NCBI RefSeq assembly: GCF_007748115.1
Contig: NZ_CP036289.1
Span: forward strand, 1,674,001 to 1,738,000
DNA length: 64,000 bases
Direction: 5' to 3'
Source: Bremerella volcania
Lineage (GTDB): Bacteria > Planctomycetota > Planctomycetia > Pirellulales > Pirellulaceae
This document shows, piece by piece, positions 1-64,000 of this stretch. The notes beneath the pieces are model-generated. The model had not been told where the DNA came from. It saw nothing but the letters and a program-made list of their open reading frames with translations, and made no database searches. The number at the start of each line of letters is the position of its first letter. Within the stretch, counting starts at the first letter, position 1. Both the position numbers and the translations under genes were made by a program.

Positions 1-705
1 CGAGCCAAGTTTCGCGAACTGGTCAAACAGCGGGCTGCCGGCAAACCGGTCGCCTACGTGCTGGGAACCAGCGAATTCTATTCGATGGAATTCGTCGTTA
101 CCCCGGACGTACTCATTCCACGCCCAGAGACGGAACACCTGGTGATCGAAACGCTAGATCTTCTCAAAGGGCGTTCCAAAGACGAATCGGTTCGCATTCT
201 CGACATGGGGACCGGCAGCGGGATTATCGCCGTCACCATCGCCAAGCAGGCCCCCCAAGCGAATGTGCTGGCGACGGACGTCAGTGAGAAGGCGATCGTC
301 GTCGCCAAACAAAATGCCGAGAAGCACGGCGTGAGCGAGCGGGTCGAGTTTGCCGCCGGCGACCTGTTTCAAGCGGTGCCAAGTGGATCATCGTTCGACG
401 TCATCGTCAGCAATCCGCCGTACATCGCCCAATCGGAACGTCCGTTGATGGATGCTCATGTCATCGAGCACGAACCCCACGGCGCTTTGTTCGCCGACGA
501 AGAAGGTACTTCCGTCTTGCGAAGAATTTTGGAGGAAGCCGCCAGCTTTCTGAAGCCTGGCGGATGGCTGCTGCTGGAATTCAGTCCGATGGTTGCCAAG
601 CGTGTCGCCAAGATTGCCGAGGAAACCGGTTTCTACGAGCGAATATCGATTGGCAAAGATCTCGCCAAGCTTGATCGGTATTTGATTGCGAAGAAGGCGG
701 CCTAG
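1..705 (+). CDS. prmC: Peptide chain release factor glutamine N5-methyltransferase, 5'-truncated by window edge
   Basis: The protein methylates the GGQ glutamine of release factors RF1/RF2 using S-adenosylmethionine. The frame is open from base 1, so the N-terminus (roughly 45-50 residues of a usual ~280) lies upstream; the internal GTG at 58 is not the start. Visible motifs are IPRPETE, the SAM-binding DMGTGSG loop and the family signature NPPY at bases 412-423, which holds the glutamine side chain. It ends 13 bp before the convergent stop of the GGDEF gene. prfA often precedes prmC and may lie just outside the window, but that cannot be seen. Confidence 0.95.
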   Translation, partial: RAKFRELVKQRAAGKPVAYVLGTSEFYSMEFVVTPDVLIPRPETEHLVIETLDLLKGRSKDESVRILDMGTGSGIIAVTIAKQAPQANVLATDVSEKAIVVAKQNAEKHGVSERVEFAAGDLFQAVPSGSSFDVIVSNPPYIAQSERPLMDAHVIEHEPHGALFADEEGTSVLRRILEEAASFLKPGGWLLLEFSPMVAKRVAKIAEETGFYERISIGKDLAKLDRYLIAKKAA

Positions 706-717
706 CCTGGCGGGTTA

Positions 718-2007
718 TTACTGGATGGTAATGACCTTGTCACGGATCGGATACGTTGGTGGATCGATTGGCTGCGGGCCCTGTCCTTCGTCGATGAACG
801 TGCGATTCCGTCCATTCTTCTTTGCCGTCCGCAGCGAAGTCATCGCTCGGGTAAACAGCTTGGGAACCGTGTCGTCTGGCTTGGCTTCAGTGACGCCGGC
901 GCTGATGTGCAGTTCGAGTTCTTCACCATCGTACTCGAAGACGGTGCCGTCAATCGTCTGGCGGATGCGTTCGACGGCACTGGTCGCTCCGCGAGGGCCT
1001 ACGTCGCCGAAGAAGAGTACGAATCGCTGGCCTTCCAGACGCATCGCATACTCAAAGCCGCGTTCCGAGCGGACACAGTCCGCCAGGTATTTGCCTACCG
1101 CCCCGATGATCTTGTCCCCCGCTTCGGTGCCGAGGCGTTCGTTGAACTTGCGAAACTCGTCGATATCGAGCGCGGCAATGCTCAGCGCGCGTTCGCGACG
1201 AATATCGTCTCGCCACCACTCAAACAGTTGGCATTCGAGACCAGTTCGATTCTTCAAACCCGTTAACGAGTCTAACTTCATGCCCTTGTCGACCGTCCCC
1301 AGACGCTTTTCTGCTCGCAATACGGTGACGATCGTTTCGGTCATCTTGTCGCGTAGGTCATGGCAGAGATCGATCAGGCGGGCGATTTCCAATACCAGCT
1401 TTCGGCAGACATCGTTCAGGTTGTCTTGGAAGTCGATTTGCTGCAGATTGCTGAGGGTCGTTTCGATTTGGGCCGTTTGCTCGAACAACGTATCGCAGAG
1501 GCGACTCCCGATGTCGGCGTAAGCGCCAAGGCCTTCCTTGCTGCTGTCTAAGTGTTGAGAGGCTTCCGCTTGCTTGTCTAGCCAGTCGATATTGACGGTA
1601 TCCAATTGCTCGGCAATTCCATGCAGTGCATCCTCCGTCGGTTGGTACCATGTCTCGCGCAGCTGGTTTTCGATTTCGACCAGGCGGGCTCGGTACTTGC
1701 CGATTTCCAGACGAAGAACTTGAGCGGAGGCTTCCACCAGGCTGTTGGCGACGATGGCCTCTTCTTCCAGGGCCGAAAGATATTCGTACGGAATGACTTC
1801 TTCCGGTTCGGGCCGTGACTTTTCAGACTTGGGCGTGTTGCTGTTCTGGTCGGAGACAGTTTGGTTCTCGAATTCGTTGAGAAAGACCTCAGCGGTCTCA
1901 ACCGAGACGATGGAAGGCTGACTTTGAATCAATTGACGAACGCGCACCGCAGCGCAGAATCCGATCAATAGATTCGCTCCGATCATCAACAGAAGAAACA
2001 AAAACAT
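718..2007 (-). CDS. Membrane-anchored GGDEF-domain protein with degenerate active site
   Basis: 429 residues: an N-terminal membrane segment (about 2-20), a long helical, probably coiled-coil region (about 60-240) and a C-terminal GGDEF fold (about 247-410). The domain entry SLTGLKNR and the metal-binding ALDID (residues 279-283) look normal. The signature GG(D/E)EF is replaced by EGQRF at 325-329, and no RxxD inhibitory site precedes it. Diguanylate cyclase activity is therefore unlikely; such domains in other systems act as GTP or c-di-GMP sensors or as scaffolds. The ATG at 2007 is a reasonable start with a weak ribosome site. It converges on prmC. The fold is clear, the function is not. 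Confidence 0.85.
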   Translation of the reverse strand: MFLFLLLMIGANLLIGFCAAVRVRQLIQSQPSIVSVETAEVFLNEFENQTVSDQNSNTPKSEKSRPEPEEVIPYEYLSALEEEAIVANSLVEASAQVLRLEIGKYRARLVEIENQLRETWYQPTEDALHGIAEQLDTVNIDWLDKQAEASQHLDSSKEGLGAYADIGSRLCDTLFEQTAQIETTLSNLQQIDFQDNLNDVCRKLVLEIARLIDLCHDLRDKMTETIVTVLRAEKRLGTVDKGMKLDSLTGLKNRTGLECQLFEWWRDDIRRERALSIAALDIDEFRKFNERLGTEAGDKIIGAVGKYLADCVRSERGFEYAMRLEGQRFVLFFGDVGPRGATSAVERIRQTIDGTVFEYDGEELELHISAGVTEAKPDDTVPKLFTRAMTSLRTAKKNGRNRTFIDEGQGPQPIDPPTYPIRDKVITIQ

Positions 2008-2122
2008 CCAGTCAGCCCCAGCGTGTTCGAACTACCCGTTACCAACCAACCGTTGGATGGGTCACGTAAACGTAGGCTACGCTAAATGAATGTCGAAAAG
2101 CGCAGTCGAAAAAATTTGACGA

Positions 2123-3145
2123 TTATGACGGGTTTTCCGATTGCGATGGCAAATCCCCCCGGTAGACGCGTCGCCCAAACGGGTTGCTTTTTGGCACGAA
2201 GGGATCCCCATCATCCTGCTGCTGGCATGCCTTGGCCAGTCGAAAGATGTTTCCGTCGAGTTCATCCGCCCAGTAGATCAAGTTAGCCTCCCAGGTCATC
2301 GGAGGCTTGGGGCTTCCGTTGGCAGCCGTTCCTTGGTGACTCACAACGAGATGTTCCAGGCGAAGCAACCAATCCGCGTTCAGATCAATTCCAAGTTCGC
2401 GAGCGGTGTCTCGTACCAGATCGCGTCCCAGTATGAGGTGCCCTATCAGTTCACCGGGGGAAGTGTAGGCTGTATTCGCGACTTCTTCGTCCAACTCCAA
2501 GAGCTTGCCGATGTCGTGCAGCATGGCTCCGGCGATGGTCAACTGCCGCGTGATCGGATCGCGCAAGGAAGGATGCTGGCCGCGATAGGTGTTCAGCAGG
2601 TAGAGAACATTCTGGGTCACGCTGTAGACATGCTCCAGGAAACCGCCGGCGTACGCATGGTGGTGATGTAGTGCGCCAGGTAACGCTTCGATACGCTGCC
2701 GATGATTCTCAAAGATTGCCGTGACCAGGGAGTGAAGCTCTGGGGTAGCGATCTCTTGATCGACCAAGTCCAGCAGGTAATCGAACAGCTCTTGCGTGTC
2801 CGCCTCGGAAGACGGCTGGCAGGTCGCGGGATCAAAGCCGCTTTCGTGATCGCTCTGTTCTACGGGGCGGAGACGTTTTATCTCGACCTTGCCTCCATGA
2901 ATCGTCTCTTGGAAAGTGCCTCGGATCTTATAGAAGTGGCCAACCGTCCATTGGTCACGGCAAGCTACCTCGTGAGGTGATCCTTCCCAGATCGTCGCGG
3001 CGATATTGCGAGTGCGATCACGAAACTCAAGTAAGTAAAACGGACGTCCTTGCCGCGTCAGCCGGCGGTCCTTCTGGAAAAGTTGAGCGAAGAAATCGGC
3101 ATCTTGGCCGTGCTGCAGCTCTGCTAAGCGGTCGACTTGAATCAC
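2123..3145 (-). CDS. OB-fold plus HD-domain phosphohydrolase, YhaM-like 3'-5' exoribonuclease
   Basis: 340 residues. An N-terminal OB-fold of the tRNA_anti type (about 20-105, with FRDRTRNIAATIWEG) is followed by an HD metal-binding domain (about 150-300). The HD ligands are seen in a His cluster HHHHAYAGGFLEH near residue 160 and in MLHDIGKL near 209. OB+HD is the architecture of the Bacillus YhaM / Staphylococcus Cbf1 exoribonucleases, which trim RNA or single-stranded DNA from the 3' end; that role is inferred by family. The start is a GTG at 3145, preceded by a good GAGGGA ribosome site. It seems to be a single-gene unit. Confidence 0.85.
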   Translation of the reverse strand: MIQVDRLAELQHGQDADFFAQLFQKDRRLTRQGRPFYLLEFRDRTRNIAATIWEGSPHEVACRDQWTVGHFYKIRGTFQETIHGGKVEIKRLRPVEQSDHESGFDPATCQPSSEADTQELFDYLLDLVDQEIATPELHSLVTAIFENHRQRIEALPGALHHHHAYAGGFLEHVYSVTQNVLYLLNTYRGQHPSLRDPITRQLTIAGAMLHDIGKLLELDEEVANTAYTSPGELIGHLILGRDLVRDTARELGIDLNADWLLRLEHLVVSHQGTAANGSPKPPMTWEANLIYWADELDGNIFRLAKACQQQDDGDPFVPKSNPFGRRVYRGDLPSQSENPS

Positions 3146-3223
3146 TGAACGTCCCTCAAACAGTATCCTGATGGTGGATAGTAGAACCCATCTTATGAGG
3201 GGGCGAGGCGGATTCCAAGCGAA

Positions 3224-4477
3224 TTACTCGCAGCCGTAGATTTTCGACTCGGTGGAGAGTTCAGTCATTTTGGCCTGGAGTTGGTATCGCAACTGCGACA
3301 TCAGCGGATCTTCGTCTCCCTTCGGGCGCCGCTCGTCGGTGACCAGTATTGGCTCGTCGACGTCGATAATGACTTTCAACGCGCCGTGGACGGTTGTCTT
3401 GTCCTTCAGGTCTTCTTCGTATCTCTCGACCGTTTCCAGCAGGCGGTCGATGCTCGGGTAGTCTTGCAGATAGTTCGGAATGTAACACGAGATCTGCTGC
3501 GCGACATAGATGTCTTCCAGTTGCATCCATCGCCGCGATCTCTCTTCGGGCGAGAGTTTCCCCTCGATCATGTCGGGTAGCATGCGTGAGCGAAGTGCTT
3601 TGATCCGTGGCATGATGTTACCGGTCGATTCGACCCGCAGCCATTCCTTTTCCAGCGGATGCAGTATGCAGTCAATCAAGCGCGAAGTGCGGGTCGCCAT
3701 GTCGTCGCCGGAATGGGCACGCCCCGAATAACGAATTTCCTCAAGACAGAACAGCCCTTCGCCCATGCGTTCGACGCGTTCGAGCAGACGCAGTTCCTCG
3801 GACGTTCGCCAGCCGAGACGTTGTTCGATTTCGTGCAGCACCGGGCGGACGGTCGCGTCGATATCTCCCTGAAAGACGTATTTGATGCCAATCGGGTGGA
3901 TTACCGTGTCGCCGCGACCTTCCTTAATTCGCCGCTTGGCTGCGGAACGAGCGACGAAAGCGACTCCATCCAAGAGCGGGTGGACGTAATCATTGGTACG
4001 TGTCGTTGAACCTTCGGGAAACACGACCAGCGGCCGATCGGCCTCGACCATCGCATCGACTGCCGTGGCCAGGGACTTGCGATCGACCCCTTCGCGATAA
4101 ACGCTGAAGCCCCCCATGACGCGAATGGCCCACGCTTTGAACCACCCTTGGTTGAAGAGATGCCAACTGGCCATCGAATAGAGATTGCAATCGACTTCTT
4201 TCGCCAGAAAGCCCAACACCAGTGGGTCGGACATACGGGAATGATTGGGAGCCAAAAGGATGCCGTGCTTGGCATCAAGCGACTTCTTCAGGCGATCTGC
4301 GCCGCGAACCTCGTAAGACTGAACGCCTTCAAAGTATTGGAGATACTTGCCGTAGAGATTGAATCGTTGAATGAACGCAGGCCAACCGGTTCCGCGATGC
4401 GGCGGAACAAATCGGTATGGCTTTTCAATGATGATATTCTGCATAGGTTCGCGGAAATCTTTTCGGACTCGCCGCAT
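3224..4477 (-). CDS. 1-acyl-glycerol-3-phosphate acyltransferase-like (PlsC family) protein
   Basis: 417 residues, longer than a minimal PlsC (~240). The acyltransferase domain occupies roughly 35-230: the catalytic NHxxxxD motif is NHSRMSD at about 78-84, followed by a glycerol-phosphate-binding FPEGSTTR block near 153. The C-terminal 180 residues are helical, contain no other domain I recognise, and may be specific to this lineage. Expected role: acyl transfer to a lysophospholipid or other glycerolipid at the inner membrane face. The start at 4477 lies 6 bp after the galE stop, so the two are probably co-transcribed and translationally coupled; an ATG at 4444 is an alternative. Confidence 0.85.
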   Translation of the reverse strand: MRRVRKDFREPMQNIIIEKPYRFVPPHRGTGWPAFIQRFNLYGKYLQYFEGVQSYEVRGADRLKKSLDAKHGILLAPNHSRMSDPLVLGFLAKEVDCNLYSMASWHLFNQGWFKAWAIRVMGGFSVYREGVDRKSLATAVDAMVEADRPLVVFPEGSTTRTNDYVHPLLDGVAFVARSAAKRRIKEGRGDTVIHPIGIKYVFQGDIDATVRPVLHEIEQRLGWRTSEELRLLERVERMGEGLFCLEEIRYSGRAHSGDDMATRTSRLIDCILHPLEKEWLRVESTGNIMPRIKALRSRMLPDMIEGKLSPEERSRRWMQLEDIYVAQQISCYIPNYLQDYPSIDRLLETVERYEEDLKDKTTVHGALKVIIDVDEPILVTDERRPKGDEDPLMSQLRYQLQAKMTELSTESKIYGCE

Positions 4478-4483
4478 TTTCTG

Positions 4484-5467
4484 CTATTGGGCAAACCCGT
4501 GAGGATGCGATTGATGCCATCGCCAGGCAGTTTCAATCGTTTCGCGGACGTCCATGTACTTTGGCTGCCAGTTAAGAATTCTATGAGCCTTATCCGCGTT
4601 GGCTACCAGGGCAGGGGGGTCTCCCTCGCGTCGGGGGCCAATTTCTGCAGGAATATCCATACCAGTGACTTCTCGGCACGCCTGGATGATCTCTTGCACG
4701 CTGACGCCGCGCCCCGTTCCCAGGTTGAGTTTCAGGCAATTGTCAGCTGTAATCTGCTGCATGGCCGCCAAATGCGCATCGGCCAGGTCGTCGACATGGA
4801 TGTAATCGCGAATGCAGGTTCCATCATCGGTGGGGTAATCGTCACCGAAGACACTGATCGACTCGCGTTGTCCCAAAGCGACCTGCAAAACCAAAGGAAT
4901 CAAGTGCGACTCAGGCGAGTGGTCTTCGCCGATGTCTCCATCTGGCGATGCCCCGGCGGCATTAAAGTAGCGAAGCGCTGCGAATGCCATCCCGTATGCG
5001 TGAGCGTAGTCCTCGAGGGCACGTTCGATCGCCAGCTTAGTGAACCCGTAAGGATTTACGGGGGCCTGAGGAAAGCTCTCGTCGATGGGCGAAGACGCCG
5101 GAATGCCATAGGTGGCGCATGTGCTGGAAAAAACAATCCGCGACACATCGGCAGCCCGCATGGCATCGAGCAGGCTCAGCGTACCGATCACATTGTTCTG
5201 ATAGTACTTGGCCGGGTTGGTGACCGACTCGCCAACCAGGGCGAACGCCGCGAAGTGGATTACCGATTCTATGTTGTATTCTTTCAAGGTGGCGGTCAAC
5301 TTCTCGCCGTCGTGAAGGTCGCCAACCACCAACGGAAACTTGCCGACCGCGCCGCGATGACCAGCAGATAGGTTGTCGTAAACGACGACGTCATGTCCTT
5401 CGGCCGCCAGTTTTCGGGCGGTGTGAGAACCGATATAGCCTGCTCCGCCGGTGACAAGAACGCGCAT
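4484..5467 (-). CDS. galE: UDP-glucose 4-epimerase
   Basis: Short-chain dehydrogenase/reductase-fold epimerase that interconverts UDP-glucose and UDP-galactose with bound NAD. The Rossmann motif GGAGYIG is at residues 7-13, the catalytic Ser/Thr region FSSTCATYG near 116 and the YxxxK dyad (PYGFTK) near 140. The open frame reaches 5512, but the ATG at 5467 starts exactly at the typical MRVLVTGGAGYIGSH and has a GAGGA ribosome site about 9 bp upstream. This gives 327 residues, the usual family length. It is followed after 6 bp by the plsC-like gene and is divergent from xer across about 180 bp. Confidence 0.95.
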   Translation of the reverse strand: MRVLVTGGAGYIGSHTARKLAAEGHDVVVYDNLSAGHRGAVGKFPLVVGDLHDGEKLTATLKEYNIESVIHFAAFALVGESVTNPAKYYQNNVIGTLSLLDAMRAADVSRIVFSSTCATYGIPASSPIDESFPQAPVNPYGFTKLAIERALEDYAHAYGMAFAALRYFNAAGASPDGDIGEDHSPESHLIPLVLQVALGQRESISVFGDDYPTDDGTCIRDYIHVDDLADAHLAAMQQITADNCLKLNLGTGRGVSVQEIIQACREVTGMDIPAEIGPRREGDPPALVANADKAHRILNWQPKYMDVRETIETAWRWHQSHPHGFAQ

Positions 5468-5649
5468 CTTCTTTTCCTCGAATGCCTTAGCCAAAAAAAG
5501 CTGGGAACGCATTTGCCACGATTCTGTCGCATTGCGTCCCTATGATCAATACGACCTGAATCTTCGTCAGCAACGTACAACGGCCCCGGCCGTGTGCCGA
5601 AAACACCTATACGGTGGATAGTCTCTCCTAAAATTAGCTTGGGATCTCG

Positions 5650-6591
5650 ATGCCCCGAAAATTAAAACTAAAACTCAAACGGCCGCTGCCCCAACCGGAA
5701 GGGGAGCGAACCGAGCGGCTGATCGCATCGATGGTGATGTATTTGACCAACGAATGCCATCTTTCGCCCAATACCATCCAAGCTTATTCGCGGGATTTAC
5801 AGCGATTTAGGACATGGCTGGGGACCAACAATCCCACGACGCTGACCATCGCCCAGCTTTCCGACTACGTGGCATGGCTCCACTCGCAGAACCTGGCCCC
5901 TGCGTCGGTGGCCCGGCATATCATCTCGCTGAAGGTCTTCTTCCGTTACTTGCAGTTGGAAGGGATCATGCAGGACAACCTGGCAGAACTGCTTGGTTGT
6001 CAGAAGCTATGGCAAAAGATCCCTTCAGTGATCCCCCCCTATCAGATCGACGACTTCTTAACGGCTCCGTGGAGCGAAGACCTTTACTGGCGGCGAGATC
6101 GTGCCATTTTGGAAGTCTTGTACGCTTGTGGCTGCCGAGCCTCGGAGATCGCCGGACTCGATACAAAAAACGTTCACTTGAATGAAGGACATTGCCGCCT
6201 TCACGGTAAGGGGAACAAGCAGCGGATCGTCCCGCTTGGCAAAAAAGCGATCGCGGCGTGTCTGCAATACCTGGAAAAGGAACGTCCCAAGCTGGCTGCA
6301 CGCGGCTTCGATTCGCCGGCGTTCTTTCTCACGCGAACCGGTCGACCACTGCGACGTGAGGCGATCTGGGAACTAGTCAAGAAGTATGCCCGCCGTGCCG
6401 GGATCGACCCGGCGGTAAGCCCTCACACGCTACGGCATAGCTTTGCCACGCACCTGTTGGCTGGCGGTGCCGATCTTCGCCAGGTGCAAGAGTTGCTCGG
6501 ACACGCGAGCATCGCGACGACTCAAATCTACACGCATGTCGATCAGACGCGCCTAAAAAAAGTTCACGCCGCGTTTCATCCGCGAGCGTGA
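5650..6591 (+). CDS. xerD: Site-specific tyrosine recombinase, XerC/XerD family
   Basis: 313 residues. The N-terminal core-binding SAM-like domain (about 20-110) carries LSPNTIQAYSRDL, and the C-terminal catalytic domain (about 125-305) holds the full set: Arg in CRASEIAGL (~163), Lys in HGKGNKQR (~187), HTLRH (His ~259, Arg ~262), LLGHASIATT (His ~285) and the nucleophile Tyr in TQIYTH (~294). The expected role is resolving chromosome dimers at dif. XerC and XerD cannot be told apart safely here, so the symbol is tentative. Its 3' end contains the hairpin that acts as terminator for the opposite operon. Confidence 0.9.
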   Translation: MPRKLKLKLKRPLPQPEGERTERLIASMVMYLTNECHLSPNTIQAYSRDLQRFRTWLGTNNPTTLTIAQLSDYVAWLHSQNLAPASVARHIISLKVFFRYLQLEGIMQDNLAELLGCQKLWQKIPSVIPPYQIDDFLTAPWSEDLYWRRDRAILEVLYACGCRASEIAGLDTKNVHLNEGHCRLHGKGNKQRIVPLGKKAIAACLQYLEKERPKLAARGFDSPAFFLTRTGRPLRREAIWELVKKYARRAGIDPAVSPHTLRHSFATHLLAGGADLRQVQELLGHASIATTQIYTHVDQTRLKKVHAAFHPRA

Positions 6592-6596
6592 ACTTT
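6555..6596 (-). terminator. Intrinsic terminator of the TPR-exbBD operon, embedded in the 3' end of xer
   Basis: A 10-bp perfect stem pairs 6559-6568 with 6587-6596; the inner 6570-6573 and 6581-6584 can also pair. On the minus strand the stem is followed at once by seven T residues (complement of 6555-6561). It begins about 30 nt after the last exbD stop. On the plus strand no T-run follows, so it is directional. Confidence 0.8.
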
Positions 6597-6625
6597 GCGT
6601 AAGTCGAGTTGAAGGGCAGGGGGAG

Positions 6626-7129
6626 TTAACCACCGGCCCCAGGAGCGAACTTGATCTTCTCGATCAGTTTTTGCACTTCGCCTGTCTTCGGATCAATACG
6701 GCCAGTCACCGCCGTGATGGCTTCAATGACGTAGGTGTATTGAAGCTGATAATCGGCATCGATTTCGATTTCCGATTCTTCCTGGGCCGAACTCGGACCG
6801 TCGGCCACCCCAATTTGCTCGACGATCGCATCCTGCAACTGAGCGAACTTTTCTCGTGCGCTTCCGCTGAAGGAGGTGTTGTTGAGAGCCACCGACTGCA
6901 GGGCGCCATTTGGGCCGGCACGCAGCTTCAGCTTCATGGGAACCTGAAGGCTTGTGCTGGGCGCCCCTGCCGCTGCCTGGGGCATGTTGATGTTGAAGTC
7001 CCCTTCCATCGCGACGATTTTGAACGTCATGATAAAAAAGACGAGGAGCTGAAACACGATGTCAATCATCGGCGTCATCGGCACTTCGATCTTTTCGCGT
7101 CCGTGGACTTCGTTCTTGCGAAGTTTCAT
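6626..7129 (-). CDS. exbD: ExbD/TolR-family biopolymer transport protein (second copy)
   Basis: 167 residues: short cytoplasmic N-terminus, one membrane helix (about 18-40) and a periplasmic domain. The proton-path aspartate is in the helix, in VPMTPMIDIVFQLL. The family partners with ExbB/TolQ channels and converts proton flow into periplasmic movement. This copy and its neighbour (17 bp upstream) differ in their periplasmic parts, suggesting a heteromeric pair rather than a recent duplication. It is the last gene of the five-gene minus-strand operon. The start at 7129 has only a weak ribosome site, consistent with coupling. Confidence 0.92.
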   Translation of the reverse strand: MKLRKNEVHGREKIEVPMTPMIDIVFQLLVFFIMTFKIVAMEGDFNINMPQAAAGAPSTSLQVPMKLKLRAGPNGALQSVALNNTSFSGSAREKFAQLQDAIVEQIGVADGPSSAQEESEIEIDADYQLQYTYVIEAITAVTGRIDPKTGEVQKLIEKIKFAPGAGG

Positions 7130-7146
7130 GAACCTAACCGTAACCC

Positions 7147-7596
7147 TTAATTGGGAGCTTCTTCTTTAGCCCTGAGGGCGAACTTTTCAAAACCGACGTC
7201 CTGGCAAAGCTTGATCATCTCTTGCACTTTGCCGGTGGCGACACGGCCATCGCCACGAATGATGACAGTTACGCTTTTGGCACCGCCGGTTTCCGCTTTG
7301 AAGTCGTCAGCAATTTGCTTCTCGACGACCAAACGTTGCCGCAGCGCATCCATCGTGTAGTCGTTGCCATCGAAATACGCCAGACCATCCTGGTACATTT
7401 GCAAGGTGATGGCGTTTTCAAAGGGAACTTCGGGCGGCTTCGCCAGTTCACTCTGCGGGAGCTGAATCTTCTTGTTTTGATCGGCCTGGGTAAAGTTGAT
7501 CAGCACCATGAAGAATGCGATCAACTGAAACGTCATGTCGATCATCGGGGTTAGGTCCCCTTCGAGCATCTCCCGTTTATTCTTTTTGATCTTCAT
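7147..7596 (-). CDS. exbD: ExbD/TolR-family biopolymer transport protein (first copy)
   Basis: 149 residues with the usual ExbD layout: basic N-terminus (MKIKKNKREM), a membrane helix at about 15-37 with the essential Asp in LTPMIDMTFQL, and a periplasmic domain ending near a conserved-type VQEMIKLCQDVGF segment. It lies 45 bp after the ExbB-like gene and 17 bp before the second exbD. Two ExbD-type proteins per channel gene resemble the arrangements in gliding and Tol-like systems of other phyla. No TonB or outer-membrane receptor is encoded nearby, so the substrate or task is unknown. Confidence 0.92.
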   Translation of the reverse strand: MKIKKNKREMLEGDLTPMIDMTFQLIAFFMVLINFTQADQNKKIQLPQSELAKPPEVPFENAITLQMYQDGLAYFDGNDYTMDALRQRLVVEKQIADDFKAETGGAKSVTVIIRGDGRVATGKVQEMIKLCQDVGFEKFALRAKEEAPN

Positions 7597-7641
7597 TAGC
7601 TACGTCTTTTCGCGAAAGAGATCACACGGATTAAAGGGAGA

Positions 7642-8454
7642 CTACTTGCCGACGTTCTGGAAACGGCTCATCAGACCTTCGCTGGTGATACCAACTTCCA
7701 ACGCCAAGCGATCGACGCGGTTGCGAAGGATGTTGTAGGCGGCAATCGCAGGAATGGCCAATGCCAAACCAACCAGCGTGGTGAACAGAGCGGTCGAAAT
7801 ACCGTTGGCCAGTGCTGAAGCGTCTGGCGTACCACCACTACGGGCGATCACGCTAAACGACTGGATCATCCCGTCGACCGTACCGAACAAGCCGATCATC
7901 GGGCTGAGCGTACCGATCAGAGCCAGGTAGCTTAGACGGTGGTCGAGCTTCATGTTCTCTTCTTCGCCCACTTCCTGCATCGCTTCGATGGCTTTGTCGT
8001 AGCCTTGGGAGACCTTTTCCAGACCGGCCGAAAGAACCTTACCGAGGAACGACTCGTCTTCCTTGGCCATGTCGTAGGCCTCTTGAACCTGGTTCTCTTC
8101 CAGACAGGCCTCGAAGCTTTCAACCAGGGCCAGCGGAACGACGTTCTCGCGGCGGGCATTCATGATGTTCATTACCAGCAGGGCCACGAACACGATCGAG
8201 ATCACCATGAAGATCCAGAAGTAGTAGCTCAAAGCGGTGTAAACCCACTCGAAGACCGTTTTGGGGGCTTCGGCTGGAGCGGTCGTATCACCGTTGCCTA
8301 CGGGTTCAGCATCGGCTGGTTCCGCTGCTGCTGGCTCGGCGTCGGCTGCGGCATCTTGGGCAGTGACTGCCTGAGTGGTCAGAAAAATACCCAACATCAA
8401 GGCCACAGAAGCCACGCAGAGGGACAGGGAAAACGCTTGAGATCGACGCAACAT
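7642..8454 (-). CDS. exbB: MotA/TolQ/ExbB-family proton channel with signal peptide and periplasmic extension
   Basis: 270 residues from the ATG at 8454, chosen because GGAG lies 7 nt upstream; the frame stays open to 8535. An N-terminal signal-like helix (about 8-30) is followed by an Ala/Glu/Pro-rich stretch (about 34-65), then the three-helix channel with a large cytoplasmic loop. The typical TolQ block (LALIGTLSPMIGLFGTVDGMI) and the last helix (ALFTTLVGLALAIPAIAAYNILRNR) are both present. The signal peptide plus extension is longer than in E. coli ExbB and has parallels in other planctomycetes and Bacteroidetes. It should form the proton-conducting core with the two ExbD proteins. Confidence 0.92.
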   Translation of the reverse strand: MLRRSQAFSLSLCVASVALMLGIFLTTQAVTAQDAAADAEPAAAEPADAEPVGNGDTTAPAEAPKTVFEWVYTALSYYFWIFMVISIVFVALLVMNIMNARRENVVPLALVESFEACLEENQVQEAYDMAKEDESFLGKVLSAGLEKVSQGYDKAIEAMQEVGEEENMKLDHRLSYLALIGTLSPMIGLFGTVDGMIQSFSVIARSGGTPDASALANGISTALFTTLVGLALAIPAIAAYNILRNRVDRLALEVGITSEGLMSRFQNVGK

Positions 8455-8700
8455 TGGGTTCTCCAGACTTTGGCGAATATCTGAGCTATGTCTTGGTGGT
8501 TTGGTTAAGCAATAAGAAACGGGTTTGACCTGCACTTGTACTCAAAAACGAGCGAAGGAAAGGTCTTGTTTTGAAGGGAATGGTCGACGAGATGGACTCG
8601 TATTTTAGTTGGGTAATTTCCCCTCGAAAAGCATCTGCACCGATAGTTTGCCGACGTTTTCGGGCAAACTCTCCCTTTTAATCGCACCAGCCTGGGTGAA

Positions 8701-9717
8701 TTATTGCCGATTAGCCCAAATGCTGCCGGGGTAGCGGTCATTGAGCAAGTTTCGTGCATCGGTGGCCTGATCGGGATCGTTCAGGTCCTTCCAGATGTTG
8801 GAAAGGTAATACAACGCCTCGGCGTGAATTTCCGGATCGGTGTAAAAGAGGATGTCGGTGTGCAGGTAAGCCAGAAGCGCTTCTTTCGGGTTGCTTTGCT
8901 TCAGATGGCAGAGCCCCAAGGCGTTGTAGGCACGGCCGAACAGTTCTTTGTCATCCGGGTCGGCATTGTCGACCACTTTCTGAGCGAGCGTGATTCCCTC
9001 GGCAGGCTTGCCGCTGGCAGCCAAGGCTTTGGCTTTTCCGACGGCGGCAAAGCTCTTTTGACGGGCAGCACCCGAAACGGTCGCGTTGGCCGCCATCACT
9101 TCATCGAAGTTCGCGATCGCTTCGGCTGTTTTGTCCTGGGCCAGCAAGGCTCGACCAGCCAGGACCTGGGCAGACATGCGATAATCGGGCCAAGGAGCGG
9201 ACTTCAAACCACCGTAGTACTTGGCGGCCGAAGCGTAGTCACCACCACTAACAGCGAGATCCCCCAGCATACGGGCAACGTCGTAGAAGTGGAAGCTGTT
9301 GGAAGAACTGGTCGCAAAACCCAACAGTGCCTGTGCGGCCTTTTGACGATCGCCGGAACCAGCCAAGGCCAGCTTACCCATCGAGTAGGCACGCAGGAAA
9401 TCGATCTCTTGCTTGACGAGTTCGTTATTGCCCCCTTCGACCCCTTGCAGCTTGTCGATTGCGTCAGCGAACTGACCGTTCTGGACCATTCGGCGGGCCG
9501 TCTTGACGTCGAACGGTTCTGCGTCGAGTGCGATTTCAACGATCTCGTTGGTGGGAATCTCGACGTTCGAGCCCCCTTTGCTCAGTTGGACGGCATCTTT
9601 GGTTGCGCCAACGATGGTGCCCGTTTGAGCGCCGCTGTCGGTGCGAACCGAATCAGCCAAGAGCGGTCCACCGGCGACCAGCGCCATGGTGACGGCTTGT
9701 AAGAGAATCTGACGCAT
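8701..9717 (-). CDS. Exported TPR-repeat protein
   Basis: 338 residues. A signal peptide (MRQILLQAVTMALVAGGPLLA) is followed by a small beta-rich segment at about 25-70 (TGTIVGATKDAVQLSKGG, resembling an Sm-like fold) and then helical TPR-type repeats to the end. The start at 9717 has a strong GAGGAG ribosome site. It sits between the giant TPR gene (74 bp upstream) and the ExbB gene (246 bp downstream; a hairpin pairing 8645-8652 with 8663-8670 lies in that gap). It probably works in the periplasm as a partner of the ExbB/ExbD complex, by analogy with CpoB/YbgF beside TolQR; that is an inference. Confidence 0.8.
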   Translation of the reverse strand: MRQILLQAVTMALVAGGPLLADSVRTDSGAQTGTIVGATKDAVQLSKGGSNVEIPTNEIVEIALDAEPFDVKTARRMVQNGQFADAIDKLQGVEGGNNELVKQEIDFLRAYSMGKLALAGSGDRQKAAQALLGFATSSSNSFHFYDVARMLGDLAVSGGDYASAAKYYGGLKSAPWPDYRMSAQVLAGRALLAQDKTAEAIANFDEVMAANATVSGAARQKSFAAVGKAKALAASGKPAEGITLAQKVVDNADPDDKELFGRAYNALGLCHLKQSNPKEALLAYLHTDILFYTDPEIHAEALYYLSNIWKDLNDPDQATDARNLLNDRYPGSIWANRQ

Positions 9718-9791
9718 TGTTTATCACTCCTCGAATAGATCGATCATTTACGGGAATCGTTTGGGAAAAGAGGTCCTGACTTTCGGACAGC

Positions 9792-12700
9792 TTAGGAACT
9801 TGGCTTGTCCAGGCCTTTGGCCTCACCGGTCAGGTCCTTTTGAATCTTTCGCATCAGCGTATCGAATTTCTGGAACCACTCGGCACCTCCCAGGCTCGGG
9901 TCAAACGACTGCGTGGAGGTAATGTCCTTGGCGGCAGCGGCCAGGTATTGATCTTTCTTGTCTTTGCTCGATTGAGACAAAGCAAATTGGTAACGGCAGG
10001 CCGCGAGGTAATAGCGACACTCAAAGAACGTTTCTTTGAAGGGCGAGGGGTCAGCACCGGCTTGGGCGTAGCGTGCCAAAATGGCCTGCAAACGGCCCCA
10101 GCCCCAGATCACGTTCTGTTTGTTTTCCGGATTGGGTTGAGCACCCATCAGGGATTCGTAGAAGGTCTTCGAGTCGCCACCGTTGAGTCCCCACATGTAG
10201 TAGGTCTTTGCGGCTTCCACTTGCACGTTGACCATCATGTTCTTTTCCTTCAGCACATCGGTGAAGGTGGTGATGGCCTGCTGGTAGTCGCCGATTTCAC
10301 GCTGGGCCATGGCGATACGCACACGAACTTGCTGAACGAGTGCTGGGTTCAAGGAACCACTGCCAGACTTGTCGATGATCTGCTGATAAGCGGCGATCGC
10401 CTTGTTGTAGAAGCTCTTGGTGTCTCCGTTGAAACTTGGATCTTCCGAGAAGCTTTGCCCCAGGTTATAGAACGTTTCACCCACCCAGTTCAGAACATTA
10501 GGCTCGGTGCTGGACTCGGCGACGCGGTTGAGGAACTTCTCGAACGCCCCTGCCAAAGCCACCTTCGATGCTGGGTTGGCGTTATCCAACTGCGTTTTCA
10601 GGTCGTTGGCAAGCGAGATGTAAATCGCCACCAATTGCTTCTGACTATCGGCATCGTTACCTACCAGGCTCTTGAGCTGCGCCATGGCCTTCTCGGCATT
10701 GGCCATAAGCGCCTCGGTCTTCGAGGCATCGGTCGTGTTGGGGAGTGCCGAAATGTAGGCTCGGACGGCAGCCTTGTAGATCAACTGGTCGACGCCTGGT
10801 CGTGTGGCGGCTGGGTTTTTGTTTTCGACCAGATTCATCAGGCCGACGTTCTTCTTTTCTAGTAGCTGTACCGCCTTTTCAGGCTCGCCGATGTCGGTGT
10901 AGACCTGGATCAGGGACAGCGCACCAAGCACATAGCTGTAATCGGGGTCATCCCCCTGGTACGAGTCGACCCCAGCCGAGAGGATGCTTTGCGTCTTGTC
11001 CTTGATGGCGGCAAGTTGCTCTTCGGTGGGAACTCCCTTGGCGTCAGGATTGTCCTTGGCTTCACGACGCAGGGCATTTCCACGAAGGAAGAGGTTCCAA
11101 TACGTCTGACCGACCTTCAACTGGGCATCCGCTTTCGCCGCGGTCCCGTCAGAAATTTTGGCAACCGACTTTTCGGCAGCTTCCAGCATGGCTTTTTGTT
11201 GATCCCAGGATAGCTCTTTCGAGCTTGCTTGTTGAAGTTGGAAGCCGATCAACGCCAGTAGTGCCTGACCGGCTTCTTCGGAATCTGGCCATGTCTTGAC
11301 CATGAAGTCGGTCGTGTCTTGAACCAGGCCCAACTCGAACGAGCGATTGTCGGCCGGGGCGTCCTCGAACAGTCGCAGGGCACACGCCAGGGCCATTTTC
11401 GCACATGGCCTGGCACTAGGGCTGTTGGGATAACGCTGAGCGACGAAGGAAGCACGAGCATAGGTCTGCCAGTAGTCCCCATCTTGAAAGCCCAGGAACG
11501 ACAGGAAGTACTGTACGCCGTTCACTTCGTCCGAAGGCGTGTCGCGGTCGGCCAGTTGCAGGGCCTGCTGGAACTTGCCTTCCGCTTTGCGAAACGTTTC
11601 ATCAACGATTTTCTGGTCGGCTTCGATCTGGCTGGCCAATTGGTCTTTGGTGGCCTTGTCCTTGGTGGCCTTCATGTCGGCTTGCATCTTCTTCACCGCG
11701 AAGCTTTGGGTGTTGGCTTCGGTGATAAGATCGCGCCCAGCGGTGACGGCTTCTTCAAAGGTCTTCGCTTCGGACTCGTCTTGAGCAACGGCATCCTCCC
11801 CTTGCAGGTCGGTGCGGATTTGCAACGCCTCTTTTTGGAACTCGCTCGGATACTTGGCGACGTCGACAGCCAGCTTCAATGCTTCGCGGCGGCTTTCACC
11901 TCGCTGCTTATCCTTGTTGTCGCGGCCGTCGGCATCCTTCTTGTAGGCTTTGGCGACAATCAACTTGATGTTCAGCCAATCTTCGTCCCGTTCCTGGTTG
12001 GCTCGTAGTTGCTGGCTTGCCAGCCACGGGGCGATGTCCTTTAGGACCTTGGCTTGTTCGTCCTGCTTCACCCAGATTTCGGCCAGGCCGATCGCGGCTT
12101 TCAGTTTGACCTGCCGGAATTGTTCCGGCTGATCGCCCAACAGCATCAGGTCGTCGACGTAGATGGCGATTGCTTCCTTCGATTTGCCCAGGGCCTGCTG
12201 AGCTTGAGCTTCGTACAAACGGGCATACAGACCAGCCAGACGCGACTTATACTTGCTGTACGTTTCGCCGAACTCCTTGGCTGCCTGTTCCAGTTGCTTC
12301 TTGCGATCTGGATTATCTTCGGGAAGGGTCTTGGCCATCTCGAAGAGACAGTTCGAAGCGAGCAACTGCGTTTGGATGTAAGAGGCCCGCATTTCATCGC
12401 GAAACGCGATCTTGGCGGCATCCTTCGACGGATCGAGCACCTTGGGTAATGCGGTCAGTGCTTCACGAATCTGTTTGTTGGCGTCTTCAAAGACTTTCCG
12501 CGCTTCTTCGTAGCGTTTGTGAGCCGTGTCCAGGAGGGGCTTCTTGTCAGCCGGCTTTTCCTCGCGACGTGCTCGGGCTTCCGCCAGACGAGCCTGGTCA
12601 GACAGGACATTGCCGCGTTGAATCGTCGCATCGATCACACGATCGCTTTGCGGGTTGGCTTTGAGGAACTTGGCCAGGTTCTCACCGGCAGCAACTAGCA

Positions 12701-12962
12701 GTTCCTCACGCGAGTCAAGATTCGCACTTCGGCGAGCCGATTCGATCTGAGCCAGTGCCTTGCGGTAGTCGAGCGTCTTCTTGACGTCGTCCGACAGCCC
12801 TGGATTGTTGGCCATCGACTCGATGTACCAGATCGCTTGCTCGTGGTACCCGCGTTGCAAAAGGCCATTAAAGAATTCGTCGAACGGTTCTTTGGCCGTC
12901 GTAATCGACGAAAACGCCAAAAGAAGGCCGGTAGCGAGCAAAATCTGCTTGGTAATCCGCAT
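9792..12962 (-). CDS. Large exported TPR-repeat protein
   Basis: 1056 residues. The open frame extends to 13274, but the ATG at 12962 has a GAGGAT ribosome site and begins a clear signal peptide (MRITKQILLATGLLLAFSSI). The rest is almost entirely helical, rich in Ala, Lys, Glu and Gln, with recurrent TPR-like pairs such as GNYxxAIxxF-type units and no enzyme motif. A probable coiled-coil region lies around 400-500. First gene of the operon TPR1056-TPR338-exbB-exbD-exbD. It is probably a periplasmic scaffold coupled to the proton channel. The function is not recognised beyond repeat class. Confidence 0.8.
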   Translation of the reverse strand: MRITKQILLATGLLLAFSSITTAKEPFDEFFNGLLQRGYHEQAIWYIESMANNPGLSDDVKKTLDYRKALAQIESARRSANLDSREELLVAAGENLAKFLKANPQSDRVIDATIQRGNVLSDQARLAEARARREEKPADKKPLLDTAHKRYEEARKVFEDANKQIREALTALPKVLDPSKDAAKIAFRDEMRASYIQTQLLASNCLFEMAKTLPEDNPDRKKQLEQAAKEFGETYSKYKSRLAGLYARLYEAQAQQALGKSKEAIAIYVDDLMLLGDQPEQFRQVKLKAAIGLAEIWVKQDEQAKVLKDIAPWLASQQLRANQERDEDWLNIKLIVAKAYKKDADGRDNKDKQRGESRREALKLAVDVAKYPSEFQKEALQIRTDLQGEDAVAQDESEAKTFEEAVTAGRDLITEANTQSFAVKKMQADMKATKDKATKDQLASQIEADQKIVDETFRKAEGKFQQALQLADRDTPSDEVNGVQYFLSFLGFQDGDYWQTYARASFVAQRYPNSPSARPCAKMALACALRLFEDAPADNRSFELGLVQDTTDFMVKTWPDSEEAGQALLALIGFQLQQASSKELSWDQQKAMLEAAEKSVAKISDGTAAKADAQLKVGQTYWNLFLRGNALRREAKDNPDAKGVPTEEQLAAIKDKTQSILSAGVDSYQGDDPDYSYVLGALSLIQVYTDIGEPEKAVQLLEKKNVGLMNLVENKNPAATRPGVDQLIYKAAVRAYISALPNTTDASKTEALMANAEKAMAQLKSLVGNDADSQKQLVAIYISLANDLKTQLDNANPASKVALAGAFEKFLNRVAESSTEPNVLNWVGETFYNLGQSFSEDPSFNGDTKSFYNKAIAAYQQIIDKSGSGSLNPALVQQVRVRIAMAQREIGDYQQAITTFTDVLKEKNMMVNVQVEAAKTYYMWGLNGGDSKTFYESLMGAQPNPENKQNVIWGWGRLQAILARYAQAGADPSPFKETFFECRYYLAACRYQFALSQSSKDKKDQYLAAAAKDITSTQSFDPSLGGAEWFQKFDTLMRKIQKDLTGEAKGLDKPSS

Positions 12963-13224
12963 TGATTCTATCCTCAAAGACAAGGCGAAACCTCTACCCG
13001 GACGAAGACTTCTCGGTGGTAACCGGTGCCGACAGGCAAGCTCGATTGTGAAGGCGAAAAGGCTGATTGTCCACATCCAATACGAGCGCAAGCCCCTGAT
13101 GGTTGCGATCGTACAGATGCTCTCAAGAAGAGATGGGGGAGGAGGTGCTGTTCCTTTTGTCAAATGATCGGCCCAACCGTAACGATTCACGGCTGGCCGT
13201 ATTCGGGTGAACTTCCATCCTGAC

Positions 13225-15300
13225 CTAATCATGCAGGCTCGGCAACAGGACTTCCAGTCGTGGGTAGCTCGCATGTTGCCGGATTGCAGGATTCAGGGTG
13301 GAAGTCCAATTATCTAATTCATCGATCGTGTTACCACGTCGTCTTGAAAAGTACGAATTCTGATATAAGGCCAGGCATTGCTGGGTAAGCTGTGCTGCTT
13401 GCAACGATAACGGAGATGCCTGCCAAGACGAAGCAAATTGGAGGCGACTCACTTTCTGCACCGACTTTTGCTTCTTGCCTTGGGTATCGTGCCAGGTCAG
13501 CTCAATCGTCGCGATGTCGTTGGGACCGTCCTCAGGGAGAACCAATTCCAACAACAGCGTGCCACTTTCAAGTGCGTGAAACTCGCGTGTGTCGGAGGTG
13601 GATACAAAATGACCACCTTCCGGCTGATATCCAATCAGTCGATACTGGGCGACCGACTTTTCGTTCCAGTTGACCCGAACGCTCGGATTGGTGCCGATCA
13701 GGGTCGATGCCCCGTGAATCTGCTGATTCAAAATGCGGCCAAGTCGTTGCAGTGAGTTGGTTACCTGCCAGTTGCCCACGCCCTTCAGGGCAGTCGGGAC
13801 AGGGACGAGGGACGCGTAGTTCTCGTCTTCGAGTTGAATCCAACTGAAGGCAATGCCCTGCTGCGAAGCATTCTCAATCAGGGGGCGAAGTTGCTGATTG
13901 GTTGCGGCGTCAAGTGCGGGGAATCGATCGGAAAGCACGACCAGCGAGCGGCGAATATCGCCGAATCCGGCCTTGGTCAGCGAGGTTGCCGAAGCGAAAC
14001 GAATCCCTTCGGCAAGATTCGAGGGGCTGCCTGCGTCGATCTGGTCGAGTGCGGCAAACCATTCGTCACGATGCTGACTGTTAGCATCATCGATCAAGAC
14101 GTAGGGAACATCGGACATGACGACCAAGGTGGCGGTGTCGTGCGGCCGGAGGTGCTCGATCATCTCGCGCAGGGCGATCTTGACGGGCAGCCAAGTTTGC
14201 CGGGCGTGTTGCCGGGAATCAGGAGGCGTAATCGCCACAGTGAGGTGAACCGGAGCGCGATTCTTGGGATCGGTCGAACCAGCTACGATTCCGATTTCCA
14301 GGAGTTGCGTGCCTGCTCCGGCAAACACCGCTGGACCGGCTGCCGTGCGAAGTTCGATCTGGTTCGGCTGAGCCGGCACGTAAAACTTGCCGGTCGCGGC
14401 GAGCCACTCTTCCGTGCGGGCGTTTTCCAGTACCTCAGGTGAAAGGGGGTTCTCGGAAAAGAGGCTATTTTCAAAGCTCTTCTGAGACCCGGTTACCGGC
14501 ACGCTCGTCGATCGTATCGAAGGATGCTGTGGCGAAGCAAACGGGTGGGCAGCTTCCCGCAAGAGGAATTCTCGATCGTACGCTTGCGACTCAGGGAAAT
14601 AGGAAACGGCGCCGGCCGCCGGCAGTAACAACTGAGGGCGACCGTGCATCGAATCAATCATGGGGTTCGCACCCAGCGGCTGCCAACGCATCAAGAATGT
14701 GTTGGCGAGAAGATCGTCCGGCAATTCTTCTGAAAGAGATTTGATTCTCGGAACGTCCACTTGTGAGACCTGCGTTTCTGGCGGGGGTACTTCGGTGATC
14801 ACCGGCCAGAAGGGTTGCATGTCGGTCAGAGGGCTCAGTTCCGGGGTCTCCGTATGAGCGTCGATTTCGGCCCCGGTCGGGCCAAGCCATTCGAGTGCCA
14901 GAGATCGCTCCGGGCGACTATCTGGAACCGGGATGACCGATACCGGGTCGTTCTTTGCGATATCCGTCTTCCAGTTAAGCTGCCACACCCAACCCATGCC
15001 AAATGCGACGAGTAAGGTAGCTGCAATCGTCCACAGGGCAGCAGCCCAGGCAATGGGAGAACGGCGACTTGCGGCACTACGCTCGCGAACGTTTCGAGTA
15101 ACCAGCGCCTGCGAGGCGGCAATCTCGTGAAGTTGATCGGTAAGACCGGCGGGAACCTCAACGGCAGACAACTCACGATCGAGGGCTGCGTCGATCTCGG
15201 CAGCCTCGGGGATGCACTTGAGCCGGGCAACGAGATCAGTCGGCACGGCGACCTCTCGCAGTTGACGGTCAAGTTCGTGATCGTGGTCGGAAGGGTTCAC
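13225..15300 (-). CDS. vWA-like membrane protein, putative anti-sigma partner of the adjacent ECF factor
   Basis: 691 residues. The cytoplasmic N-terminus holds two copies of a motif of the form DRxLxxVxVPxxL at exact 30-residue spacing (Asp-Arg at 11-12 and 41-42). One membrane helix follows (about 83-106), and an extracytoplasmic part contains a YfbK-like von Willebrand A domain (about 345-500). The metal site is degenerate: the DxSxS position reads TPPDS, and a TNL-like SNLAEG is retained. The start is a GTG at 15300 without a clear ribosome site, 64 bp after the sigma gene stop. Position and topology suggest it controls the sigma factor. The anti-sigma role is inferred. Confidence 0.75.
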   Translation of the reverse strand: MNPSDHDHELDRQLREVAVPTDLVARLKCIPEAAEIDAALDRELSAVEVPAGLTDQLHEIAASQALVTRNVRERSAASRRSPIAWAAALWTIAATLLVAFGMGWVWQLNWKTDIAKNDPVSVIPVPDSRPERSLALEWLGPTGAEIDAHTETPELSPLTDMQPFWPVITEVPPPETQVSQVDVPRIKSLSEELPDDLLANTFLMRWQPLGANPMIDSMHGRPQLLLPAAGAVSYFPESQAYDREFLLREAAHPFASPQHPSIRSTSVPVTGSQKSFENSLFSENPLSPEVLENARTEEWLAATGKFYVPAQPNQIELRTAAGPAVFAGAGTQLLEIGIVAGSTDPKNRAPVHLTVAITPPDSRQHARQTWLPVKIALREMIEHLRPHDTATLVVMSDVPYVLIDDANSQHRDEWFAALDQIDAGSPSNLAEGIRFASATSLTKAGFGDIRRSLVVLSDRFPALDAATNQQLRPLIENASQQGIAFSWIQLEDENYASLVPVPTALKGVGNWQVTNSLQRLGRILNQQIHGASTLIGTNPSVRVNWNEKSVAQYRLIGYQPEGGHFVSTSDTREFHALESGTLLLELVLPEDGPNDIATIELTWHDTQGKKQKSVQKVSRLQFASSWQASPLSLQAAQLTQQCLALYQNSYFSRRRGNTIDELDNWTSTLNPAIRQHASYPRLEVLLPSLHD

Positions 15301-15364
15301 GGTGAAATCGGTTGGTTGTAATGCTGGTATTGGTGTTATTGATAGGTACTGTCGTGCTGAATGA

Positions 15365-15865
15365 TCAGGATGACAATCGTGTGGATAATTCTAGATGAAG
15401 TTTCTTGCGAGCACGACTCACGCGGGAAAGGACCGTTCCCAGGGGAACTTTCAGCAGGTCCGCGGCCTCCTGGTGGGTCAGTTCGCCAACGACCACCAAC
15501 AGAATTGCCTCACGAAGCTCTTCCGAGAGACACTGTAAAGCAGCCTGCATCTCGTCGCTGAATCCTTGTTCCGGTTCAACGGGTGCGACCAATTCAGGGG
15601 TGGTCTCATCGTGGTCGGAAAGGGGCATTGGCTGCTTTTTGCGACGCCATCGGTCGACAACACGACGACGGAGAATAGCAATCAGCCAGGCTCGCTCTCC
15701 CTTTTCTGCGTCAAATCGATCGCGGCTGTCCCAAACCGATCGGAAAGCGTCCTGCACCACGTCCTCGGCATCATGGCGATTACCCATCAAACGATAGGCA
15801 ACGCGATAAAGCGTCGGGCCATGCTGGTCGACCAATCGGTGAAACTGCTCGGCGGAAAGAGCCAA
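15365..15865 (-). CDS. ECF-type RNA polymerase sigma factor
   Basis: 166 residues with sigma region 2 (about 8-75, GNRHDAEDVVQDAFRSVW and the WLIAILRRRVVDRWR region 2.4) and region 4 (about 115-160, LTHQEAADLLKVPLGTVLSRV). An acidic linker (about 80-100) joins them. The best start is a TTG at 15865: GGAG lies 6 nt upstream, and the next in-frame stop is about 60 nt further upstream with no ATG between. Downstream is the vWA membrane protein, the likely regulator. The target promoters cannot be told from this window. Confidence 0.93.
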   Translation of the reverse strand: MALSAEQFHRLVDQHGPTLYRVAYRLMGNRHDAEDVVQDAFRSVWDSRDRFDAEKGERAWLIAILRRRVVDRWRRKKQPMPLSDHDETTPELVAPVEPEQGFSDEMQAALQCLSEELREAILLVVVGELTHQEAADLLKVPLGTVLSRVSRARKKLHLELSTRLSS

Positions 15866-16224
15866 CGCAAACTCCAGAGAAGAACTGAATGAACGATTCC
15901 TGCCAGGTGGGAGCCAAGCAAGAGGCTGTCAATCAACTCCTCCTAACTAAGGATTCGTAGGCAACGAATTGGATTATTCCCAGAAAGGGGAGCGTATTTC
16001 GAGATAAAACCCATGATACCATAGAGTTCAGCGAAGGCGCGAGGCAAGGCCTGGATGGCGGCTCGGTTTTTGCCGTGTTGCCGTATCTCTTTTCTGAATC
16101 TAGATTTAAGGGAGTGGCCGCTTACTCGCTGATTCGCGGCTGGCAAGTTGCTCACGATCGCTCGGCTAAACGAGTTTCACCGTAGTTGCGTGAGTCACTT
16201 CCCGTAGCGCGTATAATTTGAGAC
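15866..16224. other. Non-coding divergent intergenic region
   Basis: About 360 bp between the sigma-factor gene (minus) and the first paralogous membrane-protein gene (plus). It must hold promoters in both directions. A 70-residue minus-strand frame inside it has no ribosome site and no recognisable composition, so I do not call it a gene. The only clear element is a TATAAT hexamer next to the downstream start. Confidence 0.6.
16212..16217 (+). promoter_or_regulatory. Candidate -10 box (TATAAT) for a leaderless transcript
   Basis: A perfect TATAAT ends 7 nt before the ATG at 16225, so transcription would start at or next to the start codon. No good -35 is present at 16-18 bp; TTGCGT at 16186-16191 is 20 bp away. 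There is no Shine-Dalgarno sequence, which agrees with leaderless translation. Confidence 0.5.
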
Positions 16225-17340
16225 ATGTCACACGTTACTCCTGAGTCACCAAAATCGGATCGAAAACCTCCGCGAAATTACTTTGCGCGAGGTGAGCAGC
16301 TGCGCCTGATGATGCTTGTCGGCTCGTTGGGATTGGTGATCGTTCTCATGATTCGAGCGGCTGACCCTGAGACCTGGCGTTGGATCGCCCCGGATGAAGC
16401 GTCGGAAGAAATCGTATCCAATGATCCCGTACGCGTTACCCGAGATCAAATCGAGGTCCCCCGCAGGGCGGTTGCCGGCGATAACGGTACCGAGGGGGAA
16501 TTTCGGGTCGTCGAGAATCGCCCCCCCGCCACGCCGTATACCCTGGGAGACAAAGGGAAGACCAGTAATGAAGAGGCCCATGACAAGGTTTGGGCAAAAC
16601 CCGAAGCACTGGCCTTGGTCGAGGATAGCAGTCCATTTCGTGCCGCGGACTTTGAGGCCTGGTCTCAGGTTTTCGACAACATGCGCGAGGCAACGGCCCA
16701 GGATTTGTCGGCCCAGCATGCTCCGCTGGTTCAGTTCGGGCAATTGTTTCAACAGTCGAAGCTCTACCGCGGCAAGTTGGTGACCATCCAGGGTACCGTC
16801 CGGAGGTGTGTCAAGCTTCCGCCAAATCCGCTCGATGAACGGGCTGGCAACCTGTGGCAGCTATGGGTCTTTTCGGGAGGAGATAATTCACCGATTGTTG
16901 TTTACAGTATGAATCTGCCCGAGGGGTTTCCCGTGGGCAACGAGATTCACGAAACGGCCTCGCTACAAGCCGTTTACTTTAAGAAGTGGGTGTATGCCGC
17001 CAAAGGTGGTACGATGACGGCCCCCCTTCTTTTGGCAAAAGATGTGAACTGGCAGGCACCGGCCACGATCCAGCATGAGATCACGGGGCTCGAGATTGCC
17101 ATCGGAACTGGTTGCACGCTACTGGGTGCCGTCGGCGTGGTTGGTTTCATCTGGTGGAATAACCGCAACCGTGACTCCGAGGTTGAAAAGCTGGTACGCA
17201 ATCGCAATCGAAAGCAGTTTGAGGAAAAAGCGGCTGATATCTCGGTAGGGGTTTCAGTCCGCGACCAACTCGGTGCTTTGTCGGCACAAATGAAGAACCA
17301 TTCGTCGTCCGAAGAATCTGATGACCCATCTACTGGATAA
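16225..17340 (+). CDS. Uncharacterised two-helix membrane protein with an OB-like domain
   Basis: 371 residues. A membrane helix lies near 28-46 and a second near 292-312; between them is a soluble region that would be periplasmic. Its core (about 165-285) reads YRGKLVTIQGTVRRC, then LWQLWVF, LPEGFPVG, YFKKWVY and PLLLAKDVNW, a beta-rich pattern that recurs in the next gene. I do not know a characterised member; RGKxVxxxGTVRR resembles OB-fold strands, which is only a guess at the fold. The C-terminal tail is charged and cytoplasmic. The next gene starts 20 bp before this one ends, so both should be made together. Confidence 0.75.
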   Translation: MSHVTPESPKSDRKPPRNYFARGEQLRLMMLVGSLGLVIVLMIRAADPETWRWIAPDEASEEIVSNDPVRVTRDQIEVPRRAVAGDNGTEGEFRVVENRPPATPYTLGDKGKTSNEEAHDKVWAKPEALALVEDSSPFRAADFEAWSQVFDNMREATAQDLSAQHAPLVQFGQLFQQSKLYRGKLVTIQGTVRRCVKLPPNPLDERAGNLWQLWVFSGGDNSPIVVYSMNLPEGFPVGNEIHETASLQAVYFKKWVYAAKGGTMTAPLLLAKDVNWQAPATIQHEITGLEIAIGTGCTLLGAVGVVGFIWWNNRNRDSEVEKLVRNRNRKQFEEKAADISVGVSVRDQLGALSAQMKNHSSSEESDDPSTG

Positions 17341-18775
17341 TTTCAACTTGCAATATCTCGCTGTGATTTTGCTGCTCCTATGCGGGAGTGGTTTGCTGAG
17401 TGCCCAGGATGCGGGCAACCAATCGCCGATGGCCGAGGGGGAACCTTCCGAAATCGAAGATAACCCGGCCGAGGATCGCGTCCCTGATTTCGACAAAATG
17501 TCAGCCCGAGAATTCTTTGAACTGATCGACTTCGGCGACAGTTACCTGCAGATGTTTCTCGACGGCCAGCCGCTGGAGGATAGCGAGCAAGAGGCGATCA
17601 TTCGTGCGCTCACACGGACGCGGCGTCTTCAGCCACATCGGATAACACGCTGGCTGAAGTTGGAAACACCTTGGGAGGATCTTGAGAAGAATCCCGAGAA
17701 GCATCGGCTAGAGGTCTTTTTGCTCACTGGCAATGTCGAAGCCATACGCGAGGTGACGGTGCCGAAAGAAGCGGTCGAAAGTGTGGGATTGTCGAGCTAC
17801 TACGAAGTGGATGCCATGCTCGATACGCCCAGCGGAACGACGCTCGGCACCATCGTCGTGCAAGACATTCCGCATCCCTGGAAGGTCACGCTCAATCCCG
17901 AAAAGAATATCGTGGGAGCACCGATCAGTTGTCCTGGTATTTTTCTCAAGCCATTTAAGACCGATGACAATCGCCAAGGCTTCGTCTTCGCGACTCCCAA
18001 GATTTCGTGGCATCCCAAGGAGCCCAATCATGATCTGGGCGTGACGGCCGATCAGGTTCGATTGGCGGAGCAGGGGATGGACATCGGAGAGCTTTCCCAC
18101 ATCAAAGATCGCGTCAAGTTCGAAGGGCTCGAACGCGAGCCGTTCTATCAGATGATGGCCGCCGTCAAGCGTATTCCGCTTGATCAGCAAACGGCCATGT
18201 CGGATCAAATCGTTTCGCAGTACCTGACCGAGCCTCAAGAGGGCTTGATGGTTGCCCCACAGAAATACCGCGCCCGATTCATGCGGCTTACCGGGCTTTG
18301 CCGTCGCATCACCAAGATTGAAGTCGATGACGAAGATATCCAGCAGCGGCTGGGCATCGACCATTACTACGAACTAGCGGTCTTCGTACCCATCGCCAAT
18401 CCGATCGTATCGCAGCGCGCCGGAGACGAGTCGACGCGAAAGCAGTTCACAGGCGATTATCCCGTGCTCGTTTGTGTGCCTGAGCTTCCCCCTGGGCTAT
18501 CCGTGGGAAAGGACCTGCATCAGTCGGTTGCCGTGACTGGGCCTTTCTTCAAGCTTTGGGCCTATCGTTCACCGTTTATGTCTCAGGAAGACTTCACCCG
18601 ACGGCAGATCAGCCCGCTGTTTATTGCGGCAAACGTTGAAAAATATGCGGCTCCCAGTAACCCCGAGACGAACCAATTCGTACTTGCCATGTTGGTAGTT
18701 TTGGGCGTCGTGGCTGGGGTGGGGATTGCGTTTGGCGTTGTGTTCTCTCGTAAACCGGCTTCTCGCCGACGTTAA
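17321..18775 (+). CDS. Uncharacterised membrane protein, paralogue of the preceding gene with a duplicated domain
   Basis: 484 residues. Signal peptide or anchor at about 10-28 (LQYLAVILLLLCGSGLLSAQ) and a membrane helix near the C-terminus (about 452-475) followed by a short basic tail. Two beta-rich copies are seen: about 115-240 (KHRLEVFLLTGNV ... FVFATPKISWHP) and about 305-445 (YRARFMRLTGLCRR ... LPPGLSVG ... FFKLWAYRS ... PLFIAANVEKY). The second closely parallels the core of the upstream protein. The start overlaps the upstream gene by 20 bp. The function is unknown; the tight overlap suggests a complex of the two proteins at the cell envelope. Confidence 0.75.
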   Translation: MTHLLDNFNLQYLAVILLLLCGSGLLSAQDAGNQSPMAEGEPSEIEDNPAEDRVPDFDKMSAREFFELIDFGDSYLQMFLDGQPLEDSEQEAIIRALTRTRRLQPHRITRWLKLETPWEDLEKNPEKHRLEVFLLTGNVEAIREVTVPKEAVESVGLSSYYEVDAMLDTPSGTTLGTIVVQDIPHPWKVTLNPEKNIVGAPISCPGIFLKPFKTDDNRQGFVFATPKISWHPKEPNHDLGVTADQVRLAEQGMDIGELSHIKDRVKFEGLEREPFYQMMAAVKRIPLDQQTAMSDQIVSQYLTEPQEGLMVAPQKYRARFMRLTGLCRRITKIEVDDEDIQQRLGIDHYYELAVFVPIANPIVSQRAGDESTRKQFTGDYPVLVCVPELPPGLSVGKDLHQSVAVTGPFFKLWAYRSPFMSQEDFTRRQISPLFIAANVEKYAAPSNPETNQFVLAMLVVLGVVAGVGIAFGVVFSRKPASRRR

Positions 18776-18880
18776 ATCGTGACGAACCTTCTGGAAGATC
18801 GGCGTTCGGCCGTCAAGCCCTCTTGATAATCACTGGCGGCGCGCCCATATTCAGCTTCAGACTCGCCTTGCATCGCTTAA

Positions 18881-19909
<1,029 letters not shown>

Positions 19910-20245
19910 GCGAAAGTTTGTTCGACCAGGGAAACGCGTCGGTGACGGACGAATCATGGTCCATGCATATCCTGGACCATGATTTTCGCAAAGAAAATTT
20001 AGGAATCGTCGGTCTCGCTAGCAAGATTGTTTCCCTCAGTCATTCGTGTTTCAATGCTTGTTCCAACGGGGCGACAAGGAAGTCGCGCAGGACGCTAGAA
20101 AACGATTTCTCAGCGTTGGCATTACTCAAGTGAAGTAGCTCAGTCAAAAAGATGGTGAGGCTGATCTTGACCCATTTGGCGAACATCGCCACATTTGGGC
20201 TTCACTCTCCGAACAACCAACACCGAGAGTCCGCAGAACGTCTTC
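19910..20245. other. Intergenic region between mdh and the hydrolase-like gene
   Basis: 336 bp. Apart from the mdh terminator I see no RNA gene, repeat or supported reading frame. The promoter of the next gene should lie in the second half, but no convincing boxes stand out. Confidence 0.6.
19952..19986 (+). terminator. Intrinsic terminator after mdh
   Basis: A perfect 12-bp stem pairs 19952-19963 with 19973-19984 around a 9-nt loop, and the T-run covers 19983-19986. It starts 42 bp after the mdh stop. The T-run is short. Confidence 0.7.
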
Positions 20246-20989
20246 ATGAAACGTTTAGACACGCCAGCGCTTCCAACGAACCATTCGTCCAATCTGAGCG
20301 TCCAGCAGAGCAAGGTTTACGAATTTCGCATCCGGCGAGATTCCAACCAGAGTTGCCCGCTGGAGTTGTTCACCCCGCTGCATTACGAACCAGGCTACGC
20401 GTATCCGCTGATCGTCTGGTTGCACGGGGCGTTTGATAACGAGTCCCAGTTGCGGCGAATCATGCCCCTGACCAGTACTCGCAATTTTGTTGCGGTTGGT
20501 CCTCGTGGTACACGTCGTCACACGCGTGATACCGGCAGCGAGCTTGCCAGCTACTACTGGTCACAAGATGAGGTCAACATCGATGCTGCCTCGCGTCGCG
20601 TAGAAATGGCGATCGAGTCGGCATCGGATCAATTCAACATTCATCGTCGCCGTGTTTTTCTGGCTGGCTACCAGGATGGTGCGACGATGGCTTTGCGTTT
20701 GGCTCTGCAAAATCCTGGTGACTACGCTGGGGTGATCTCGATCAATGGTCCTTTTCCCAGTGGGTACGCCCCACTGCGAAACTTGGGCCTGTGCGAGCAA
20801 CTTCCCATTTTGTTGATGCACTGCCACGAAAGCACCTACTACACCGAACAGCAGCTTTGCGGAGACATTCGTCTTGGCCACAGTGCCGGGCTGAAGATGG
20901 ATGTCCGTGAATATCTCTGCGGCGATGGCATCATGACCGACATGCTAGAAGACATGAACGGTTGGGTCATGGGCCAGGTCTTGAAGTAA
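20246..20989 (+). CDS. Alpha/beta-hydrolase-fold protein lacking the serine nucleophile
   Basis: 247 residues from the ATG at 20246 (an earlier TTG at 20195 is less likely). The fold resembles esterase D / PHB-depolymerase-like carboxylesterases: YPLIVWLHGAFDNESQLR gives the oxyanion HG, and VFLAGYQDGATMALRLA at 138-154 is the nucleophile elbow. The elbow reads GYQDG (141-145) where active enzymes have GxSxG. The usual GxxD strand reads LLMHCHES, and no histidine follows in the C-terminal stretch. It is probably a non-catalytic member with a binding or structural role. Monocistronic; a terminator follows. Confidence 0.8.
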   Translation: MKRLDTPALPTNHSSNLSVQQSKVYEFRIRRDSNQSCPLELFTPLHYEPGYAYPLIVWLHGAFDNESQLRRIMPLTSTRNFVAVGPRGTRRHTRDTGSELASYYWSQDEVNIDAASRRVEMAIESASDQFNIHRRRVFLAGYQDGATMALRLALQNPGDYAGVISINGPFPSGYAPLRNLGLCEQLPILLMHCHESTYYTEQQLCGDIRLGHSAGLKMDVREYLCGDGIMTDMLEDMNGWVMGQVLK

Positions 20990-21383
20990 CGCTCCCGGAG
21001 TTGGCGTTAGTCCTTCCTTGATAGCACTGGAAAACCCTCGCCTCGGCGAGGGTTTTTCTTTGTCGTTCTATTCTTCTAGCAAGCTTTTTCTGCGTAAAAG
21101 ATTATCGACCTCATTGCTAATTTCACATGCCGGCAATGCTGGCACTTTATTGGATTTGGGACGCCGGCCGGGGATTCAATCGCCCGTGCCAGGACTTCTT
21201 AGCGATCCTGTCTTGACCTGTTTCGCGGCATTTCTGTACATATCGTCCCGCGAAAATCCGTGCGCCTGCGTGCGCTCGCGTTGAATCGCGACTTGATTTG
21301 AATCATCGCGTGGAAAGTTGATTGCGAAGCTTCCCGGTTTCGATATCGGCTTGAGCCACAGAGGAACTTGAGAACAATTTTCG
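20990..21383. other. Intergenic region upstream of the flagellar locus
   Basis: 394 bp containing the terminator described at 21031. The remainder (about 320 bp) precedes the TPR gene and should carry the first promoter of the flagellar locus. I found no clear sigma-54 (GG-N10-GC) or sigma-28 element by eye. Confidence 0.5.
21031..21060 (+). terminator. Intrinsic terminator
   Basis: An 11- to 12-bp GC-rich stem (ACCCTCGCC with GGCGAGGGT at its core; 21031-21042 with 21045-21056) has a tight loop and is followed by T-rich sequence. It lies 42 bp after the hydrolase-like gene. The A-tract on the 5' side makes it potentially bidirectional. Confidence 0.85.
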
Positions 21384-23906
21384 ATGTCGACCGCAACTGG
21401 CCAAAACGACGCTCCTGAATCGACCGAGGGGACGACACCTCGCGGTAGTTTCACGGACATGCTGGGCAATCGGATCTTTCTGATTGTTGGCGCGGTCGTT
21501 GTGGCTGGACTTGTTTCCGGGATCTCTTGGGTGATCTTGCATGGCGGCGACGGCGAAGACCAATCCTTGGCCGCGGCGATCGATGCTTACGAAAAGGGAG
21601 AAGTCACCAAGGCCCGCGACATTGCTCGCACCCATGTCGACGACCTCCGCGTCGAACCTCCCTATCAAGGCGCCGCGTCGTTTCTGCTGGGCATGATTCT
21701 GCATGACGAAGCCAAGGGTTTTCTGAATCCTAAAGACCGCGAGACGGTCTATCGCGTCGCCGTTCAGCATTTGGAAACGGCCCGCGAGCGAGGATTTCCG
21801 CCTGAGTACGAGATCCGCGGCGAGTACTTGCTTGGCATCAGCCAGATGGAATCGAAGCAGTACGAAAAGGCCATTAAGTCCCTAACGAAAATTTACGCTG
21901 ATTACCCTTTGCATCAGCTTGAAATCGAAAACGCTTTGGCGGACTGCTACTTGGCGATCCGGCCCACTACCCCCAAGAATCTTGAGCAAGCTTTGAAGTG
22001 GAGCCGACTGTACGATGACCATCCGGTGCTCACCCCAGATCAAAAGTCAGAATCCCTCATTCGCTTGGCGCATATCCAATACGAACTGGGACAACTAGAC
22101 GAAACGTTGGAGACGATTCTCGAAATTCCTCCTACTTCGCCAAGCTATGTCGATGGCGTGATTGTGCAAGGATTGGTTGCTCGTCGTCGGTATGAAGAGC
22201 ATCTGGCAGCCGGGGAAAAGGAACAGGCCCAAGACTCGCTCAACACGGCTATTCGCATGTTCCGCAACGCGGCTGGAAATCAGTTAGTTGCCGCGGACTC
22301 GACCCGCAAGGCTTCGTATCTGTTAGCAGTCATGCTGCGGGCCAACGAGCAGTTGGATGAAGCCAAGGAGCAGGCTTCGCGGACGCGAAAGATTTACTAT
22401 CGAACACCAGAAAGCGTTGCCGCCGGGCTGGAAGAAGCCGAACTGCTTCGTGCCGATAACAAGGATGAAGAAGCAGTCGAGATCTATCGGCGAGCACTAC
22501 GCGAAGCAACGCTCAGCGGCCAGTACGAAAACCCATGGGTGGACGAGGTCGAGTTTCGTCAACGAGTGACCCGAGCGATTGATGCCTGGAAGTCAGCCGA
22601 GAAGTTCGCTCCGGCGGTCGAGGTCGCTCAGGCACTACGTCCCTTATTTCCTGCCGATCAGGCCCTCCAGATAGAAGCCGACGTGCAGCATGCTTGGGGG
22701 GAATACCTCGAGCATCAGGCCGACAAGGTCCCTTTCAATGAATCGCTCGACATGCGTAAGAAGTCACGCTTTCGCTTTCGCAGTGCCGGCAAGGTTTACC
22801 TCGACCTGGCCGAGCATCGTTTCGCAACGGCCGAATATACGAATGACCTCTGGAACAGCGCTTCTGCCTACCTGCGTGGGCAGGACTTCAGCAAAGCCGT
22901 CGAGATTCTTGCTGAATACCAACGCTACGAAACGCGCGAACATCAGCCTCGTGCGCTGGTTGCCACAGCTCGGGCATTGATCGCACTTGATCGCGCTGAA
23001 GATGCCTTGGATCCGATCAACGAGTGCCTGGAGTTCTATCCGAAAGATCCATCGACTTACGAGGCACGCGTGCTTGGCGGCGAAGCCTACATGGAACTAG
23101 GCAAGCTGGCCGAGGCAAAAAGCGTACTCACGGCGAACCTGGATGATGGTCGCCTTGAACCCCGCAGCCGTGAATGGCAAGACTCGCTGTTTGCCCTCGG
23201 GCAGGTGCTGCACTTGGAAGGCGAGATGTTCGAGGCCCAGGCCCGCGTCAAAGGTGCCCTGGAAGCCCCGGAAAGCATTCCTCGCGAGGCGTTTCAGTTC
23301 CTGGAACAGAGCAACGAAAGCTACAAGGGTGCGATCAAGTACCTGCATGCGGCCGTGCGTCGTTATCCGGATGACCCTCGTTCCATCAGTGCTCGCTACC
23401 TGATTGCCGAGTGCCATCGACGCTCGTCGATGCTTCCCAAAAAGAAGTTCCGTTTGGTGAACATCGAAACGCAGCGGATCAAGTTCGATAAGGAAGTGAA
23501 AGATCACCTCGAAAGCGCGATTGATATCTACAACGACCTGGAATATGAACTGACGACCAAGCTCGAAATGCAGGCCGACCTCCATCCGGTCGAGGCGAAG
23601 ATTTTGCGGAATTGCTACTTCGCCCAGGGTGCGGCCATGTTCGAGTTAGCGCGCTACAAGGATGCGATTGAAGCCTATTCGACGGCTTCCAATCGCTATC
23701 AAACGGAAGCCGTCTCGCTGGAAGCATTCGTTCAGATTGCTCACTGTTACCGGTATATGAACCTGTCTGCCGAAGCCCGGGGGACGGTCGAACAAGCCAA
23801 GATTGTGCTGTCTCGCCTAGCCGAAGGAATCGATTTCTCGGAGACGACCCACGGTTCGCGAGATGACTGGCGAAACTACCTCGATTGGTTAGGGGCCACC
23901 CTTTAA
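21384..23906 (+). CDS. Large membrane-anchored TPR protein
   Basis: 840 residues with a cytoplasmic N-terminus, one membrane helix at about 31-53 (FLIVGAVVVAGLVSGISWVIL) and then helical TPR-type repeats throughout, for example YEKAIKSLTKIYADYP and YKDAIEAYSTASNRYQ. No enzyme motif is present. It lies 17 bp upstream of a FlgN-like gene and on the same strand as the whole flagellar locus, so it may be co-transcribed. Whether it serves the flagellum or is an unrelated envelope protein cannot be decided from sequence alone. Confidence 0.8.
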   Translation: MSTATGQNDAPESTEGTTPRGSFTDMLGNRIFLIVGAVVVAGLVSGISWVILHGGDGEDQSLAAAIDAYEKGEVTKARDIARTHVDDLRVEPPYQGAASFLLGMILHDEAKGFLNPKDRETVYRVAVQHLETARERGFPPEYEIRGEYLLGISQMESKQYEKAIKSLTKIYADYPLHQLEIENALADCYLAIRPTTPKNLEQALKWSRLYDDHPVLTPDQKSESLIRLAHIQYELGQLDETLETILEIPPTSPSYVDGVIVQGLVARRRYEEHLAAGEKEQAQDSLNTAIRMFRNAAGNQLVAADSTRKASYLLAVMLRANEQLDEAKEQASRTRKIYYRTPESVAAGLEEAELLRADNKDEEAVEIYRRALREATLSGQYENPWVDEVEFRQRVTRAIDAWKSAEKFAPAVEVAQALRPLFPADQALQIEADVQHAWGEYLEHQADKVPFNESLDMRKKSRFRFRSAGKVYLDLAEHRFATAEYTNDLWNSASAYLRGQDFSKAVEILAEYQRYETREHQPRALVATARALIALDRAEDALDPINECLEFYPKDPSTYEARVLGGEAYMELGKLAEAKSVLTANLDDGRLEPRSREWQDSLFALGQVLHLEGEMFEAQARVKGALEAPESIPREAFQFLEQSNESYKGAIKYLHAAVRRYPDDPRSISARYLIAECHRRSSMLPKKKFRLVNIETQRIKFDKEVKDHLESAIDIYNDLEYELTTKLEMQADLHPVEAKILRNCYFAQGAAMFELARYKDAIEAYSTASNRYQTEAVSLEAFVQIAHCYRYMNLSAEARGTVEQAKIVLSRLAEGIDFSETTHGSRDDWRNYLDWLGATL

Positions 23907-23923
23907 CTGGAAAGCTGATTTGT

Positions 23924-24382
23924 ATGCCTTGCGTTGAGGAAACCGATCAACTGGTTCAGCTCATTGATCAGAAGCACGAAGTGCTGACGCAATTGCTGAC
24001 CCTTTCGCAATACCAACTGAGATTGGCCGGACACAGCGACTACATCGACGACCTGATGCGCGTGCTGGCTGCCAAGCAAACATTGATTGAACGTTTAACC
24101 CGTATCGATCGCACCATGGATCCGTTTCGCCAGCAAAACCCGGATGCGCGTGTTTGGCGAAGTGCCAGTGAACGCACCCAATGTTCGCAAAAGGCTCAGC
24201 AGTGCGAAGTGCTGCTGACCGAATTAAAGCAGTTGGAACAGAAGAGCACCGAGATCGTCACCACGCACCGCGATGAAATCGCCAAACTGTTGCAAGAGAC
24301 GCACACCTCCGCTGATTCCGCTTCGGCGTACAACGACATGAACATGCCCACAAGTCGCGGCTTCGATTTAACCGCCGAGTAA
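23924..24382 (+). CDS. flgN: FlgN-like flagellar export chaperone
   Basis: 152 residues from the ATG at 23924 (the frame opens at 23885 within the TPR gene). It is wholly helical: LVQLIDQKHEVLTQLLTLSQYQ, a central AAKQTLIERL and a C-terminal amphipathic stretch. This pattern fits the FlgN family (FlgK/FlgL chaperones), where a conserved K-x-x-LI segment follows the first helix. FlgN is poorly conserved, so the call leans on length, helix pattern and position immediately before a flagellar-type two-component pair. FlgK and FlgL are not in the window. Confidence 0.65.
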   Translation: MPCVEETDQLVQLIDQKHEVLTQLLTLSQYQLRLAGHSDYIDDLMRVLAAKQTLIERLTRIDRTMDPFRQQNPDARVWRSASERTQCSQKAQQCEVLLTELKQLEQKSTEIVTTHRDEIAKLLQETHTSADSASAYNDMNMPTSRGFDLTAE

Positions 24383-24401
24383 GAAAGGTCCGCTTAAAAA
24401 C

Positions 24402-25283
24402 ATGACCTCTCCCAACAAAGAACCGAAGATGTCTGAAAACAACCGCCTCTGGAATCTCTCTGGCAGTGACGAGTCGATCGATCTGCGCGAACTGCTTTCG
24501 TGTTGGGACAAAGCGACGGCCCGGCTGCAGGAGACGCACGAGTCGCTTCGCAAAGAAGTGACGCGGTTGACCGACGAGTTGGAAGTCAAGAATCGCGAGC
24601 TGGCACGTAAGAATCGTCTGGCCGATCTTGGCCTGGTCGCATCGCACATTGCCCATGAAGTCCGCAACGGCCTGATGCCGCTAACGCTTTACACAGGGCT
24701 ACTCAGGCGGAAAGTCGATGGCGATCCGGATACCAAGCGGATTGTCGATAAGATCGAGTCGGGACTGACCGTTCTCAATACGACCGTCGATGACTTGCTG
24801 CACTTCACGGCCGATCGCCAACCGAACCAAGCCTACGTGCCGACTTCAAGAATGATCCGAGAGATCTGTGAAGACCTGACGCCACAATTTCAAGCTCAGA
24901 ACGTGCAAGTGCGTCTCGACCTGACCGAGCAAGAGATGCTGCTGGCCGACAAAGACATGCTCAAGCGAGCATTCCTGAATTTGATTCTCAATGCCCTGGA
25001 TGTGATGCCTAGCGGCGGCATCCTGACCGTCACCTCTCAGGTCAACTTTGGTCACCTGGAAATCGAGTTTGCGGATACCGGTTGTGGAATTACCCACACC
25101 GATGTCCGACGCATCTTCGATCCGTTTTATAGCACCAAGAGCACCGGAACCGGTCTCGGCCTGGCAATCGTCCAGCGAGTCGTGGAAGTCCACCAGGGGC
25201 AAGTCACTGCGATGAACTGCCCCGACTTTGGAGCCGCATTTACGCTCATGTTCCCGATGAAATCCCTGAAGGCAGCTGCATGA
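24402..25283 (+). CDS. Cytoplasmic sensor histidine kinase, NtrB/FlrB type
   Basis: 293 residues and no membrane segment. The N-terminus (about 30-75) is a short coiled coil. The HisKA motif SHIAHEVRNGLMPL places the phosphorylated histidine at 85, and the ATPase domain has the N box NLILNALDVMP, G1 DTGCGI and G2 GTGLGLAIV. The absence of a sensor domain fits FlrB/FleS-type kinases that read flagellar assembly state. The last base of the penultimate codon starts the regulator gene (ATGA overlap at 25280-25283). The start at 24402 could instead be the ATG at 24429. Confidence 0.9.
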   Translation: MTSPNKEPKMSENNRLWNLSGSDESIDLRELLSCWDKATARLQETHESLRKEVTRLTDELEVKNRELARKNRLADLGLVASHIAHEVRNGLMPLTLYTGLLRRKVDGDPDTKRIVDKIESGLTVLNTTVDDLLHFTADRQPNQAYVPTSRMIREICEDLTPQFQAQNVQVRLDLTEQEMLLADKDMLKRAFLNLILNALDVMPSGGILTVTSQVNFGHLEIEFADTGCGITHTDVRRIFDPFYSTKSTGTGLGLAIVQRVVEVHQGQVTAMNCPDFGAAFTLMFPMKSLKAAA

Positions 25284-26692
25284 TCGACGCCATGAAAAAG
25301 ACCTCTCCCAGTCATTCCGTGTTAATCGTCGACGACAACCCGCACTCACGCGAGAGCCTGTGTGATGCCGTTTCGATGATCGGCTATCAAACGGCTAGCT
25401 GCGGCAGCGGGCGCGAGGCGCTCGAGCGGCTCGCCAAACAGTCGTTCGACGTCGTGGTGACCGACCTGCAGATGCCTGGCATGGATGGGCTGCAACTGGT
25501 GCGGGAAGTCCGCGCCAAGCATGAGAAGACACAACTGGTGATGGTCACCGCCCACGGAAGCATTCATACGGCGGTCGATGCGATGCGGTTCGGTGCGCTC
25601 GATTACCTGGAAAAGCCGGTCCAGGTCGAATCGCTCGAATCGGCGATTCAGCGAGCCATCGAGTCGACCAGCCGCGGCGATCGTGCGACCGCGATTCCAC
25701 CGGGTGGCGATAGCGATTCGGTCGTGATGATCGGCGATAGCTCGGCCATGCAGACCTTGCGTCAGCGGATCGCACTAGTGGCACCGACGGACGAAACGAT
25801 TCTGATCACCGGTGAAAGTGGCACCGGCAAGGAACTGGTTGCCCGGTCGATTCATCAAGCCAGCCGTCGTCGCGCCCAGGCGATGATCAGCCTGAATTGC
25901 CCAGTTCTTTCGGCTCACCTGATGGAAAGCGAATTGTTCGGCCACGAACGAGGTGCGTTTACCAGTGCCGATCACGCCCGGATCGGTCGTTTTGAGCTGG
26001 CCGACAAGGGAACGATTTTGCTCGACGAAATCACCGAGATCGATCTGCCGCTGCAGGCCAAGCTGCTTCGCGTGCTGCAGGAAAAACGATTCGAGAAGGT
26101 AGGCAGCAGTGCGACAGTGGAAGCCGACGTACGGGTGCTGGCAACTTCCAACCGCGATCTGCTGGCCGAAGTCGCGGCCGGTCGTTTTCGCCAAGACCTT
26201 TATTACCGGTTAAACGTCGTCCCGATTGAGCTTCCGCCACTTCGTAGTCGCACCGAAGACATCCCGGTGTTGGTCGATTACTTCCTCAACGCGGCGGTGG
26301 TTCGTGTGGGGCGTGAGATGCTAACGGTTGCGGATTCGGCGATGGAGTTGCTGCAAAGTCATCCCTGGCCCGGCAATGTTCGCGAGTTGGAGAACATCAT
26401 CACGCGAGCCGCTCTACTGACGATCGGCCACGATCTGACCCCCGAACAGATTCGACCTTGGCTTAGCGAGAACAACCAGGAATCGATTTCGCTCCAGTCG
26501 ACCGGCAACGTTTCCGTCGTCGGCATGCGTCTGGAAGACATGGAACGACAACTGATCGAACAAACGCTCGAGCACTATGAAGGGCATCGCGAAAAGACCG
26601 CGACGGCTCTGGGGATTAGTGTGCGGACGTTGAGTAACAAACTGCGAAGCTACGGCCTGGCACCCCGGGCCCGTACTTTCGCTCATGTTTAA
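25280..26692 (+). CDS. Sigma-54-dependent response regulator, NtrC/FlrC type
   Basis: 470 residues in three domains: receiver (about 12-125; phospho-acceptor Asp62 in VVTDLQMPGMDG), AAA+ (about 150-390; Walker A GESGTGKE near 178-185, Walker B GTILLDEI) and a Fis-type HTH at the C-terminus (REKTATALGISVRTLSNKL). The sigma-54 contact loop reads GAFTSA at 225-230 rather than GAFTGA. It pairs with the overlapping kinase and lies directly upstream of flgB, matching FlrBC/FlgSR circuits that switch on middle (hook/basal body) flagellar genes. rpoN is not in the window. Confidence 0.93.
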   Translation: MIDAMKKTSPSHSVLIVDDNPHSRESLCDAVSMIGYQTASCGSGREALERLAKQSFDVVVTDLQMPGMDGLQLVREVRAKHEKTQLVMVTAHGSIHTAVDAMRFGALDYLEKPVQVESLESAIQRAIESTSRGDRATAIPPGGDSDSVVMIGDSSAMQTLRQRIALVAPTDETILITGESGTGKELVARSIHQASRRRAQAMISLNCPVLSAHLMESELFGHERGAFTSADHARIGRFELADKGTILLDEITEIDLPLQAKLLRVLQEKRFEKVGSSATVEADVRVLATSNRDLLAEVAAGRFRQDLYYRLNVVPIELPPLRSRTEDIPVLVDYFLNAAVVRVGREMLTVADSAMELLQSHPWPGNVRELENIITRAALLTIGHDLTPEQIRPWLSENNQESISLQSTGNVSVVGMRLEDMERQLIEQTLEHYEGHREKTATALGISVRTLSNKLRSYGLAPRARTFAHV

Positions 26693-26907
26693 GGAACGTG
26701 TGTTGGGTGTGCTATCAGCAAAACATTCCGGAAATGGATCGGCAACAATTGCCGGTTTTCACTTCCGAAACTTGGCCCTGGAAGTGGCTTGCCGCAAGAT
26801 TTGCCGAAGCAGGCAAACTTTGCGGGCACGCAGGCCGTGACCAACGTCAGCAGGCTTAGATCGGCACACCCTTTGCAATACACCAGGCGACAAGCGTAAG
26901 GAAGCCC

Positions 26908-27324
26908 ATGATGGAAAACTCGATCTTCAACGCGAATACCGTTCCTGTTCTCGAACAGGTCGTCAACTTCGCGCAGAAGCGTCACTCCATTTTAGCGACC
27001 AACATCGCCAACCAGCGCGTACCCGGTTACAAGGGACGCGACCTGAACGTCGATCGCTTTCACGAAGTGCTTTCCGAGGCGATCGAGCGAAAAAACAACC
27101 CCAACGAACCCATCTCGCAGGGGCTCGTCCACACCAAGGACGGCGACCCAATGCGGGAGGTGAAGGATTCGCTCAACGGCATTTTGTTTCACGACGAGAG
27201 CAACCTCGACATCGAAAAGCAGGTCGCCGAGCTGTCCAAGAACCAGACGATGCACAACACGGCCTTGGCGATCATGGAAAGCCAGTTTCGTTTGTTGGGC
27301 GTCGCCATTAGTGAACGCGTTTAA
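26908..27324 (+). CDS. flgB: Flagellar basal-body rod protein FlgB
   Basis: 138 residues, the family norm. Proximal rod subunit exported by the flagellar type III system. The N-terminal rod signature is present as LATNIANQRVPGYKGRDL at about 30-47, and the C-terminus (LSKNQTMHNTALAIMESQFRLL) supplies the paired helix. The double ATG at 26908/26911 leaves the exact start open, with AAGGAAG just upstream. About 215 bp separate it from the regulator gene, enough for a promoter of its own, and it begins the tightly packed run flgB-flgC-fliE-fliF. Confidence 0.96.
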   Translation: MMENSIFNANTVPVLEQVVNFAQKRHSILATNIANQRVPGYKGRDLNVDRFHEVLSEAIERKNNPNEPISQGLVHTKDGDPMREVKDSLNGILFHDESNLDIEKQVAELSKNQTMHNTALAIMESQFRLLGVAISERV

Positions 27325-27364
27325 CCCCCCAACGGATTTTACTTAGTCAGGAAAGGACGTCCTC

Positions 27365-27787
27365 ATGATCTCCGCATTGGATATCAGCACCAGTGGGCTC
27401 ATCGCACAACGCGAACGCCTGACCACGATTTCGCAGAATATTGCGAATATGTCCTCACTACGTGACGCCAACGGCCGCATTGGTCCTTACAAGGCCAAGC
27501 ACGTCATCCTGGAAACCGACCACGAGTTGGCAACTTCCAGCGGCGCTGCTGGGGTGAAAGTTGCCGAGGTTCGTGAAGACGATGTCGAGCCGAAGCGACG
27601 CTGGCAGCCTGATCATCCCTTGGCCATCCAAGATGGCAAATGGAAAGGGTATGTCGAGTATCCCAACGTCGACATGACGGAACAATTTGTCGATGCGTTG
27701 GAGGCAAGCCGAGCCTACGAATCGAACGTGGGTGTGATTGAAATGACCAAGAACATGACGAGCCAAACGCTCCGTATTTTGGCGTAA
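27365..27787 (+). CDS. flgC: Flagellar basal-body rod protein FlgC
   Basis: 140 residues. The N-terminal rod motif SGLIAQRERLTTISQNIANMSS and the C-terminal VDMTEQFVDALEASRAYESNVGVIEMTKNM are typical of FlgC, which stacks with FlgB and FlgF in the proximal rod. A good ribosome site (AGGAAAGGA) precedes the ATG at 27365, 40 bp after flgB. fliE follows after 19 bp. Confidence 0.96.
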   Translation: MISALDISTSGLIAQRERLTTISQNIANMSSLRDANGRIGPYKAKHVILETDHELATSSGAAGVKVAEVREDDVEPKRRWQPDHPLAIQDGKWKGYVEYPNVDMTEQFVDALEASRAYESNVGVIEMTKNMTSQTLRILA

Positions 27788-27806
27788 TTGATGGAACTTC
27801 CCCCCG

Positions 27807-28109
27807 ATGGCATCCATTAACGCAATTCAACAGCAACTGAACATCCCTCAGACCCCCAATCCCTTGCCAGGCAAGCCGGAGAATGGGCCAGAGTCGTTCG
27901 GCAAATTCCTGCTCGAAGGAATTCAGGAAGTAAACCAGATGCAACAGGATGCCGACCGTGCGGTCGAGTCCCTGTTCACCGGCGGCGATGTTAACCCGGC
28001 CGAGGTGTTGACCGCCGTTCAGAAAGCCGACATGTCCTTCAAAATGATGCTGCAGGTGCGCAACAAGATGATGCAAGCCTACGCCGAAGTGAAAGATATT
28101 CGCGTTTAA
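27807..28109 (+). CDS. fliE: Flagellar hook-basal body protein FliE
   Basis: 100 residues, the usual size. FliE links the MS ring to the rod. The C-terminal half matches the family: FGKFLLEGIQEVNQMQQDAD and then VLTAVQKADMSFKMMLQVRNKMMQAYAEV. It follows flgC closely, and the classical flgB-flgC-fliE-fliF order is preserved. The ribosome site is weak, so translation is probably coupled to flgC. Confidence 0.95.
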   Translation: MASINAIQQQLNIPQTPNPLPGKPENGPESFGKFLLEGIQEVNQMQQDADRAVESLFTGGDVNPAEVLTAVQKADMSFKMMLQVRNKMMQAYAEVKDIRV

Positions 28110-28192
28110 GAGAGATATCGTAGCAGCCGAAGGATTTGGCGGTTACCTAGTAAAACTAATCCACACGATTCCGCAGCTTGAAGGGTCCACGG

Positions 28193-29863
28193 ATGGACTT
28201 TTTGAACAAAGCGTTTGAACAAGTCAAAGACCTGTTTGTCTCGATGACACCCGGTTCCCGGATCATCGCAGGCCTATTGGTCATTGCCATTGTTACGAGT
28301 GTCGCTTTTCTGTTTCAAAGCAACATGTTCCAGAAGGACGTCCCGATTTTGTCGGGCGCTCCGATCGCTCCGGCCGATCAAAAGGCCATTCTTGCCGCGT
28401 TCGCTTCTGAAGCACTCGACGACTACGAGGTAATCGGCAGCCAGATCTATGTGCCGCGTAGCCGCCGTGTCGATTACATCGCCGCATTGGTCAAGAACAA
28501 CGCCATTCCACCTGACTTCCACGACAGCATGACAGATGCCATCGGACAGGCCAGTCCGTTTGAATCGGAAGCCCATCGTGCCGACCGGCAGAAGGTTGCC
28601 CGGGAAAAGGAGATGGCGCTTGTGCTGCGTAACATGCGCGGTATCGAGTACGCCTCGGTGCAGTACGACATCGAGGACAAAGGGGGCTTTCCTCGCAAGA
28701 AGGTATACACGGCTTCGGTGGTGGTGCGTCCCAGCGGTTCGGAAGAGATCGACCCCAAGACGGTCAAAAGCGTTCAAAACTACGTCGCTCACTCGATTGC
28801 CGGTCTCGATGCCGAACATGTTTCCGTGACCGACTTGAATACGCGGAAGACTTTCAGCGGAGCGGACAACGATTTGGCTTCGGTCCATGACGATCCCTAC
28901 GCGGCCCGGAAGAAATGGTTCGAGGAACACTGGACCGAAACGATCGACAACGCCCTGCGATTCATCAGCGGCAGCAACGTGACGGTGAACGTCGAACTCG
29001 ACCCTGAGATGAACCGCATCGAGAAGGGGATCAAGTACGATCCACGGCCGACGCCGTTGGCTTCAACCGCCGAGAAGTCGTCGGAAGTCAAGCGAACGCC
29101 CTCGAACGCCGGTCAACCAGGCTTGGAACGTCAGGGCCCGAACCAACCCACTTCCGTCAGCAGCCCCCCAATGACCGAGCAAACCTCGGAATCGAATCGT
29201 GAAGAGACGCTTGCCGTTACCAATCAGGACTACACCCAAAAGCAGCTGGCATCGCTTACGCCGAAGCGAGTTACCGTTTCGGTCAGCATTCCCAGTCAGT
29301 ATTACGTCGACGTCTGGAATTCGCGTAACCCAACCCCCGCCGGTCAGCAGCCCAAGACGCCTGATCCAGGCGAACTGAAGAAGATCGAAGACGAAACCAA
29401 AAAGACGGTGGAAACGACCGTAGTGACGCTACTGCCGGAGCAAGCCAAGGGGGACGATCCCTATCCGCAGGTTTACGTCTGGACGGCTCCCCAGCTTCCA
29501 GAGACCCCAACCCCGGAGCCTGCCGTTGCCGATACGGCCATGGCTTGGGTAGCGACCAATTGGCAAACCATGGCCACGATTGGCTTCGCCGTTGTGGGCC
29601 TGTTCATGCTCCGTAGCATGCTTAAGAGCGGCGCCGGTGCTCCGGATCAGGCCGAGGCCTTCAAGCTCGAAGATCCCGCCGCGGCTCAAGCCAAAGTCGA
29701 GAAGAAAGAAGAGCAGCCAGAAGGATCGATGCAAGGTCTTTTGAAGAAACGCTTCGCCCAAGGCGGCGGTCCGAACTTAAAGAACGAACTGGCCGACATG
29801 GTTCGCGAAGATCCCGATACGGCTTTGGGAATTTTGCAAACCTGGATCGGAAGTCCCAACTAA
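28193..29863 (+). CDS. fliF: Flagellar MS-ring protein FliF
   Basis: 556 residues from the ATG at 28193 (GAAGGG upstream; a TTG at 28178 is an unlikely alternative). Membrane helices lie near 25-43 and 447-467. The periplasmic part carries the ring-building motifs (SEAHRADRQKVAREKEMALVL near 124-144 and YVAHSIAGLDAEHVSVTDL near 200), and the cytoplasmic tail ends with the FliG-binding segment MVREDPDTALGILQTWIG. A Pro/Gln/Ser-rich region (about 280-345) lies in the variable periplasmic part. FliF is the base on which the rotor and export apparatus form. Confidence 0.96.
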   Translation: MDFLNKAFEQVKDLFVSMTPGSRIIAGLLVIAIVTSVAFLFQSNMFQKDVPILSGAPIAPADQKAILAAFASEALDDYEVIGSQIYVPRSRRVDYIAALVKNNAIPPDFHDSMTDAIGQASPFESEAHRADRQKVAREKEMALVLRNMRGIEYASVQYDIEDKGGFPRKKVYTASVVVRPSGSEEIDPKTVKSVQNYVAHSIAGLDAEHVSVTDLNTRKTFSGADNDLASVHDDPYAARKKWFEEHWTETIDNALRFISGSNVTVNVELDPEMNRIEKGIKYDPRPTPLASTAEKSSEVKRTPSNAGQPGLERQGPNQPTSVSSPPMTEQTSESNREETLAVTNQDYTQKQLASLTPKRVTVSVSIPSQYYVDVWNSRNPTPAGQQPKTPDPGELKKIEDETKKTVETTVVTLLPEQAKGDDPYPQVYVWTAPQLPETPTPEPAVADTAMAWVATNWQTMATIGFAVVGLFMLRSMLKSGAGAPDQAEAFKLEDPAAAQAKVEKKEEQPEGSMQGLLKKRFAQGGGPNLKNELADMVREDPDTALGILQTWIGSPN

Positions 29864-29900
29864 GTGCCCCCAAGGTTGTCGCACTTTTTAGAGAAACATC

Positions 29901-31058
29901 ATGAGCACTTCCCCTGAAACAATCCGCAAAGCAGCCATCGTCATTGCCAGCTTGGATGAAGCCTCGGCCGATAAGCTTCTCGATAGCATACCGGAAGAGG
30001 TCGCTTCCCAGATTCGTTGGATGTCGATCGAGTTGGATAACGTAACGGACGAAGAGCGGCGGACCGTTCTCGATGAGTTTCTGCGTAATTCGGGGCGACC
30101 GTTGCCTGCCGATGATCCTGGCGTCGAGTTGGAGTTCACATACGAAGAACCATTGCATATGGCTACCGTCGAAACGTCCGCACCCACTCCGCCGCCATTT
30201 GCCTTCTTGAACGACGCCCCGAGCGAGATGCTGGCACCCTTTTTCGAACAAGAGCATCCGCAGGTTACGGCCGTCGTGATGAGCTATCTTCGTCCCGAGC
30301 GGGCCTCGGAGATCCTGCGACAGCTGCCTGCTCGACTCCAAGCCGACGTCGTCCATCGCATCACGCAGCTCGACGAGCCTTCGCAAGAGATTGTGGCCGA
30401 CATCGAATCGCGCATCAAGCAGATCGTTTCACGTCAGGTGTTGGCATTCGAACGCCGCCGACTTGGAATGGCTGCAGCCCAGGCAATCCTGAAGGCCTCG
30501 TCTGGCGATCAAGCCGAACAACTACTCGCCGAGCTTCGCAGCCGAGGCTCGCAGCTTCCGGGTGAATTGGAGGCAATGAAGGAGATCGAAGTCGAACGGC
30601 TAGTCTCTAAAAAGCCAATGCCCCAGCCGACAGCGATTCCGTTCTCACCTGTCCCGGCTAAACCAGAGCCGAAAATGGAGCCCAAGATTGAACCGATCGA
30701 GGAAGCGCCTAAACTTGCTCCCAAGAAAGAAACAACCCCGCAAGAATGGCCGCAGCCCAAGTTTCCCTTCGAACGCTTTGCCGTGCTGGATGATGCTTCG
30801 CTCGCCAAGGTGCTGCATCAAGCCGGTCCCAAGGTCGTGCTGTTGGCGTTGTGTGGTGCCTCGCCGGCGGTGATGAAGCGGATCTCACGCGGGCTTGGGG
30901 CAGGGGACGTGAAACTGCTTGAACGGAAGATTCGTGAAATGCAACCGGTGCTGTTGGCCGATATCGACCACGCGAAACGACAGATGTGCCTGGCAGCGGA
31001 TTCGTTGCTTGTGGCTTCCCAGGCTCACCCCACGAGCCACCTTCAGGCAGCCGCATAA
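29901..31058 (+). CDS. fliG: Flagellar motor switch protein FliG, with extended linker
   Basis: 385 residues (usual ~335). The N-terminal FliF-binding domain is at about 5-75, and the middle domain carries the EHPQ motif (FFEQEHPQVTAVVMSYLRP). A Pro/Lys/Glu-rich linker at about 236-288 replaces the short hinge, and the C-terminal domain is at about 289-375. In the C-terminal torque helix (about 325-344) the acidic/basic pattern differs from enteric FliG: where that has a RED-type acidic pair, this has LERKI. It follows fliF and precedes fliH, as expected. FliG interacts with MotA to generate torque. Confidence 0.92.
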   Translation: MSTSPETIRKAAIVIASLDEASADKLLDSIPEEVASQIRWMSIELDNVTDEERRTVLDEFLRNSGRPLPADDPGVELEFTYEEPLHMATVETSAPTPPPFAFLNDAPSEMLAPFFEQEHPQVTAVVMSYLRPERASEILRQLPARLQADVVHRITQLDEPSQEIVADIESRIKQIVSRQVLAFERRRLGMAAAQAILKASSGDQAEQLLAELRSRGSQLPGELEAMKEIEVERLVSKKPMPQPTAIPFSPVPAKPEPKMEPKIEPIEEAPKLAPKKETTPQEWPQPKFPFERFAVLDDASLAKVLHQAGPKVVLLALCGASPAVMKRISRGLGAGDVKLLERKIREMQPVLLADIDHAKRQMCLAADSLLVASQAHPTSHLQAAA

Positions 31059-31070
31059 GGAGAACGCAGC

Positions 31071-31739
31071 ATGGCAGTCATCAAATCAGGCAAACTCGAG
31101 CACGAAGCCCACACGCTTTCGACCGTCGCATTCAATCTGCACGACGTTTCGGACAAGGCACAAAGCGACCTGAACAACGTGAAGCTCAAGGCCGCCGACA
31201 TCATCAAGCAGGCCCAAGAGCAAGCCAAGCAGATCCGTGCCAAGGCCGAAGCCGAGGGACGCCAGGCCGCCGAACAAAAGGCCCGTGAATCGCTTAAGAT
31301 CGAAGTCGATCAGCACGCCGCGACGCTACTGCCGGCGCTGCGAACGTTGGTGCAAGACCTGACAACCGAGCGTCAGCACTGGCTCAATCAGTGGGAAAAG
31401 GCCGGTCTGCAGGTTGCCGTCGCCATTGCCGAGAAGGTGATCCGCCGCGAGATCGCCAGCGATCCTCAGATTTCGGCCACGCTCGTTCGCGAGTCGTTGC
31501 AATTGGCATCTGGCTGCGGCGAGATTCACGTTCGGCTCAATCCACAAGACTTAAGCAGCATGCAAAGCGGCGAAGCGATGCTGTGCGACGAGCTGAAGAA
31601 GCTTGCCGCGACGCAGATCATTGCCGATCCTTCCATCAGCCGCGGCGGCTGCGTGGTCGAAACCAAGTTTGGTTCGATCGACAACCGCATCGAGACTCAG
31701 TTGTCGCGGATCGCCGACGAACTGGGAGGTGCCTCATGA
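31071..31739 (+). CDS. fliH: Flagellar export regulator FliH
   Basis: 222 residues. FliH binds and restrains the export ATPase FliI. The N-terminal helical stalk (about 25-85, ADIIKQAQEQAKQIRAKAEA) and the C-terminal FliH/HrpE-like domain (VAVAIAEKVIRREI ... IHVRLNPQDL ... SISRGGCVVETKFGSIDNRI) are clear. A strong AAGGAG ribosome site precedes the ATG. Its stop overlaps the start of fliI (ATGA, 31736-31739). Confidence 0.94.
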   Translation: MAVIKSGKLEHEAHTLSTVAFNLHDVSDKAQSDLNNVKLKAADIIKQAQEQAKQIRAKAEAEGRQAAEQKARESLKIEVDQHAATLLPALRTLVQDLTTERQHWLNQWEKAGLQVAVAIAEKVIRREIASDPQISATLVRESLQLASGCGEIHVRLNPQDLSSMQSGEAMLCDELKKLAATQIIADPSISRGGCVVETKFGSIDNRIETQLSRIADELGGAS

Positions 31740-33094
31740 TCGCATCCCTCAAGAGTCGACTCAATCAAGTGATGCCGACGGCAGTGATCGGAAGTGTTGT
31801 CGAAACCTTCGGCACCACCACCGCCGTTGCCGGGTTTCCCGTGCCAATTGGTGCCGTCGTGGAGATCGAACGGCAAGTCGGTCCGCCTATCCCCGCCGAA
31901 GTGATTGGCTTCAAGGGCGAGCACACGCTCATCTATCCGCTGACTGGCGTGCAGGGCATTCGTCGCGGTAATCGCGTACGTTTGACCCATTCATTCCGCA
32001 CGGTGGGCGTCGGAGAACAACTGCTGGGCCGCGTGCTGGATGCCCATGGGAACTGCGTCGATAATCTTCCCCCTCCGATCGCGGCAGATCGAGTCCGTTT
32101 AGACCAGGATCCACCCAATGCGATCAACCGGCCGCGGATCGATCAAACCATCTCGACCGGCGTCCGTGCCATCGACGGCATGTTGACCTGCGGGCTTGGC
32201 CAACGTGTGGGCATCTTCGCCGGTAGTGGCGTCGGCAAGAGCGTCACGCTGGGGATGATGGCCCGCTACACGTCGGCCGATGTGAATGTGATTGCCCTGA
32301 TCGGAGAACGGGGCCGCGAAGTGAACGATTTCATCGAGCGAGACCTGGGCCCCGAAGGAATGGCTCGCAGCGTGGTGGTCGTGGCGACGAGCGATCAACC
32401 GGCCATTCAGCGGGTGCAAGCGGCAATGGCCGCGACCAGCATTGCCGAATCGTTTCGGGCAAGTGGCAAGAATGTGCTCTTCCTGATGGATAGCGTGACA
32501 CGTTTCGCCATGGCCCAGCGCGAGATCGGCCTGGCCGCCGGCGAGCCTCCCACGACCAAAGGCTATCCCCCGTCGATGTTCGCCATGCTTCCACGCCTGG
32601 TGGAACGCACTGGCCGCACGAAGCAGGGAAGCATCACGGCGTTTTACACCGTGCTGGTCGAAGGGGACGACACGAACGAACCGGTTGCCGACACGGTGCG
32701 TGGTTTGCTTGACGGGCACATTGTCCTGTCGCGGAAGCTCGCCGGGAAAGGTCATTACCCGGCAATCGACGTCATGCAAAGCATCAGCCGTCTGATGAAC
32801 GACCTGGTAAGTGAGGAAGTTCGCACCGGGGCGATCGTGATTCGTGATCTGATGGCCACCTATGCCGAGAACGAAGACCTGATCAACATCGGGGCGTATC
32901 GCCAAGGTTCCAATCCACGCATTGATATGGCCATTCGCCTGAAGGACGAGATCGACCGATTCCTACGCCAACGTGTGGATGAACAAGCAAGCGTTCAGTC
33001 TGCCCAAGAACAGTTGATGGCCCTGGTTCGCAAATGCAGTATTGCTCAGCCGAACCTTCAGGCCGCCGGTAACCCTAGAATCGCCTCCAAATAG
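31736..33094 (+). CDS. fliI: Flagellum-specific ATPase FliI
   Basis: 452 residues from the ATG at 31736; the longer open frame starting at 31391 inside fliH is an overlap artefact. Walker A is GSGVGKS at about 163-169 and Walker B is NVLFLMDSVTRFA. The F1-ATPase-like signature EPPTTKGYPPSMFAMLPRL is present. FliI unloads chaperone-substrate complexes at the export gate and works with FliH and FliJ, both encoded alongside. Length and motifs are standard. Confidence 0.97.
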   Translation: MIASLKSRLNQVMPTAVIGSVVETFGTTTAVAGFPVPIGAVVEIERQVGPPIPAEVIGFKGEHTLIYPLTGVQGIRRGNRVRLTHSFRTVGVGEQLLGRVLDAHGNCVDNLPPPIAADRVRLDQDPPNAINRPRIDQTISTGVRAIDGMLTCGLGQRVGIFAGSGVGKSVTLGMMARYTSADVNVIALIGERGREVNDFIERDLGPEGMARSVVVVATSDQPAIQRVQAAMAATSIAESFRASGKNVLFLMDSVTRFAMAQREIGLAAGEPPTTKGYPPSMFAMLPRLVERTGRTKQGSITAFYTVLVEGDDTNEPVADTVRGLLDGHIVLSRKLAGKGHYPAIDVMQSISRLMNDLVSEEVRTGAIVIRDLMATYAENEDLINIGAYRQGSNPRIDMAIRLKDEIDRFLRQRVDEQASVQSAQEQLMALVRKCSIAQPNLQAAGNPRIASK

Positions 33095-33111
33095 GTAGGA
33101 AGTAAATCATC

Positions 33112-33561
33112 ATGTCCAAGTTCCGTTTCCGACTCGAGACTTACCTGCGGCTCAAGATCGCCGCACGGGATCAGTGTCGCGCGGAACTTGCTGAAGTGTT
33201 GCGGGCCGAACAGCAACTCAAGGAACATCAAGAGGCAATCGAAAGTGACATCCAAGATCAGCACACCTACATTCGCGGCCTGACTCAGGCGGGTTCGCTC
33301 AATGTTGACCTGATCACCGCCTCGCAGCGTGAAGTGGTGTTTTTGAAAGCTTTGCAGGCCGAGAAACAGCAACTAATGGTCAAGCTTCAACCGCACATTC
33401 AGCAGCGGCGTCAGGCCCTGATTGATGCGGACCATGAAGTCAGAACGCTAGAAAAACTCAAAGAGCAAAAACACGAGCAGCACCTGCAGTTGGAAACTGC
33501 CCAAGAATCAAAACAAATGGACGAGATCGCCCTGAGCGGTTTCATGCGTAAAGGAGAATAG
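33112..33561 (+). CDS. fliJ: Flagellar export protein FliJ
   Basis: 149 residues forming a long antiparallel coiled coil. The typical start FRFRLETYLRLKIAARDQCRAEL matches FliJ (FxfrLetvLrlk). FliJ sits in the centre of the FliI hexamer and contacts FlhA. It follows fliI by 17 bp and precedes the MotE-like gene by 2 bp. FliJ is weakly conserved, but the N-terminal motif and gene order make the call firm. Confidence 0.9.
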   Translation: MSKFRFRLETYLRLKIAARDQCRAELAEVLRAEQQLKEHQEAIESDIQDQHTYIRGLTQAGSLNVDLITASQREVVFLKALQAEKQQLMVKLQPHIQQRRQALIDADHEVRTLEKLKEQKHEQHLQLETAQESKQMDEIALSGFMRKGE

Positions 33562-33563
33562 CC

Positions 33564-34262
33564 GTGGCTTTGGTACGAATGGCGGGAGCGTTTTTCGCCT
33601 ACCTGTGTGTGGCAACCGTGCTGGCACAGGTGATTTGTGTCGCCGTGTTCACCAACTCGGGGACGTTCACCAAGGACCGCTTTTACTCGTTGATGGCCAT
33701 TGTGTATGGGATCGACGAGGATGCCATCCGGGAAGAAGTTCAGAACAAGGATGTGCCGGAAGAAGATAACGAAGAACCCGATATGCAGCAGATCATCGAC
33801 GAACGTGCCCAACGTCACCTGGCACTCGACTTTCGCTTGCAGGCCTTGGATACGGGGATTGAAAACCTCCGCAACATGCAGTCGAGCTTGATGGAAGAAC
33901 GCCGTCGCTATGACCAACTCAAGCAGGGTTTCGATCAGCGTTTGAAGGGGCTGGAAGAGGGCGTGCTGGACGAGGCAATCGTCGAAGTGCAGAGGACACT
34001 GGAGGCATTGGATCCAAGGCAAGCCAAAGAGCAGATCCTGATGATGCTGCAGCGGGATGACGAAGCGATGATCGACGTGGTAAAGATCGTCAAGGCTATG
34101 TCAACGGATAAGCGAAAGAAGATCATGGGCGAATTTCGCTCGGAAGAAGAACAACAAAAACTGGCGGACATATTGGACGAAATTAGACGCGGTGTGCCGG
34201 ACACGGAGATTCTGGGGGATGCCCGGGATCAACTTCAGCAGTTCGCGCCGCCGTCCAAATAA
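33564..34262 (+). CDS. MotE/FlbB-like flagellar membrane protein
   Basis: 232 residues starting with GTG (AAGGAG ribosome site at 33551-33556). A signal-anchor helix (about 5-27) is followed by a coiled coil (about 70-135) and a C-terminal MgtE-N-like helical domain (ALDPRQAKEQILMMLQRDDEA ... VKAMSTDKRKKIMGEF, about 147-215). The architecture, and the position between fliJ and fliK, match MotE/FlbB proteins, which in other bacteria are periplasmic scaffolds that help stators assemble. It may do the same here; motA and motB lie 5.5 kb downstream. Confidence 0.65.
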   Translation: MALVRMAGAFFAYLCVATVLAQVICVAVFTNSGTFTKDRFYSLMAIVYGIDEDAIREEVQNKDVPEEDNEEPDMQQIIDERAQRHLALDFRLQALDTGIENLRNMQSSLMEERRRYDQLKQGFDQRLKGLEEGVLDEAIVEVQRTLEALDPRQAKEQILMMLQRDDEAMIDVVKIVKAMSTDKRKKIMGEFRSEEEQQKLADILDEIRRGVPDTEILGDARDQLQQFAPPSK

Positions 34263-34273
34263 CGAGGGATCTC

Positions 34274-35902
34274 ATGGAATCGTCATCATCAAACTCAGTG
34301 AATCCAACGCCTGGTTGGTCAGGCGGGACGCGAAGCAATTCCGCTTCTGCGGCTGATCCCATGGCGTTCTTCGACTTGATCATGAAGTCGTCCCAGGCCA
34401 TGGCGACCCAAGGCAGCAAGTCGCTGGACCCCGTTGCATCGACAGGTACCGCAGCGCCATCAAGCGATCCCTACACGGCACCCACCGACGATCCTAACCT
34501 TCACGATGGATACGACGATTCGTCGGCTTCCTATGGAAGTGAAGTTCGTGCGAAGGAATCGGCGGATACCGATCGGCCTGCGGATTCATCGGGTGAACAA
34601 GAAAAAGTCGTAGCCGCTGCTGAGTTCTCCGAGCAACCTGCTGCCAAGGAAGACGAAGAAGGCAAACCTGATCAAACGGCCCTGGAAACGGCTGCCGCGG
34701 CGACGCAGCAAGAACAACTGCTGGGTGCCCCCGATACGTTGACGGAAGGGGAGCAAGTCGAAGTCGAAGAGCAAACCCAAGCGGATGTCGTACGTGCCAC
34801 CGGCAACCAAAAAGAAGCTCCACAATCCGGCGAACTGCCGGCGGATCAACCGCTCGATACGGCAGAAGAGTCGGATGATGCCTCGAACCAAGAGCATGAT
34901 TTCACCACCCAGTTAACGCCCGAATCGGTGCGAAAGAAATCAAACGGTTCGGAAGAGCAAACATTCGCGGTCGCCGAGGAGGAAGCGATTGCCGAAAGAG
35001 TCGAAGGGAAACCAGGCGAAGAGACAAGCGAAGTTCGTTCTGAGGAGAAAGGGAAGCTGAAACTCGATACGGTCGAACAGGTCTCCGAGGAAACGGTTGA
35101 ATCCGAGGTGAGCTTGGAGACTGGTGACGCGGCGCAAGACGACTCTTCCGATCGGAAGCCAAAAAATACGTCGACGCAGCGAGCCGAAAACAAAAAGGCC
35201 AACTCGGTGGATGTGGTCGAGCCAGCCACGACCGGTTCGGCCGACACCTCAACCATGGCTGCCGTGACAAAAGCCAGCGAAGCACTGTCCGCGGCCGCAT
35301 CGGGCACCGCTCCATCGGCAACGTCTTCGACTAGCAGCAGCACCTCGAATAATAACACCGGTGTTAACAACCTGGCTTCGCTCCTACAGCGGGGGTTTCA
35401 GCGGGGAACGCTCCAGAAGACCGAGGCAGGCCAGACACCGCAACTCGATCCCAAGCAGCAGATTCGCTTGATCAACCGCGTTGCCAGGGCCGTCGAGTCA
35501 ACGCCGCCAGGACAGTCGATCAAGATTCGTTTGAATCCCTCGGAACTCGGACAATTGAAGGTCGAGATCAAGGTTGAAAACGGCAATATGACCGCCAAGA
35601 TCGAAGCCGAGAATGCTGCCACCCGGCAGGTCTTGCTGGAGAACCTCCCGCAACTTCGCGAACGACTGGCCGAATCGAATATCAATGTCCAGCAGTTTGA
35701 AGTCGAACTGATGGGGCAGCAAACGCCCCAGGATGGTTCGGCGTCGACTTTCGCGGATCAATCCGACCAACAGGGCAGTTCGCGGAACTCAACTCGCCAA
35801 GGGATGGAAGCAAGTCGCGAGGAAGAGTCTGCCTCCGACAACCGTGAGATAGTCAACAAGGACGCCGAACGTGATAGTCGTAATTTGAATGTGACAATTT
35901 AA
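34274..35902 (+). CDS. fliK: Flagellar hook-length control protein FliK
   Basis: 542 residues. The first ~390 are low-complexity and strongly acidic (Glu, Asp, Ser, Thr, Gln), as expected for an unstructured ruler. The C-terminal Flg_hook domain (about 394-490) contains PPGQSIKIRLNPSELGQLKVEI and LLENLPQLRERLAESNINVQQFEVEL. This domain signals FlhB to switch from hook to filament export. The position just before flgD and flgE fits. The long disordered region may match an unusually large hook protein. Confidence 0.93.
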   Translation: MESSSSNSVNPTPGWSGGTRSNSASAADPMAFFDLIMKSSQAMATQGSKSLDPVASTGTAAPSSDPYTAPTDDPNLHDGYDDSSASYGSEVRAKESADTDRPADSSGEQEKVVAAAEFSEQPAAKEDEEGKPDQTALETAAAATQQEQLLGAPDTLTEGEQVEVEEQTQADVVRATGNQKEAPQSGELPADQPLDTAEESDDASNQEHDFTTQLTPESVRKKSNGSEEQTFAVAEEEAIAERVEGKPGEETSEVRSEEKGKLKLDTVEQVSEETVESEVSLETGDAAQDDSSDRKPKNTSTQRAENKKANSVDVVEPATTGSADTSTMAAVTKASEALSAAASGTAPSATSSTSSSTSNNNTGVNNLASLLQRGFQRGTLQKTEAGQTPQLDPKQQIRLINRVARAVESTPPGQSIKIRLNPSELGQLKVEIKVENGNMTAKIEAENAATRQVLLENLPQLRERLAESNINVQQFEVELMGQQTPQDGSASTFADQSDQQGSSRNSTRQGMEASREEESASDNREIVNKDAERDSRNLNVTI

Positions 35903-35973
35903 AAGCATGCGTAAGGCATACTTGATCAATAACAAAATAAATTAACCGCAGTTCACTTACTCGTGAGCGAATC

Positions 35974-36537
35974 ATGTCAAGAGTAGATTCTAGTTCGTCG
36001 ACTAATAGTTCCAGTTCATCCACCAAGCAGCCTACGGACTTGCGTGAGTTGAACATGGATCACTTTCTGCAATTGATGATCACTGAATTGCAGAATCAAG
36101 ATCCACTCGATCCGATGGAAAACTCGGAGATGCTGCAGCAGATCAGCCAGATTCGCGAGATCGGTGCGACCGATCAACTTCGCGAGTCGCTGGAATCGAT
36201 GCAGCAGAGTCAGGGCATCTCGACCGCGAGTGGCTTGATCGGGAAGCAGGTCCAGGCATTGACCGACGATGGGTACGTTCTATTTGGCGTGGTGCAGAGC
36301 GTACAGTTGGCTCCCAACGATGACGGGACTCGAGAATTGACGTTGAAGGTCAATACGGGCGACCAGACGGTTGACGTGAATATGGATGACATCTTCACGA
36401 TTCTGCCGGCAAATGTTCAGAATCCTCCTACCGATGGGACAGACGGCACGGATGGAACGGACTCGGGGGATGACTCGGATGACACGACCGACGGCGGCGA
36501 TGATTCCGGTGACGAGACAGAAGAAACGACTACCTAG
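35974..36537 (+). CDS. flgD: Flagellar hook assembly scaffold FlgD, with acidic tail
   Basis: 187 residues. The hook-cap N-terminal domain is clear (MDHFLQLMITELQNQDPLDPMENSEMLQQISQIREI, about 27-62), followed by a beta domain in the form GLIGKQVQALTDDG. The C-terminus (about 148-187) is a TDG/DD-rich acidic tail in place of the rest of the usual FlgD_ig domain. FlgD caps the growing hook and is removed afterwards. A hairpin with T-run separates it from flgE. The start at 35974 has only a weak ribosome site. Confidence 0.92.
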   Translation: MSRVDSSSSTNSSSSSTKQPTDLRELNMDHFLQLMITELQNQDPLDPMENSEMLQQISQIREIGATDQLRESLESMQQSQGISTASGLIGKQVQALTDDGYVLFGVVQSVQLAPNDDGTRELTLKVNTGDQTVDVNMDDIFTILPANVQNPPTDGTDGTDGTDSGDDSDDTTDGGDDSGDETEETTT

Positions 36538-36548
36538 AACAACCACGC

Positions 36549-36574
36549 TCTCCAAGGACTTGGAGACGTTTTTT
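36549..36574 (+). terminator. Terminator-like hairpin between flgD and flgE
   Basis: TCTCCAAG (36549-36556) pairs with CTTGGAGA (36559-36566), closed further by CG/CG with one bulged base. A run of six T residues follows at 36569-36574. It sits 11 bp after the flgD stop and 20 bp before the flgE start, so it is likely an attenuator that sets flgE level or an RNA 3'-end stabiliser rather than a full stop. Confidence 0.7.
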
Positions 36575-36594
36575 AAATTGCAAGGAGCATAATC

Positions 36595-39435
36595 ATGGGT
36601 CTAGCATCTGCACTGTCGACCGCTTTGACCGGGATGACGGCGGCTGAAACGCAAATCGACGTCACGGGTAATAATCTGGCGAACTCCCAAACGGTCGGTT
36701 TCAAGGCATCGCAGGCAACCTTTGCGACTCAGTTTCTGCAGACCCAAAGTCTCGGTTCGAAGCCGACGGCTTCCAATGGTGGTACCAACCCGCGTCAAAC
36801 GGGTCTTGGTACGAAGGTCGCGGAAATCACGCCGAACTTCACCCAGGGGACCATCGAAGTCAGTAACAGCCCTTCCGACTTGGCCATCCAAGGGGACGGG
36901 TTCTTTATCGTGGAAGGCGGCAACGGCGAAACGTTGTATACCCGCAACGGCATCTTCAAAACGAATTCGCAAAACGAACTCGTCACGATCACCGGCCAGC
37001 GCGTGCTTGGATTTGGTATCGACGAAGGCTTCCAGATTCAACGAACCCAACTGGTGCCGCTCACGATTCCACTGGGTGCCAAAAGCGTTGCCAAAGCGAC
37101 CGAAAACGTCTATCTGGAAGGTACGCTGACCGCGACCGGCGACCTGGCAACGCAGGGTCAGGTGATCGAAAGTGCGATCCTTGGTAACTCGAACGTGCCT
37201 CGCCCCGATACTTCGAGTACCAACGTGGGCGTCACGACTCAGCCAAACATAACCTCAACGACGACCGCTTCGGCCGTCACTCCGGGCGTGGCATCCACGA
37301 CCGATGCCCAGACGGAAGGCGCCGGTGGTTTGGTGCCGGATGGCAACTTCAACTATCGTTTCACGTTCTCGAATGCCGGCCTGTCGGGCGAAACGCTCGC
37401 GTCGGCGGACTATGCCGTGACCTTGGCCGACGGTAATGCCTCGGCAGATGACAACACGGTCACGTTCACTAACCCGCCTCAATCGAGTTCGTTCTCGCAG
37501 TTGAACATGTACCGCAGCAATGACGGCGGTGCGACTTACTTCCTGGTAAGTTCGACCGCGATGGGTTCGCCGGTGGCCGATACGGCCGCCGCACCAACGG
37601 CCACGCAGTTGAGTGCGTCGATGATTGGTGGTACCGGGGTCGACGGTACGCTCAGTGGTGGCGACGTTTATCAATATCGTTACACGTTCATCGATGGTTC
37701 CGGTAACGAGACGGCTCCGTCCAATTCGCATACTGTGACCGTGTCCGGAAGCCCGGCCGATGGAAATGGCTACTCGGTTGTTCTCGATAACCTTCCGACC
37801 AGCGTCGACTACGATTCGGTGCGGATTTACCGAACCGCCGCTGGTGGCTCGGATTTCTACGAGTTGGATACACTGACGATGGCCGCCGCGGCCGCGCCGT
37901 ACGTCGACGACGGCAGCACTCCGCTGACGACTAATCTACTCGACGCCCAGACAATCAACGGCAACTATACCTACCTGGTCACGTTTGCTCGATCGGGTGA
38001 AGAAGAGTCACGTCCGTCGTTGGCCATCGGTCCGCAAAACGTGGTTAACGGTCGAATCGAACTATCCAACTTGCCGCTTCCGCCAACTCCTCCGCCGGAA
38101 GGTGGTTTCCCGGCCTACGATAAGGTCCGAATCTATCGAAACCTCTCGACCGATTCGGCAAACTTCTACCTGGTGGAAGAGCTTGATCCGGGTGAAGACT
38201 TTATTGATATGACGCCCGACTCGGCTATCTCAGACTTGTCCATTCCCGGCAACAAGGCCATTGACCTGGACGGTCCTAAAATCGACTCGAATACCCTGCT
38301 GGTCGACGTCGTGAAGCGTGACGGGCTGAATTTTGAAAACGTCTTTGAAGTCGGCGAACTCAGCTTTACTGGATACAAGGGTGATCGCAGACTCTCCGAA
38401 AAGACCTTCACGATTACCGATACGACCATCGTGCAGGAACTGCTTGAGTTCATCCAGTCGTCAACCGGTATTCAGCCATCAGTGAACGGCAACGCCAACC
38501 CGATCCCCGGTTCGACCAACTCGATTCCCGGCGAATCGGGAACGTTGTCGCAAGGAATTTCGATTTCCGATGGGCGTATTCGCGTCGTCGCGAATAACGG
38601 CGAAGACAACGCGGTCGATATCAAACTTTCGTCGTTCACTCTGGATAACAACAGCGGTGTGCTGCAGAACCCGAATCTTAACTTCGGTACGGTTCAGGAA
38701 GCGGTTGGTCAAAGTGCCGTATCGGACTTCGTGGTCTACGATACGCTGGGTATTCCGGTGAATGTTCGCGTGACCGCCACGCTTGAAAGTCGGGACGGAA
38801 CCAACACGGTTTACCGCTGGTACGCCGACTCGCCGGACAACGATGCCGCCATGGACACCGGTGACATCGGCGAAGCGGAAATCGCGGTGGGTACGGGGCT
38901 CATCTACTTCGATGGTGATGGTAACTTCGTCGGTACCGACAACAACACCGTCACAATCCAGCGCCGAGACATCCCATCGCAGTCGCCGTTGGAGTTCGAT
39001 TTGGACTTCACGCAGTTGTCTGGCCTGGCCGCCGACGAGCCCACGCTCAACGCCTCGCGGCAGGACGGTTCCGGTACGGGTACGCTCAACAGCTTCATCA
39101 TTGGTGAAGACGGCGTGATTCGTGGCGTGTTCTCCAACGGTGTCGACCGCGACCTGGGCATGCTGCAATTGGCCCGTTTTGGCAATCCAACGGGTTTGGA
39201 GCAGCGTGGCGAAAACTTGTACGCCACCGGCGTGAACTCCGGTCTGCCGGTAACTGGCGACCCGGGAGCAGACGGCTTGGGTGACGTCATCGCCGGTGCC
39301 GTGGAGCTGAGCAATACGGACATCGGTGGCAACCTGATCGACCTGATTCTGGCTTCGACCCAATATCGAGGTAGTTCTCGGGTGATCACGACTGCCCAGC
39401 AGCTATTTGACGAACTTTTGAACCTGCGGCGATAA
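36595..39435 (+). CDS. flgE: Flagellar hook protein FlgE, very large, with three inserted Ig/Fn3-like repeats
   Basis: 946 residues against ~400 in enteric FlgE. The N-terminal D0/D1 (LSTALTGMTAAETQIDVTGNNLANSQTVGFK and DLAIQGDGFFIV) and the C-terminal D0 (ELSNTDIGGNLIDLILASTQYRGSSRVITTAQQLFDELL) are canonical. Between about 250 and 542 lie three tandem ~100-residue units of one pattern (YxYxxTFxxxxGxEtxPS ... VRIYRxxxxxxxFYxVxxL). They should form surface domains on the hook. A good ribosome site (AAGGAG) precedes the ATG, and the upstream hairpin suggests separate level control. Confidence 0.94.
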   Translation: MGLASALSTALTGMTAAETQIDVTGNNLANSQTVGFKASQATFATQFLQTQSLGSKPTASNGGTNPRQTGLGTKVAEITPNFTQGTIEVSNSPSDLAIQGDGFFIVEGGNGETLYTRNGIFKTNSQNELVTITGQRVLGFGIDEGFQIQRTQLVPLTIPLGAKSVAKATENVYLEGTLTATGDLATQGQVIESAILGNSNVPRPDTSSTNVGVTTQPNITSTTTASAVTPGVASTTDAQTEGAGGLVPDGNFNYRFTFSNAGLSGETLASADYAVTLADGNASADDNTVTFTNPPQSSSFSQLNMYRSNDGGATYFLVSSTAMGSPVADTAAAPTATQLSASMIGGTGVDGTLSGGDVYQYRYTFIDGSGNETAPSNSHTVTVSGSPADGNGYSVVLDNLPTSVDYDSVRIYRTAAGGSDFYELDTLTMAAAAAPYVDDGSTPLTTNLLDAQTINGNYTYLVTFARSGEEESRPSLAIGPQNVVNGRIELSNLPLPPTPPPEGGFPAYDKVRIYRNLSTDSANFYLVEELDPGEDFIDMTPDSAISDLSIPGNKAIDLDGPKIDSNTLLVDVVKRDGLNFENVFEVGELSFTGYKGDRRLSEKTFTITDTTIVQELLEFIQSSTGIQPSVNGNANPIPGSTNSIPGESGTLSQGISISDGRIRVVANNGEDNAVDIKLSSFTLDNNSGVLQNPNLNFGTVQEAVGQSAVSDFVVYDTLGIPVNVRVTATLESRDGTNTVYRWYADSPDNDAAMDTGDIGEAEIAVGTGLIYFDGDGNFVGTDNNTVTIQRRDIPSQSPLEFDLDFTQLSGLAADEPTLNASRQDGSGTGTLNSFIIGEDGVIRGVFSNGVDRDLGMLQLARFGNPTGLEQRGENLYATGVNSGLPVTGDPGADGLGDVIAGAVELSNTDIGGNLIDLILASTQYRGSSRVITTAQQLFDELLNLRR

Positions 39436-39473
39436 AACGCTAGCACGTTCTAAATATTGACCTACGGTTGAAA

Positions 39474-39502
39474 GCCTAGTGCGCTAATTAAGCGTACTAG
39501 GC
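39474..39502. promoter_or_regulatory. Imperfect palindrome between flgE and flbD
   Basis: GCCTAGTGCGC (39474-39484) and GCGTACTAGGC (39492-39502) form an 11-bp inverted repeat with one mismatch around TAATTAA. No T-run follows, so it is more likely an operator or RNA-processing hairpin than a terminator. Confidence 0.45.
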
Positions 39503-39530
39503 ATTCCGTGCTTCGAATAGGACGGCCAGG

Positions 39531-39752
39531 ATGATCAAGTTGACCCGACTCGGTGGCGAGCCGTTCGTATTGAATGCCGAGCTAATTCGGTATGTGGAAG
39601 CCAATCCCGACACGTTCATTACCCTGACCAACGGGGATCGGATTGTCGTTCAAGAGGGAACTGACGTTGTCGTAGATCGCGTAATCGAGTACCACCAACG
39701 CAAAAATTTGTTACCCCCAGGATTTGCCCGGCCAGACACCGGGGAAAAATAG
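39531..39752 (+). CDS. flbD: FlbD-family small flagellar protein
   Basis: 73 residues. The family pattern is complete: MIKLTRLGGEPFVLNAELIRYVEANPDTFITLTNGDRIVV followed by a helix (VDRVIEYHQRK). This small protein (called FlbD or SwrD) lies between hook and motA genes in many phyla and increases flagellar torque in Bacillus, perhaps by acting on MotA/MotB. It should not be confused with the Caulobacter regulator FlbD. It sits 11 bp before motA. Confidence 0.92.
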   Translation: MIKLTRLGGEPFVLNAELIRYVEANPDTFITLTNGDRIVVQEGTDVVVDRVIEYHQRKNLLPPGFARPDTGEK

Positions 39753-39763
39753 AATAAAACGCC

Positions 39764-40540
39764 ATGGATATCGCATCCGTCGTCGGACTTTTGGCTGCGA
39801 TCGGACTGATTCTCGTAGCCATCTTGATCGCACCAGGTTCATCCCTGATGGCGTTCGTCGACGTACCGTCGCTTCTTGTGGTTTGCGGCGGGGCCTTGGC
39901 GGCGTGCATGATCGCGTTCCCGTTGAAGTCGATGCTCGGCATGCCCATGTCGCTGAAGGTGGTCTTTCTGAACAAGGCAACCGACTACGGTGCACTGATC
40001 AAGCAGATCGTCAGCCTGGCTGAAACGGCTCGTCGTGATGGCCTGTTGGCCCTGGAAAATCGCATCAGCGAAATCGATAACCCGTTTATCATCACGGGGA
40101 TTCAAATGGCCGTGGACGGCACTCGTCCGGACGCCATCGAAGATATCATGCGGACCGAAATGGATGCCGTCGCAACACGGCACCGCGATGCCAAGGCCGT
40201 TTCCGACCAGATGGGACGATTTGCTCCGGCCTACGGGATGATCGGTACGCTGCTCGGGCTGATCATCATGCTCGGCAATATGAGCGACCCCAGTTCGATT
40301 GGTTCCGGTATGGCCGTGGCACTGCTAACGACGCTTTATGGGGCCATCGTCTCGAACGTCTTTTTCCTCCCGTTTTCCGAGAAGTTAGGCTTTTTGAACA
40401 AGCAAGAACTACTCGGGATGGAGATCGTCATTCGCGGCATCATGGCGATTCAGTCCGGCGAGAATCCGCGAGTCATCGAACAAAAACTACGCACGTTTCT
40501 GCCGCCTTCGGTTCGTGCCAAGCTCGACGCCGATAAGTAA
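39764..40540 (+). CDS. motA: Flagellar stator protein MotA
   Basis: 258 residues, four predicted membrane helices (about 3-21, 31-52, 148-168, 180-202) and a cytoplasmic loop with the rotor-facing region (about 70-145). The channel helix FAPAYGMIGTLLGLIIMLGNM is typical. Together with MotB it forms the proton-driven stator that turns the rotor through FliG. It is 12 bp upstream of motB. The sequence is closer to MotA than to the ExbB-like channel elsewhere in the window. Confidence 0.96.
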   Translation: MDIASVVGLLAAIGLILVAILIAPGSSLMAFVDVPSLLVVCGGALAACMIAFPLKSMLGMPMSLKVVFLNKATDYGALIKQIVSLAETARRDGLLALENRISEIDNPFIITGIQMAVDGTRPDAIEDIMRTEMDAVATRHRDAKAVSDQMGRFAPAYGMIGTLLGLIIMLGNMSDPSSIGSGMAVALLTTLYGAIVSNVFFLPFSEKLGFLNKQELLGMEIVIRGIMAIQSGENPRVIEQKLRTFLPPSVRAKLDADK

Positions 40541-40552
40541 GGAAGACCTGCC

Positions 40553-41320
40553 ATGGACGAAGAAGACGATGCAGCTGGCATCCCTGAGTGGGTCGTGACC
40601 TTCGGCGATATGATGTCGCTTCTTCTGACCTTCTTCATCATGCTCGTTTCGATGAGCGAGATTAAAAAGGAAGAGCAATACCAGGCCCTCGTCGAGTCGT
40701 TTCGCCGTCAGTTCGGGCACGATAGCTCGATGGAAAGCGTGATCGCCGGGAACGCCAAACCGCGTAATTCGAACCTGGCCAAGCTGGCGACGATGGGGCG
40801 TGCCAAGCGCTTCTCGACCCATGCTGGCGGCGATAAAGTTAAAGCTCCGGTTGGGGATAGTCCGCAAGTGCGGATTATCCGGCCTGGATCGAAAACCGCA
40901 GTCGGAACGGTTGTGTATTTCCCAGAAGACAGCGCGAAGCTGGACGAGACCGCCATCGAAGCGCTTCAGGCGCAAAGCCTGGAATTCGGTGGCAAGCCCC
41001 AGAAAATCGAAATTCGTGGCCATACTTCACTCCGGCCGCTTCCTCCGGATAGTCCCTACAAAACGCATTGGGATCTCGCCTATGCCCGTTGCATGGCCGT
41101 TAAGGAGTACCTTGTGTCGCTTGGCATCGACGAACGACGCATTCGCGTCTCGGTCGCCGGGAAAAACGAGCCGTTTCACATTGGGACCGATCCGCTGCTA
41201 CTCAAGCAGAATCCGCGTGTGGAAGTCTTTCTGCTTGATGAAGTTATTGACGATTTGGTCGGTACGGCCCAGGAACAGGCCAACCGGCGGGCCCCGCCGA
41301 TCGAGGCATCTGGAAACTAG
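40553..41320 (+). CDS. motB: Flagellar stator protein MotB
   Basis: 255 residues. The N-terminal plug and helix read PEWVVTFGDMMSLLLTFFIMLVS with the proton-binding Asp19, and an OmpA-like peptidoglycan-binding domain lies at about 120-235 (IEIRGHTSL, DLAYARCMAVKEYLVSLGI, NPRVEVFLLDE). It anchors the stator to the wall. A strong ribosome site (AAGGAAG) precedes the ATG. The aspartate context suggests a proton rather than a sodium motor, but this cannot be settled by eye. Confidence 0.95.
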   Translation: MDEEDDAAGIPEWVVTFGDMMSLLLTFFIMLVSMSEIKKEEQYQALVESFRRQFGHDSSMESVIAGNAKPRNSNLAKLATMGRAKRFSTHAGGDKVKAPVGDSPQVRIIRPGSKTAVGTVVYFPEDSAKLDETAIEALQAQSLEFGGKPQKIEIRGHTSLRPLPPDSPYKTHWDLAYARCMAVKEYLVSLGIDERRIRVSVAGKNEPFHIGTDPLLLKQNPRVEVFLLDEVIDDLVGTAQEQANRRAPPIEASGN

Positions 41321-41396
41321 AGCGCCCGTGTGCGCCATTACATGCTACGTTTGTGCAGTAGTATGTTCGAGTGAATCTCGTAAGAAGTAGTATTCC

Positions 41397-41957
41397 ATGG
41401 CCGATTCAGCAACCAGCAGCGCATCGCCCGACGTAGTAAAGGGACCTCCTATGAAAGCGAAAATGCAAATCTTGGGAGGCATTCTGGTCTTGGTTCTTTT
41501 GGAATGTGTGGTGGCATACATGATCATTCCCAGCCCTCAGGATGTGATTCGGGCCGCGGAAATGCAGGCACAAGATGGGCAGACCGACGGCACACCCATC
41601 AATCAAGAACTTGAGCCGCTGTCAGCCGACGAAGAAACCGTCGAAGTCGATCTGGGCACACCGTTTGGCATCACTGCCTATCGCCCGCTGAGCGAATCGA
41701 CGATGCGAATCGACTTTCATCTCTACGCGACGATTCGGGCCAGCGACGAGGCGGACTTTACCGCCTTGATGGAAAAGTATGAGAAGCGCTTTCGCGAACA
41801 GGTCATTGTGACGGTCCGCAGTAGCGATGAAGGAGAGCTTACTGATCCTAGTTTGGGGTTGCTCAAGCGTAAGATTTTAGAGAAAACCAACAACATCTTG
41901 GGCAAGCCGATGGTGCATTCCATCGTGTTTAGCGAGTTTTCCTTCGTCGAACAATAA
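41397..41957 (+). CDS. fliL: Flagellar basal body-associated protein FliL
   Basis: 186 residues. One membrane helix (about 25-45, ILGGILVLVLLECVVAYMII) precedes a periplasmic domain with the FliL-like end LLKRKILEKTNNILGKPMVHSIVFSEFSFVEQ. FliL rings surround the MotB periplasmic segment and support stator activity. The N-terminal cytoplasmic part is short and Ser/Ala-rich. It follows motB by 76 bp and precedes fliN by 33 bp. Sequence similarity to enteric FliL is low, so position strengthens the call. Confidence 0.85.
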   Translation: MADSATSSASPDVVKGPPMKAKMQILGGILVLVLLECVVAYMIIPSPQDVIRAAEMQAQDGQTDGTPINQELEPLSADEETVEVDLGTPFGITAYRPLSESTMRIDFHLYATIRASDEADFTALMEKYEKRFREQVIVTVRSSDEGELTDPSLGLLKRKILEKTNNILGKPMVHSIVFSEFSFVEQ

Positions 41958-41990
41958 CCGACGACGACCTCTCATCTGGAATGGAATCCG

Positions 41991-42626
41991 ATGACTGACG
42001 ATCAAATGGGACAGGACGAGATTGAAGAGCTACTCCGTAAAGCCCAGTCGGGCGACGTGAGTGCTAGCGGTCCTGCCCCCAAACAACAGGAAGATATCGA
42101 GGCCCTCGACCAGAGCGATATTGAAGCTTTGTTTCAGAATTCTGGACCACCGGCGAGTTCACAGCCCAAGCAGCAACAGCCTGCCGCGGCCACCGCTACG
42201 CAGCCAGCGCCGCAAGCATCTCACACGGGATCCGGCGAAGGTGCTTCCGATATCGAGTATCTGCTCAATCAAGCCGAAGCCGCGATCGCTTCGTTGAATT
42301 CGCCGAACGATAACATGCCGGCCGGTATCGCTCCGTTCACGCTTCGCGACTTTGGCGGTTCCCCAGCCAGCACCGATAAAACAACCATCGACCTGGTTCG
42401 CGACGTCGAATTGGAAGTCAAGATCGAACTGGGACACGCGGATATGCATCTGGAGGAAGTCCTGCAGATGCAGAAGGGCTCGGTCGTGCCGCTGGATAAG
42501 CTGGCAGGCGACCCGGTCGATATCTTCGTCAACGGACGTTTGATTGCCCGCGGGGAAGTGTTGATTCTCAACGACAACTTCTGCGTGCGTATCACCGAAC
42601 TGATTGTCGGTGATTCGGTCGTCTAA
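41991..42626 (+). CDS. fliN: Flagellar motor switch protein FliN with three FliM-like CheY-binding motifs
   Basis: 211 residues. The C-terminal SpoA domain (about 130-208; VELEVKIELGHADMHLEEVL, GDPVDIFVNGRLIARGEVLILNDNFCVRI) identifies FliN. The N-terminal 100 residues are a Gln/Pro/Ala-rich linker with three short repeats: QDEIEELL (8-15), QSDIEALF (41-48) and SDIEYLL (86-92). These match the FliM N-terminal peptide (SQAEIDALL in E. coli) that binds phosphorylated CheY. No FliM and no CheC-like domain is present, so it differs from both FliM and FliY. It would form the lower C-ring with FliG and could take over signal reception. Confidence 0.93.
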   Translation: MTDDQMGQDEIEELLRKAQSGDVSASGPAPKQQEDIEALDQSDIEALFQNSGPPASSQPKQQQPAAATATQPAPQASHTGSGEGASDIEYLLNQAEAAIASLNSPNDNMPAGIAPFTLRDFGGSPASTDKTTIDLVRDVELEVKIELGHADMHLEEVLQMQKGSVVPLDKLAGDPVDIFVNGRLIARGEVLILNDNFCVRITELIVGDSVV

Positions 42627-42817
42627 CTGAGGGCATTTGCTAGCACGCAATTGCCCGGCGTTTCGCCTGATTCGTCTTGAGCCGAGACGGCCCAGTTTCT
42701 AAGATGCCTCACCCGCAATTATTGCGTGGGCGATGGGATGCGGCAGGAAGCTAACTCCCCACTATCTTTTTCGGCCTGGTCGCCTTCGCGACTTGAGTGA
42801 AAATCAGGAAGACTTTC

Positions 42818-43498
42818 ATGCGGAACGGAATCCTAGCTGCGTGCGTGTTGGCACTGACGTTAAACACTTGCCTGCAGAGTGCGAAGGCCAACGACTACGC
42901 CACTTCGCAAGTGCCACCCAATCAGCCGCTGCAAATCCAAAACGAAGCCCCGCCGGCCTTTCCTCCGCTGGCTCAAGCGCTGCATGTCGAAGCCATTCCG
43001 GACGCTGGCGACAACCAAGCCAATCCGGCGGTCGCTCAGCCTGCCGCCGCGGTCGAGCCGCTGCGTCTTCCTCCTCCGAGCAAGGCCCAGGAAGAAGGCG
43101 TTGCCATGCCGACGTTCAACTTTCAAAGCAATCAAACGGCCAGCATCGCCGCGAGCTTGTTTGTGGTGGTTGGGTTGTTTCTGATCTTTGCCTGGGTCGG
43201 CAAGAAGAACATGAAGTCAGGCAGCGGTCGACTCTCGAAAGAGATCATCCAGGTGCTTGGCAAGAGTCAGCTTAGCGGCAAGCAACAGTTGGAACTGGTT
43301 CGTGTCGGACAGAAGCTGCTTCTGCTCTGCGTCACGCCCAATGGCGTCGAAACGTTGACCGAAATCACCGAGCCCACCGAAGTGGAACGTTTGCTGACCA
43401 TCGTTCGTCAAGATTCGCCCGGCAGCATGACGGCTACCTTTCAAGACGTGCTGAGTCAAATGGGGCACCAGCCGGCACGCGGATTCCTGGAGGCCTAG
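42818..43498 (+). CDS. fliO: FliO-like flagellar export protein
   Basis: 226 residues from the ATG at 42818 (AGGAAG upstream; a GTG at 42797 is less likely). A signal peptide (about 1-24) is followed by a Pro/Ala-rich periplasmic stretch, one membrane helix (about 108-128, AASLFVVVGLFLIFAWVG) and a cytoplasmic FliO domain (VLGKSQLSGKQQLELVRVGQKLLLLCVTPNGVETLTEI). FliO helps assemble the FliP ring. It is preceded by a 190-bp gap after fliN that contains weak hairpins and may hold a promoter. fliP follows after 3 bp. Confidence 0.85.
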   Translation: MRNGILAACVLALTLNTCLQSAKANDYATSQVPPNQPLQIQNEAPPAFPPLAQALHVEAIPDAGDNQANPAVAQPAAAVEPLRLPPPSKAQEEGVAMPTFNFQSNQTASIAASLFVVVGLFLIFAWVGKKNMKSGSGRLSKEIIQVLGKSQLSGKQQLELVRVGQKLLLLCVTPNGVETLTEITEPTEVERLLTIVRQDSPGSMTATFQDVLSQMGHQPARGFLEA

Positions 43499-43501
43499 TT
43501 C

Positions 43502-44428
43502 ATGCATCGACTACAGAACATCGCTTGGATTTTGATTGCCCTGGCAGTCGCGTTTCAGCCGCAGGTGGCATTCGCGCAGCAGGCCACTTCCATACCGGAA
43601 TCGTTGATCGAGTCATCGCTCGATCGGCCGATTCAGCAAGAAGTGGAAGACCTGAGCGACTTCGTCAAAGCGGGCCCCGAGCATTGGACCAGTCCTCAGG
43701 GGCTTTCCAGCACGATCCAGATCATGGTGTTGCTGACGGTCATCAGCCTGGCCCCGGCACTGTTGATCATGACGACCAGCTTCATTCGCATCACGATCGT
43801 GCTGGGTCTCTTACGACAAGCGATCGGCACGCAGCAGCTTCCACCCAGCCAGGTAATCACGGCACTGGCCATGTTCATGACGTTCATGGTGATGCATCCT
43901 TACTGGCAAGAGGTGTACCAGGAAAGCATCGGCCCATATACGCGTCAGGAAGTGAATCCCGAAACGGGGCAACCGTACAAGCTGTTTGCCGAAGAAGATC
44001 CGATCACCGGCGTTACCGGCCCGGACGAAGCCTGGGAGCGGGGCGTTAAGCCGATCCGGCAGTTCATGGCCAAACAGATCGACATTGCTGGCAATAGCGA
44101 CGACGTGTGGATGTTCTACGAGTTCCTGCCGAAGAAAACCCGCGACGAAATCGGCGAACCGCAGTCGTACGATGACGTGCCGCTGCAGGCACTGGTACCG
44201 GCCTTCATGCTCAGTGAATTGAAAACAGCCTTCTTGATTGGCTTCCAGATTTACCTTCCGTTTTTGATTCTCGACATCGTGATTGCCAGCGTGACCATCT
44301 CGATGGGCATGATGATGTTGCCGCCGGTGATGATTTCGTTGCCGTTTAAGATTCTGCTCTTCGTTTTGGTCGATGGTTGGACGTTGATCATCGGCATGTT
44401 GATGCAAAGTTTCGCCCCCAGTCTTTAG
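43502..44428 (+). CDS. fliP: Flagellar export apparatus protein FliP
   Basis: 308 residues (usual ~245). A signal peptide (about 1-28) and four membrane helices are seen; the family motifs MTTSFIRITIVLGLLRQAIG and VPAFMLSELKTAFLIGFQIYLPFLILDIVIASVTISMGMMMLPP are well kept. The periplasmic loop between helices 2 and 3 is about 35 residues longer than in E. coli (segment YTRQEVNPETGQPYKLFAEE and after). FliP, FliQ and FliR form the export gate core, and the three genes are adjacent here. Confidence 0.96.
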   Translation: MHRLQNIAWILIALAVAFQPQVAFAQQATSIPESLIESSLDRPIQQEVEDLSDFVKAGPEHWTSPQGLSSTIQIMVLLTVISLAPALLIMTTSFIRITIVLGLLRQAIGTQQLPPSQVITALAMFMTFMVMHPYWQEVYQESIGPYTRQEVNPETGQPYKLFAEEDPITGVTGPDEAWERGVKPIRQFMAKQIDIAGNSDDVWMFYEFLPKKTRDEIGEPQSYDDVPLQALVPAFMLSELKTAFLIGFQIYLPFLILDIVIASVTISMGMMMLPPVMISLPFKILLFVLVDGWTLIIGMLMQSFAPSL

Positions 44429-44443
44429 CCGTAGGCACCGTGC

Positions 44444-44719
44444 ATGAATGCTCAGACGACGATTGATCTCACACGCCAGGCCATGATGATGTGCCTGATG
44501 ATTGGTGCCCCGGTGCTGGTGGTGGGCATGGTGGTCGGGCTGCTGATCGGTTTCCTGCAAGCATTGACGCAGGTCCAGGATCAAACGGTCTCGTTCGTGC
44601 CGAAGATCTTGGCGATGGCCGTTGCGTTGGCGTTCACGCTGCCGTGGATCTTTCAGAAACTAGCCGGCTATACGGTCGAATTGTTCAGCAACATCCCCGA
44701 TCGAATCGCTGGTGGTTAA
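44444..44719 (+). CDS. fliQ: Flagellar export apparatus protein FliQ
   Basis: 91 residues with two membrane helices (about 16-38 and 52-74) and the typical GAPVLVVGMVVGLLIGFLQALTQVQDQTVSFVPKI. FliQ wraps around the FliP/FliR core. It lies 15 bp after fliP and 24 bp before fliR. Length is exactly that of the family. Confidence 0.96.
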   Translation: MNAQTTIDLTRQAMMMCLMIGAPVLVVGMVVGLLIGFLQALTQVQDQTVSFVPKILAMAVALAFTLPWIFQKLAGYTVELFSNIPDRIAGG

Positions 44720-44743
44720 CCGCGAGCTAAGGGGGCACACTTT

Positions 44744-45547
44744 ATGGAACTGCTTCAGTACTTGCAGCCGAACCTCGAGCAACTGCTGATCTTCGCGGCG
44801 ATCGTGACGCGAATCGGCGGGCTCGTGGCTACGGCTCCGGTGCTGGGAGCGAACTATGCCCCGGTTCAGGTCAAATCGTTCCTGGCCGTTGCCATTTCCT
44901 TGATGCTGACCCCGGTGTTCTGGGACTACGACTTTCCTGAACCCGGCAACGCGGCGAACCTGATCATTGTGCTCGGTGCCGAATTGATCATCGGTCTCTC
45001 GCTGGGGCTGGGCATCAAAATCTTGTTTGCCGGCGTGCAGATGACGGGGCAACTGTTGGGGCAGATTGGCGGCCTCTCGATTGCCGACGTCTTCAACCCG
45101 GCTTTCGACGACAATGTCCCCATGCTGGCGGTCATCTTTGATCTGGTCGTGTTGGCGGTGTTCCTGGTCATTGGTGGCCATCGTTTTCTAATGTCGGCCT
45201 TGCTGCATACCTTCGCCGAAATTCCCCCAGGCGTGGCCGCCATCGACGTGCAATTGGTACATGTGATTCGCGAGACCCTGGCTAACTCGCTGATTCTCGG
45301 AATACAAGCGGCTGCCCCGGGGACGGTTGCCTTGTTGGTGGGCGTGCTGGTGATGGGGGTGATCAGCCGTACGCTGCCGCAACTGAACTTGATGGCCATT
45401 GGTTTCAGCATGAACACGATGTTGTTGATGGCCTTCGTCATGCTGACCATCGGCAGCGTCGTGTGGATCTTCCAAGGTTCGGTCGAACCGACCGTCGACA
45501 GCATTCGATCCATGTTTCATCGCTCCATCGAAACGGCCCATAATTAG
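44744..45547 (+). CDS. fliR: Flagellar export apparatus protein FliR
   Basis: 267 residues, largely membrane-embedded, with the family features FAAIVTRIGGLVATAPVLG near the N-terminus, GLSLGLGIKILFAGVQMTGQLLGQIGG in the middle and APGTVALLVGVLVMGVISRTLPQLNLMAIGF toward the end. It completes the export gate with FliP and FliQ. flhB starts 3 bp after its stop, so the two are probably translated together; some species fuse them. Confidence 0.95.
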   Translation: MELLQYLQPNLEQLLIFAAIVTRIGGLVATAPVLGANYAPVQVKSFLAVAISLMLTPVFWDYDFPEPGNAANLIIVLGAELIIGLSLGLGIKILFAGVQMTGQLLGQIGGLSIADVFNPAFDDNVPMLAVIFDLVVLAVFLVIGGHRFLMSALLHTFAEIPPGVAAIDVQLVHVIRETLANSLILGIQAAAPGTVALLVGVLVMGVISRTLPQLNLMAIGFSMNTMLLMAFVMLTIGSVVWIFQGSVEPTVDSIRSMFHRSIETAHN

Positions 45548-45550
45548 GCG

Positions 45551-46660
45551 ATGGCAGATCAAGAAAAAACAGAAGAAGCAACCCAGCATCGCCGCGAGCA
45601 AGCGCGCGAGAAGGGGCAGATACCCAAGAGCCAGGATCTGGTGTCGGCCGTCATGCTGGCCGTTGCACTTGGTTCGCTCATGTTTCTGGGCCGCGACCTG
45701 GTCGACTTCCTGGGACAATTGACCCGTGACGAACTCGGTACGGTGCCGCCACTGAATCCGACCGACATGTGGGCCACCAACCACACGGCCACCGCGTTCT
45801 GGCGATTGGCCATGGTCATGCTACCGATTCTGGCGATCCTGTTTTTCGCCGCGGTTGCGATCAACATGATGCAGTCTGGCGTGATGTTCCTGCCTGATAA
45901 GCTGGGCTTCGATTGGAACCGCGTGAACCCGGCTTCCGGCATTCAGCGGATGTTCTCGCTGACGAATCTGATGAAGCTGATTTTCGGCATCGGCAAGGTT
46001 CTCATCATCTCGATCGTCGCCGGCGTGACGTTGTGGTTCGAGATGGACACCATCCTCGGACTATCCGCGATGAGCACGATGGAGGTGGCCCGGTACCTGC
46101 TGGACACTTCGTTGTGGACTTCCATGAAAATCGCCGCCGCGCTGGTGATCCTGGCCATCCTTGACTACGGCTATCAGGTATGGAAAGCCGAACAAGACAT
46201 GATGATGACCAAGGAAGAGGTCCGCGAAGAAATCAAAACGATGCAGGGGGATCCGCAGATCGTCGCCAAACGGCGCCAGGTCGCACGGCAACTGGCGATG
46301 AGCCGCATGGCGAATGATATCCCCACGGCGGACGTCGTGGTGACCAATCCGACCGAACTAGCGATTGCCCTGAAATACGATCCCTTCGAGATGTCGGCTC
46401 CGGTGGTCGTGGCGAAGGGAGCCGGCACTGTTGCCCAGCGTATTCGCCGACTGGCCTTGGAAAACCACATTCCCGTCGTCGAGCGCAAAGAGCTGGCGCG
46501 TGCTCTGTACAAGGAAGCCGAGATCGGTCACCCGGTGCCGGCTGAACGTTATGCGGCCGTCGCCGAAGTGCTGCGTTACGTCTACGAACTGCAGGGCAAG
46601 CAGATGCCGACGATGGCCGATCTGGAAAAGGCCGACCGCGAGCGGGGCAGGGCGGCGTAG
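45551..46660 (+). CDS. flhB: Flagellar export switch protein FlhB, with NPTE cleavage motif
   Basis: 369 residues. The N-terminus EKTEEATQHRREQAREKGQIPKSQDL, four membrane helices and a cytoplasmic C-domain match FlhB. Autocleavage normally occurs in NPTH; here the site reads NPTE (Asn266-Glu269, in VVVTNPTELAIALKYD). The asparagine and proline that drive cleavage are kept, so processing is likely, but the loop chemistry differs. The domain ends with RALYKEAEIGHPVPAERYAAVAEVLRYVY. It is the last gene before two opposite-strand genes interrupt the locus. Confidence 0.95.
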   Translation: MADQEKTEEATQHRREQAREKGQIPKSQDLVSAVMLAVALGSLMFLGRDLVDFLGQLTRDELGTVPPLNPTDMWATNHTATAFWRLAMVMLPILAILFFAAVAINMMQSGVMFLPDKLGFDWNRVNPASGIQRMFSLTNLMKLIFGIGKVLIISIVAGVTLWFEMDTILGLSAMSTMEVARYLLDTSLWTSMKIAAALVILAILDYGYQVWKAEQDMMMTKEEVREEIKTMQGDPQIVAKRRQVARQLAMSRMANDIPTADVVVTNPTELAIALKYDPFEMSAPVVVAKGAGTVAQRIRRLALENHIPVVERKELARALYKEAEIGHPVPAERYAAVAEVLRYVYELQGKQMPTMADLEKADRERGRAA

Positions 46661-46677
46661 TTGCTGCCTGGTAGCAC

Positions 46678-48549
46678 TTAAGCAGCTTGCGATCGTCGCG
46701 CTTGGCGAGCCCAGGCAATCCAGTTGGTCACCTCGGCCAAATCTGGAGGGTCACTGCTGCGGATGATTCGCTGGCCGTTGGTTGTCTCGGCGAACTCAGT
46801 AACTTCGGCGAGAAGATCTTTCGCCGATGCTTTCGCGACATCTTCCGGCGTCTTCAGTCCGCATGCGGTTAGCAACTGGGCGTCGTGCCCACGCAGCATA
46901 GGAATGCGATAGGCCAACACGGCCTGGGCTTGCCACTCGGCGAACAGCTTGGGCGTAATATGCTTGGCCTTCAGCTTGGGAGCGACAGTTTTTGGGTCGG
47001 CATTTATCAACTGGGCAACCGTCTTGATGCCGACGCCACCAAGCCGCTTGGCGGTCTTGTTGCCGATCGAAGGCGCATCGACGACTGGGTCTTCCCAGTT
47101 CAAATAGAACTTCAGCGGCTTGTCTTCAATCGGCTTCTTCTCTTGGATCGCTCGCTCGCGTGGCGGTTCTACTACCGGCGGTTGTTCGTCTTCTCGCGAA
47201 GCGATGGAAACCGATGGTGGGAAGTCCACCTTGGGGGACTCAACCTTGGCCGGTTCTGTCCTTGGCGATTCTACCTTGGGTGGATCGATCTTGGGCTGGG
47301 GCCGCGTCAGTTGAACGCGCTTGACCGGTATTTCATCTTCTTCGACCTCGGACTCCGGTTCTGGCGTCTTGGGTCGAATGGTCAGGCCTTTGACCGGTTG
47401 GAATGGCTCCGGCGGTTTCGGTTTCTCAGCGACAGGCTTCGGTGCCGGATCGTCTTCCTCGTCGTAGGAGGGGATCGGAATCGAAACACGCGGCTTCGGC
47501 TTTTCCTCTTCGATCTCGCGGCTTGGCTTGGGGGGTGCCGGTTTGATCGTCGTCTTGCGGGTGCCGGTCAGCTTGAGGCTGGAAAGACTCACTTCCGGAA
47601 GATCAGGCATTTCGTACAGCGGGCGTTCCCCTTCCTGGGGTTTGTCCGGGTTCATGTCCGCTTCCAACTCGTCGCGAACGACACGCACGTCTTCGGGGAG
47701 GTTGCGTTCGACTTTGCCGGTCTTCTGGTACTCGCGAAACATCTGCCGCACGAGTTCCGCCTGCTCGGCGTTTTCCATCCGATTGGTCACCCACTGCACC
47801 GGCATCTCGAGCGTGGCGAAAACGGTTTCGACGACCAGTAGCACGTACGGAGGTTCGTGGGCCGCTTCCTCGAAGGCACGGTTCAAGATCTTGGCCAGGC
47901 CAGCGATCGCGTAGCCGATCATTTCGGAAGCGACGTCACGGCAATTGACGTCGAGCCCTCGAGGCGGATTGCGGCGTCCCAGCTTGAAGTTGTAGTGGTC
48001 GATCAGTGTCTGGTAGTGGGCGTGCGATTTCGTCGCTCCGTCGCGCACCATTTGTTCGAGCCAGTTCTTACCGCTGGGCATTCGTACCGGCGGCAGTCCG
48101 CGAAGCTCGGCCGCCGATCGCAAACGATCGTACGAGCAACTAATGCTCCATTCACATGCCCGGTGGATGTTGTTTTCGGCCTGGGAACTGCCGGTGTGAA
48201 AGGGCATGATCGGGTCGCTGTAGTAGTGACTCAGCACGCCTGCGTTGTAGGCGACCTCCTGCCACTTTTCCGCTCGGATCGCCTCGACCAGCAGGTCGTA
48301 CCACTTTCTGGCCGCTTTCTCGGCACCGCCCCAGTAATCTTGCGAAGGGTGCAAGACGTGATTGCGAAAGTCTTTGAACTTCTTGTCAGGATCTTTCGAC
48401 CCGCGCAGGTAGGGCTCGTAGTGCTTCAGGAAGATGTTGCGTCGACGCTCGCTGTTCTCGGCCGGCAGATGGTTCAGCGCATCCATCGCCAGCTTGTGGT
48501 GCGTGCCGTTGGCATGGGCGGCGTACAGGATGTCGAACAGCAAATGCAT
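46678..48549 (-). CDS. Zinc-dependent phospholipase C-like protein with C-terminal helix-hairpin-helix (DUF4332-like) domain
   Basis: 623 residues. The N-terminal half (about 1-250) has the all-helical PLC/S1-P1 nuclease look, with candidate metal ligands in THHKLAMDALNH and in GVLSHYYSDPIMPFHTGSSQAENNIHRACEW. A Pro/Lys/Glu-rich linker (about 300-480) follows. The C-terminus (about 493-600) has a DUF4332-like double helix-hairpin-helix: DAPSIGNKTAKRLGGVGIKT and LKTPEDVAKASAKDL. No signal peptide is seen, so it is probably cytoplasmic. A good ribosome site (AAAGGAA) precedes the ATG. It is convergent with flhB. Lipase or nuclease activity is a family guess. Confidence 0.7.
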   Translation of the reverse strand: MHLLFDILYAAHANGTHHKLAMDALNHLPAENSERRRNIFLKHYEPYLRGSKDPDKKFKDFRNHVLHPSQDYWGGAEKAARKWYDLLVEAIRAEKWQEVAYNAGVLSHYYSDPIMPFHTGSSQAENNIHRACEWSISCSYDRLRSAAELRGLPPVRMPSGKNWLEQMVRDGATKSHAHYQTLIDHYNFKLGRRNPPRGLDVNCRDVASEMIGYAIAGLAKILNRAFEEAAHEPPYVLLVVETVFATLEMPVQWVTNRMENAEQAELVRQMFREYQKTGKVERNLPEDVRVVRDELEADMNPDKPQEGERPLYEMPDLPEVSLSSLKLTGTRKTTIKPAPPKPSREIEEEKPKPRVSIPIPSYDEEDDPAPKPVAEKPKPPEPFQPVKGLTIRPKTPEPESEVEEDEIPVKRVQLTRPQPKIDPPKVESPRTEPAKVESPKVDFPPSVSIASREDEQPPVVEPPRERAIQEKKPIEDKPLKFYLNWEDPVVDAPSIGNKTAKRLGGVGIKTVAQLINADPKTVAPKLKAKHITPKLFAEWQAQAVLAYRIPMLRGHDAQLLTACGLKTPEDVAKASAKDLLAEVTEFAETTNGQRIIRSSDPPDLAEVTNWIAWARQARRSQAA

Positions 48550-48660
48550 CGGGGATTCCTTTCCCGAGTTCCTTCAGTTCCGCATGCGGGGTGAGTGATG
48601 GCGACCAGCTAGAAGAATTCTAGCGAAAATAGCCCCTTTTCCCCAAGTCGGATTTGATGC

Positions 48661-49836
48661 TTACGCCTCGTCCAGCGGGTATCCGTTGGCCTCGAAATAG
48701 CCTCGCCAGCGGCGTTGAATCTCCTGGCGGGTAGCATCGTCCATGGTGTGGCTATTGCGGCGGTAGTCCTTGGTCCGCTCGGCGTAGTCGCGTACGCCTT
48801 GTTCGATGCGGTCGTACCCGTCCAGGTTGATCGCTTCGTAGATGCGGCGAACTTCCCCCACCGGGTCGGCGATCAGGTCTTCGTAGCGCGTCTGGCAGAC
48901 CTTCTCCCGTGGGACCGAGGCCAGGCCGCGGTCGTAGGCGGCGTACATTCGCTCGAAGCAGTCGAAAACGTACTCGCGATAATCGTCCTTCGAGACTTGG
49001 AATGCCTGCACTTCGTCCATGGTGTTCCACAGCCGGACCGTCGAGGCATACACGTCGTACGGGTCTCGAGCAATGTGGATGAACTTTGCGTCGGGGTAAC
49101 GCTCGGCCAGTTCTCCGATTCGGCCGGTGTGCGTAGGTGATTTGAGGATCAGCGGCTTCTGTTCCTGGACGGTGACCATCCGCATGAACAGGTCGAGTGT
49201 ATCGAGCCACTCCTCTTTGCGCTCCGGCGGAACGACTGCCAGGTCCAGGTAATCGGGGTCTGGCTTGGCGTTGTTGGGGAAGGCCATGCGGATGTACGGG
49301 GACATTTCTCCCAGGCTCAACACGCCGAATTCGTCTTCCTGCGGCTTCGACCACCCCATACCCATGTTGTCCATCGGGCGGCTCTTGGGCATGAAGAAGT
49401 TGCAGTATTTTTCGATCAAGCGGCCGTAAATAAGGAACATGTTCGGTGCGAAGCATTGAATCGTGTTCGGCGTGGCGTAACGATCGTCCGCTGCCATCAA
49501 CTCGTGCAGAAGGGTCGTGCCACTGCGCCAGTGACCGAGGATGAAGATCGGGTTCTCGATCTTGGCTTCCGCGATCTTTTTGCCGAAAAACAGTTTCTGT
49601 AACTGATCGCAGACGCTGTTGTTGATCGCAAAGCAGGATACGGTCGTGGCCAGACCCAACTTCAGGGGATGCACCTTGAAGCCATTCTTCGCTAGCAGAC
49701 TGGCCCACGTACTGACCTTCATCCCATGCCAGACGCGCGGCGTGTACCAGGGGTAATTGTTGGCCTTGGGTTTCTTCGGTTTTGGGGCTTCCGCCGGTTT
49801 CGACTGCGAATCGGTGGCGGGGGATGAGGCATTCAA
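48661..49836 (-). CDS. Sulfotransferase family protein
   Basis: 391 residues. The PAPS-binding loop reads ILGHWRSGTTLLHELM near 100-115 (5'-phosphosulfate binding) and IHIARDPYDVYASTVRLW near 250-267 (3'-phosphate binding). It would transfer sulfate from PAPS to a carbohydrate or other hydroxyl; planctomycetes carry many such genes. The N-terminus is Lys/Pro-rich and contains no obvious membrane helix. The frame begins with a TTG at 49836; no upstream ATG fits. It lies between flhB and flhA on the opposite strand and may modify flagellar or surface glycans, but nothing shows this directly. Confidence 0.88.
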   Translation of the reverse strand: MNASSPATDSQSKPAEAPKPKKPKANNYPWYTPRVWHGMKVSTWASLLAKNGFKVHPLKLGLATTVSCFAINNSVCDQLQKLFFGKKIAEAKIENPIFILGHWRSGTTLLHELMAADDRYATPNTIQCFAPNMFLIYGRLIEKYCNFFMPKSRPMDNMGMGWSKPQEDEFGVLSLGEMSPYIRMAFPNNAKPDPDYLDLAVVPPERKEEWLDTLDLFMRMVTVQEQKPLILKSPTHTGRIGELAERYPDAKFIHIARDPYDVYASTVRLWNTMDEVQAFQVSKDDYREYVFDCFERMYAAYDRGLASVPREKVCQTRYEDLIADPVGEVRRIYEAINLDGYDRIEQGVRDYAERTKDYRRNSHTMDDATRQEIQRRWRGYFEANGYPLDEA

Positions 49837-50231
49837 GTCGCTCAGGTTCCTAAAACGTCTGCGTTTGCGGGGTGTTTGGTACCGAAGTTTACGCCAAAAA
49901 TGCCAAATCGACTAGCGAAGGTAGACCCTCTGGTCCCCTCTCCCTTCCCAAGGGAGAGGACTAGGGTGAGGGATGGGAAGCGGGTACCTGGTTGCCCCTC
50001 GCCCTACCCCTCTCCTCCGAGGGGCGAGGGGACAGGAATGCCGAAGAGTCGTGCAAGTTCGTCGATCTAGCTAGCACTCTGTACTCCAGTTAACTCGTCT
50101 GCAGACAACAACTTCCACTCGATTGATCGCTCTGGACACCCCAAACGGGTTTCAGTAATCTTCCACCCGCCTGATGTCGGATCGGGCAGAGGAAACCTTT
50201 AGACAAACTTGAAAAAAGTTCGCAGAAACTC
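49837..50231. other. Intergenic region before flhA, containing palindromic repeats
   Basis: 395 bp between the sulfotransferase (minus) and flhA (plus). The left part holds two GC-rich palindromes listed separately; the right part (about 50045-50231) should carry the flhA promoter. No other gene or RNA is seen. Confidence 0.6.
49935..50036. repeat. REP-like palindromic elements
   Basis: First palindrome: CCTCTCCCTT (49937-49946) pairs with AAGGGAGAGG (50-bp offset, 49950-49959), followed by the tail AGGGTGAGGG. Second: a CCCCTCGCCC arm (about 49996-50005) pairs with GGGCGAGGGG (about 50022-50031). The first shares its GTCCCCTCTCC start and AGGGTGAGGG tail with the element at 55938. These fit dispersed intergenic REP-type repeats. 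Confidence 0.7.
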
Positions 50232-52355
50232 GTGGATTTCAGTCTCAGCAGACTCAAGGACCTGATCCTGCCGATCGGTATCATCACCAGCGTGCTGGTG
50301 ATTTTGATGCCATTGCCTGCGCCGCTGATGAATTTGCTGCTGACGGCTAACATCACGGCCGGGGTCATCATTCTGCTGACGACTATCTACGTGAAGACGC
50401 CGCTCGAGTTCAATATTTTCCCGTCGCTTCTACTCGCGACGACGCTTGCTCGGCTCGTTCTCAACGTCGCCACCACGCGGTTGATTCTGACCGGGGCGGC
50501 AACGGAAGGGATGGACGCGGCCGGTGGGGTGATTCAAAGCTTTGGCGAATTCGTCGCCGGAGACCGCGTCGAAGTCGGGATCATTATCTTTATCATCATC
50601 GTGCTCATCCAGTTTCTGGTGATCACCAAGGGTGCCACGCGTATCAGTGAAGTGGCTGCCCGTTTCGCGTTGGATGGGATGCCAGGGCGTCAGATGGCGA
50701 TCGACGCCGATCTGAATGCGGGCATCATCGACGAAGTCGAAGCCCAACAGCGACGCGCCGAGATTACACAGCAAGCGGACTTCTTTGGGGCCATGGACGG
50801 TGCTAGTAAGTTCGTCCGCGGTGACGCGATCGCGGGTATCGTCATTACCCTGATCAACATCGTCGGCGGCCTGATCATTGGGGTTTCGTCCGGGTTGGAT
50901 GTGCTCGAAGCGGCTCAGATCTATACGAAGCTGACCATTGGTGACGGCTTGGTGAGCCAGGTGCCAGCGTTTTTGATTTCGCTTGCCGCTGGTTTGCTCG
51001 TTACCCGCAGTACCGAAGAGTCAAACCTGCCGGTCGAATTCATCAGGCAGTTGTTCTCGCGCCCCGAAGCACTGGGCGTGGCTGGCTGCTTCCTGGGGCT
51101 GTTGATCTTCTCAGGTTTGCCAACGCTTCCTTTGCTGGTGATTGGTGCCGGTTGTGTTGGCATCGCCGTGATGACCAAAAAGGGGCAAGCCAAGAAGACG
51201 CAAACCGAAGCGGCCGAGACCGAAAAGAAACAGAAAGAAGAACAGGAAGCCGCCAAGAAGGACGACCGGATCGAAGACTACCTCACGGTCGATCCAATGG
51301 AAATGGAACTGGGCGTCGGTCTCGTGCGTCTGGCGGCACCTGCCCGGGGTGGCGACTTGTTGCCACGCATCACGGGCGTTCGTCAAAACGTGGCCAGCGA
51401 GATTGGCGTGATTCTGCCGAAGGTCCGCATTCGCGACAACATGCGTTTGCACGAGAACCAGTACCGCATCAAGATCAGCAACAACGTCGTCGCCGAGAAT
51501 ACGATCTACCCCGATGGTCTGTTGGCGATTGCCATGAGTGGCGCCAAGGGAGACCTGCCGGGCGAAAAGACACGCGACCCGGCGTTCAATCAGCCAGCGG
51601 TCTGGATCGAGCCCGGCATGCGGCCTCAAGCCGAGATGATGGGTTACACGATCGTCGAACCCACTTCCGTTCTGGCAACGCATCTACAGCGTGTGTCGAA
51701 GAAGCACGCCGACGAACTGCTGACCCGCGACGCGACGAAGCACCTCTTGGATGAACTCAAGGAAACGTCGCCGGCCGTGGTCGACGAGTTGATTCCCGGG
51801 GCGATGAAGATCGGCGACGTTCAGGCCGTGCTGCAACTGCTGCTTCGCGAAGAGGTCTCGATCCGGCAACTCGCACGTATTTTGGAAACACTGGGCGATC
51901 ATATCGGCCGCACGAAAGATCCTGTCTGGCTGACCGAGTTCGTCCGGCACAAGCTGGCGCGCACAATCTGCACCAAGTATCGCGACAAGGAAGGCCGCAT
52001 CTACGTGGTGCCGCTTGACCCGGCGATGCAGGACCGGATTGCCTCGGGCATTGAAATGGAACGGGGGGCGTTTGCCCGCATGTCTCCGCAGGCCATTGAG
52101 ATGACGTGCAAGTCGATCGCCACGGGCATCGAGAAGCTTCGTGAAATTGGCAAGCCGCCGATCGTGCTGGTCAATCCGCAGATTCGACCCGCCGTGAAAC
52201 AACTGACCAGTAACTTCATTCCCGACCTGATCGTGCTGAGTCACAACGAGATCACCAACGACACGATGATCGAATCGATGGGCATCATCAGTGACGCGAT
52301 GCCAGGCAAGACTCCGCCACCAGGACAGGGCCCGCAGCAACCGCCGCAGAAGTAA
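50232..52355 (+). CDS. flhA: Flagellar export gate protein FlhA
   Basis: 707 residues. Eight N-terminal membrane helices (to about 320) include the FHIPEP-type motif region TRISEVAARFALDGMPGRQMAIDADLNAG, followed by a Lys/Glu/Gln-rich linker (about 320-350) and the cytoplasmic domain that forms the export ring and binds FliJ and chaperones. The start is a GTG at 50232 with no clear ribosome site; no earlier or nearby ATG fits the alignment. It begins the second flagellar run flhA-flhF-flhG, cut off from flhB by two minus-strand genes. Confidence 0.95.
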   Translation: MDFSLSRLKDLILPIGIITSVLVILMPLPAPLMNLLLTANITAGVIILLTTIYVKTPLEFNIFPSLLLATTLARLVLNVATTRLILTGAATEGMDAAGGVIQSFGEFVAGDRVEVGIIIFIIIVLIQFLVITKGATRISEVAARFALDGMPGRQMAIDADLNAGIIDEVEAQQRRAEITQQADFFGAMDGASKFVRGDAIAGIVITLINIVGGLIIGVSSGLDVLEAAQIYTKLTIGDGLVSQVPAFLISLAAGLLVTRSTEESNLPVEFIRQLFSRPEALGVAGCFLGLLIFSGLPTLPLLVIGAGCVGIAVMTKKGQAKKTQTEAAETEKKQKEEQEAAKKDDRIEDYLTVDPMEMELGVGLVRLAAPARGGDLLPRITGVRQNVASEIGVILPKVRIRDNMRLHENQYRIKISNNVVAENTIYPDGLLAIAMSGAKGDLPGEKTRDPAFNQPAVWIEPGMRPQAEMMGYTIVEPTSVLATHLQRVSKKHADELLTRDATKHLLDELKETSPAVVDELIPGAMKIGDVQAVLQLLLREEVSIRQLARILETLGDHIGRTKDPVWLTEFVRHKLARTICTKYRDKEGRIYVVPLDPAMQDRIASGIEMERGAFARMSPQAIEMTCKSIATGIEKLREIGKPPIVLVNPQIRPAVKQLTSNFIPDLIVLSHNEITNDTMIESMGIISDAMPGKTPPPGQGPQQPPQK

Positions 52356-52366
52356 GAATAACCACC

Positions 52367-53494
52367 ATGAACATTCGCTCATTCCGCGCCAAATCGATGC
52401 ACGAAGCGTTAGAGCTGGTTCGCAAAGAACTAGGTCCCGACGCCGCTTTGCTTCACACGCGAGAAGTTCCCCAACGAGGCCTGAAGGGACTGCTCGGCGG
52501 GAAAGAGATCGAATTGGCGGCTTCGTCCGACTCGAACTTGAAGAGTCGTTTTGAAATCAAGCTTCCCGAAGAAGAGCGGGAAGCGGAAGCAGCCTCATCG
52601 GAACCCATCGAGCAAGTCGCTTCGCAGCCGCAAGAGGCAACGCCGGAGGACGACGCAGGTATCGACCTGGAAGCGATGTCGTTCAGCCAGACATTCTTTA
52701 GTAGTGGTCCCGGCTGGCCAGCGTCCCTATTGCGGATTCGCGAACGACTGGTGGAAGCCGAAGTGCCTGGCTTCCTGGCCGACTCGCTCTGCGAGAAGGT
52801 CCTGTCAACGCATACCGAAGAGTCGCAGCAAGACGAGGCGGTTCTACTGCAAGCCATCCGAACCGAATTGGCTGCTTCGATCCACATCGGCCATGACATC
52901 GATGACCCACGCGTCTATCCCCGTGTCGTTGCTGTCATTGGACCCACGGGCGTGGGGAAGACAACCACGATTGCCAAACTGGCTGCCAGGGCAAAGTTTG
53001 ATCACAAGCGCCGCGTCGGCATGCTGACCGTCGATACCTACCGGATTGCCGCCGTCGATCAGCTGCAGACCTATGCCGAGATCATGGACCTTCCGATGAA
53101 GATCGTTTCGACTCCGATGGAAGTCCGCAGTGCTATCAACGAGCTGTCGGACTGCGAGCAGATTTTCATTGATACGGCCGGCCGCAGCCCGCGAGACGAG
53201 GTGCAAGTACAGCAGCTCAGATCTTTGATAAAAGCAGCTTCCCCTGATGAGACCTATTTGGTACTGTCCGCCCCCAGCAGTTCGAAGAACCTGGCCGAGG
53301 CGGTGGCAAAGTTCACCACGGTGAGCCCTTCCAGCTGGGTATTAACCAAGATTGATGAGGTTGGTTCGTTGGGTAACACATTGAGTTTTCTACAAGATCC
53401 CCAGCTTCCGCTGGCATACGTGACCAACGGTCAGGACGTCCCCCAGGCTATCGCGACTGCCGAAGCGGAAGACCTGGTGGCTCGCATCCTGTAG
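52367..53494 (+). CDS. flhF: Flagellar biosynthesis GTPase FlhF
   Basis: 375 residues. SRP-type GTPase that marks the site and number of flagella. The basic domain (RSFRAKSMHEALELVRKELGPDAALLHTREV) is at the N-terminus, then an acidic linker (about 65-105), the N domain and the G domain with GPTGVGKTTTIAKLAARA (about 194-211), the DTYRIAAVDQLQTYAEI switch and DTAGRSPRDE. All GTP-binding motifs are intact. It follows flhA by 11 bp and precedes flhG by 39 bp. Confidence 0.96.
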   Translation: MNIRSFRAKSMHEALELVRKELGPDAALLHTREVPQRGLKGLLGGKEIELAASSDSNLKSRFEIKLPEEEREAEAASSEPIEQVASQPQEATPEDDAGIDLEAMSFSQTFFSSGPGWPASLLRIRERLVEAEVPGFLADSLCEKVLSTHTEESQQDEAVLLQAIRTELAASIHIGHDIDDPRVYPRVVAVIGPTGVGKTTTIAKLAARAKFDHKRRVGMLTVDTYRIAAVDQLQTYAEIMDLPMKIVSTPMEVRSAINELSDCEQIFIDTAGRSPRDEVQVQQLRSLIKAASPDETYLVLSAPSSSKNLAEAVAKFTTVSPSSWVLTKIDEVGSLGNTLSFLQDPQLPLAYVTNGQDVPQAIATAEAEDLVARIL

Positions 53495-53533
53495 AAACCA
53501 ACCAACCTTAGTAGAGATACTTTCTGATCTACC

Positions 53534-54403
53534 ATGTCGTTTGAACCTTCTTTTCCCCGCGATCAAGCTACGCTCCTGCGAATGCTTGCCAAACGCGCCA
53601 TGATCGGCGGCACGCCGGCATTCGCGAAAGCGAAGACCTTCGTGCTGTTCGGCGGCAGCGGCGGGGTAGGAACGACGACCGTTTGTCATAATCTGGCCTG
53701 CGCGATGGGACTTGCCGGGCACCGCGTTGCCACGGTTGATTTGAATCCCAGCAATGCAGGACTGGCCCAGTTAACAGGTCGCACACCGACGGTCGGTATC
53801 GATGAACTGTTGACCGGGCGGCTCGATCTGCACGAATACCTGGTGCCAGGCCTGGCAGCGTCGCTATTGCTGCCGACCGACGAAAGCAGCGGGGCAGGCC
53901 AGTGGCCGGTGGCGGCTGTCGACCGACTAATCGAACAACTTATGGGCCTGGGACGCCATGCCGACATCGTATTGATTGATGCGGGCAATGAATTGAGTCC
54001 CCTGGCCGGCGAACTGTGGCGGATGGCCCAGTTGTTTCTTGTCGTGCTCAATCCCACGGCCGATGCCATCACGGCCGGCTACGAGCGAATCAGATCGCTG
54101 CACGGCTACTCGCCCAGAAGAGTCACCCATGTCGTCATGAATCGCGCCTCGAGCGATTCGGGGCATCTCGACTTAATCGCTGGAATGGATGCGACTGCCG
54201 CCAAGTTCTTGAACCTGGCGATCGAGTCAGTCGGGCACGTGGAGATGGCCTCTGAGATCGGAGCCGCTTCCTGCGCTGCCCAGCCGTTCATCCAACGCTA
54301 CGCCGATCATACTGCCAGCAAGTCGATCCAGCGGATTGCCGATCGTCTGGTACGCATGTCGTTAAGCCTTTCCCAATCGCCCTCTTCGAAGAGGGCCGCT
54401 TAA
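53534..54403 (+). CDS. flhG: FlhG/MinD-like ParA-family protein with altered Walker A
   Basis: 289 residues. The fold and position right after flhF identify FlhG (FleN/YlxH), which limits flagellar number. The deviant Walker A normally reads KGGxGK(S/T); here it is SGGVGTTT (42-49), lacking both lysines. The Walker B region reads IVLIDAGNEL. The C-terminal helix (IQRIADRLVRMSLSLS) may be the membrane-targeting segment. ATP hydrolysis is doubtful by family rules, although GGVGTTT loops with the signature lysine occur in CpaE-type relatives. The N-terminus resembles the FlhF-activating segment of other FlhG proteins only weakly. Confidence 0.88.
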   Translation: MSFEPSFPRDQATLLRMLAKRAMIGGTPAFAKAKTFVLFGGSGGVGTTTVCHNLACAMGLAGHRVATVDLNPSNAGLAQLTGRTPTVGIDELLTGRLDLHEYLVPGLAASLLLPTDESSGAGQWPVAAVDRLIEQLMGLGRHADIVLIDAGNELSPLAGELWRMAQLFLVVLNPTADAITAGYERIRSLHGYSPRRVTHVVMNRASSDSGHLDLIAGMDATAAKFLNLAIESVGHVEMASEIGAASCAAQPFIQRYADHTASKSIQRIADRLVRMSLSLSQSPSSKRAA

Positions 54404-54520
54404 CGATGCTGCTATCGCTGCAATCACTTCAGAACTGGCAACAAGTTTTTCAAGCAAAACAAATGATATCCGTAAAATTATCTCAATTCTCGTTTTTGGA
54501 GCGTCGATTCAACGAGAAAG

Positions 54521-54540
54521 CGTCACATGCGCATGTGACG
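54521..54540. promoter_or_regulatory. 20-bp perfect palindrome at the start of the small membrane-protein gene
   Basis: CGTCACATGCGCATGTGACG is a perfect 20-bp palindrome, ending one base before the ATG at 54542. A second inverted repeat (TTCTCGTT, 54487-54494, with AACGAGAA, 54511-54518) lies just upstream in an AT-rich stretch. Together they look like an operator or a structured RNA leader. Confidence 0.6.
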
Positions 54541-54541
54541 A

Positions 54542-54847
54542 ATGAGGTTTGCGGATCGATACAACTCAACCAATCTGGAATCGATGGGACGCGACTACGC
54601 GGGAATCTTGGCTACGACGGCATTGGTCACCGTGACGATACGGGGACTGGTAATGTCTGGCGGGATCGAATCGATTCTTATCGCGGCGATCGGAGCTATG
54701 TTTCTGTTCGCGGCGATCGGATGGCTGATAGGAAATGCTGCAGCCCGCATTGTGGACGAATCGGTGCGGCAGCGAATCAATGCGGAGTTGGAAGCGATGG
54801 AACGCGGCGAAGAACTCGCCGACTCCAAGGCTCCCAAAACCGCTTAA
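54542..54847 (+). CDS. Small two-helix membrane protein between flhG and fliA
   Basis: 101 residues. Two predicted membrane segments (about 19-40 and 44-65, ILIAAIGAMFLFAAIGWLIGN) precede a charged helix ending EAMERGEELADSK. It is not a family I recognise. Small membrane proteins at this place occur beside flhG/fliA in related planctomycetes, so a flagellar role is possible. The ATG at 54542 follows a palindrome directly and has no Shine-Dalgarno sequence; the ATG at 54584 is an alternative start that would keep both helices. Confidence 0.65.
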   Translation: MRFADRYNSTNLESMGRDYAGILATTALVTVTIRGLVMSGGIESILIAAIGAMFLFAAIGWLIGNAAARIVDESVRQRINAELEAMERGEELADSKAPKTA

Positions 54848-55042
54848 CCCGCGGCATAGGCCGACGAAGATATTCCTCCCCGGGAATCTCCGAGTCCCTA
54901 ACGCGAGATTGGATCACCTGATCGATTCCCTTTCCGAAGTGGCATTTTGCCAACAACGGGGAAGTGGCCTGAAGGATTCAGGCCCGTCGATTTCATAAGA
55001 AAATGCGTGTTAGCTCAAGATGGGCGATTCACGGAGGAACGC

Positions 55043-55831
55043 ATGGCAACGACGACCGCGACCAGGGAAGACGTGTCTCACTTGTGGGAAGCCTACAAAG
55101 AAGACCCGTCGCGGAAAGAACTACGAAACCAACTTGTTGAACGCTATCTGCCGCTGGTGAAATACAACGGCGAGCGGATCTGGGCTCGGCTCCCCGAAGG
55201 GGTCGAACTGGACGACCTGATCTCGGCAGGCGTCTTTGGCTTGATGGACGCAATCGACGCGTTCGACATGAGCCGAGGCGTTAAGTTTGAAACGTATTGC
55301 GTTCCGCGTATTCGCGGTGCGATGCTGGACGAACTGCGGACGATGGACTGGGTACCGCGTCTGGTTCGCTCGAAAGCGAGCAAACTGAACGAAGCGACCA
55401 AGCAATTGGAAGCCAAATTCGGACGAGCACCCACTCACCAAGAGCTGGCGGACCATATGCAGATGCCGCTCAAGGAACTCGAAAAGATGGTCTCCGACGC
55501 CAACGCCGTCGGGCTGATCAGTCTCAACAAAAAGTGGTACGAAACGGACAGCTACAAAGACGTCCGCGAGATCGATATTCTGGAAGACAAGAAGGGGGAA
55601 GACCCCACGCGTCGCATTCAAAAGAATGACCTGATGCGTCTGGTGACCAAGGGGCTCAATCGCAACGAGCGTCTGATCATCATTCTCTATTACTACGAAG
55701 AGCTGACCATGAAGGAAATCGGCGCCACGCTCGACCTGAGCGAAAGCCGCGTCAGCCAGATGCACAGCAGCATCGTCTCGCGACTACAAAGCCAACTCGG
55801 CCGTCGCAAGCCAGAGTTCGGAACGGTTTAG
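55043..55831 (+). CDS. fliA: Flagellar sigma-28 factor FliA/WhiG family
   Basis: 262 residues from the ATG at 55043, which has GGAGG 8 nt upstream; the frame opens at 54947. Region 2 (LVEGRYLPLVKYNGERIW-like start, then DLISAGVFGLMDAIDAFDMSRGVKFETYCVPRIRGAMLDELR), region 3 (APTHQELADHMQM) and region 4 (LNRNERLIIILYYYEELTMKEIGATLDLSESRVSQMHSSIV) are complete. It should transcribe late flagellar genes (flagellin, chemotaxis). The anti-sigma factor flgM is not in the window. A strong terminator ends the locus. Confidence 0.95.
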   Translation: MATTTATREDVSHLWEAYKEDPSRKELRNQLVERYLPLVKYNGERIWARLPEGVELDDLISAGVFGLMDAIDAFDMSRGVKFETYCVPRIRGAMLDELRTMDWVPRLVRSKASKLNEATKQLEAKFGRAPTHQELADHMQMPLKELEKMVSDANAVGLISLNKKWYETDSYKDVREIDILEDKKGEDPTRRIQKNDLMRLVTKGLNRNERLIIILYYYEELTMKEIGATLDLSESRVSQMHSSIVSRLQSQLGRRKPEFGTV

Positions 55832-55859
55832 GGTTCCTGCGAGATAGAATGATTAATTG

Positions 55860-55894
55860 CAAACGACCCGCTTTTGAGTGGGTCGTTTGTTTTT
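55860..55894 (+). terminator. Intrinsic terminator at the end of the flagellar locus
   Basis: CAAACGACCC (55860-55869) pairs perfectly with GGGTCGTTTG (55880-55889), followed by five T residues. It starts 28 bp after the fliA stop. Confidence 0.92.
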
Positions 55895-55937
55895 GCGCTA
55901 GTGGCACTTACGTTCGAGGACGAAGCCTCGTGGTATT

Positions 55938-55996
55938 GTCCCCTCTCCACCGTCTGCGGGGGAGAGGGTTAGGGTTAGGGTTAGGGTGAGGGGGCA
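55938..55996. repeat. REP-like palindrome with TTAGGG repeats
   Basis: The element begins GTCCCCTCTCC and pairs with GGAGAGGG, then continues as three tandem TTAGGG units (about 55968-55986) and AGGGTGAGGG. It shares its ends with the element near 49935, so it is the same dispersed family with an internally expanded hexamer. Confidence 0.7.
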
Positions 55997-56020
55997 TGAG
56001 CAGGCCGCTCCTGTCGGGGC

Positions 56021-57010
56021 TTAAGAATCAACACGCCCAACATGCACCAAACCATCCCCCTGATGCGCAATCGGGTTATTGGATAGTCCGATGATCAGGC
56101 CGTCATACGGAGCCTTTAAATACTTGGGGTCCGTTCCAAACACATCGGCGATAATGCCGATCTGCTGGCCCATTTCAACCTCGTCGCCCAGTTCGACGAG
56201 TAAACGCACAATGCCGCTACGTTTGGCTCGTACCCAGGTCGACTCGCGGATCATCTTGGGTGCTCGTTTGGGAAGCTTGACCGGTGACTTGAGCATGTTC
56301 AGAAACGAAAGAACCCGCATCACGCCGTTCACGCCTACTTTGATCGAGTCATGATTGAATCGGTTCGGTTCACCGGCTTCGTAAAGAAGGACCTTGATCC
56401 CCTTGGCGTTGGCGGCCGCACGCAGTGAGCCGTCGCGCAGGTCCGAGTGGACAACCGCCGGGGCCCCAAATGCAAGCGCACACTCGTACGTCTCTTCGTC
56501 GTCCATGTCGCCGCGGATCTGCGGAAGATTGGTACGCAAGTTGGAACCCGTATGCAGATCGATGCCGTACTGACAACGCGAAACAACTTCAGTCATCATC
56601 AACTTGGCCAGACGCGAAGCGAGCGAGCCGCTATTGGAGCCAGGGAACGAGCGGTTCAGGTCGCGTCGGTCAGGCAAGTAGCGGCTTTGATTGATCACGC
56701 CGAAGCCGTTGACCATCGGCACCACAATCAGGGTGCCGATCAATTTGCTGGGATTCAGCTTCTCCAGAAGCATCCGGGCGATTTCGACGCCATTCAACTC
56801 GTCGCCGTGCACGGCGGCGGAAACCCAGGCGGTAGGTCCTTCGACCGGTCCATGCAGCACTTCGATCGGAAGCGTGATATAGGTCCCCGTAGGAAGCCTG
56901 GCGACGGGGATTTCCAGACGGAGCCGATTGCCGGGGCCTACGTACTGCCCACCGATGACAAACGAACGGCTTGGCTGATGAGCAGGTTGATGAGGATGTC
57001 GCGCGTCCAT
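56021..57010 (-). CDS. Succinylglutamate desuccinylase/aspartoacylase-family deacylase
   Basis: 329 residues, M14-like zinc hydrolase. Metal ligands are His68 and Glu71 (AAVHGDELNG) and His153 (GIDLHTGSN), and the RDLNRSFPG substrate-binding block is at 117-124. The C-terminal part (about 255-325) is a biotinyl/lipoyl-like beta domain (SGIVRLLVELGDEVEMGQQIG). This AstE/AspA-like branch is often next to a RimK-type ligase in other bacteria; none is seen here. The substrate is unknown, likely an N-acylated amino acid or peptide. The ATG at 57010 has a GAGGGA-like ribosome site. Confidence 0.88.
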   Translation of the reverse strand: MDARHPHQPAHQPSRSFVIGGQYVGPGNRLRLEIPVARLPTGTYITLPIEVLHGPVEGPTAWVSAAVHGDELNGVEIARMLLEKLNPSKLIGTLIVVPMVNGFGVINQSRYLPDRRDLNRSFPGSNSGSLASRLAKLMMTEVVSRCQYGIDLHTGSNLRTNLPQIRGDMDDEETYECALAFGAPAVVHSDLRDGSLRAAANAKGIKVLLYEAGEPNRFNHDSIKVGVNGVMRVLSFLNMLKSPVKLPKRAPKMIRESTWVRAKRSGIVRLLVELGDEVEMGQQIGIIADVFGTDPKYLKAPYDGLIIGLSNNPIAHQGDGLVHVGRVDS

Positions 57011-57034
57011 ACGTCGTAAGATCCCTCTCTTACG

Positions 57035-58135
57035 TTACGGCATAATGTTTTGCGAAATCAGAAACAGTCGATTTTTGAGTTCATTCGCCGCCGAATCAAG
57101 TTCGCTGACTTGAATTCGAGCGGTTGGTTCCGACTCGTCTTTGGTCGAAGACGGCTGGCTGGTTGCCGGCGACTCGCCATGCTGGGCAGGTAGCGAAGTT
57201 TGGCTTTCAATAGGAATCAGCGACTCGCCGTCGTTCAGGAAGCCACAATTCCGCCCGGCTGCTTTGGCGGCGTACAGTGCTGCGTCGGCCCCTTTGGTCA
57301 GCGTTTCGAGACCATCGGCATGAATCACCGGCATCAGGCCGCAACTGACGGTGACCTCGATCGACATCTGGCCGTATTCTACCGGCAAAGAGCGCACCAC
57401 GTTGAGCACCTTCATGGCGACCGTGGAAACCGAGGTCCCATCCGCTTCAGGAACCAGGATCGCCAACTCTTCACCACCGATCCGCGCCAGGTAGTCGGTC
57501 TTTCGCATGACGCTGTTCAGGCGAGCTGCCACTTCACGCAGCACCTGGTCGCCGGCATCATGCCCGTAGGTATCGTTGACGCGTTTGAAATGATCGATGT
57601 CGAGGATCAACAGGCTGAACGGCTGTTGCTTTCGCTGCCAGAGCGCCCACCGGCGCTCACGTTCTTCGTCGAACGCACGGCGGTTCAAAAGCTGCGTCAG
57701 TGCGTCGGTCCGGGCTTCCGACAAGGTGTCTTCCAATTCCTGCGATTGCGTCTTGAGCGTGGCTTCGGCCGACTCCAGACGCTGCTTCAGCTTTTGATTG
57801 GCGGCGGTAATCTGGGCGATCAGTTCGACTGCTTTGGCTGAGGGGCCGTCGTCGGCGACCGGCTGGTCACCCTCTGGGTGAGCTAACTTCTGTTCCAGGT
57901 TCTCCAGTAGCTCGATATGCTTGCTCAGATCGCCGGTGAAATGGCTGGTGAACTGAATCATGCCAGCCAACTGCTCGCGATAGACGGTCGATTCCCCTTC
58001 GGGCGGTGCGGGCATTTGATGGGGCTGAATGTACTTGGCCCACAATCTTCCCAGCCAGAAACCGATTAAGATCCCCACGACGAGAGTTACCACGCCGAAA
58101 ACGTCACCCAGAACGAAAGTCAAAAGCTCAGCCAT
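57035..58135 (-). CDS. Membrane-anchored diguanylate cyclase (GGEEL type)
   Basis: 366 residues from the ATG at 58135 (a TTG at 58150 is the frame limit). A membrane helix (about 9-32), a coiled-coil stretch (about 70-140) and a GGDEF domain (about 140-305) are followed by a Ser/Glu/Pro-rich tail. The active site reads GGEEL (220-224) and the inhibitory I-site RKTD lies five residues upstream, so c-di-GMP synthesis with product inhibition is expected. The final Phe to Leu change is conservative. It is 24 bp upstream of the deacylase gene on the same strand. Confidence 0.9.
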   Translation of the reverse strand: MAELLTFVLGDVFGVVTLVVGILIGFWLGRLWAKYIQPHQMPAPPEGESTVYREQLAGMIQFTSHFTGDLSKHIELLENLEQKLAHPEGDQPVADDGPSAKAVELIAQITAANQKLKQRLESAEATLKTQSQELEDTLSEARTDALTQLLNRRAFDEERERRWALWQRKQQPFSLLILDIDHFKRVNDTYGHDAGDQVLREVAARLNSVMRKTDYLARIGGEELAILVPEADGTSVSTVAMKVLNVVRSLPVEYGQMSIEVTVSCGLMPVIHADGLETLTKGADAALYAAKAAGRNCGFLNDGESLIPIESQTSLPAQHGESPATSQPSSTKDESEPTARIQVSELDSAANELKNRLFLISQNIMP

Positions 58136-58498
58136 AGTTCGGTTAAACAATCAGGTGCCTGGGAAACGCCGAGAACCGAGAAAAAAAGGTTCGCCTTGCG
58201 CGATCCCGTCGGATGGATGCCAAAACCGCTGGGAAATCTTAGGTTACAGGTTGCCCGATGAGACGGGGCAACAGTGTTTCTCGGGGAATCGCAATATTAA
58301 AAGTTCGGGTACAACGGTCATTCAGGGAATTGTAAGCAAAGATTACAAAAATATCGGGTGCGAAATCGTTTCACGGCACCCTTCGGGCAGCAGACATGTT
58401 GCCTGAAAGACGATTTAGCCACATTGTGGCGTTGAATTCGTTACTACCAGTACCATCGGAGTCGTTCGGCAGAAAGCCGAGAAAGACATCGCCCAGGC
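58136..58498. other. Divergent intergenic region
   Basis: 363 bp between the diguanylate cyclase (minus) and the GlmU-like gene (plus). A stem pairs GTTGCCC (58250-58256) with GGGCAAC (58266-58272). I found no riboswitch consensus or gene; promoters in both directions are expected. Confidence 0.5.
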
Positions 58499-59749
58499 AT
58501 GAATTGCATCCTCTTTGAAGACCGTTCGGTTTCCAAACTGTATCCGATCGTGCTTGCGCGACCTGCCTATGGGATCACATGCGGCGGTTTTCGCCTGGCC
58601 GAACTGTTAGCCGAGAAGTTCGACGCTTGCCGCGGTGTCGTGCGGTATCACATCGCCGCACTTCAAGCACAGTATTACCCGCAGCTTCAAGAAACGCCCC
58701 CAGAGGAAGGTCAGCCGACACTCCTTATAAGTGCCAGTGTCGTGCCACGGGTGCAGACCCTGGAAAAGCTGACTCGTTGGGTTCAATCAAAGCAGCCAGG
58801 CATCGTTCTGCACGAAGGCCGGGTCATCGCCGCCTTGCTGCCGCCAGGGCATCGAATCCCCAACACCAGCAGCACTTACGACGAGTTCCTTTCGTTTGTC
58901 GACGCCTTGGCTTCCAAGCCTGAGCTTTCGCCGCGCGACGAAACGTTCGAGTTATTCGAGTACGCCCATGACGTCGTCCGATTTAACGAAGAAATCATTC
59001 ACGAAAACTTAGAATACCGCCTGAAGACCGGCAACTACCGCGAGGTCCAGGAAGGGCTTTACGCTGCCGGCGAGATCAGCCTGGCCGAGAACGTTTCGGT
59101 CGATGCGTCGAGCGGTCCGATCGTGGTCGAAGAAGGCGTAAGTATCGGTCCCTTCTGCTTTTTGCGGGGGCCAGCCTACCTCGGCCCGAACGTGAAGGTG
59201 ATCGAACATTCGGCCATTAAAGATGCCGTTTCGTTAGGACATACGACCAAAATCGGTGGCGAGGTAGAAGCAACGGTCATAGAACCTTTCTCGAACAAGC
59301 AGCACCACGGTTTCCTTGGACATAGTTATTTGGGAAGCTGGATAAACCTGGGTGCTGGTACATCCAACAGCGACCTGAAGAATACCTACGGAACGGTCAA
59401 CATGGACTATCCGTTTGGCCGCGTCGCCACGAAAATGCAGTTCGTGGGATCGATTTTTGGGGACTACTCAAAGACGGCCATCAATACGGGTATATTTACC
59501 GGTAAGACGATTGGCGTCTGCAGCATGTTATACGGCTTCGTCACGACCAACGTCCCAAGCTTCGTGAACTACGCCCGACTGTTCGGTCAAGTCACGGAAC
59601 TTCCGCCTGAGGTCATGATTTCCACCCAACAAAGAATGTTCCAGCGGCGTAATGTAACCCAGACGCCGTGCGACATCCAACTCATACACGATATGTACCT
59701 GCTCACTCAGGAAGAGCGTCAACTGACGGGTGAGCCCCTCGTTTTTTAG
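58499..59749 (+). CDS. GlmU-like sugar-phosphate nucleotidyltransferase/acyltransferase-fold protein
   Basis: 416 residues. The N-terminus (MNCILFEDRSVSKLYPIVLARPAYGITCGGFRL) is a divergent nucleotidyltransferase-like half; the middle and C-terminus (about 185-370) form a left-handed beta-helix of hexapeptide repeats (VEEGVSIGPFCFLRGPAYLGPNVKVIEHSAIKD). This resembles the GlmU-like family found in Bacteroidetes and planctomycetes, where the classical GlmU glycine-rich loop is missing. It probably acts in sugar-nucleotide metabolism for the envelope. metF starts 11 bp after its stop. Confidence 0.82.
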   Translation: MNCILFEDRSVSKLYPIVLARPAYGITCGGFRLAELLAEKFDACRGVVRYHIAALQAQYYPQLQETPPEEGQPTLLISASVVPRVQTLEKLTRWVQSKQPGIVLHEGRVIAALLPPGHRIPNTSSTYDEFLSFVDALASKPELSPRDETFELFEYAHDVVRFNEEIIHENLEYRLKTGNYREVQEGLYAAGEISLAENVSVDASSGPIVVEEGVSIGPFCFLRGPAYLGPNVKVIEHSAIKDAVSLGHTTKIGGEVEATVIEPFSNKQHHGFLGHSYLGSWINLGAGTSNSDLKNTYGTVNMDYPFGRVATKMQFVGSIFGDYSKTAINTGIFTGKTIGVCSMLYGFVTTNVPSFVNYARLFGQVTELPPEVMISTQQRMFQRRNVTQTPCDIQLIHDMYLLTQEERQLTGEPLVF

Positions 59750-59759
59750 AACTTGCCCC

Positions 59760-60656
59760 ATGCTTTCCGATTTTTACAAGCCCGGCCAGTTGCCGATCTC
59801 GTTTGAGCTTTATCCTCCCAAGACCGACAAGGGAGTACGGTCGCTCATGCTGCAGGTCGAGCGGCTGATGAAGCACAAGCCTGCCTACATCACCTGCACC
59901 TACGGTGCCGGCGGTTCGACGCGCGGGAAGACTCTCGAAATTGTCGAGAAGGTCAAAACCTTGTTTCAGGTGCCGGTCGCGGCGCACCTGACCGTGGTCG
60001 GTTCCAGCGTGGCCGACCTGCGTAGCTTTCTGGCCGAAGCCGAACGTCGCGGTGTCGATTACATCGTCGCCCTGCGTGGTGACCCGCCCCAAGGGGAAAC
60101 CAAGTTCAAGCCGAATCCCAAGGGACTGCGCTACGCCAACGAACTGGTCGAACTGATCAACGACGAATTCAACGAACTGGGCGTCCTCGTGGCCGGCTAT
60201 CCCGAAACCCACCAGGAAGCTCCCAGCCCGGAAGTCGATCTCGAGAACCTCAAACGCAAGGTCGACGCCGGTGCCCAGGTCATCGTCTCGCAGCTGTTCT
60301 TCCGCAACAGCGACTTCTACAGCTGGCGCGAACGCTGCGAGAAGGCCGGCATCACCGTGCCGATCGTGCCGGGCATCTTCCCGATCAATAGCCTGGCTCA
60401 GATCTCGAAGATTGCCAAAATGTGCGGCGCTGGCATTCCGAAGAAACTGTACGAAAAGCTGAATCAGAAGCCGGACGACCCCGAGTGGCACAAGCGTGTC
60501 GGCACGGCCTACGCATCGCAGCAAGTGAACGACCTGGCCGACAACGGCGTCCCAGGCTTCCACTTCTACGTGCTGAATCAAGCCGAAGCCACCGGTAAAA
60601 TTCTGACGGCTCTGAAAGAGCACATGGCCAAGAAGAAGTCCGGCTCGCCTGCTTAG
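59760..60656 (+). CDS. metF: Methylenetetrahydrofolate reductase
   Basis: Reduces 5,10-methylene-THF to 5-methyl-THF for methionine synthesis, using FAD. 298 residues from the ATG at 59760. Motifs seen: ISFELYPPKTDKG at the N-terminus (catalytic Glu region), ITCTYGAGGSTRGKTLE, AHLTVVGSS, VALRGDPPQGE and DAGAQVIVSQLFF. All are canonical for MetF. It follows the GlmU-like gene by 11 bp, so the two may be co-transcribed. Its stop overlaps the convergent stop of the next gene by 3-4 bp. Confidence 0.96.
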   Translation: MLSDFYKPGQLPISFELYPPKTDKGVRSLMLQVERLMKHKPAYITCTYGAGGSTRGKTLEIVEKVKTLFQVPVAAHLTVVGSSVADLRSFLAEAERRGVDYIVALRGDPPQGETKFKPNPKGLRYANELVELINDEFNELGVLVAGYPETHQEAPSPEVDLENLKRKVDAGAQVIVSQLFFRNSDFYSWRERCEKAGITVPIVPGIFPINSLAQISKIAKMCGAGIPKKLYEKLNQKPDDPEWHKRVGTAYASQQVNDLADNGVPGFHFYVLNQAEATGKILTALKEHMAKKKSGSPA

Positions 60657-61777
60657 AAGAGCAGCCGGAAGTCCAGCCCGATAAACGCCCCCGGTTCGAC
60701 CTGCACTTCATCGTGCAGGGTCGACCCTTGGTTCTCTCCTTCGCCGTATCGCCGGTCAAACGCGTAACCGGTGCTCAGGTCCAACGCTCCGTACTTCCCC
60801 ACGTCCCAGCGAATGCCGGACACCAGCCGCTGCTGCAGCGAGAAAAAGCGGTCATCCTTGTCGACGCGATCGCTCAAGAAGTACGACTGGGCGACCGACT
60901 TATATCCGCCGTAAATGTGCCAGTCTTCGGCAAGATCGTGCGTCAGCATGACGCTTCCGTTGGTGAGCGGAACGTAAGCAAGATTCAACGTCCAGTCTTC
61001 CCGCGGCCGCCACGTCATCGAGAACGGTATGCCCAGGTTCATCTGGAACGATTCCGACCGGTTCCATTCGTAAGCGATAATCGGGACCGGAAAGTTGAGC
61101 GATCCGGTCGGCGAATACATCACGCCAAACATCCACGCGTCGCGCTCATTCCACGCAGGCTTCCGCAGAAACGAAATCAGGTTCAAGTTGATCTCGTCCC
61201 CACTTTGAAACGGCTGATCGCTTGCCGAACCGACACTGCTGATAATGCCCAGCGACGACCCGCTATCGAACTGGCGGATGTAGGTCAGGCCAAACTTGAC
61301 GTTCCACAGTTCATCGGGAAATGCCCGGCCGGTATCCGGCAGGACGGCATCGGTGAAGTAATGGGTGTTCTGCACGCCAACGGTCAACACGGCCGTACCG
61401 TAGTCGCCACGATAGATCGGCAGCCCTGCCGAGGCATTTTGCTCGAACAGTTGGAAGTCGACGTCCTGCCCCTGGACTGGCTGAGCCGGAAACCATTCGA
61501 CCCCATAGCCAGGCCCGGCCGAACCGCCGAAAGGACCTCCCTTCCCCTGCCGGCCGCGGCGCTGCTCTTTCGGTGGAGGCTCTTCCGGCAAGACGACCTC
61601 TGGCGCCAATTCCACTGCTTCAGGCTCAGCCCACGGCAACCCGGGCTCGCCTGGCGGTGAGTATGCGTACGAAGGCTCTGCCGACGGATGCTGGCTGGGC
61701 GCATAGGGAGACTGCCCAAGCGATCGCCCGGTTAGTGCGAGCATCAGCAGCAGTAAAACCCAGATTGGTCGTGTCAT
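60653..61777 (-). CDS. Exported beta-rich protein, probable outer-membrane beta-barrel (DUF6268-like)
   Basis: 374 residues from the ATG at 61777; the frame extends to 61837. A signal peptide (MTRPIWVLLLLMLALTGRSLG) and a Pro/Glu/Ser-rich stretch (about 22-75) are followed by alternating beta-strand patterns with many aromatic and charged residues (for example LWNVKFGLTYIRQF, DWTLNLAYVPLTNGSVML, GALDLSTGYAFD), ending in FIGLDFRLLF. The terminal aromatic is typical of barrel proteins. It resembles a DUF6268-type planctomycete family. The function is unknown. Convergent with metF. Confidence 0.75.
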   Translation of the reverse strand: MTRPIWVLLLLMLALTGRSLGQSPYAPSQHPSAEPSYAYSPPGEPGLPWAEPEAVELAPEVVLPEEPPPKEQRRGRQGKGGPFGGSAGPGYGVEWFPAQPVQGQDVDFQLFEQNASAGLPIYRGDYGTAVLTVGVQNTHYFTDAVLPDTGRAFPDELWNVKFGLTYIRQFDSGSSLGIISSVGSASDQPFQSGDEINLNLISFLRKPAWNERDAWMFGVMYSPTGSLNFPVPIIAYEWNRSESFQMNLGIPFSMTWRPREDWTLNLAYVPLTNGSVMLTHDLAEDWHIYGGYKSVAQSYFLSDRVDKDDRFFSLQQRLVSGIRWDVGKYGALDLSTGYAFDRRYGEGENQGSTLHDEVQVEPGAFIGLDFRLLF

Positions 61778-62090
61778 CCCTGACCCGTTCTTATTCCGAA
61801 AATGTGTAGAGAACGTATAGGTGATTACCCCAATCACGTCAACGCAGTGTCAGGCTGACCGTCAATTCCAGGCGATTCTCACCGCCAAGGCGAGAACTTG
61901 CGCGGAAAATGCGTGTCGTAGAGCAGTGAGAAGGTCGAGATCTGCTCGCGAATCGCCTGCCCGGTCATTGCCGAGGCCGCCAATTCCGGCTAAAATCCGA
62001 CCTTTCCACAGCTGCGGCAAACCTTAACATGCCGCCGGATGTCCGGCTGATCTCAAAGATTGGCATCGCTGCCGAGGACATCCCGATTGT
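61778..62090. other. Intergenic region before tRNA-Leu
   Basis: 313 bp with no supported gene, repeat or terminator. It should hold the promoters of the beta-rich protein (minus) and of tRNA-Leu (plus), but no convincing boxes are visible. Confidence 0.5.
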
Positions 62091-62174
<84 letters not shown>

Positions 62175-62210
62175 CTTTTAGACCCTGAATGTCACCGGTT
62201 CACGCTTCAA

Positions 62211-62236
62211 GGCAGGCCCTGATGGCTTGCCGTTTT
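62211..62236 (+). terminator. Intrinsic terminator after tRNA-Leu
   Basis: GGCAGGCC (62211-62218) pairs with GGCTTGCC (62224-62231) with one G-U pair and a CTGAT loop, followed by GTTTT. It starts 37 bp after the tRNA. Confidence 0.65.
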
Positions 62237-62318
62237 GCGTGCGTAGAAAGCCTTGGCAGGGCTTTCTGGAAAAAATTTTGGTGCGCTTGTGGGATGCGTC
62301 TGAACCCTGTAAACAAGC

Positions 62319-62420
62319 AAGCCAATGGGATCGCCAGCCACCGAAGTGACGGCTTCGGCTGTTGCGATGTTCAGCTGTGCTGATGTTTGGTAATGCGGTG
62401 GCTGGCGATCCCATTGGCTT
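62319..62420. repeat. Perfect 25-bp inverted repeat with 52-bp spacer
   Basis: The arms are 62319-62343 and 62396-62420, with no mismatch. The left arm contains GCCAATGGGATCGCCAGCC and the right its exact complement. Inside the spacer, CCGAAG and CTTCGG (62341-62346 and about 62353-62358) form a smaller competing hairpin. There is no terminal T-run. Confidence 0.9.
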
Positions 62421-62621
62421 CTGTCTGCTTCGAAATATCTCGCACGAAGTCCTTGTCAGTCATGACAAGTCTCTAATTACCTTTGCGATAACTCGTTAAT
62501 AACCCGTTAAGTAATATGTAGCTTGCCCTGCCGGGGGTGCAACTATTTTTCTTTAGCGGGGTGCCTCTCGCGTCTCGCTCTCTTGTGCGGTCCGTCCGCA
62601 ACTTCTTCGGCAAACTGACTT

Positions 62622-62763
62622 GACCGCCTCTCGGTCTCGTTCTAAATTCGCCCTTACCAAACGTTAAAGCACAGCTCGACCTCGCGGCCACGCCGCCTGA
62701 TTGAGCCCCTCTGGAATCGCTCAATCGGTGTTTCTCTTTCGCCAGAGAACCGCCTCTCGGTTC
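62622..62763. repeat. Two related small hairpins with the same loop, plus a third inverted repeat
   Basis: GACCG-CCTCT-CGGTC at 62622-62636 and GAACCG-CCTCT-CGGTTC at 62747-62763 share the loop CCTCT while the stems differ in a compensated way. GATTGAGC/GCTCAATC (62699-62706, 62719-62726) lies between them. Confidence 0.65.
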
Positions 62764-62898
62764 CTCCATTCATCCTTGCAATGCACCCTGTCTATCCGTG
62801 CGCCTAGGGAGTTCACCGGCGCGTCACGGACGAATCACGACACCCCTGCGCGTGTTGGAAAGCGACGGACCTGCAGGTGGGTCGGGAGATGCGTATCC

Positions 62899-63915
62899 AT
62901 GAAATGGACCCCTGACACAACCCTCACCGATTTTTATGAGCTGTGCTACCGCCGTCAAAAGCATGCCGGCAAGTCGCCCAATACGGTCACCGACTATCGC
63001 GTTGCCATTCGGCGGTACCGTGCCTACTTCGAAGCCGCCGGCCAGTCGATCGAACCAAAATTGTCGCACCTGACGGACGACTACCTGTCCGACTTCCAAG
63101 CCTGGTATGTCGACGACCTCGATCGAGCGCCGGAGACGCCGAACAAATACGCTCGCAACATTAAGGCGATATGGCGATACGCGAAACGCAAGGGAGCAAT
63201 CGATTACCTGCCCGATGTCGATCGCCTGCCGACGCCCAAGCACGCCCGCAAAACCTGGACGCCCGCCGAATTTGACCGGCTGTTGACTGCGGCCAGCCAG
63301 TTGCCAGGTGATTTTGGCGGCGTGCCGGCTGCCGTCTTCTGGCGAGCGATCATCATGGTCGTCACCAACACGGCCAGCCGCATCAACGCCATCATGCAGC
63401 TGAAGGTTTCCGACGTCGATTTCGAACGTGAAAAGATCTCGATCGACCACGACCACACCAAAGACAACGCCGACCATCGGCCTCCGCTATTGCCGGTCAC
63501 GGCTGAAGCGATCCGGCAACTGCTGGCGTGTCGGCCGGCGAAACGCAGCGATCGCCTGTTTGCCTGCTGGCCGTACGACGAGCATGCCGACCGCAACTGG
63601 GATACGCTCCGCGATCACTACAAAAAGCTGCTCGCTCAGGCGGAGTTACCGGCCAGCCGTAAGTTTTTGTTTCACTGCCTCCGCGCGTACACGCTCACCC
63701 GGATCGCGGCCAAGTACGGCATTGAGGCCGCGCGGCAGTTCGTCAAGCATTCGTCCCTCTCGGTCACGATGGCTTACATCGACTTTGACCAGATTGAGGG
63801 AACGGTCGACATCAAGCAAGTGTTTCCCGAGTTCTCCGGCACGCGTCCACCCACGCCGCCGGCACCTGGCGGTCCGCAGCTGCGAGTGTTTCGCGGCGAC
63901 GCGGCAGCCGGGTGA
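62899..63915 (+). CDS. Phage-type tyrosine recombinase / integrase
   Basis: 338 residues from the ATG at 62899; the frame opens far upstream (62701) but the N-terminal part before this ATG has no domain. A SAM-like DNA-binding domain (about 10-100, KSPNTVTDYRVAIRRYRAYF) precedes the catalytic domain. Catalytic residues: Arg161 (TASRINAIMQL), Lys188, His259 and Arg262 (FHCLRAYTL), His284 (VKHSSLSVTMAY) and nucleophile Tyr293. Unlike the chromosomal Xer it stands next to a tRNA gene and should integrate an island or prophage there. The ribosome site is a distant GGGAG. Confidence 0.93.
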   Translation: MKWTPDTTLTDFYELCYRRQKHAGKSPNTVTDYRVAIRRYRAYFEAAGQSIEPKLSHLTDDYLSDFQAWYVDDLDRAPETPNKYARNIKAIWRYAKRKGAIDYLPDVDRLPTPKHARKTWTPAEFDRLLTAASQLPGDFGGVPAAVFWRAIIMVVTNTASRINAIMQLKVSDVDFEREKISIDHDHTKDNADHRPPLLPVTAEAIRQLLACRPAKRSDRLFACWPYDEHADRNWDTLRDHYKKLLAQAELPASRKFLFHCLRAYTLTRIAAKYGIEAARQFVKHSSLSVTMAYIDFDQIEGTVDIKQVFPEFSGTRPPTPPAPGGPQLRVFRGDAAAG

Positions 63916-63951
63916 ATTTTAATGTTTAGCTTGACTACGAGGAGAGATCAG

Positions 63952-64000
63952 ATGGACACATACGAGGACTATACGCTTATGGAAGCGACAGAGAATGACT
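63952..64000 (+). CDS. Start of an unknown gene, truncated by the window end
   Basis: An ATG at 63952 follows an excellent GAGGAGA ribosome site (63940-63946) 37 bp after the integrase stop. The 16 visible codons read MDTYEDYTLMEATEND, acidic and without recognisable motif. It may be co-transcribed with the integrase, for example as an excisionase or cargo gene, but too little is visible to say. Confidence 0.6.
   Translation, partial: MDTYEDYTLMEATEND

Follow-up and report, generated by a model that had tools for sequence, protein, structure and literature searches.

The 64,000-nucleotide stretch of Bremerella volcania DNA analyzed here (the window) contains a run of flagellar genes in which fliN encodes a protein with short repeats resembling the N-terminal EIDALL peptide of FliM, and in which fliM itself is missing. 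According to PMC9126983, FliM and FliY bind phosphorylated CheY (CheY-P) through their EIDALL motif, and PMC11528121 describes the contact between the alpha4-beta5-alpha5 face of CheY and the FliM N-terminal helix. Motor switching still poses the questions of whether FliN, besides FliM, is a target of CheY-P and of what determines how many CheY sites there are and how sensitive they are. The question raised by this locus is whether the FliN peptides stand in for an absent FliM, as implied by the initial annotation, or have a role beside it.

FliN and its gene neighborhood

The gene is flanked by two flagellar genes on the same strand:

41397..41957, + strand: fliL-like gene directly upstream of fliN (PF03748, E 9.6e-5, 23.3 bits, just below the gathering score of 24.6)
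41991..42626, + strand: fliN, 211 aa; N-terminal tail of 133 residues followed by a SpoA domain at the C-terminus; above the cut-off of TIGR02480 (fliN)
42393..42605, + strand: SpoA (FliMN_C) domain of FliN, residues 135-205 (PF01052, E 4.7e-25; solved relatives 1yab, 1o6a and 8umd)
42797..43498, + strand: fliO, directly downstream of fliN (PF04347, E 7.4e-13)

The product is identified as FliN by its TIGR02480 score (102.6 bits vs the cut-off of 84.05) and by its fliO and fliL-like neighbors. The SpoA domain recognized in the initial annotation is present, and, as also stated there, no CheC domain was found in a domain search of the 211-aa protein. Lacking that domain and scoring 107.6 bits with NF005995 (cut-off 218) and 71.9 bits with NF006272 (cut-off 219), the protein is not a FliY, nor is it a FliM, the middle domain of which (PF02154) was not found in this protein. 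In E. coli, fliM is located between fliL and fliN; fliM is thus absent from its usual place in the present locus, where fliN is located between the fliL-like gene and fliO.

FliM-type peptides in the FliN tail

The four short repeats reported previously, QDEIEELL (residues 8-15), QEDIEAL (33-39), QSDIEALF (41-48), and SDIEYLL (86-92), were all found in place, and the EIDALL pattern of the FliM N-terminal peptide was matched by residues 6-19 and 39-52. The tail is described by the following elements:

42006..42047, + strand: FliM-type peptide, array copy 1, MGQDEIEELLRKAQ, residues 6-19; predicted helix 5-20
42087..42107, + strand: partial copy QEDIEAL, residues 33-39, degenerate and not counted; poorly conserved, no helix predicted
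42105..42146, + strand: FliM-type peptide, array copy 2, LDQSDIEALFQNSG, residues 39-52; predicted helix 42-49
42237..42299, + strand: proximal helix with SDIEYLL, residues 83-103, at a nearly fixed distance before SpoA

These elements were scored with a 14-column matrix derived from 46 distinct FliM peptides (45 from the family, taken as Pirellulaceae, and 1 from E. coli) and zero FliN peptides, with background letters taken from FliN tails. The threshold of 7.05 bits corresponds to the 95% point of shuffled tails, so that about 5% of tails are expected to hold one false hit. On the window FliN, the matrix gave 17.5 bits for residues 6-19, 10.6 bits for residues 83-96, and 9.4 bits for residues 39-52, with the partial copy at 2.45 bits. 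In 20,000 shuffles of the tail, the best score was reached once, and a second or a third site as good as those observed was never obtained; a single best site matching the observed second occurred in 0.57% of the shuffles, and one matching the observed third in 1.5%. A matrix made from the E. coli FliM peptide LSQAEIDALLNGDS alone ranked residues 39-52 highest (10.2 bits), followed by residues 6-19 (8.4 bits), 31-44 (the partial copy; 5.6 bits), and 83-96 (5.1 bits). As a control, all frames of at least 200 aa in the window (stop-to-stop, both strands, non-genes included; 26,976 residues) yielded 25 hits of at least 9.3 bits, of which three are the FliN sites and 22 lie elsewhere, the window's best being the first FliN site. 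Because 22 other hits are as strong, copy 2 and the proximal site mean little singly (about 0.1 expected per such tail), and they convince only jointly and through conservation. The FliN of E. coli has no site above the threshold (best 6.0 bits).

At the DNA level, 21 of 42 bases are identical between copies 1 and 2, 22 between copy 1 and the proximal site, and 18 between copy 2 and the proximal site, indicating that any duplication inside this gene is old. Recent duplications look plain by eye in two relatives (L033 and L216).

In an alignment of 32 FliNs selected for bearing copy 1, residues Q8, I11, E12, L14, and L15 are at least 90% kept and the linkers are not. Within the genus, pN/pS (five species, ten non-independent pairs) was 0.05 for copy 1, 0.13 for copy 2 (residues 39-49), 0.16 for the proximal helix, 0.27 for the linkers, and 0.05 for SpoA; the partial copy (residues 32-38; 0.52) is the fastest-changing part of the tail. 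AlphaFold2 predicted helices at residues 5-20, 42-49, and 84-103, with the rest of the tail at low confidence (mean pLDDT 60.7, pTM 0.30). The SDIEYLL sequence thus falls within the last of these, and the third element belongs to a 20-residue helix.

We define an array copy as a site of at least 7.05 bits starting more than 66 residues before the tail end. The 207 array peptides of relatives show an aliphatic residue at position 1, followed by Q (82%), E/D, I (95%), E/D, L (95%), and L (82%), a retention partly due to their selection by the matrix. The proximal helix lies 53-54 residues before the tail end in all 12 array-bearing family tails (of 32) in which it passes the threshold, and 52-58 residues from the tail end in 50 of the 57 named-locus tails, one having an overlapping second hit at 48. 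Among the 38 family FliNs without an array copy, 14 likewise have it above the threshold, at 51-55. In the order, almost every tail with this site above the threshold has it 53-55 residues from the tail end. We read it as an ordinary structural element of FliN rather than an array copy, perhaps the counterpart of the MDDLWAEAL stretch of E. coli FliN. The previous count of three FliM-type copies is hence retained for residues 8-15 and 41-48 and revised for residues 86-92, and the fourth, partial copy (33-39), present in sequence as reported, is left out of the count as the least conserved stretch.

Copy number among relatives

Of the 96 family genomes matched by FliN, the 70 at the top of the list were used to read the protein, the other 26 having weaker or split matches. 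The family and order are assigned from named relatives such as Blastopirellula marina DSM 3645, the FliN tail of which is identical to that of L012. Among the 70 proteins, 38 have no array copy, 13 have one, 17 have two, and single proteins have three and four; at least one copy is thus present in 32. In the other families of the order (taken as Pirellulales), the 40 FliNs comprise four without a copy, 13 with one, 15 with two, and eight with three (at least one in 36 of 40), some of the single copies being weak; this sample represents 40 of 55 matched genomes, six others having been read before and nine left unread. Two hits upstream of the start codon (L200 and L396) were removed by eye, the counts for the 40 FliNs being those after removal of one such hit, and one protein, L362, in which the tail end was not recognized, was scanned over its whole frame and counted as having zero copies. 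Copies are thus widespread among relatives, in varying number, and a lack of conservation of the repeats, which the initial annotation had named as grounds for refuting its reading, is not what is seen.

Duplicate sequences (34 of 219) were removed before scanning, and three tails truncated at contig ends (L212, L224, and L233) were removed before the tree counts. The resulting similarity-biased set of 182 FliNs contains 73, 38, 48, 21, and 2 proteins with 0, 1, 2, 3, and 4 copies, respectively. On a SpoA tree (82 columns, few forks resolved), copy number requires 41 changes and presence nine; array copies have often been gained and lost, and presence is steadier.

Class-level relatives have up to three copies in a slightly different form, LLDPSEIEKLLNS. 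The copies in this group (L249-L259) take the distinct forms LLDPSEIEKLLNS, LLDPSDIEKLLQ, and VVNNDDIDALF and appear by eye more alike each other than the Pirellulales copies, suggesting a separate expansion. Few copies occur in 39 FliNs that come mainly from elsewhere in the phylum, with one or no more than two per protein even when hits near SpoA are included.

The presence of FliN copies was also compared with that of a long paralogue combining a CheC-like fold with SpoA. In 70 genomes, 37 have neither, one the paralogue only, ten the copies only, and 22 both (Fisher p 1e-9). On the tree, this co-occurrence is reduced to one independent pair on well-supported branches and six on all branches, and the paralogue search was centered on the window genome's own form; we have dropped it as a claim on account of the few independent pairs and the search bias.

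FliM in the same genome and in relatives

The search for fliM covered all 6,496,182 bases of the genome, a single contig of 99.49% completeness. A complete gene was found at G000:C1:4979003-4980034, encoding a 343-aa protein (PF02154, E 8e-65; TIGR01397, 306 bits, cut-off 219.6); it is the genome's sole FliM match above the Pfam cut-off and is outside the window, 3.3 Mb away. The protein begins with MSDNVLSQAEVESLLNAM and carries its own CheY peptide, LSQAEVESLLNAM, the E. coli counterpart being MGDSILSQAEIDALLNG. The description of the locus as lacking FliM is thus correct for the window and misleading for the organism, and a gene of this kind, with its own peptide, is what the initial annotation had named as refuting its reading. 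In the region L001 5-2382, a gene resembling proA by eye precedes this fliM.

FliM was found in 100 of 119 same-family genomes (E 1e-5 or better; 22 of these matches fall short of E 1e-20). It was fetched in 68 of the 70 family genomes with FliN read, the remaining two, both fragmented assemblies (G074 and G088), having no FliM at this cut, and the peptide is present in 68 of 68. With a leave-out matrix, from which each FliM and its near copies had been removed, 69 of 70 same-family FliM peptides pass, the weakest at 14.4 bits (FSQQKVESQLNATV, genome G007); the single failing peptide (L112) belongs to a genome in which FliN was not found (G031), which is not among the 68. Additional genomes were drawn from the genus, order, and class, and 21 of 21 have FliM, in each case with a recognizable peptide. 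Every one of the 70 same-family FliM proteins has exactly one copy according to the matrix trained on them.

Loss of FliM as the driver of the FliN copies is ruled out by the complete FliM in this genome and by FliM with its peptide across relatives. Nor was any trade-off between a weak FliM peptide and more FliN copies seen among the 68 genomes: mean FliM peptide scores were 29.9, 30.8, 31.9, 34.2, and 33.8 bits at 0, 1, 2, 3, and 4 FliN copies (n = 36, 13, 17, 1, and 1), as given by a matrix trained on those same FliM peptides.

Candidate partners

Candidate partners of the peptides are encoded beside a chemotaxis cluster elsewhere in the genome and in the window:

L304 4792-12645 (G000:C1 about 2542.8-2550.6 kb): cluster of cheW (PF01584), a PAS-HAMP MCP, cheR (by eye), cheA (1004 aa), and a CheC-like gene
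52367..53494, + strand: flhF-like SRP-type GTPase (PF00448), named from position and domain
53534..54403, + strand: flhG-like MinD/FleN ATPase (best solved relative 4rz2, E 5e-16), with DQATLLR at the N-terminus

A divergent, stand-alone cheY adjoins the chemotaxis cluster. Its product is a motor-type CheY that keeps T87, A90, K92, Y106, K109, F111, T112, and K119 of E. coli CheY, with changes at I95, A99, and A103; we take the compared residues (T87 to K119) to be contact residues. The flhG-like protein matches NCBIfam MinD/BcsQ models below their cut-off, and its N-terminal sequence conforms to the DQAxxLR motif described in PMC12327844.

Discussion

The results described above suggest that the window FliN is an ordinary C-ring FliN, the disordered N-terminal tail of which has gained two FliM-type (EIDALL) peptides. 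We propose that these peptides dock CheY-P in addition to FliM, not in its place, and assign this reading a probability of about 0.52. They would serve, alongside the FliM site, as extra flexible docking sites at the switch base; with the FliM route intact, they would not be needed for signal reception as such. As there are about three FliN per FliM in the C-ring (102 FliN and 34 FliM in Salmonella; PMC11087270), a motor in which every FliN bears two peptides would gain about 204 sites, bringing its total to about 240 compared with about 34 on FliM alone, and the added sites may provide a local reservoir of CheY-P or an avidity effect. Both the binding of CheY-P to the FliN copies and its effect on switching are inferred. 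A wider reading, held more tentatively and at somewhat short of an even chance, is that FliN in Planctomycetia is a multivalent CheY-P receptor, with tandem peptides numbering 0-4 per FliN by species, hundreds of sites per motor besides those of FliM, and an evolvable switch gain, in which the number of peptides varying between species would be the evolvable setting.

Among the roles considered, docking of CheY-P is the most likely, recruitment of FlhG is its main rival, and a purely structural helix comes third. Against docking, array copies are lacking in 38 of the 70 FliNs read from the family, and in the CheY-bound Salmonella ring, as described in PMC11528121, CheY makes no contact with FliN, a point to be qualified by the lack of any above-threshold site in E. 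coli FliN itself. The reading implied by the initial annotation, that FliN took over CheY reception owing to the absence of FliM, had in its favor the missing gene between fliL-like and fliN, but the complete fliM found at 4.98 Mb, peptide included, refutes it for this genome, and peptide-bearing FliM in the 68 of 68 family genomes with both proteins read and in 21 of 21 further genomes also counts against it.

The FliN peptides might instead recruit FlhG, jointly with FlhF, whose gene belongs to the same run, and govern the assembly, number, or placement of flagella rather than chemotaxis. Such a role would agree with the flhF-like and flhG-like genes of the window and the DQAxxLR motif of the latter's product, with the report that FlhG binding by FliY in Geobacillus/Bacillus requires the N-terminal 36 residues of FliY, which also suffice for it (PMC12327844), and with the binding of FlhG to FliM/N through the FliM N-terminus in monotrichous bacteria (PMC12826062). 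However, the last-named source reports FlhG on FliM, not on FliN, and the peptide on FliM in 68 of 68 same-family genomes with both proteins read means that FlhG already has a site without FliN; we consider this role unlikely as a replacement for CheY-P docking, although the two can both hold. It is slightly less likely still that the copies are structural, that is, amphipathic helices of the tail packing within a C-ring subunit, between such subunits, or against FliH, with the likeness to EIDALL reflecting helix composition only. An EIDALL-like sequence can be a generic amphipathic helix, FliN helices swap between neighbors in the Salmonella ring (PMC11528121), and the proximal helix at residues 83-103 is motif-like, yet longer and at nearly fixed spacing. 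The array copies, on the other hand, retain Q-x-[ED]-I-[ED]-x-L-L while differing in number and spacing, as a packed element would not, and their linkers are predicted at low confidence, as for disordered stretches.

Whichever partner applies, the FliN peptides share with the FliM N-terminal peptide both the EIDALL pattern and a terminal position on the flexible leader of a C-ring protein, and differ in being on FliN and in numbering one to four copies, whereas FliM has exactly one in 70 of 70. FliY of B. subtilis and T. maritima is likewise a SpoA protein with an N-terminal EIDALL-type peptide; unlike FliY, the window FliN has several peptides and no CheC domain, a CheC-like fold with SpoA being found in a separate protein elsewhere in the genome. 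PMC6946799 describes full or degenerate EIDAL motifs as sporadic occurrences on FliN and FliY in 12 bacteria (spirochetes, Firmicutes, Epsilon- and Gammaproteobacteria), although the section of that paper on the motif names neither tandem copies nor Planctomycetota. In searches of an open-access library, we found no description of several FliM-type peptides on one FliN, or of such an arrangement in Planctomycetota. The known part is the single EIDAL motif on FliN or FliY, and the new part is the multiplication of the peptide on the neighboring switch protein in a large lineage.

With extra FliN copies beside a normal FliM, motors of this lineage may hold many more CheY-docking sites than the textbook motor. 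Related species that have 0-4 FliN peptides and keep that of FliM form a natural series in which the influence of the number of docking sites can be tested; should FlhG be the partner, this series would bear on the contribution of C-ring peptides to counting flagella. Between flhB and flhA (46678-49836), the + strand flagellar run of the window includes two - strand open frames (623 aa and 391 aa), the 391-aa frame being sulfotransferase-like by eye.
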